DNA of 22,563 nucleotides from a virus: positions 1-22,563 of IMG/VR virus record IMGVR_UViG_3300013286_000063; one strand, 5' to 3'. Each line of letters starts with the position of its first letter. Positions within the stretch are counted from its first letter, which is position 1. Below the pieces are notes generated by a model, which was given only the letters and a program-made list of their open reading frames with translations, did not search any database and was not told the DNA's origin. A program made the translations under genes and the position numbers. Shown one piece after another: positions 1 through 22,563 of the stretch.

Positions 1-441
1 AACGGCGTGGACGTGACCTACGAGGTGACGAGCCCGCGTGGAGTGCCGGTGTTTCACTACGGAGACGCTTTCCGGCAGACGGTGCGTGTGCACACTATTG
101 CCACGGCAGAGTCCTCACAGGTCGCTCCGACGCTCAGGCGTCGATTCTGGGGCTCTTTTGCTGGCGAGGCGATTACAGACGCCCAGATCGCGGCAAGCCT
201 CTCAGGCGACCTCGGAGGCTCTCGGGCACAGGCCCGCTCAATCACGGCGGCGACGGCGTATCTGTACGTCGTGCTTCCTGTGTCTTTCGGCGTGCCGACG
301 TTTGCCGTCAGTGGCCTGACATCCTCGGCCTGGGAGACGACGACGCGGACGATCACGTTTTCAGGACAAGCTGCCGCAAGCTACGGCATCTACCGCTCAA
401 CTTATCCGATCACTGGCACAGTCAACCTCACGGTCACATGA
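1..441 (+). CDS. Phage structural protein, C-terminal part (5' truncated)
   Basis: The frame is open from the first base and ends at TGA 439-441, so the gene probably begins left of the window; a GTG at position 7 is only the first possible start inside it. The visible 146 residues are rich in Ser, Thr, Ala and Gly with alternating beta-like stretches (for example TTRTITFSGQAAASYGIY near the end) and no obvious membrane segment. This composition and the position at the head of a run of fibre genes suggest a tail-fibre or other virion surface protein. No family was recognised. The next gene begins only three bases after the stop, which suggests co-translation. Confidence 0.65.
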   Translation, partial: NGVDVTYEVTSPRGVPVFHYGDAFRQTVRVHTIATAESSQVAPTLRRRFWGSFAGEAITDAQIAASLSGDLGGSRAQARSITAATAYLYVVLPVSFGVPTFAVSGLTSSAWETTTRTITFSGQAAASYGIYRSTYPITGTVNLTVT

Positions 442-444
442 CGT

Positions 445-711
445 ATGTCAAGCCTCAAAGGCACCAACGTACTCGCGCCGGTCGTGCCGTTCGACACGAC
501 AGACCAGCACGCTACGCATTACGCCCTGTACGGCAAAGGCGGCTACAGGTCGGTGGCAAGCACAACAGAGAGAGACGCGATCCCGCTCCTGCGGAGAGAG
601 CCGGGGATGTTGGTCTACGTCTCTGCGAGCGGACTGATCTACCGAATGGAAAGCGACCTGACAACGTGGACGGCGCTTGAACGAGCAATTACAGATGGAG
701 GTTCCTACTGA
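445..711 (+). CDS. Small phage tail-associated protein
   Basis: Eighty-eight residues. It has a GTNVLAPVVPFDTTD opening, an HYALYGKGGYRSV segment and then RDAIPLLRREPGMLVYV. This arrangement (pass-through to a 'RDAIPxxRRExGMxVYV' motif) is seen in many small proteins lying beside phage tail-fibre genes; the association is remembered family knowledge, not a search result. The start is three bases after the upstream stop, and the TGA stop overlaps the next ATG (ATGA at 708-713 region), so translation is probably coupled. Exact role is unknown; a fibre-attachment or trimerisation adaptor is plausible. Confidence 0.7.
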   Translation: MSSLKGTNVLAPVVPFDTTDQHATHYALYGKGGYRSVASTTERDAIPLLRREPGMLVYVSASGLIYRMESDLTTWTALERAITDGGSY

Positions 712-1484
712 TGGCCAACACAATTCGTATCAAGCGTCGTGCAAGCGGTGGCGGTGCCGGGGCTCCGGCAAGCCTTCAGAACGCAGAGCTGGCGTTCAAT
801 GAGCAGACGAACGTCCTTTACTACGGGACAGGAACTGGCGGTGCCGGCGGATCTGCAACCTCTGTGATTGCCATTGGCGGCAGTGGTGCGTTTGCTTCTA
901 CAAGCTACGTGGATACCGCCGTCGCAGGCGTGAACATCTCCAGTCAGCTTGCGAACTATGCGCCGCTTGCGGGTGCGTCCTTTACTGGAAATGTCGTGGT
1001 TGGTGGCAATCTTACGGTGAACGGCACCACGACCACCATCAATTCAACAACTCTCACAACTGCAGACAAAAACATTGAGCTGGCCAAGGGCTCAACGACC
1101 GACGCAGCTGCTGACGGTGGTGGCATCACGATCCACGCAGCGGCTGACTACACGTTCAACTGGGTAGCTGCCACGGCAGCCTGGACGAGCTCAACGCACC
1201 TCGACCTGGCAAGCAGCAAGGCATACAAGATCGCAGGGACGAACGTCCTCACGGCCACGGCACTCGGCTCGGCTGTTGTTTCCTCAAGCCTGACGAGCGT
1301 AGGAGCTTTGGCAAGCGGATCGCTTGCCGCTGGTTTCACGGCTGTCGGCGTCGGCCAAGGCGGAACTGGTCTTACCTCGGCTGTGAGCGGCTTGCTCAGG
1401 GGCAATGGCTCGGCATATTCCGCAGCCGTTTCTGGCACAGATTACCTTGACGGAAACAGTGATATTTCTGGGGGAACATTCTAA
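711..1484 (+). CDS. Tail fibre / receptor-binding protein with Mtd-like N-terminus
   Basis: A 257-residue protein. The first ~45 residues (IRIKRR...GAPASLQNAELAFNE...VLYYG) match the short N-terminal fold shared by major tropism determinant and hyaluronidase-type phage fibre proteins. Residues ~95-125 read GNVVVGGNLTVNGTTTTINS followed by TTADKNIELAKG, a common phage-fibre motif. The C-terminal half contains GVGQGGTGLTS, another recurrent fibre motif. It should be a virion surface protein that forms part of the adhesin. The ATG overlaps the previous stop. It is the first of three successive genes with related N-termini. The C-terminus ends at DGNSDISGGTF without a recognisable lectin domain. 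Confidence 0.8.
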   Translation: MANTIRIKRRASGGGAGAPASLQNAELAFNEQTNVLYYGTGTGGAGGSATSVIAIGGSGAFASTSYVDTAVAGVNISSQLANYAPLAGASFTGNVVVGGNLTVNGTTTTINSTTLTTADKNIELAKGSTTDAAADGGGITIHAAADYTFNWVAATAAWTSSTHLDLASSKAYKIAGTNVLTATALGSAVVSSSLTSVGALASGSLAAGFTAVGVGQGGTGLTSAVSGLLRGNGSAYSAAVSGTDYLDGNSDISGGTF

Positions 1485-1487
1485 GCC

Positions 1488-2048
1488 GTGCCAAATACTG
1501 TCCGCATCCTCCGATCTACCACGGCCGCAGCAGTGCCATCGGCACTTGTGTCTGGCCAGATCGCCATCAACGAGGCAGACGGCAAACTGTTCTACAGGAA
1601 CAGTGCTGGCGTCGTGACTGCGTTCACGTCGTCAGCGACTCTCGCCGATGGGTATGTGTACGACTGCGGCGTATACGCTGCAATTCCGTTCACTGCATTA
1701 AACTCGGCCTGGACTGCAGTGGGATTCACTGGAAGCGGCACGGCAGCGTCGCCATACACGCGAACTGGATACACCGGAAACATCGTTCCGGCGCAGACGA
1801 CAATCGGTGCTGCTGGAACAGTGAGAATCACGGGTTCCATGTATAGCGACCTGAACGTTGTCGTCTACAAAAACGGCACTGCCGCATACACGATTGCGGA
1901 TGCATACAGCGGTGGTGGCGGCATCTACACAATGAACGCAACCATATCGGTTGCAGTTGGTGACGTGATCCGTTTTGGTGTAAGTGGCACGGACTTCTTT
2001 TCGCTGTTCTCGGGCAGCAATCTCACAATGAATGTGTGGTGGCAGTAG
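1488..2048 (+). CDS. Second Mtd-like N-terminal virion surface protein
   Basis: A 186-residue protein starting at GTG, three bases after the previous stop. The N-terminus (PNTVRILRSTTAAAVPSAL then GQIAINEADGKLFYRN) aligns by eye with the N-termini of the genes on both sides, giving the same pattern of basic strand, GQIAINE and LFY. The remainder is Gly/Ser/Thr-rich and beta-like, ending NLTMNVWWQ. Residues ~95-186 resemble the jelly-roll type C-terminal domains often found on phage fibres (GTVRITGSMYSDLNVVVYKNG), but this is a weak resemblance. Likely a receptor-binding or fibre-tip protein. No reverse transcriptase or variable-repeat system is visible nearby. Confidence 0.75.
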   Translation: MPNTVRILRSTTAAAVPSALVSGQIAINEADGKLFYRNSAGVVTAFTSSATLADGYVYDCGVYAAIPFTALNSAWTAVGFTGSGTAASPYTRTGYTGNIVPAQTTIGAAGTVRITGSMYSDLNVVVYKNGTAAYTIADAYSGGGGIYTMNATISVAVGDVIRFGVSGTDFFSLFSGSNLTMNVWWQ

Positions 2049-2743
2049 TGAGAACACTTCAGCACAAGCGAGGAACTGCCGCTGCTCTTGTTGGGAATAA
2101 TCCTGTCATCCCAGCGGGCGAATTCTGTATTGAGACGGATACGGGCGCGGTCAAGGTCGGTGACGGCAGCACGGCATGGACGAGTTTGCCATACTCGCTG
2201 GCAACGTATTCAGCACTATCGCTGGCTGCACATACGCCTGCCTCTGTTGTGGACGTGTTCGTTCGCGGTGAGTCTGCGATCACTACACTCGGCATGACTT
2301 CGGGCACCGTGAAGATCACGTTTTTCACACCCGCCGTCACCGCGACGATTACGCAGCTTACGAGCGTGAGCGGCAACACTGCCGCGTCTGGCCTGACTCT
2401 CGCTCGCCTCGGGCTGTATACGTTCGATGAGACAACGGCCACTCTTGTGGCACGCACCGCGTCCGACACAACGCTATTCGCCGCAATTAACACGGCATAC
2501 TCACGGTCGCTTAACTCAACAGGTGGCTACCCGACCTCCTACACACTCACGGCCGGGGTTCGATATGGGTTCGCAATAATCACCGTAGGCACGACTATGC
2601 CAACAATTACCGGGCGGCAGATCGGCACTGGCGTTGCATCTCTCTCGCCGAGAATGTCAGGCGACAGCTCGGGACGAAGTGACTTGCCAACGACCACAAC
2701 GGTCACGGCAGCGTTTGGGCAAGTGTTGGGGAGGCTGTCATGA
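2048..2743 (+). CDS. Third Mtd-like N-terminal virion surface protein
   Basis: I prefer the GTG at 2048, which overlaps the upstream stop as TAGTG. In-frame GTGs at 2036 and 2039 would only add residues unlike the family N-terminus. The protein then begins with RTLQHKRGTAAALVGNNP, then IPAGEFCIETDTGAVKVGDG and W. This is the typical 'GE...ETD...VGDG' version of the Mtd/hyaluronidase-type N-terminal domain. The C-terminal ~150 residues (VYDVF..., RYGFAIITVGTTMPTITGRQ) are beta-rich and may form a receptor-contact domain. The stop overlaps the next start (ATGA). It differs from its two neighbours in carrying the VGDG form of the motif. Confidence 0.75.
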   Translation: MRTLQHKRGTAAALVGNNPVIPAGEFCIETDTGAVKVGDGSTAWTSLPYSLATYSALSLAAHTPASVVDVFVRGESAITTLGMTSGTVKITFFTPAVTATITQLTSVSGNTAASGLTLARLGLYTFDETTATLVARTASDTTLFAAINTAYSRSLNSTGGYPTSYTLTAGVRYGFAIITVGTTMPTITGRQIGTGVASLSPRMSGDSSGRSDLPTTTTVTAAFGQVLGRLS

Positions 2744-2898
2744 CCACAACCTACATCGGCGTAATAGCCGGCATGCATACTTGGGAGGTGCGTGACGAGG
2801 CTGGCGTCGTCATCGGCTACAACCGCTGCCCGTATCCGCCATGTCCTGGCGATGGCTGGGTTCTGGACGAGAACACATGCACCTGGATTCAGGCATAG
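2740..2898 (+). CDS. Small 52-residue protein, Cys/Pro-rich
   Basis: An ATG at 2740 overlaps the upstream TGA (ATGA) and opens a frame of 53 codons ending at TAG 2896-2898. The product starts MTTTYIGVIAGMHTWEVRDE and has three cysteines (CPYPPC, then NTC) in its second half, with a GDGW turn. It fits exactly between two real genes that are otherwise separated by an unusual ~200-base gap, and it continues the coupled-overlap style of the operon, so it is probably genuine. No family was recognised. It could be a small virion or assembly protein. Confidence 0.6.
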   Translation: MTTTYIGVIAGMHTWEVRDEAGVVIGYNRCPYPPCPGDGWVLDENTCTWIQA

Positions 2899-2949
2899 CC
2901 GGTCTCTCTGGCATCTCACGCAGCGACAATCGCCAGCCGAGGTGCTGCG

Positions 2950-3330
2950 ATGTCGAACGTCTTCTCTTTGCTGCCCGGCCAACTGGACGTCACTTTCACG
3001 GTTGGCGACGAGGTCAACGTCGCCATCAACTTGGGCGTGAACGTCACTGGCTATACGCTGCAGTCGCTCATCTACGTGGCGTCGTCGGCTGGTTTTTCTG
3101 GTGGTGGTGGCGGAACCGTCACGACGGTAGGAGCCACGGCTGCAACGCCTTCTATCCAAGTCGTGACTGCCAGCACGGGCTCAATCATCTGGTCGCTAAA
3201 CGAGACGCAGACTTCGTCCCTTTCGCCAGGCATCACCTATCGGTGGTATCTCCGCTGGATCACGCCTAGCACGTCAATGACGCGGACGATCTTGGCTGGA
3301 CTCTGCATCCCGAAGGCACCCGGCGCATGA
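2950..3330 (+). CDS. Beta-rich phage structural protein
   Basis: A 126-residue protein preceded by GAGG at 2939-2942, seven bases before the ATG, which supports this start. It reads as beta-strands (LDVTFTVGDEVNVAINLG, TGYTLQSLIYVASSAG) with a GFSGGGGGTVTT glycine loop, and ends in ITYRWYLRWITPSTSMTRTILAG. The pattern of 'YRWYLRWVTP...TRTILAG' is typical of small virion proteins placed before collagen-like fibre genes, although the family has no name known to me. Its stop overlaps the start of the big fibre gene (ATGA), so the two are probably made together. Confidence 0.7.
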   Translation: MSNVFSLLPGQLDVTFTVGDEVNVAINLGVNVTGYTLQSLIYVASSAGFSGGGGGTVTTVGATAATPSIQVVTASTGSIIWSLNETQTSSLSPGITYRWYLRWITPSTSMTRTILAGLCIPKAPGA

Positions 3331-5342
3331 GCGAAATATCTGTCAGCGTAGTCGGCGGCAGCACGATCAATCCGACCGTTGGCAACGGCGACGTTGTAAA
3401 CGTGTCAATCGCAGCCACTGGTGAGCGCGGGCCGACTGGTCAGACTGGCCCGGCAAGCAGCTTCTCAATTGGCACTGTCGCTGGTGGAACGACTGCCTCG
3501 GCGACGATCACGGGTACGGCACCAACGCAGATTCTCAACCTTGTCTTGCCGAAGGGAGACGCTGGGAGCACCGGAAGCACGGGCAGCACAGGAGCCACTG
3601 GAGCGACAGGCCCGGCAGGCCCAGCGAATACGCTCACGATCGGCACTGTGACGAGCGGAACGGCTGCCGCCACGATCACCGGGACATCGCCAAACCAAAT
3701 CTTGAATCTCGTCCTGCAAAAGGGAGACACAGGAGCAACTGGTGCTGCTGGCCCGACCGGCCCGTCAGGCAGTACGAACCTGTCTGGCGCGACTCCGCAG
3801 CCTCTTGGAACAGCTGCCGCAGGATCGTCAACGCTGGCGTCGCGTGATGATCACGTCCACGCCTCGCCCACGATCAGCGGCGTCACTGGCCTGCAGTCCG
3901 CATTGGACGGCAAGCAGGTAGCGGGCTCATACGCAGCCGCATCGCACACGCACACTGCCAGCCAAATCACCGACCGTGCTACTGCTCTTGTGACAAGCGT
4001 CAACGGCATGACGGGCGATGTGACGGTCTCTGGAGGATCGGGCGGCTCGTCCTACACGTTGCCAGTAGCTACCGCATCGGTGCTCGGTGGTTGCAAGCAG
4101 GGATCAAACGTCACGATATCCGGCGACGGTACGCTCTCCGTTGCGGCTCCGGTAACGACGCTTGCCGCTACCGCGATTACGGGCCTGGCGGCCGTCGCTA
4201 CGAGCGGCTCGGCCTCAGACCTCTCTGCAGGGCTAGTGCCGGTGGCTCGCCTTCCGGCGGCTACTACGACGACGGCAGGGGCTGTAGTGATCGGCTCTGG
4301 CCTTTCGGTAGCCTCTGGCACGGTATCGGCCGCTGTGACCAGCGTGGCCTCGAGGACCGGCGCTGTGACGCTGACGGCGTCCGATGTTGGGCTGGGATCA
4401 GTGAACAATACGGCCGACAGCGCGAAGCCGGTGTCCACGCTCCAGGCGGCCGCAGATGCAGCTGTCCAAAGCTACGCTATCCAGAGGGCTAACCACACAG
4501 GCACGCAAGCCGCCAGCACTGTCACTGGACTGGCAGCAAGCGCCACGACCGATACCACGGTGGCCACAAACATTACGTCTGGAGAGTTGCCGGCCGCGCG
4601 ACTGCCTCGCGCAACTAAAACCACACTAGGCGCAGTATCTGTCGGCGATGGTTTGTCGGTTAGCTCTGGATCAATCTCTGTTGAGCTACCGCCTGGTGCA
4701 CCGTCTGGGGTGACAGACGACGGCTCTGGCACGATCTCGTGGACGCCAAGCACAACTGGCACATCTGCGCTGTATGAGGTGCAGTCCACGGCGGACAGCG
4801 GAGCCACCTATGTGGCCTACTCGGTTGTCACCATCCCAAGCACTGCCTACATAATTCTCGGCGGTCGAAAATTTCGCGTCAGGGCGAAGAATGCCGTTGG
4901 CGGTGTTAGCACGTGGGCCTATCAGGCTGGGCTAGTGCCACAGGTCGAAGCAAAAAATTTAACCATCGGCAGCGGTTTCACGACGACGGACGGAACGCTC
5001 TCAGTCAGCGGTGGCGGGAGCAGCTACACCCTGCCGGAGGCGTCAGCGTCTACGCTCGGCGGTGTGAAGGTTGGTTCAGGGTTAGCGATCGCTTCGGGAG
5101 TGCTGTCCGCCACAGGCGGCGGGAGCTATACGCTTCCAAACGCAACGGCAAGCACACTTGGAGGTGTCATCGTAGGCGGCGGCCTGTCTGTATCGTCGGG
5201 CACGATATCGGCCGATCTTCGCAGCAGCACGTCTGGCATCACTGGTGCCAACGCTATAACCAACATCGTCTACATGACCTCGGCGGCCTACACGGCTCTC
5301 GGCACAAAGTCGTCAACGACTCTCTACATCATCTCAGGGTGA
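3327..5342 (+). CDS. Large tail fibre with collagen-like repeats
   Basis: A 671-residue fibre. Residues ~32-150 hold three collagen-like Gly-X-Y runs (GERGPTGQTGPA, GSTGSTGSTGATGATGPAGP, GATGAAGPTGPSG) separated by two copies of a 'IGTV..GT..ATITGT.P.QILNLVL.KGD' unit. Residues ~165-215 carry HVHA/SHTHT fibre motifs. Residues ~345-400 read like the common fibre repeat (RTGAVTLTASDVGLGSVNNT, then HTGTQ). A fibronectin-III-like segment lies at ~455-535. A module of the form LPxAtxxtLGgVxvGxGLsvssG occurs five times (near residues 246, 309, 426, 569 and 603). It should trimerise and form the long fibre. ATGA coupling on the 5' side. Confidence 0.85.
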   Translation: MSEISVSVVGGSTINPTVGNGDVVNVSIAATGERGPTGQTGPASSFSIGTVAGGTTASATITGTAPTQILNLVLPKGDAGSTGSTGSTGATGATGPAGPANTLTIGTVTSGTAAATITGTSPNQILNLVLQKGDTGATGAAGPTGPSGSTNLSGATPQPLGTAAAGSSTLASRDDHVHASPTISGVTGLQSALDGKQVAGSYAAASHTHTASQITDRATALVTSVNGMTGDVTVSGGSGGSSYTLPVATASVLGGCKQGSNVTISGDGTLSVAAPVTTLAATAITGLAAVATSGSASDLSAGLVPVARLPAATTTTAGAVVIGSGLSVASGTVSAAVTSVASRTGAVTLTASDVGLGSVNNTADSAKPVSTLQAAADAAVQSYAIQRANHTGTQAASTVTGLAASATTDTTVATNITSGELPAARLPRATKTTLGAVSVGDGLSVSSGSISVELPPGAPSGVTDDGSGTISWTPSTTGTSALYEVQSTADSGATYVAYSVVTIPSTAYIILGGRKFRVRAKNAVGGVSTWAYQAGLVPQVEAKNLTIGSGFTTTDGTLSVSGGGSSYTLPEASASTLGGVKVGSGLAIASGVLSATGGGSYTLPNATASTLGGVIVGGGLSVSSGTISADLRSSTSGITGANAITNIVYMTSAAYTALGTKSSTTLYIISG

Positions 5343-5345
5343 GCC

Positions 5346-5897
5346 GTGGCCATCTATCTCGGCACCCAAACGCCTTCAGACTACAAGCTCGGCTCCGCTG
5401 CCGTGAGCAATGTCTATCTGGGAGCCACGCAAGTGTGGCCTGTCGGAGGATCGGCTGCACTGCTGACGATGACGCGAAGCAACAACGGAGGCGTCATAAC
5501 TGGATGGGACGGAGTTGGAACCACGGGGCAGCCGTTTTTCTTTGGGGCACCCGCAAGCTCGCTGGGTGAGGGCCAATACATTGACGCCGCCAACGGACTC
5601 AGTCGGTACTCATGGACGGCAGCCGCAAACTGCACTGTGACTGTTGGCTTCTACTACAGCGATGACGACGACAATGGTTGGCGAGCGAGAATCCTTCGGA
5701 ACGGCACTCCGGTTGACATCGGGCCTGGAGCAAGCCCAACACCAACGCGACGACCGCCGCCAGAGCCGACAACAAACTATATGTCAGGAGCAACAACCGG
5801 GACGTTGACAATGACGACTGGTCAGGTTCTGACTTTTACCGCAACTGGCCCCGCAGGTACTCAGTATTTTGACAACGTGAGCGTATCAGCAGCATGA
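5346..5897 (+). CDS. Fibre-associated structural protein
   Basis: A 183-residue product from a GTG start three bases after the fibre stop; GGGTGA lies just upstream. It opens AIYLGTQTPSDYKLGSAAVS then VYLGATQVWP. This 'YLGxxxVxxVYLGxxxVWP' opening is a recurrent N-terminus of short phage tail-tip/fibre accessory proteins. The centre contains an acidic YYSDDDDNGW loop that could bind calcium, a Pro-rich TPTRRPPPEPT linker, and a beta-rich C-terminus (TGTLTMTTGQVLTFTATGPAG). It is probably a virion surface protein, possibly forming a jelly-roll. The stop overlaps the next start (ATGA). Confidence 0.7.
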   Translation: MAIYLGTQTPSDYKLGSAAVSNVYLGATQVWPVGGSAALLTMTRSNNGGVITGWDGVGTTGQPFFFGAPASSLGEGQYIDAANGLSRYSWTAAANCTVTVGFYYSDDDDNGWRARILRNGTPVDIGPGASPTPTRRPPPEPTTNYMSGATTGTLTMTTGQVLTFTATGPAGTQYFDNVSVSAA

Positions 5898-6355
5898 GCA
5901 GCAATCTCCGCACGATCGCCGACAGTCTCGCCGCCGGGCTGCAGTCCGTGTCGTGGGGCATTGCGTCCACGATCGTGCAGCGTAAGAACTGGGCAAGCGT
6001 TGACGTTGACGCCATGAGCGTGCCTCACGTGTTCGTCGTTCCAGGCAGTGCGGACGTGACACGTATCAGTCGGCTAATGATGCAGGTTGACTACACGGTG
6101 ACGGTGTTCGTTGGGCGGCACGTCACAACGGACTCGGACGTTGACGCCATGCTCGATCTCGCAGACTCGGTCATGCTCCAGGTGCGTGCCCACTCATTCG
6201 GCTTAAACATCACCTGGCCGACAGGCGTCACAAGTCCACAGACGGTGACAATTGACCTGAATCCAGACGACGCTCTGACGGAGCGGAACGTCTGGCGAGC
6301 CGTCATCACGGCTACCTATCGGGTGTTTGAGAGCAACGTGCTGCCGACTGTCTAG
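5894..6355 (+). CDS. Probable tail terminator (gpU-like)
   Basis: A 153-residue protein with no membrane segment. It starts with a helical NLRTIADSLAAGLQ and continues with a mix of strands and helices (VDYTVTVFVGRHV, then DVDAMLDLADSVMLQVRAHSFG), ending RAVITATYRVFESN. The pattern of an N-terminal helix followed by 'V.V.V..........LDLAE.V...' and a final strand pair, together with its size and its place just before the gp10/gpS-like gene and the tube genes, matches tail terminator proteins that cap the tail tube. Assignment rests mainly on context and fold style. It overlaps the previous stop by ATGA. Confidence 0.5.
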   Translation: MSSNLRTIADSLAAGLQSVSWGIASTIVQRKNWASVDVDAMSVPHVFVVPGSADVTRISRLMMQVDYTVTVFVGRHVTTDSDVDAMLDLADSVMLQVRAHSFGLNITWPTGVTSPQTVTIDLNPDDALTERNVWRAVITATYRVFESNVLPTV

Positions 6356-6364
6356 GAGGCTGCT

Positions 6365-7180
6365 ATGCCGTCAATGCTTTCTGGCATGAGCCGGGCTTTT
6401 ATCCGTCCCGGCATGATCGGCGGTAATCGCCGCGAGATGTCGTCGGCGACGCTCGGAAGGCTGCAGCTGCGGGCCAGCATCAAGGGCAGCTTCTTCGACC
6501 GCCCAAAAGTCAGCCGGATGATCGGCAAGATGAACGCCAAGGTTCTGTCACATCTTGGACTCAACATCAAGAACGCTGCAAAGGCTGGGATTGGTCGCGG
6601 CAAGGGCAAGGTTACGCAGGCTGCAAAGAAACGAGCTGGCCGTGGAACGCCAGTTGAGATCGCTGGCGGACTGTATCTGGACATCACTGCATACGGCTCG
6701 GGAACTCCTCGAGCGGCAGGCCAGCCAATTCGGTCATGGGCTCCGACGAAGTGGTTCTACAACGACATTGTGGATTTCTACGATCCTGCTCGTGGTACGG
6801 CTGTGATCGGAACGCTGAAGACGGCTCCGTGGATGGCACAGCTGCACCAGTTTGGCGGTGTCGTCACAGAGACTGCGTGGCGGATCGGCGTCGGTGCTGC
6901 ACGCAATGCGTATCTGCGAAAACGAGGCAATGGTCGACAGGGACGGGACGAAAGGGGCAGATACACGAACGCACTGCCTAATGCGAATCAATACGAGTAC
7001 GGGGCAATCCGTTGGCAGACCAACAAGGGCGGCTTCCGCTACAGTCGCAACTGGGAGAAGACGAGCATCACAAGAATGGCTCGCTATCCGGCCCGCCCGT
7101 ACATGGCAGGATCAAAGAAGGTAGACGCCGCCGTTGCGAAAGCCAACGAGAAATGGCGGAACATGCTCGGCAGAAACTAG
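6365..7180 (+). CDS. Tail completion / virion morphogenesis protein (gpS or HK97 gp10-like)
   Basis: A 271-residue basic protein. The start is fixed by AGGAGG (6354-6359), which overlaps the upstream TAG stop and lies five bases before the ATG. Near the middle it has MAQLHQFGGVV, and near the C-terminus ARYPARPYMAGSKKVDAAV. A 'H..GG' followed by 'PARPYMAGS' near the end is the hallmark of the phage virion morphogenesis/HK97 gp10 families. These proteins complete the neck or tail before head joining. The protein is longer than the usual ~150 residues; residues ~100-210 contain extra Arg/Tyr/Gly-rich sequence (RKRGNGRQGRDERGRY), probably an insertion. Confidence 0.7.
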   Translation: MPSMLSGMSRAFIRPGMIGGNRREMSSATLGRLQLRASIKGSFFDRPKVSRMIGKMNAKVLSHLGLNIKNAAKAGIGRGKGKVTQAAKKRAGRGTPVEIAGGLYLDITAYGSGTPRAAGQPIRSWAPTKWFYNDIVDFYDPARGTAVIGTLKTAPWMAQLHQFGGVVTETAWRIGVGAARNAYLRKRGNGRQGRDERGRYTNALPNANQYEYGAIRWQTNKGGFRYSRNWEKTSITRMARYPARPYMAGSKKVDAAVAKANEKWRNMLGRN

Positions 7181-7269
7181 CGACGGCATACCCGGTCTAG
7201 TTTCAACGCCTCTGCCCATACCGTGAGCGAACCAGCCGCACCGCTGGCACTCGCACACGAGGGCACCAC

Positions 7270-7602
7270 ATGCCAGTAGCTCCTTCCACGACGATCACGC
7301 TCGGCAAAGACGTGACCATCACGGGCGTCGCTAACGCTCGCAGCGCCACTGTTACCAACTCGGCGTCCGACGTTGACGTCACCAAGCTCGGCGACACGTC
7401 ACGCAAGTTCCGCAAGGCTCTGATTGAGCAGACGATCGAGCTTGAGTGCGTTGACGCTCCTGGCGTCAGCATCGGCGGCACGTTCACGATCGCGGGCACG
7501 CAGACCGGCAATGCGACTTACATCTGCACCAACGTCTCGCAGAGCCAGCCGCTCGACGGGATCATCACTTTCACCGTGTCCGGCAGCCGCACCACCACCT
7601 GA
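7270..7602 (+). CDS. Tail tube-like protein, paralogue 1
   Basis: A 110-residue protein with GAGGG about seven bases before the ATG. The N-terminal pattern 'ITLGKD...ITG..NARSATVTNSASDVDVTKLGD' and the C-terminal 'PLDGIITFTVSGS' correspond by eye to the two genes that follow: an LGKD opening, a strand, 'E/S-x-D-V-T', then a final '(D/V)G(I/A/V)(I/V)TF(N/T)V' strand. Small beta-barrel proteins with this layout, placed between tail terminator and chaperone genes, form the tail tube. It probably polymerises as a hexameric ring around the tape measure. Which of the three is the true major tube protein cannot be told from sequence. Confidence 0.65.
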   Translation: MPVAPSTTITLGKDVTITGVANARSATVTNSASDVDVTKLGDTSRKFRKALIEQTIELECVDAPGVSIGGTFTIAGTQTGNATYICTNVSQSQPLDGIITFTVSGSRTTT

Positions 7603-7619
7603 CATAAAGGCAAACACAC

Positions 7620-7937
7620 ATGGCAATTGCTCTTGGAAAAGACGCATCGTCCTCTCCTCCGTTTGGCTCGGGCATTATCTCGGCCACGTTCACGGAGGAG
7701 TGCGAGACGATCGACATTTCAAACCGATCCAACGTTGGCGGGTCTGCTGGTGCTCCTGGTCGCAAGGTAGCCAAGGCGGGATTTGTGACGAAGACGTGGG
7801 AGATTGAGTGCCACGACCCTTCGTCGCTGATCAGTTCGCTTGAGGCTGCTGGAAGTGGTTTCACTGTGATGAGCGTGACGGAGAACATCAGCGTTGACGG
7901 TGCCGTGACTTTCAACGTGACTGCCAAGGAATTCTAA
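7620..7937 (+). CDS. Tail tube-like protein, paralogue 2
   Basis: A 105-residue protein opening AIALGKDASSSPPFGSGIIS, followed by TFTEECETIDISNRSN and ending DGAVTFNVTAKEF. It shares the LGKD start, the 'E..TID/V' strand and the terminal 'DG.VTFNV' strand with its neighbours on both sides, so the three are diverged tandem duplicates. AAAGG lies about nine bases before the start. The stop TAA is immediately followed by the ATG of paralogue 3, with no gap. A tail tube or tube-capping role is inferred from position and from the similarity to its paralogues. Confidence 0.65.
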   Translation: MAIALGKDASSSPPFGSGIISATFTEECETIDISNRSNVGGSAGAPGRKVAKAGFVTKTWEIECHDPSSLISSLEAAGSGFTVMSVTENISVDGAVTFNVTAKEF

Positions 7938-8303
7938 ATGGCGATCACGCTGGGGAAGGACTGCTCCATCTCGCTTGATGGCGGCTACATCGCCAGCGCT
8001 CGCAACGTCACGTTGACTGAGTCGGCTCGGACTATTGAAGTGAACGCCTACGGCAGTCGGTATTCCGCAGCGTACAGCACGGGATACGAGTGCACGGTGT
8101 CGGTGGAGCTCAACGACCCGGCGGAGCTCGTGTCTGCGTTCTCTCGCATGCACACAGGGACTCCGTTCACGGTCTACGGCGGCGTCAGCGGCTTTTCGTT
8201 TCTCGCAGTGCTCACGGGAATCAGCGAGACCGATCCGATTGATGGCGTGGTGACGTGCACGCTTGAGGCAAAGATGACCGACCCGAGGCTGACGAGGGAA
8301 TAG
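7938..8303 (+). CDS. Tail tube-like protein, paralogue 3
   Basis: A 121-residue protein starting directly after the previous TAA. It opens AITLGKDCSISLDGGYIASA, then VTLTESARTIEVNAYGSRYS. Residues ~45-60 (AAYSTGYECTVSVELND) and the end (DPIDGVVTCTLEAKMTDP) are the best match of the three to the tail tube fold: strand, loop, 'T...E.T.E' strand, helix, final strand. It is the closest to the chaperone gene, where major tail proteins normally lie. Expected location is the virion tail. Confidence in tail-tube identity is moderate because the assignment is by motif pattern only. Confidence 0.65.
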   Translation: MAITLGKDCSISLDGGYIASARNVTLTESARTIEVNAYGSRYSAAYSTGYECTVSVELNDPAELVSAFSRMHTGTPFTVYGGVSGFSFLAVLTGISETDPIDGVVTCTLEAKMTDPRLTRE

Positions 8304-8304
8304 C

Positions 8305-8862
8305 ATGCGTGAGTTTCGAGACGACCAGGGCAGACCGTGGCAGGTGGCGTTGACCGTCGCGTCTGCGTTACGTGTCCGCGACAACGTCACGGTTGACGTA
8401 GTGGACGAGCAGACTGGCGATCGGAAGGCTGTGCCTTTTGACCTGGTGGACGCTGCGAACATCTCGCAGACGTTCCAAGTCCTCCGAAGCCAGTACGCCA
8501 AGATCGGCGAGATCCTCTACGCACTGCTCACCAAGCAGGTGGAGTCAAAGTCTCTTAGCAAGGAGGACTTCCTTGACGGCCTGCGTGGTGATTCTCTAGA
8601 TGCCGCGACTAAGGCTCTCGAGCAGGAGCTTGTCGATTTTTTCCCCCAGCGCCTCCGCAAGATGATTGCGCTTCTCGCGTCCAAGATGGACGAAGTTCAA
8701 AACGAGATGCTCGGCAGAGCGGAGGCGGGACTGGAGAGTGCGACGATCGAGAGTCTCGCAGGAGCATCTGGGACGCAGTCTGGGAAGCCGCAGGAATCCT
8801 CGGAGTCCATCCCGGCAAGTGGACCGTCCGACAGCTCTTCGCAGCCCGCGATAGCCGTCTAG
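8305..8862 (+). CDS. Tail assembly chaperone, short (gpG-like) form
   Basis: A 185-residue protein. GAGGG (8294-8298) lies six bases before the ATG. The first ~140 residues are largely helical (VASALRVRDNVTVDVVDE, then QVLRSQYAKIGEILYALL) and end in KMIALLASKMDEVQNEMLGR. The last ~35 residues are Ser/Pro/Gly-rich (GKPQESSESIPASGPSDSSS) and look like the disordered tail of chaperones whose gene contains a frameshift. Position between tube genes and the tape measure is the classic one for the G/GT chaperones that coat the tape measure during tail assembly. A second, overlapping frame is described in the next entry. Confidence 0.7.
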   Translation: MREFRDDQGRPWQVALTVASALRVRDNVTVDVVDEQTGDRKAVPFDLVDAANISQTFQVLRSQYAKIGEILYALLTKQVESKSLSKEDFLDGLRGDSLDAATKALEQELVDFFPQRLRKMIALLASKMDEVQNEMLGRAEAGLESATIESLAGASGTQSGKPQESSESIPASGPSDSSSQPAIAV

Positions 8863-9044
8863 AGCACGACTGGTGGCACACCGCCAACATCCTCGCCCAA
8901 CAGGCAAACATCAACCGCGACAAGAGCACGCCAAAGTCAGACCCGCGAAAACTGAATCCCTACGCGAAAAAGCAAAAGCCTCGACAGGCGACGCCTGATG
9001 ACCTGAAGCGCCTCTTCGGCAAAGACTGGCAGAAACACGTATGA
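8613..9044 (+). CDS. Tail chaperone C-terminal extension (T frame), probable -1 frameshift product
   Basis: This frame lies -1 relative to the chaperone gene and is open from 8613 to TGA 9042-9044, yet it contains no ATG, GTG or TTG anywhere. The recognisable part starts at 8766: IWDAVWEAAGILGVHPGKW, then TVRQLFAARDSRLEHDWWHT, then ANILAQQANINRD and later RKLNPYAKKQKP and LKRLFGKDW. The pattern of W-x-G-x-x-P-x-x-W(T)-x-R-x-L, a central W-x-x-T-A, and 'NP' is typical of the T-type extension of tail chaperones. The absence of a start codon implies that it is reached by frameshifting from the upstream gene, giving a fused GT-like product. Its stop overlaps the tape-measure start (ATGA). The slip site is uncertain. 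Confidence 0.7.
   Translation, partial: GSRAGACRFFPPAPPQDDCASRVQDGRSSKRDARQSGGGTGECDDRESRRSIWDAVWEAAGILGVHPGKWTVRQLFAARDSRLEHDWWHTANILAQQANINRDKSTPKSDPRKLNPYAKKQKPRQATPDDLKRLFGKDWQKHV
8637..8643 (+). promoter_or_regulatory. Candidate slippery heptamer T TTT TTC
   Basis: In the chaperone frame the bases are grouped as T TTT TTC, the only perfect X-XXY-YYZ heptamer I found within the overlap of the two frames. A -1 slip here would enter the T frame, which stays open to 9042. A drawback is that the T frame between here and 8766 reads like non-coding sequence (Arg/Ser/Asp-rich), while the chaperone frame still looks coding. A later slip near the two T GGG ACG / T GGG AAG sites (8769-8787), preceded by AGGAG at 8760-8764, is an alternative although those heptamers are imperfect. 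Confidence 0.35.
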
Positions 9045-12000
9045 GTGCAGGAGCAGTCAGAGCCGGTGGCGTATTTGTCGAGATCGGTGCCGATCCGAGG
9101 AAGTTTTTCTCGGCACTGAATCGTGTCAATAAGTCTCTCGGCAATATGGGCCGGTCGCTCGCGTCGGGTGGCGGACGGCTCGCAGCTGCTGGCATTGGTA
9201 TGGCGGCACCGATTGCCGCTGCCGTGCAGCAGGGCGCTGCGTTTGAGTCCACGCTGCTCAACATCAAGGCGAGCACCGGGGCGACTCAGAGCGAGCTAGA
9301 CAAGATCCGGCAGTCTGCCATGCAGATGAGCCAGGCTCTCGGCGTCGGCCCGACAGAGGCCACGCAGGGCATGCTTGAGCTGCTGAAGGCTGGCATGTCG
9401 CTTGAGACAGTTCTTGGCGGTGCTGGCAAGACTGCGATGGAGTTTGCCAAGGTAGGCGAGATGGATGTCGCTCAGGCGGCTGTGGTGATGTCGGACGCCA
9501 TGAACGTGTTCAAGGTGTCGTCGGATGTCGCCGCCAATGCGCTGTCCTCAGCGGCTGATGCGTCAAGCACCTCGATCTCGCAGATGTCGGAAGCGTTCTC
9601 AATGTCGTCCGCCGTCGCAGGGCTGGCGAACCAGAGCATTGAGGATCTGTCGGCCACGCTTGCGATCCTTGCCAACAACGGCGTGAAGGGCAGCGACGCA
9701 GGCACAAGCGTTAAGACGATGCTCATGCGTCTGATGGCACCGGCAGACGATGCCGTTGGTGCGTTGGATCAACTCGGGCTGTCGGTCGCCTCGTTCCGTG
9801 GTGCTGACGGCCAGATGCGTCCAATGGTTGAGATCATCGACACGCTCAATCAGGCGATGGGCGGGCTCGACCAGACGGCAAAGGACGACATCTTCCGCCG
9901 CATCTTCGGTGCGGATGCCATTCGGGCCGCGTCTATTCTGGCGACTGCCGGCGTGGACGGATTCAACGGCATGCGGGACGCAATGAAGTCCGCTCTGCCT
10001 GTCGGCGAGAAATACAAGATCCTGATGAGCGGTCTGGCTGGCTCTGCAAGCACGGCCATTGCCGCTTTGCAGCGACTGGCAATTGCCGTTGCAGATGCGG
10101 TGGCACCGGCTCTTGCCGCAGTTGTGCCGTTCGTCACGGGATTCATTGACGGGCTGACGGACTTTGCCAGCAAGAACAAAGAAGCGGTAGCGAACTTTGC
10201 ACGGTTTGCTGTCGCCGCCGTTGCGGTCGGAAGTGCGATGGTAGGGCTCGGCTTGTCACTTCAGGTAACGTCGTTCGCGTTTGCTGGTATTGGCAAAGCA
10301 TCAATGCTGGCTCTGTCGCCTCTGACGATGCTGATGGGCGCAGTCACTGGCGTCGGCAAGAGTTTTGCCTTGGCCATGCCAGTCACGCTCAAGCTGGCAA
10401 GCACGATCGGATCGTCAATGATCGCGTCGTCTGCATCGGTCCTGTCGTTCTCTGCAACTGCGAGCAGTGCAATGGCTGGTTTTGCCACGTCGTCTGCTAC
10501 TGCGTTAGCGGGTTTCGCCGCATCCAGTGCTGCCGGATTTGTTCGGATGAGCGGTGCAGCATCGGCTGCCGCTACGGCGATGTTTCCGGTGTTCTTTACT
10601 GGATTCAATCGTGGCATCGCTGCCGGTGCTGGATTCTTTTCGGCCACGCTTCGAGGACTCAACGGCGTCGTTATGGCGTCAAGTGCCTTGCGTGGTGCGT
10701 TGTTTGCCGTGTCTGGCAGCGGCATGGCTCGCTTCGTTGGAAACATCGTCGGCGGTCTGACGCTCACCTATAAGTCGTTCGTCTGGTGGGCCACTGGTGC
10801 GTCAGCACGAATGGCACAGTACGCCGCCAATCTCACGGGTGCTGTCGGCAAAACGATCGCCTCCACGGCTGCGATGTCCGCTGCGTGGCTTGGCTCTGCT
10901 GCTCGTGGCGTGGCGGCATTCGTAGGCTCTGCCGTCGCTGGGATCGGTACATATCTCGCCGCTACTGCAATGGCTGTGGCAGGCTCTGTGGCGTCTGCCG
11001 CTGCGGTAGCAGCTGCGTGGCTTGCACCTCTCGCTCCGCTGCTGCTGCTCTCAGCTGCTGCCGTTGGCGTCGGCGTCGCCGTCAAGCAGTTCGGCCCGGA
11101 GATCGCGGGTGCCTTCTCTGGGATTGCGGGATACGTGACCGAGGCTGGCGGTGCTATCGCAGGAGGGTTCACAACTGCCGTCTCTGATGGCATCGTTGTC
11201 CTCGGCGATCTTGCCAAGACGGCTACGACCACCTTCAACGGCGTCTATGAGGCCGTCGCTGCCGGCGATCTGTCTGGTGCGATGGACGTGCTGTGGGCAG
11301 GGCTTGTCGCTGGATGGCTACGTGGCACGGAAGCGTTGATGTCCTACGTTGACCCGTGGGTGGCAGCGTTTCAAGACGTATTCACGGACATCGGCACGGG
11401 CATCTACATCGCTTGGGACAAGATCTACACCGACTCGTCGGCGATTCTCAACACGATGGGAGCCTTCATCATGGGCTTCTTTGACAACATCGCCAACGGC
11501 GTGATGGCGACGTTTGACAACCTGGTGGCTGCCATTCAGATCGCGTGGACTCGGGTTCAAGGATTCATCACCGGAGCCAAGGATACAGAGAAGCGCGTCA
11601 AAGAGATCAAGGACAAGAACGCGGCGAGAGCAGAGCAGCGTCGACAGGAGCGGCCAGGAATTGAAGGCCGCACTGGCAAGGCGGCAAAGGAGAACGCACA
11701 GGCCGAGACGCAGCGGAAGGATCGAGTCAAGGCGATCATGTCTGGTGCCGAGGGAGACAAGGCTGCAAGGCAGGACGAGAACGCTAAACGGGCAGCCGAC
11801 AGGCGTGCTGGCGTTGTGGCTGCCGAGGACAGGCTTGGCTCGCTCGGCACCAGCCAGACCAATGCTCGCGACGTCAAGACGCTGCTGGGAGACATCACAG
11901 GCGCCACGTCGCTTGACCAGCTGGCAGGCACTGGAAGCCTTGGCGAGAAGTTCACTTCCATGCGAGACGCAGGCAAGCTGACCAGCCAGCAGGAGCAGGC

Positions 12001-12265
12001 GTTGTCGGACGCTCTTGATACTGCTGCCGAGAATCTGACTGAGACGGCTACCGGCAGCCTCGCGACTGCCGCCGCTGGTGCAGCTGCCGCTGGCGATCAA
12101 TCCGCCACAAGCAAAGCCGAAGTGGCCGGCACGTTCTCCTCAACGAACCTCGGCGGCATGGGCTTCGGCGGTTCGCTGGCAGAGCGGACGGCACAGGCTG
12201 CAGAAGAAACAGCGAAGGGTGTCAAGGAACTTGTTGGCCAGGGCGGCGGAAAGGTGGCGGCGTAA
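9041..12265 (+). CDS. Tail tape measure protein, TP901 family
   Basis: A 1074-residue protein. Residues ~60-330 carry the TP901-type core: FESTLLNIKASTGATQSELD, then GVGPTEATQGMLELLKAG, then VAQAAVVMSDAMNVFKVS and LAILANNGVKGSDAGTSVK. The middle (~340-720) is strongly Ala/Gly/Ser/Val-rich and hydrophobic, with several potential membrane-spanning helices, as is usual for tape measures that are ejected into the host envelope. Residues ~845-940 are highly charged and coiled-coil-like (KRVKEIKDKNAARAEQRRQE). The length sets the tail length, and the protein fills the tube. The start overlaps the stop of the chaperone extension, and the TAA stop overlaps the next ATG (TAATG). Confidence 0.95.
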   Translation: MSAGAVRAGGVFVEIGADPRKFFSALNRVNKSLGNMGRSLASGGGRLAAAGIGMAAPIAAAVQQGAAFESTLLNIKASTGATQSELDKIRQSAMQMSQALGVGPTEATQGMLELLKAGMSLETVLGGAGKTAMEFAKVGEMDVAQAAVVMSDAMNVFKVSSDVAANALSSAADASSTSISQMSEAFSMSSAVAGLANQSIEDLSATLAILANNGVKGSDAGTSVKTMLMRLMAPADDAVGALDQLGLSVASFRGADGQMRPMVEIIDTLNQAMGGLDQTAKDDIFRRIFGADAIRAASILATAGVDGFNGMRDAMKSALPVGEKYKILMSGLAGSASTAIAALQRLAIAVADAVAPALAAVVPFVTGFIDGLTDFASKNKEAVANFARFAVAAVAVGSAMVGLGLSLQVTSFAFAGIGKASMLALSPLTMLMGAVTGVGKSFALAMPVTLKLASTIGSSMIASSASVLSFSATASSAMAGFATSSATALAGFAASSAAGFVRMSGAASAAATAMFPVFFTGFNRGIAAGAGFFSATLRGLNGVVMASSALRGALFAVSGSGMARFVGNIVGGLTLTYKSFVWWATGASARMAQYAANLTGAVGKTIASTAAMSAAWLGSAARGVAAFVGSAVAGIGTYLAATAMAVAGSVASAAAVAAAWLAPLAPLLLLSAAAVGVGVAVKQFGPEIAGAFSGIAGYVTEAGGAIAGGFTTAVSDGIVVLGDLAKTATTTFNGVYEAVAAGDLSGAMDVLWAGLVAGWLRGTEALMSYVDPWVAAFQDVFTDIGTGIYIAWDKIYTDSSAILNTMGAFIMGFFDNIANGVMATFDNLVAAIQIAWTRVQGFITGAKDTEKRVKEIKDKNAARAEQRRQERPGIEGRTGKAAKENAQAETQRKDRVKAIMSGAEGDKAARQDENAKRAADRRAGVVAAEDRLGSLGTSQTNARDVKTLLGDITGATSLDQLAGTGSLGEKFTSMRDAGKLTSQQEQALSDALDTAAENLTETATGSLATAAAGAAAAGDQSATSKAEVAGTFSSTNLGGMGFGGSLAERTAQAAEETAKGVKELVGQGGGKVAA

Positions 12266-13152
12266 TGGCACTCACGTGGATTGAAGACGGAGACTCGAGG
12301 CAGGCGACGATTGTGCGTCGTGGCAAGAAGGCTACGTCTTCGATGACAAAGAGCTACAAGCTTTTTGGCACTGCCAATGACGTCGAGGTGCACGCTGCGG
12401 TCAACCAGCAGATCAGCACCGTAGGCTATGGGTGGCAGTATCCAGGCGTGGCAGACGCACAGCTATGGGCCGAGAGCTACTCGATTGCCTTTCTGGGCGA
12501 CAACGCCTGGCAGGTGACGATCAATTATGAGAAGACGGGTGCCGATCCGAAAGAGACAGACCCGCTGAAGCGTTCGCGGTCGTTTGACACGACCGGCGGA
12601 ACGCAGCACATCACGCAGGCGTGCTCAGTTGGGTCTGGCGGCACGCTTGATTTTGAAAAACGTTTTCCTTCTACAGCAACAAACATGTCCGGGGCAATAG
12701 GCGTTGATTCAAATGGAGTCAACGGCGTTGACATTATTGTCCCAAACTTGCAGTGGCAAGAACAGTACGACGTGCCAAACGCATATGTGACAGCCTCTTA
12801 TGTTAGAGGCGTTGCTGGGATTACTGGAACCACGAACAACGCTTCTTTTCGTGGATTTGACGCCGGAGAAGTTTTGTTCATTGGGTGTTCTGGAACGCAA
12901 GAATGGGATGACCAAAAAGGCAAAGGCCCGTGGTCGCTGTCATATAGATTCATTGCGTCAAAGAATGTTGTCGGACAAACGATTGGAAACATTACTGGAA
13001 TTGAAAAGAAAGGTCACGAGTATCTGTGGGTAAGATATGAAGATTCAATTGAGTCAAGTGCAATGATAAAAAGGCCAAAGGCAGTGTATGTCAGCAAGGT
13101 CTACAAGGACTCTAACTTCTCTGATCTTGGCATAGGAACCGGATACACCTGA
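12265..13152 (+). CDS. Tail-tip / distal tail protein candidate
   Basis: A 295-residue protein whose ATG overlaps the tape-measure stop; an AAAGGTGG stretch lies upstream. It starts with ALTWIEDGDSRQATIVRRGK, and residues ~60-95 (YGWQYPGVADAQLWAESYSI) and ~175-250 (YVRGVAGITG, GPWSLSYRF) are beta-rich. No family was recognised, but the gene after the tape measure usually encodes a distal tail or hub component. The first ~375 bases have the window's normal GC, whereas the rest (from about 12640) is clearly more AT-rich and uses different codons. The protein may therefore be a mosaic formed by recombination inside the gene. Confidence 0.6.
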   Translation: MALTWIEDGDSRQATIVRRGKKATSSMTKSYKLFGTANDVEVHAAVNQQISTVGYGWQYPGVADAQLWAESYSIAFLGDNAWQVTINYEKTGADPKETDPLKRSRSFDTTGGTQHITQACSVGSGGTLDFEKRFPSTATNMSGAIGVDSNGVNGVDIIVPNLQWQEQYDVPNAYVTASYVRGVAGITGTTNNASFRGFDAGEVLFIGCSGTQEWDDQKGKGPWSLSYRFIASKNVVGQTIGNITGIEKKGHEYLWVRYEDSIESSAMIKRPKAVYVSKVYKDSNFSDLGIGTGYT

Positions 13153-13153
13153 A

Positions 13154-13891
13154 ATGGCTAGAGCTGACGGACGTATTGAGATTGGACAGCCAATCCGTGG
13201 TGCGATCTCGGCGAGGGCGTGGAATCGTGCTCAGGATGCGGCAGACATTGTCTTAGGGTCGCATCTGAGTGTGTCTGCTAGTCAAGGATTTCCAGCTGGT
13301 ACTCCGTACACTGAAGCGCTTCTAAAAAATAATACAGGCGGCGATGTGTCTCCGTTTACTGGAGTTCCTTGCTCTGGTTTCATCGGCAGCGACTCTTACA
13401 CGGCATCTCCTGGCAGCATGACACTGCTTCCTAAGATGAGCAGCCTTGTGCTGAATGGGTCTGTCTCAAGTGGAGTTCTTGATGTTGACCAGCCGTGGTG
13501 CGTGGCTCTGGAACCTATAAAGTCAGGCGATATAGGGCGAGTTGCAGTGTCTGGAGTTGTTCAATTCGCCCTCCCAGGAGGCGGATACGCTGGCAATTAT
13601 GTCTCTAAGCAAGGAGAGTCTCGAGAGGTGGGCCTTGCTCAGGTGTTGTTTGATACAAACGGCACGTTTGGGCTGATCAATCTCGGGAAATCTAATTACA
13701 CGTTCACGACATTGACAAACCAAGCGTGGCCACGATACACGCAGTGGACGACGCTCTACGGCATTACCGCTGCTAACGCTCTTTACGACGTGAAGTCAGG
13801 CGAGAGAGTCATCATTTCAAAGCTCTTTAACTATGCGCTTGGCAAGATGCAGTGGTCGCTCATCTCTGCACATCCTGCGGCGTTTGCGTAG
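13154..13891 (+). CDS. Tail-tip structural protein, unknown family
   Basis: A 245-residue protein starting two bases after the previous stop. The N-terminus ARADGRIEIGQPIRGAISAR followed by AWNRAQDAADIVLG is a motif I associate with proteins next to the tail-tip gene in phages of this type, but I cannot name a family. The middle is Gly/Ser-rich and beta-like (VSGVVQFALPGGGYAGNYV), which suits a virion surface domain. The first half continues the lower-GC stretch seen in the upstream gene. It is the last gene before a ~50-base gap, so it probably ends the structural operon or a segment of it. Confidence 0.65.
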   Translation: MARADGRIEIGQPIRGAISARAWNRAQDAADIVLGSHLSVSASQGFPAGTPYTEALLKNNTGGDVSPFTGVPCSGFIGSDSYTASPGSMTLLPKMSSLVLNGSVSSGVLDVDQPWCVALEPIKSGDIGRVAVSGVVQFALPGGGYAGNYVSKQGESREVGLAQVLFDTNGTFGLINLGKSNYTFTTLTNQAWPRYTQWTTLYGITAANALYDVKSGERVIISKLFNYALGKMQWSLISAHPAAFA

Positions 13892-13920
13892 TCGCACGGT
13901 TTCATGATGACGCCATCCGC

Positions 13921-13948
13921 TTGACACTTCTGCCACGCTGTAGGCATG
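13921..13948 (+). promoter_or_regulatory. TTGACA element 25 bases before an ATG
   Basis: TTGACA at 13921-13926 is followed by ATG at 13946, with GCATGGG at the junction. An element with exactly the same spacing occurs at 19433-19460. A convincing -10 hexamer at the normal 16-18 base distance is absent, since it would fall on the start codon itself. It could be a phage-specific promoter or a start-codon-associated element, but chance cannot be excluded. Confidence 0.3.
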
Positions 13949-14152
13949 GGACGCCAGCGAGCCAAGCCGAAGCCCACGAAGCAGCCGCCTGCGGGCGTGT
14001 CGCCGTTTGACTCGGACGAGGAAGAGGACGAAGTGGTAGGTGGCGGCATCCCAGACGACGACGGGTGGATACACCTGCGCGAAAGGCAAAAGGAGGGAGC
14101 CTGTGGGAAAGACGAAGGAAAGGCGAAGCCTAGCCGAGGAAGTCGCAAGTAG
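13946..14152 (+). CDS. Small charged protein
   Basis: A 68-residue product. It is basic at the N-terminus (GRQRAKPKPTKQPPAG), has a strongly acidic cluster (FDSDEEEDEVV) and a Gly/Asp loop (GGGIPDDDGWIHLRER), and then a basic tail. No ribosome binding site precedes the ATG, which lies 25 bases downstream of TTGACA. The end of the gene overlaps the start of the next one by 50 bases in another frame, and the last ~17 codons contain the strong ribosome binding site of that gene. It may be real, but the tail of the protein could be determined by the signals of its neighbour. Confidence 0.5.
   Translation: MGRQRAKPKPTKQPPAGVSPFDSDEEEDEVVGGGIPDDDGWIHLRERQKEGACGKDEGKAKPSRGSRK
14091..14097 (+). promoter_or_regulatory. 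Strong ribosome binding site inside the upstream gene
   Basis: AGGAGGG lies five bases before the GTG at 14103. It decides the start of the next gene: an earlier in-frame ATG at 14040 has no such signal. Confidence 0.7.
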
Positions 14153-14363
14153 GGTTCGTCATCGCAAGCCTGCAACGTGGCTTGACGGGCTGGATGCAGA
14201 GTCTCAGGCAGAGATGCTTGACACTCGCCGGAGGTTCCATTCTGGCGTCTACGGCCATGCGTCTTCTGCTGCTATTGCCATTGCTCTCATAGATATCGCC
14301 AAGGAAAAAGGCTGGCGAATCATTACAAAAAAGGGGCTGTCTGAATGGCTTCGCAAAAAGTAG
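14103..14363 (+). CDS. Small basic helical protein
   Basis: Starting at the GTG after a perfect AGGAGGG, the product is 86 residues: basic N-terminus (GKTKERRSLAEEVASRVRHR), then PATWLDGLDAESQAEMLDTR, and a helical second half with AAIAIALIDIAKEKGWRIIT ending KKGLSEWLRKK. The C-terminal half resembles a helix-turn-helix-like DNA-binding unit, in particular 'GWRIITKKGLSEWLR', but no family is certain. It overlaps the 3' end of the small charged protein and extends 19 bases beyond the start of the phosphoesterase gene, so the three are translated as a tight cluster. Confidence 0.65.
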   Translation: MGKTKERRSLAEEVASRVRHRKPATWLDGLDAESQAEMLDTRRRFHSGVYGHASSAAIAIALIDIAKEKGWRIITKKGLSEWLRKK

Positions 14364-15514
14364 CAGACAGGATCAAGGCAAAACTGCCGCCGCCAAAGCC
14401 AGCCGCCGACGCAGAGCAAGTCACGCAGTCCAAGTCGGGCGACGTGATTGAAGCCAGATCGACATCTAGGCGGATCAAGACCGTCGAAGATCTGCTGCGG
14501 CACATTCAAGCCGACATGAGCCGCTTTGAGATCGCAGCCAGTGAGGCCACGAAGTGGGAGTGCGGGGACGGTGACGGCGGGAGCATTGAACTGCATCGCG
14601 TGTTCGTCAGGCTCAAACCGAAAGGTGGGCCAACCACACGCGAGATCGTGCAAGCGATGATTGACGCCGCTCGTAAAGACATCACGAAACGCATGCCGAA
14701 AACGGCATACCCAAAGCTAAAGCGTGACGCACCGTGGCAGGTGCTTGTGGTCGCCGATCCACACTTCGGGAAATACGCATGGGGCAAGACGACCGGCGGC
14801 GATGACTATGACCTAGACATCGCGGCCCGCCTGGTGGGCGACACAGGAACGCAGCTGCTTGCAACCGGAGACTCGCACAAGCCCGTGAGACGGACGATCG
14901 CCTTCGTTGGCGACCTGTTCCACTACGATCGACCGGACGGCAGTACCACAAGCGGTACACCGCTAGAGCGTGACGGGCGTTTGCAGAAGATGATCGCTGT
15001 CGGCTGCGACGTGCTGCTGTCAATCGTCCAGCAATCCGCTGAGACGGTTCCGACTGATGTTGTGATCGTCAACGGTAACCACGACGAGGTGCTGTCGTGG
15101 ACGTTTCAGCGAATCATGCAGGAACGCTTTCGCGGGTCAAAGTCTGTGTCGGTCAAGCCCGACTTCACAGGACGGCAGTACCTCACGCATGGGCGGAACC
15201 TCCTCGGCTTTGCTCACGGCCACAGAGCCAAACGCAAGCTGCCTCAGATCATGGCGTTGGAGGCGTCAAGCCAGTGGAGCCAGTGCCCGTACCGAGAGTG
15301 GCACACAGGGCATCTCCACTCGCAGGCCGCTGAGTGGCAGCGACCGATTGAGACACTTGACGGCGTGATCGTCAGGACCGCACCGGCTCTCTGTCCGCCA
15401 GACGACTGGCACAGCGTCAACGGATTCATCGGCTCGCGCCAGGCGATGGAGACCTTTCTATATGACCCGGCTGGCGGCCTGTCGTCCATGCACGTCGCAG
15501 GCGTGAAGGCTTGA
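14345..15514 (+). CDS. Calcineurin-like metallophosphoesterase
   Basis: A 389-residue protein with the full set of metal-binding motifs of the calcineurin-like (Mre11/SbcD-type) superfamily: D138-P-H140, G189-D190 in GDLFHYD, N243-G-N245-H246-D247-E, H291-G-H293, and H320-T-G-H323-L-H325. It should hydrolyse phosphoesters, in DNA, nucleotides or another substrate, using two metal ions. The first ~120 residues are a Lys/Arg-rich and helical extension (SRRIKTVEDLLRHIQADM) of unknown function. Phage proteins of this kind often resemble DNA repair exonucleases, but no partner nuclease subunit is visible here. The start lies inside the previous gene. Confidence 0.9.
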   Translation: MASQKVADRIKAKLPPPKPAADAEQVTQSKSGDVIEARSTSRRIKTVEDLLRHIQADMSRFEIAASEATKWECGDGDGGSIELHRVFVRLKPKGGPTTREIVQAMIDAARKDITKRMPKTAYPKLKRDAPWQVLVVADPHFGKYAWGKTTGGDDYDLDIAARLVGDTGTQLLATGDSHKPVRRTIAFVGDLFHYDRPDGSTTSGTPLERDGRLQKMIAVGCDVLLSIVQQSAETVPTDVVIVNGNHDEVLSWTFQRIMQERFRGSKSVSVKPDFTGRQYLTHGRNLLGFAHGHRAKRKLPQIMALEASSQWSQCPYREWHTGHLHSQAAEWQRPIETLDGVIVRTAPALCPPDDWHSVNGFIGSRQAMETFLYDPAGGLSSMHVAGVKA

Positions 15515-15517
15515 CGT

Positions 15518-16246
15518 ATGTCATACCACCTATCTGACGAATACCTCGCCGAGGCACGCCAGCGAGCGTACCGCTACCAGGGGCAATGGACTGGAACGGC
15601 AGGCTCGCTCGCGGCAGATGTGGCACGACTTCTCATCGAAAGGAAACGCATGCAAGGCACGATCACGAACCTCGAGGAAACAAACTCGCAGCTGCGGGCC
15701 GCTGTGGAGACTCGCCTGTCCGGCGGCTGCTGCGACGGCGGCAAGTGCCACGCCTCAAAAGACGACGCTCCCGGCCGTTGGAAAGAAATCACGCAGGCGA
15801 GCGCCGAGAAGTACCACGCCGACCGAGCCGAGACCGAAGAGTCGGTGCCGGTGGACTGGATTCTTCAAGGCCAGAAGGAGATGGAGGCCGCACCAGACGA
15901 CATCCGCTGGACGGGTGACAGCATCATCGCCAAGCAGGACGACATCAGGCCCGGCTCGCGGGAGTTTCTTGACGTGCTCGACGAGTTGCGGACGCTTCAC
16001 CTGCGGAAAACAAAAGACTACGGGGTGGACGAGGACGCACTGTCAAACATCCGGCAGAGTGCCGACGTGGTGAACATGCCAGCGTGGGCCGGCTGCATTC
16101 TTCGGATCTCCGACAAGATGCACCGGCTCAAGGCGTTTTTCCGAAATGGTCGGTGCGAATTCGACGGAGTCGAGGACACGCTGAAGGACATCGCCTGCTA
16201 TGCGGCGATTGCGCTTGTTCTTCACAGGAAGTCAGACCCGGTCTAG
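15518..16246 (+). CDS. MazG-like / DUF1599 (nucleotide modification-associated domain 1) protein
   Basis: A 242-residue protein. The C-terminal ~95 residues (145-240) read FLDVLDELRTLHLRKTKDYG, then DALSNIRQSADV, MPAWAGCILRISDKMHRLKA, and GVEDTLKDIACYAAIALVL. This pattern (K-x-K-D-Y-G, N, D-K-x-x-R-L, E-D-x-L-x-D-x-A-x-Y) is that of the DUF1599 family of MazG-like all-alpha nucleotide pyrophosphohydrolases. The N-terminal half has a helical coiled-coil-like segment and an unusual Cys-rich GGCCDGGKCHASKDD at residues 69-83, possibly a metal site. It probably acts on a nucleotide, for pool control or modified-base synthesis. GAAGG precedes the start. Confidence 0.65.
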   Translation: MSYHLSDEYLAEARQRAYRYQGQWTGTAGSLAADVARLLIERKRMQGTITNLEETNSQLRAAVETRLSGGCCDGGKCHASKDDAPGRWKEITQASAEKYHADRAETEESVPVDWILQGQKEMEAAPDDIRWTGDSIIAKQDDIRPGSREFLDVLDELRTLHLRKTKDYGVDEDALSNIRQSADVVNMPAWAGCILRISDKMHRLKAFFRNGRCEFDGVEDTLKDIACYAAIALVLHRKSDPV

Positions 16247-16276
16247 TTTGCCTCACCACCGGCCTAGTCTGGCGGC

Positions 16277-16636
16277 ATGGCAGACCAACAGCCGACCGCC
16301 GTCGTCATCGACGCACACGTTATGCAATTTCTCGCCGACTCCCGTCGTGCGGCGGCTGACGGTCTGACTTGGGCAGAATTCGGCGGGCTGCTGACGGCAC
16401 TGTGTCGCCTGTGCATTGAGACGCTTGACCGCGTGAAGACGTTGAGCGGACCAGAGAAGAAGGCGATTGCACTCGTGGCTGTCGCTGCCTTGTTTGACGG
16501 CGTTGCTGGTAAGTGCGTTCCGCTTGCTGCGTGGCCAGCGTGGGCGCTCCTGCGACCGGCTTTGCGTGCGTTTGTGCTGGCTCTCGCCAGTGGTGCCATT
16601 GAGTCCATGATCCCTATGGTGAGGTCGTCAACGTGA
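16277..16636 (+). CDS. Membrane-associated protein, possible holin
   Basis: A 119-residue protein. The first half is helical and polar. From residue ~62 it becomes hydrophobic (KAIALVAVAALFDGVAG, then PLAAWPAWALLRPALRAFVL and ALASGAIESMIPMV), which could give one or two membrane-associated helices separated by CVP. A small protein of this sort, directly before another two-helix membrane protein and a membrane-anchored peptidase, is a reasonable holin candidate, but the topology is not clear enough to be sure. Its stop overlaps the next start (GTGA at 16633). No ribosome binding site is evident before the ATG. Confidence 0.55.
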   Translation: MADQQPTAVVIDAHVMQFLADSRRAAADGLTWAEFGGLLTALCRLCIETLDRVKTLSGPEKKAIALVAVAALFDGVAGKCVPLAAWPAWALLRPALRAFVLALASGAIESMIPMVRSST

Positions 16637-17190
16637 TCACAGCGTTACTTGTGGCGTTTGCCGTCTACGTGCTCGCCGGCCAGCAGATCACCGAGAAGGT
16701 GAAGTCGTGGTACGCCACAGCCAAGATGCCAACCATCGCCGGACAGCACGTTGCCGTACTTGCCCTGGTCGTGGCCGCTGCAATCTCGTTCATGCCCAGC
16801 CGCTTGAGCACGCCGAAACCTGAGCCGGCTCCTGTACCGCCTGATGCGTTCTCGTTGCGTGGCAAGTTTGTCGGCCCGTCTGCCGCAGAAGATGCAGCGA
16901 CGATGTCCGCGCTGTGCGGCGAGCTCGCCGACTGCATTGAGTACGACGGCTCGCACGACCAACGACTGAAGACGGGCGTGGCGTTTGACGACCTGCGGAT
17001 TGCTGCACGCGAGCTGCGGTGCAAAGGCGAGTCGATCGGTGCTCGTCAGCCACAGGTGCGGGACGCCGTGCACAAGTTCCTAGACGACGCTGTGGGCTCG
17101 TCTGGTGGGCTTGTGACGCCCGAGAGCCGGGCAGCGTGGGTCTCTGCACTCCGTGACCTGGCGAGGGCTGCAGCCGATGTCACGAAGTAA
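16633..17190 (+). CDS. Two-helix membrane protein with soluble C-terminal domain
   Basis: A 185-residue protein from a GTG that overlaps the previous stop. Residues ~2-17 (TALLVAFAVYVLAG) and ~38-54 (HVAVLALVVAAAISFM) look like membrane helices. A Pro-rich linker (PKPEPAPVPP) and a ~115-residue soluble helical domain (ALCGELADCIEYDG, FDDLRIAARELRCKG) follow. The predicted form is an anchored protein with its larger domain on one side of the membrane. No family was recognised. It overlaps the start of the peptidase gene by 14 bases, so they are probably translated together. Confidence 0.6.
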   Translation: MITALLVAFAVYVLAGQQITEKVKSWYATAKMPTIAGQHVAVLALVVAAAISFMPSRLSTPKPEPAPVPPDAFSLRGKFVGPSAAEDAATMSALCGELADCIEYDGSHDQRLKTGVAFDDLRIAARELRCKGESIGARQPQVRDAVHKFLDDAVGSSGGLVTPESRAAWVSALRDLARAAADVTK

Positions 17191-18253
17191 TCGCTGGTCT
17201 GTCGGTGCCGTCACGTTCGTCATCTTCATGGCGATCCTCGGGACGCTCGTAGAGCGGGCCACTCGCCGCACCGTTGACGCGATTGACGCACGGTTCGGCT
17301 ACACGCCCGATCCGGCAGGCACAAAGGCATTTCTGGCAACGCTCGGAGACGAAAAGTTCTTCAGCCAAGCGGGTGCCGAGGCAATGAAGGAAGCCAAAGG
17401 CGTTGATACGTTTCTTTATCGGCAACTCAATTCGGCCCACATGGCACGCTACGGAAAGCCGTTTGTTGTTGGCCGGCAGCAGATCGGCGACTGCACCTCG
17501 TGGGGAGGAATGCACGCCGTCGCGGTTGCCGATGCGGTCTCTTGGTCTCTTGGCAAACTGCCAGAGCCGCCGCTGCTTCCGGCTACTGAGCCGTTGTACG
17601 GCGGAGCTCGAGTGGAAGCCCGAGGCAAGCCGGGCGACGGCGCCCAACCCTACGGCGGATTTTCGGACGGTGCCACTGGCTACGGAGTCGCCAAGTTCCT
17701 CCGCGAGTACGGCGTGGTCTACCGGCAGAAGTACCCGACATCAGACCTGACCGAGTATTCCGGCGAGCGTGCAAAGCAGTGGGGAGCCTACGGCTGTGGA
17801 GGCCAGGGCGACGCGGGCCGCATGGACGCTGAAGCAAAGAAGCATCCGCTGAAGCACGTGGTCGCAATTCGCACATGGTCAGAACTTGCCGCAGCTTTGG
17901 AATCAGGCTACCCGGTGACATTGGCGTCTAGCCAGGGCTTTCAGTCCACGCGAAACAAAGACGGCATCGCCGAGGCGTCTGGGACATGGCAGCACCAGAT
18001 GTGCGCCATTGGAATCCGCCACAAGAAGAACGGATCACCGGACGACTTGTGCTTGGTCTTGAACAGCTGGGGACCAAACTGGATAGGCCCGAAAGAAAAC
18101 AAGTCTCCGAGCGATCAGCCTGACGGATCATTCTGGGCGCGCCGCAGTGTCATTGAGGGCATGCTTGATGACGCTTGGGCCATCGGCGACACGGACGGAT
18201 TTAAGTACCGAGACCTCGACCACGGCAACTGGCTCACGCCTTCGCCCAACTAG
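17177..18253 (+). CDS. Membrane-anchored papain-like cysteine peptidase (C1 family)
   Basis: I chose ATG 17177, nine bases after GAGGG at 17163-17167, giving 358 residues; a GTG at 17153 would add eight residues. Residues ~8-24 (VGAVTFVIFMAILGTLV) form an N-terminal anchor. The peptidase signature is complete: RQQIGDCTSWGG with Cys106 as nucleophile and Gln101/102 for the oxyanion, His273 in GTWQHQMCAIG, and Asn296 in LNSWGPNW. It should cleave proteins, acting outside the membrane if the anchor orients it that way. It lies between two-helix membrane proteins and a GlsB-type protein. It could be a lysin acting on a protein-rich envelope, but it may equally be a host-derived moron. Confidence 0.85.
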   Translation: MSRSNRWSVGAVTFVIFMAILGTLVERATRRTVDAIDARFGYTPDPAGTKAFLATLGDEKFFSQAGAEAMKEAKGVDTFLYRQLNSAHMARYGKPFVVGRQQIGDCTSWGGMHAVAVADAVSWSLGKLPEPPLLPATEPLYGGARVEARGKPGDGAQPYGGFSDGATGYGVAKFLREYGVVYRQKYPTSDLTEYSGERAKQWGAYGCGGQGDAGRMDAEAKKHPLKHVVAIRTWSELAAALESGYPVTLASSQGFQSTRNKDGIAEASGTWQHQMCAIGIRHKKNGSPDDLCLVLNSWGPNWIGPKENKSPSDQPDGSFWARRSVIEGMLDDAWAIGDTDGFKYRDLDHGNWLTPSPN

Positions 18254-18262
18254 GAGACGCTC

Positions 18263-18490
18263 ATGGGTCTGCTTCTCTGGCTCGCATTCGGTGCCATCGT
18301 AGGCGGCATTGCCAAGTGGCTGATGCCCGGCAAGTGCCCGCAAGGCTGGCTCCCGACGATCGCTCTCGGCGTTGTCGGCTCGTTCGCTGGCGGTCTGCCA
18401 TTTGGCCACGGTTCTGCAGGGCTGGTCGGCAGCGTTGTCGGTGCGTGCGTGGTGATGTTTCTCTACTCGATTTGGAGCGTTGACCAGTGA
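18263..18490 (+). CDS. GlsB/YeaQ/YmgE family small membrane protein
   Basis: A 75-residue protein with three hydrophobic stretches: residues ~2-20 (GLLLWLAFGAIVGGIAKWLM), ~28-46 (LPTIALGVVGSFAGGLPFG) and ~51-71 (AGLVGSVVGACVVMFLYSIW). The Gly-rich repeats (GAIVGGIAKWL, GVVGSFAGG) are the family signature; family members are called transglycosylase-associated, though their function is poorly known. The start is fixed by AGGAG (18252-18256 region), overlapping the TAG stop of the peptidase gene. It could serve as a holin-like pore or as a stress membrane protein. The stop overlaps the next GTG (GTGA). Confidence 0.85.
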   Translation: MGLLLWLAFGAIVGGIAKWLMPGKCPQGWLPTIALGVVGSFAGGLPFGHGSAGLVGSVVGACVVMFLYSIWSVDQ

Positions 18491-18750
18491 CAAACCGAGA
18501 CCTACGCATCGTGTCAATTTCCGTGCTGGTCGCTGCTGCCGTCACGTGGGCCGCAGCAACATCGGACTACTCGCCAATCAAGCCAAAGACTGACAGGCCA
18601 GTCCTTCGGCTGATCCAGAGGCTCGCTCGCGTCGGCTTGTGGGTGATGTGGGCCGCAGACCCGCCACCAGCTGACTCGCAGCAGTACGTTGTCCACGCAC
18701 CTGTGGACGCTGATGGCCACCGAGTTCTCAACCACGGGCAAGGGTGGTGA
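18487..18750 (+). CDS. Small membrane protein
   Basis: An 87-residue protein from a GTG overlapping the previous stop. Residues ~6-24 (RIVSISVLVAAAVTWAAAT) form one membrane helix, and a second hydrophobic stretch (RVGLWVMWAADPP) follows at ~47-60. The C-terminus is polar (HAPVDADGHRVLNHGQGW). It belongs to a run of small membrane or secreted proteins next to the peptidase, so a role in lysis or envelope interaction is possible. No family was recognised and there is no clear spanin signature. Confidence 0.55.
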   Translation: MTNRDLRIVSISVLVAAAVTWAAATSDYSPIKPKTDRPVLRLIQRLARVGLWVMWAADPPPADSQQYVVHAPVDADGHRVLNHGQGW

Positions 18751-18753
18751 CGC

Positions 18754-19056
18754 ATGTGGAACTATCTGCTCGCTCTACTCGCCTCTCTGTCTGCCGATCC
18801 TGCACAGATCGACCGTGAGTCTCCACGGGCCTCGGCGGCAGTCTCGGCTGCGTATGCCACCACAGCCCATGAGAAGGCTCCAGAGCCCACTCCAGCCCCT
18901 CCCAAGCCCAAGCCTGCCGTCTGTGCTGACTGCGGTGGACGGGGCTATATCGTCCACGGAGACGGGCACCGGACCACGTGCCCAGCTTGTGGCGGAAAGG
19001 CCCCCGGCGCGTCGCTCACGCCTGATGCACCTGTCCAGCCTGCGGGCGGGAGGTGA
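18754..19056 (+). CDS. Secreted small protein with DnaJ-type zinc ribbon
   Basis: A 100-residue protein. The N-terminus WNYLLALLASLSADP looks like a short signal peptide. A Pro-rich linker (EPTPAPPKPKPAV) leads to C57-x-x-C60-G-G-R-G and C76-x-x-C79-G-G, a pair of CxxCGG motifs like one half of the DnaJ cysteine-rich repeat. They should bind one zinc ion. A zinc ribbon in a protein that appears to be exported is unusual; either the N-terminus is a membrane anchor with the ribbon in the cytoplasm or the domain acts outside. It starts three bases after the previous stop. Confidence 0.6.
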   Translation: MWNYLLALLASLSADPAQIDRESPRASAAVSAAYATTAHEKAPEPTPAPPKPKPAVCADCGGRGYIVHGDGHRTTCPACGGKAPGASLTPDAPVQPAGGR

Positions 19057-19058
19057 CG

Positions 19059-19436
19059 GTGGGCGACGCGCCGGGCGGAATGCTGCCGCACATGCGCAGC
19101 CGACTGAGGCAAGAGATCGGACCTCGAGCCGTCCACGCCGGGCGTGCGTTTGACGAGTTCGTGGACGCCATCTGCCGCTGCTGGAACGCCGAGCACTGGA
19201 CGAAGCTGGCACGCACGCAGCCGGAGAGCGAGATGCTGGCCGTGATGGACGCCAAGGTCTTGATCGCCAAAGTGGGCGAGGACGTTGAGGCGATGTGGGG
19301 CGCGTCGCCAGAACTGCGAACGCTCTACGCTGACGTAGGCCACCAGGCCGTCGAGGTTTTCGCCCGCATCTGGTTTGAGTCAATGAGCAACCGGACGTGG
19401 ATGCGTCAGGCGTGCCGCGAAGCCCGTAAGACTTGA
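19059..19436 (+). CDS. Conserved-looking protein of unknown function
   Basis: GTG 19059 is five bases after GGGAGG (19048-19053), so I prefer it to GTG 19053, which overlaps the upstream stop. The product is 125 residues and mostly helical, with AFDEFVDAICRCWNAEHW, ESEMLAVMDAKVLIAKVGED and AVEVFARIWFESMSNRTW. It carries Trp- and Arg-rich surfaces and no membrane segment. No family was recognised. It does not resemble the membrane proteins before it, and its TGA stop is part of the TTGACA element that precedes the next gene. Confidence 0.6.
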   Translation: MGDAPGGMLPHMRSRLRQEIGPRAVHAGRAFDEFVDAICRCWNAEHWTKLARTQPESEMLAVMDAKVLIAKVGEDVEAMWGASPELRTLYADVGHQAVEVFARIWFESMSNRTWMRQACREARKT

Positions 19437-19460
19437 CAGTCCGGCGACACTCGCAGCATG
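19433..19460 (+). promoter_or_regulatory. TTGACA element 25 bases before an ATG (second copy)
   Basis: TTGACA at 19433-19438 contains the stop of the upstream gene and lies exactly 25 bases before ATG 19458, followed by GGG, as at 13921/13946. The identical distance and the shared GCATGGG at the junction suggest a common element, though a normal -10 is lacking. Confidence 0.3.
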
Positions 19461-19859
19461 GGCGAGGTACAGCGGTCACTCATCGCCGACGAAGATCTGC
19501 CGCCGGCGAAGGGCAAGCGACGCCGCATGCCCGCGAGGCTCACGCCAGCCATGAGGAAATTTCTCACCAGGCTGGCCCGCATCGGTGCTCGCGTCACCTG
19601 GACGATTGAGCTCCTCTACGATCCGAGCAAGGGCGGCCAGGGCGAGTTGACCGACCGAGCCAAGGCCGGCGATCACACGCTTGTGCTCGACACTGTCCGC
19701 GAGGTGGAATACCGAGCCTCCATGCTGGCAGATGACATTGAGGTGTTTATGACGCCGCCGGATCGCTTGCCATCCGAGCCGGGCCACCCGTCTCGAGTAG
19801 ACGCGATGGCCCGGAGGCAGGCGGCGAAGCAGCACATATTTGACTGTGACAAAAGCTAG
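19458..19859 (+). CDS. Basic protein of unknown function
   Basis: A 133-residue protein. The first ~45 residues are very basic (KGKRRRMPARLTPAMRKFL, then RIGARVTWTIELL), and the rest is helical (VLDTVREVEYRASMLADDIE) with a Pro-rich loop. No family was recognised. A nucleic-acid contact is possible from the charge, but is unsupported otherwise. It is the last + strand gene before the convergent integrase, so the transcript should end in the following inverted-repeat region. Confidence 0.55.
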   Translation: MGEVQRSLIADEDLPPAKGKRRRMPARLTPAMRKFLTRLARIGARVTWTIELLYDPSKGGQGELTDRAKAGDHTLVLDTVREVEYRASMLADDIEVFMTPPDRLPSEPGHPSRVDAMARRQAAKQHIFDCDKS

Positions 19860-19896
19860 GTCATTGCGCGCAAGAGCCGAGGTTTCGTCACAGGGC

Positions 19897-19945
19897 ACGG
19901 CATTTCACGGTTATTGCGTGCGGGGCAATTTACCGGAAATGCCGT
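19897..19945. repeat. 49-base imperfect inverted repeat between late genes and integrase
   Basis: ACGGCATTTC at 19897-19906 is perfectly complementary to GAAATGCCGT at 19936-19945. After one bulged A, CGG (19908-19910) pairs with CCG (19933-19935). After a small internal loop, ATTGC (19913-19917) pairs with GCAAT (19925-19929), leaving a 7-base loop. It lies in the ~165-base gap between the last late gene and the 3' end of the integrase. It could end transcription from the left or mark the attachment site; no T tract follows it on either side. A small 5-bp hairpin (20012-20024) lies closer to the integrase stop. Confidence 0.55.
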
Positions 19946-20025
19946 ACCCATCTGCGCGCCCCTTCTGTTGGCGGAATGGAACCACCAAAACTCTACAAAA
20001 ATGCCATGCCGTCAACTTTGTTGAG

Positions 20026-20943
20026 TTATTCGGCAGGTTTCTCGGGCGGCTTTTTCGGCGGACTACCGAAGGTCTTGTCGCCGAGATCCAGCTTCGGCAG
20101 CAGGTCTATTGCCGTATTTCTCGGGCGGTTGATCGTCTGGTCGAGGTAGTGGTTCTTCGTGATGGCAGGATTGGAGTGGTCAAGCAGCTGCGTGGCGTCG
20201 CCTCCGGCTAGGGCGACGTAGCTGGCAGCACTTTTCCGCAGCCCGTGGAAGCCTCGGTTGGTAACGCCAGCACAGGTGCAGACGTTTCCGAAGTGGTGCC
20301 AGAGCGTCGTGCGGTTTCCGGCCCAAGGCCAGACAAGCTCGTCATCGTCTCGCCTCATCTGGTTCAACCACAAGCACTGCTCCTCGGAGATGGGCCGCAT
20401 GATGTCGCGGGTCTGCCCTTTCCGGTTCTCGGCCTGGAAGATGACCGTCCGCTGGAGCGTGTCCACGTCACGCCAACGGAGAGCCATGTGGCTGCCGATC
20501 CGCTCGGCTGTTTCCCAGCACGACCGGATGAGCGTCGGCATGAACACGTGCGGAGGCACCTGCGTTGGCCCGTAAGGCGGCTTTCGCCTCATGGCCTCTC
20601 TGAGTAGGGCTGACACGTCCTCGACCGTGTAGCCTCGCGGTATGCGTCCTGGTGCCTTCACCTGCGGCAGGGTTGGGAACTGCTCGACGTAGCGGCGTTT
20701 CGCACAGTACGACCAGATGGCAGAGATCTGGTTCCTGTCCTTCCGGGCTGTCGCCGCCTTCACGATCGCCCGTCTGTGGGCCACGTAAAGCTGCACCGTC
20801 AGGCTGTCGAGGTGGGCCAGCGTCGGCTCGGTGCCGAGTTGGTCAGCCCAACGCTTGAACGTCAGCCGGTATTGCCTGCGGCACTCCTCGGAATGGGCCG
20901 CGATCACTGCATATTCTTTCTCGTAGATGTCTCGGAGTAGCAT
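20026..20943 (-). CDS. int: Tyrosine recombinase / phage integrase
   Basis: Counting from the ATG at 20943-20941, the product is 305 residues. I prefer this start because AAAGG (complement of 20952-20956) lies eight bases upstream; an ATG two codons earlier is only two bases from it. The catalytic set is visible: Arg148 in ETAERIGSHMALRW, Lys175 in NRKGQ, His233-x-x-Arg236 in FHGLRKSAAS, His256 in LLDHSNPA and Tyr266 in NHYLD. Residues ~1-90 form the SAM-like core-binding domain (RQYRLTFKRWADQL). It catalyses integration at att. It points away from the early genes, and the 20-bp palindrome lies just upstream. The Lys/Pro-rich tail (SPPKKPPEKPAE) is an extension. Confidence 0.95.
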   Translation of the reverse strand: MLLRDIYEKEYAVIAAHSEECRRQYRLTFKRWADQLGTEPTLAHLDSLTVQLYVAHRRAIVKAATARKDRNQISAIWSYCAKRRYVEQFPTLPQVKAPGRIPRGYTVEDVSALLREAMRRKPPYGPTQVPPHVFMPTLIRSCWETAERIGSHMALRWRDVDTLQRTVIFQAENRKGQTRDIMRPISEEQCLWLNQMRRDDDELVWPWAGNRTTLWHHFGNVCTCAGVTNRGFHGLRKSAASYVALAGGDATQLLDHSNPAITKNHYLDQTINRPRNTAIDLLPKLDLGDKTFGSPPKKPPEKPAE

Positions 20944-20982
20944 GGTCATCGCCTTTCAGATCTCGGTTGGGATTTGGGCACC

Positions 20983-20988
20983 AGTATA
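20983..20988 (-). promoter_or_regulatory. Possible -10 box of the integrase promoter
   Basis: Read on the - strand the bases are TATACT, a good -10 match about 40 bases before the integrase start. No convincing -35 lies at the usual distance, so transcription may depend on an activator or on the nearby palindrome at 21016-21035. Confidence 0.35.
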
Positions 20989-21015
20989 CATCCGTACAAC
21001 GACCTATCCTCCACT

Positions 21016-21035
21016 TAGGTTCTGTACAGTACCTA
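21016..21035. promoter_or_regulatory. Near-perfect 20-bp palindromic operator
   Basis: TAGGTTCTGTACAGTACCTA matches its own reverse complement at 18 of 20 positions; only the two T positions (6 and 15) break it. It lies between the divergent integrase and early genes, as a repressor or control operator would. The core TGTACAGTAC recurs at 22154-22163, over a -10 box. A longer flanking repeat (GGTTCT at 21018 and AGAACC at 21040) encloses its right half. Confidence 0.65.
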
Positions 21036-21088
21036 GGGTAGAACCGTGGCGGTGTTGGATGCAAATATGGCTGTTTCGCAGCGGGAAA

Positions 21089-21116
21089 TTGACTTGCGTT
21101 CCCGTATCGGTATCAT
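21089..21116 (+). promoter_or_regulatory. Early promoter A (TTGACT-N16-TATCAT)
   Basis: TTGACT (21089-21094) and TATCAT (21111-21116) are separated by 16 bases. The spacer holds the repeated operator (GTTCCCGTATCGG). The predicted transcription start is at about 21122-21124, exactly on an ATG (21124), so the message may be leaderless. Confidence 0.6.
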
Positions 21117-21123
21117 TGGGAGC

Positions 21124-21363
21124 ATGATCGCCACAATGAAAAACGACCGAGGCCGGAAAATGCTGTCGTGCCGCGACGCTGCTGAGGAATACGGCTGCTC
21201 TATGCGCTACATCAGGCGGTTGGTCGAGGACGGCAAACTTTCGCATGAGACGGTTGGCGGTGGCTATTTTGTGCCAGCCGAGGAAGTGGCCGCGCTGAAA
21301 TCGCAGGTTGCCAAGGGCACAGGGCGACACAAACCCAAGGCGGCAAAGTTCAGCCAAGGCTGA
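21124..21363 (+). CDS. Excisionase-like helix-turn-helix protein
   Basis: The core LSCRDAAEEYGCSMRYIRRL followed by VEDGKLSHETVGGGYFVPAE is the typical HTH unit of excisionase/MerR-like small DNA-binding proteins: 'DAAxxYGxSxxYIRRLVxxGKL...Y.V'. It should bind DNA and either direct excision with the integrase or regulate early genes. The start is uncertain. A GTG at 21046 would put promoter A inside the gene, so I favour ATG 21124 at the predicted transcription start; ATG 21136 or ATG 21160 (eight bases after GAGG 21148-21151) are alternatives. From 21124 it is 79 residues, with a basic tail (KGTGRHKPKAAKF). Confidence 0.75.
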   Translation: MIATMKNDRGRKMLSCRDAAEEYGCSMRYIRRLVEDGKLSHETVGGGYFVPAEEVAALKSQVAKGTGRHKPKAAKFSQG

Positions 21364-21370
21364 AACCACG

Positions 21371-21406
21371 CTTTTCTGACGGGAAATCTCACGGAAAAGA
21401 TTTTTT
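21371..21406 (+). terminator. Weak candidate terminator after the HTH gene
   Basis: CTTTTC (21371-21376) can pair with GAAAAG (21394-21399), and six T residues follow at 21401-21406. The stem is only six base pairs and AT-rich with a long loop, so this is a weak terminator; its place between the HTH stop and promoter B is suitable. Confidence 0.3.
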
Positions 21407-21417
21407 CTTATCTCCCC

Positions 21418-21445
21418 TTGCTATTGGTTCCGATATGGGTATCAT
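21418..21445 (+). promoter_or_regulatory. Early promoter B (TTGCTA-N16-TATCAT)
   Basis: TTGCTA (21418-21423), 16 bases, TATCAT (21440-21445). The spacer (TTGGTTCCGATATGGG) matches promoter A at most positions, and the match continues through TATCATTGGGG up to an ATG at 21452, which again coincides with the predicted transcription start. Confidence 0.65.
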
Positions 21446-21502
21446 TGGGGCATGCGAGCAAGTGAGACTCGCGGACCGGCCTCCACAAGCAAGGGGAAGG
21501 CA

Positions 21503-21820
21503 ATGACAATCGAAGACGAACTTGAAAACGAAGCAGCATCCGTTGACCGGCATCTTGCCGCCCTTGCCGCAATTTCTGCGGCGCTGGCAGGTTGGGACGT
21601 CGAAAGCAAGTACGTTGCCAAGCGAGGCAGCGTATACGCCACGTTGGTCTCCACTTGCGAATCGCAGTACATCACAAAACTTCGCATAGCTGACCACGAA
21701 GAAACGTCTGATCAACATGCCGCCGCTGATCTCACACTGCTTGTTGGTAAAGACGGCACTGCCGACATAGCAGGCGTTGTCGCCGCGATCATCTCAATGG
21801 AAGACGGCGGCACTTATTAG
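21503..21820 (+). CDS. Small early protein, unknown
   Basis: ATG 21503 follows AAGGGGAAGG (21491-21500), so I favour it; an in-frame ATG at 21452 sits at the predicted transcription start of promoter B and would give 17 extra residues (MRASETRGPASTSKGKA). From 21503 the product is 105 residues, acidic at the N-terminus (TIEDELENEAASVDRHLAAL) with a helix, then beta-like segments (SVYATLVSTCESQYITKLRI) and DLTLLVGKDGTADIAGVVAA. No family was recognised. It belongs to the early control region. Confidence 0.6.
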   Translation: MTIEDELENEAASVDRHLAALAAISAALAGWDVESKYVAKRGSVYATLVSTCESQYITKLRIADHEETSDQHAAADLTLLVGKDGTADIAGVVAAIISMEDGGTY

Positions 21821-21848
21821 GATTCTTCCGGCCGAGGAGGGCCACGCG

Positions 21849-21992
21849 ATGAAACGCCACCTCGACAAGCTGATTCAAGCGTTGGTGTTCATCCGGTTGG
21901 GCCAGCAACTCGGCACCGACAGCGACCTCGCACAAGCAGTCGCTCACGGTATTGATCTCGTTGTTTCTACGATCACCCGTTTCTTTGGTTGA
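21849..21992 (+). CDS. Small early protein, 47 residues
   Basis: ATG 21849 lies eight bases after a strong GAGGAGG (21834-21840), which fixes the start; in-frame ATG/GTG codons upstream lack it. The product is KRHLDKLIQALVFIRLGQQL then TDSDLAQAVAHGIDLVVSTI and TRFFG, a short amphipathic helical protein with a possible membrane-interacting end. No family was recognised. It lies 28 bases after the previous gene, in the same probable transcript from promoter B, and its last codons contain the start of promoter C. Confidence 0.55.
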   Translation: MKRHLDKLIQALVFIRLGQQLGTDSDLAQAVAHGIDLVVSTITRFFG

Positions 21993-22017
21993 CTATTGGT
22001 TCCGATTTAGGTACACC
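21989..22017 (+). promoter_or_regulatory. Early promoter-like element C
   Basis: TTGACT (21989-21994), overlapping the stop of the 47-residue gene, followed at 17 bases by TACACC (22012-22017). The spacer is TTGGTTCCGATTTAGG, clearly related to promoter B. The -10 is poor, so this could be an operator copy rather than an active promoter. No gene starts at its expected start point; the next gene begins 170 bases downstream. Confidence 0.45.
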
Positions 22018-22026
22018 CTCGCACAA

Positions 22027-22047
22027 TTGATTCCGATTCCGGAACAC
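22027..22047 (+). repeat. Operator-like copy D, in tandem with C
   Basis: TTGATTCCGATTCCGGAACA at 22027-22046 (plus C at 22047) matches the C copy (21996-22016) at 17 of 21 positions, and the two are spaced 31 bases apart, close to three helical turns. It lacks promoter boxes of its own. Confidence 0.5.
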
Positions 22048-22133
22048 GCAGGCATCGGGATGGCACAAGTGGTGTGCAGATTTTCAACAAATACAAACCG
22101 CTCCACAGCTTGTTTTCCAGCACTTTTGGACGA

Positions 22134-22161
22134 TTGACTGCGGACTGATCGTTTGTACAGT
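22134..22161 (+). promoter_or_regulatory. Promoter E before the last gene (TTGACT-N16-TACAGT)
   Basis: TTGACT (22134-22139), 16 bases, TACAGT (22156-22161). The -10 region lies in TGTACAGTAC (22154-22163), the same ten bases as in the core of the palindrome at 21016-21035, so the same regulator may bind here. A transcript would start about 20 bases before the next gene. Confidence 0.55.
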
Positions 22162-22187
22162 ACGCCTAACACCAAGGAGAGATGGAA

Positions 22188-22439
22188 ATGGATTCACACG
22201 CTGCTGAATACGCCGGTGCGATCGCTGGCATGACCGAGACCTACGGCACCCGTCGAGCCGTTGACACGTTTGCCATCGGCGACCACGTGAACTTCCGGCT
22301 GGCGAACTGGTCGCCTCGCTCATACGAGGACGGCAGAGTCATCAGCCACAACCACGGCAAGCTCATCGTTGAGACCGCCGGAGACCTCTTTGAGGTAGAT
22401 CCCAAGCCGTGGCCGGAGGGCAACGTGCTGCCTTTTTGA
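22188..22439 (+). CDS. Small early protein, unknown
   Basis: AAGGAGA (22174-22180) lies eight bases before ATG 22188 and only two before ATG 22182, so I prefer 22188. The product is 83 residues: a helical start (DSHAAEYAGAIAGMTETYG), then FAIGDHVNFRLANWSPRSYE and DGRVISHNHGKLIVETAGDL and FEVDPKPW. The second part looks like a small SH3-like beta-barrel ('GDHVNFR...DGRVI...L.V...G..FEV'). No family was recognised. It should be under promoter E, just upstream. Confidence 0.65.
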   Translation: MDSHAAEYAGAIAGMTETYGTRRAVDTFAIGDHVNFRLANWSPRSYEDGRVISHNHGKLIVETAGDLFEVDPKPWPEGNVLPF

Positions 22440-22563
22440 TTGCCGCTCACGGGCGAAACGACAAATGCCACCTGGGGGGGGGGGGGGGGGCAAAAAAGGG
22501 GGGGTTGGGCGGGGGGGGAGGAGGGGACACATTTGCCCCCAAACAGGGGATCCCCCACACAAA
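22440..22563. other. G-homopolymer end sequence, probable artefact
   Basis: After the last gene the sequence contains a run of 17 G at 22474-22490, then 7 G at 22498-22504 and more G-rich blocks up to the end. No gene is present. Such G runs at the end of an assembled sequence are a common result of poor read ends in two-colour sequencing, so these bases should not be interpreted biologically. Confidence 0.7.

Follow-up and report, generated by a model that had tools for sequence, protein, structure and literature searches.

A putative excisionase-fold repressor with cognate palindromic operators in the early control region of uncultivated temperate phages

The early region described here probably functions in the early control (immunity) of a temperate phage; in it, a 79-aa winged-HTH (wHTH) protein would act as the repressor on cognate palindromic operators, the gene and its operators being swapped between phages as heteroimmunity cassettes. 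The window, that is, the whole stretch of DNA analysed, is a 22.6-kb IMG/VR virus record from an uncultivated phage. A repeat found four times in its early region (sites A–D) very probably represents the operators of this exchangeable early-control module, as judged from the window and its relatives.

Sites A–D, their promoters and neighbouring genes

The features of the region are as follows.

20026..20949, minus strand: tyrosine recombinase (integrase); Pfam PF00589, E = 5e-10; PHROG integrase, 2e-26
21089..21116, plus strand: promoter PA; -35 TTGACT at 21089-21094, 16-bp spacer, -10 TATCAT at 21111-21116
21099..21112, plus strand: putative operator A, TTCCCGTATCGGTA, within the PA spacer
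21124..21363, plus strand: Xis-like winged-HTH gene, 79 aa; HTH_17, excisionase PHROGs; proposed repressor
21393..21409, plus strand: A/T-rich, UP-element-like tract GGAAAAGATTTTTTCTT, upstream of PB
21418..21445, plus strand: promoter PB; -35 TTGCTA at 21418-21423, 16-bp spacer, -10 TATCAT at 21440-21445
21428..21441, plus strand: putative operator B, TTCCGATATGGGTA, within the PB spacer
21453..21473, plus strand: 5'-leader RNA hairpin of the PB transcript, UGCGAG-caagugaga-CUCGCG
21503..21820, plus strand: PB-driven gene, 105 aa, variable between relatives, preceded by SD-like GGGGAAGG
21849..21992, plus strand: gene for a conserved 47-aa protein, with homologues in relatives
21989..22017, plus strand: promoter PC; -35 TTGACT at 21989-21994, weak -10
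22000..22013, plus strand: putative operator C, TTCCGATTTAGGTA
22031..22044, plus strand: putative operator D, TTCCGATTCCGGAA, 31 bp from C
22134..22161, plus strand: candidate promoter of the 85-aa-gene operon, TTGACT-N16-TACAGT
22182..22439, plus strand: conserved 85-aa early gene, with homologues in relatives

A preliminary description, made from the window alone, had located four related sites sharing a core, with C and D in tandem 31 bp apart and D lacking -35 and -10 boxes; these positions and this arrangement agreed with the sequence. The element common to A–D is a 14-bp imperfect palindrome, TTCCSRTWTSGGWA. The full 18-mer is exact at B only, with two mismatches at C and, as judged by eye, about five at A and at D. 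We built a position weight matrix (PWM) from class-1 relatives only, excluding the window, and scored both strands of the 22.6 kb with it. Sites B (22.5 bits), A (21.4 bits), C (16.8 bits) and D (16.4 bits) took the top four positions, and the fifth-best position reached 9.5 bits; 0.02 sites as good as A–D would be expected by chance in Markov-1 sequence. The four related sites are thus real.

At A, B and C the palindrome sits within the 16–17 bp spacer of a sigma70-type promoter. The PA layout, TTGACN-N16/17-TANNNT, recurs in relatives, and the PB layout is likewise conserved. The A/T-rich tract upstream of PB, which is conserved in L001-L007, L010 and L011, may function in the manner of an UP element. 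At C the preliminary description had recognized the site but overlooked its -35 box. The -10 candidates of PC are GTACAC (22011-22016) and TACACC (22012-22017), and L011 has a better box, TACAGT after a 16-bp spacer. Most relatives carry tandem C/D sites, and in G001, G002 and G004 a TTGACA promoter adjoins operator D.

The exact B 18-mer occurs in seven IMG/VR viral contigs in the same context, always after GAAAAGATTTTTTCT...CCCTTGC and followed by a small gene led by a Shine-Dalgarno sequence (SD). When the motif was looked for in related phages, the core was found to be kept at the early-region promoters of class-1 relatives, with the HTH gene between A and B, and C and/or D further along. 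Across whole relative records of 20–39 kb, nearly all operator matches fell in the early region; G004 had one weak, two-mismatch match outside it. DNA and protein searches found no useful relative among isolated phages, and a scan of genome contigs gave no credible integrated prophage or host, its matches being a distant one in Oceanobacillus and one to a 3.4-kb MAG contig from Lake Lanier that had been binned as Alphaproteobacteria.

The window stops at a long poly-G run (22475-22530), ahead of the region where relatives encode a LexA-like gene. G004 terminates at this gene position, where G001 carries a poly-C run; probably the contig broke at a homopolymer tract, or the poly-G is a sequencing artefact. 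Nearly every long relative carries, a few kb downstream, a gene for a stand-alone LexA DNA-binding domain (LexA-DBD) of roughly 70–95 aa without a peptidase domain, which was not found in L078 and L116. Such a LexA-DBD-only protein was encoded in 10 of the 10 relatives searched, at the following places.

G001:24439-24618: LexA-DBD gene
G002:23164-23352: LexA-DBD gene
G004, G006-G009 and G011-G013: LexA-DBD genes

The wHTH protein and the covariation of its gene with the operators

The product of the gene between A and B matched HTH_17 (PF12728, E = 1.6e-6) and no other Pfam domain above cut-off, and its PHROG matches were excisionase/RDF profiles (phrog_66, 4e-6; 7506; 1840). A profile of the wHTH alignment matched Pukovnik Xis (PDB 4J2N, E = 4.6e-5). 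The AlphaFold model was of moderate confidence (pLDDT 77), and its top Foldseek matches were RacA, Pukovnik Xis and BldC, with probabilities of 0.97–1.00 and E values of only 0.03–0.1; none of the fold matches of this model had E < 0.001. The MerR-related folds MtaN and HiNmlR were also among them. The 79-aa product is therefore predicted to be an excisionase-fold (Xis/HTH_17) protein. A lambda-type CI, which needs HTH_3 and an S24 autoprotease, was rejected on the length of 79 aa and the Pfam result of HTH_17 only.

An integrase profile brought in 80 loci, which together with the class-1 set gave 31 non-redundant HTH types (<90% identity). These 31 uncultivated phages retain one arrangement, in which an integrase gene that diverges from the early region is followed by A, the wHTH gene, B and C/D, and the spacer that holds the operator at A and B is 16–17 bp in all representatives. 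Their operators belong to at least nine sequence families, assigned by eye. The repeat had been seen correctly in the preliminary description, which overlooked that it is one of many interchangeable operator types. Among phages with close integrases, the corresponding places are taken by CTAACGNNNNCGTTAG-type sites in L014 and L016 and by TCTAACGCCGNCGCTAG-type sites in L017 and L018, and the HTH gene differs in each case. When positions 21800-22250 of the window were compared with L014, L016 and L017, the flanks of C/D were conserved and the operators differed by class (2 or 3). A single sample, 3300027741, holds different operator classes (class 2 in L014, class 3 in L017 and L044).

Operator distance was correlated with wHTH distance (Mantel r = 0.504, p = 1e-4, n = 31; Mantel p-values are from permutation of phages, with phylogeny not modelled), and the correlation was practically unchanged with the integrase controlled (r = 0.508). 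No correlation was found between operator distance and integrase distance (Mantel r = 0.04, p = 0.20, n = 31), and neither the 47-aa gene (r = 0.06) nor the 85-aa gene (r = -0.01) tracked operator type in Mantel tests. About 14 phage pairs have near-identical integrases together with unrelated wHTH proteins and different operators. Part of the covariation at A and B could be linkage, because both adjoin the wHTH gene. The C/D sites lie about 0.6–0.9 kb away and are usually two, 21–34 bp apart. The C/D region matched the B operator of its own phage at 14.5/18, versus 10.9/18 for other classes (permutation p = 1e-4 for the own-class match, n = 24). C/D are the independent evidence for the covariation of operators and wHTH (n = 24). 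The A operators matched B at 11.7/18, versus 14.5/18 for C/D, and are thus more degenerate.

L019 (3300027963_004279) is a recombinant that has a class-2-like A operator before a class-3 wHTH gene and a class-3 B operator, which suggests a breakpoint between A and the wHTH gene. Because of this combination, A is less strictly matched to the wHTH protein than B is.

The proposal that one regulator controls several early genes is well supported by these comparisons: the same palindrome lies in the A, B and C promoter spacers of class-1 relatives, hardly occurs outside the early region, and covaries with the very HTH gene that had been named as a candidate. Such covariation of early-promoter operators with the repressor gene across relatives is what characterizes an immunity repressor.

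The wHTH protein could instead be chiefly an excisionase (RDF) that doubles as a regulator, with a separate immunity repressor elsewhere and the operators engaged in lytic feedback. Its best family matches, given above, are excisionases/RDFs, its gene adjoins and diverges from the integrase gene, dual roles are known for Apl and XisF (PMC7498355, PMC7379572), and, the window ending at 22.5 kb, a separate cI-like gene could lie elsewhere in the phage. We nevertheless regard this as unlikely. One would expect an RDF to be matched to the recombinase or the site with which it works, whereas the wHTH type was uncorrelated with the integrase, the partner that was compared (Mantel r = -0.07). The sites of the A–D type, on which this comparison rests, are dyads in promoter spacers and not direct repeats one turn apart, and no other regulator tested covaries with the operators. 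The decoupling of the wHTH protein from the integrase and the palindromic form of its presumed sites argue for a repressor rather than a phage excisionase.

Binding of the operators by the LexA-DBD protein of the relatives, or by host LexA (SOS control), is highly improbable. LexA-type proteins bind palindromes. The presence of a LexA-DBD-only protein in all of the relatives searched would fit such binding, for which the GIL01 LexA homologue is a precedent (PMC6182141). However, LexA-DBD similarity did not track operator type (Mantel r = -0.06, p = 0.66, n = 12), whereas wHTH did in the same 12 phages (r = 0.36, p = 0.015); L098 and L107 have their LexA-DBD in common and differ in wHTH and operator; and a host regulator cannot account for the replacement of all sites along with the phage wHTH gene. 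The LexA-DBD was rejected as the operator binder for this lack of covariation.

Whether the regulator represses or activates had been left undecided. MerR-activated promoters have 19–20 bp spacers. A MerR-type activator that untwists its promoters, as the operator position between -35 and -10 and the fold relationship to MerR (MtaN, HiNmlR) might suggest, can hardly be credited for a 79-aa protein without an effector or coiled-coil domain and was rejected on the spacer length of 16–17 bp, which favours a repressor.

Gene starts downstream of PA and PB

An ATG had been noted where transcription should start at both A and B, and leaderless mRNAs had been proposed for both; the geometry holds at both sites, but conservation of the gene start supports the proposal for A and speaks against it for B. 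At A, the ATG at 21124 lies 7 nt past the -10 box of PA. The wHTH homologues were taken from profile hits without promoter information, and removal of the weak, unrelated L083 and L084 from the 66 hits left 64. The ATG lies 6–7 nt past the -10 box in 61 of them, the exceptions being L082 and L089, where it lies 10 nt past, and L104, which is without this layout. Met1 is invariant (28/28), and later Met codons (Met3/Met4) are variable. These results support a leaderless wHTH mRNA that would start at or beside AUG 21124. The conserved distance from -10 to AUG gives A the geometry reported for lambda cI and PaaR2; the cI and paaR2 mRNAs have been described as leaderless (PMC8630535).

Most of the 31 relatives have the PB leader hairpin at this position, its stem 5–8 bp long and its loop of 9 nt similar to CRANUGAGA; an SD, for example CCGGAGACGAAACGATG, comes after it. 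Its stem covaries: 98.6% of cells are paired, 13 cells are changed on both sides, and none of 500 shuffles scored as high. A leaderless start at B would use the ATG at 21452, which lies 6 nt past the -10 box and, in the window, in frame with 21503. This is very unlikely, since an ATG stands at that position in only 12 of the 31 relatives, often out of frame, an SD-led start lies 28–84 nt downstream in 30/31, and the position overlaps the conserved, covarying hairpin. Leaderless translation of B was rejected on these three points, and the PB gene most likely starts at 21503 in the window.

The hairpin occurs mainly where a variable gene follows B and is missing from L007, L071 and L074, in which the 47-aa gene comes straight after B. 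The genes between B and the 47-aa gene vary from phage to phage (21503-21820 in the window; L014, L016-L018), and GC-rich hairpins such as CCCGCTGGCAACNGGGCCAGCGGGC separate them; L018 has one that resembles a DNA methyltransferase gene. These genes are possibly cargo or anti-defence cassettes.

Proposed immunity switch and comparison with known systems

In the switch that we propose, a wHTH dimer would bind the palindromic operator in three promoters, namely that of the wHTH gene itself (A), that of a variable early gene (B) and the one that drives the main early operon (C), and D would allow tandem binding with C, about three helical turns away. Against this reading count the fact that proteins of this fold (Xis, BldC, RacA) are known mostly to bind direct repeats in head-to-tail order and not palindromes, the degenerate A sites and the mixed operator classes of L019. 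By occupying the -35/-10 spacer, the homodimer would exclude RNA polymerase from PA, PB and PC, which would silence the early operon in the lysogen and limit the level of the wHTH protein itself. The A operators are less B-like than those of C/D, so the repressor gene may be less tightly repressed. The wHTH mRNA would begin at or beside its AUG and be translated leaderless, like lambda cI from PRM. Over the relatives, the wHTH gene and its operators would have evolved jointly toward many specificities and changed hands as matched sets, a pattern that heteroimmunity would produce. That the protein physically binds the sites, dimerises, represses and confers immunity, and where transcription starts, we infer from the comparisons above.

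More tentatively, an excisionase-fold protein of about 80 aa, made from a leaderless mRNA, may be the sole immunity repressor in a large group of uncultivated temperate phages, with at least nine coevolving families of palindromic operators, exchange as matched cassettes, and distant operators rewritten in place. Among the papers searched, no excisionase-fold or winged-helix heteroimmunity repressor was found, which is weak evidence of novelty. If true, this would bring an excisionase-fold repressor into the range of known phage immunity systems. It would also place a conserved leaderless layout of the repressor gene outside the lambdoid phages, in a group without a cultured member in the searched collections, and the 31 natural protein–operator pairs could serve to decipher how this winged-helix family recognizes DNA.

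The proposed switch resembles the lambda CI/OR/OL/PRM system in having an autoregulated repressor, tandem palindromic operators at early promoters, heteroimmune relatives and a (putatively) leaderless repressor mRNA. It differs in that the wHTH protein consists of one Xis-fold domain (about 80 aa) without HTH_3 or an autoprotease domain, the operators lie in the -35/-10 spacer of each promoter, and no Cro partner was identified. The LexA homologue encoded by GIL01 regulates promoters of the phage and activates lytic genes (PMC6182141); the LexA-DBD gene downstream in the relatives is similar to it, but its product is not the protein that matches the operators here.

Among small excisionase-type winged-HTH proteins, 186 Apl, P2 Cox and Pf4 XisF share with the wHTH protein a gene beside the integrase and regulation of early promoters, the latter being proposed here. 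Apl and Cox bind direct repeats, and Apl, Cox and XisF work alongside an immunity repressor that is a different protein (PMC7498355, PMC7379572), whereas the sites here are palindromic and the wHTH protein is decoupled from the integrase. Xis of mycobacteriophage Pukovnik (4J2N) is the closest solved relative by profile and is among the top fold matches, but it is a dedicated excisionase. The mycobacteriophage stoperator system likewise has one repressor with many cognate sites; that repressor is monomeric and its sites are asymmetric and genome-wide (PMC9283540), whereas the system proposed here has three to four palindromic sites confined to early promoters.
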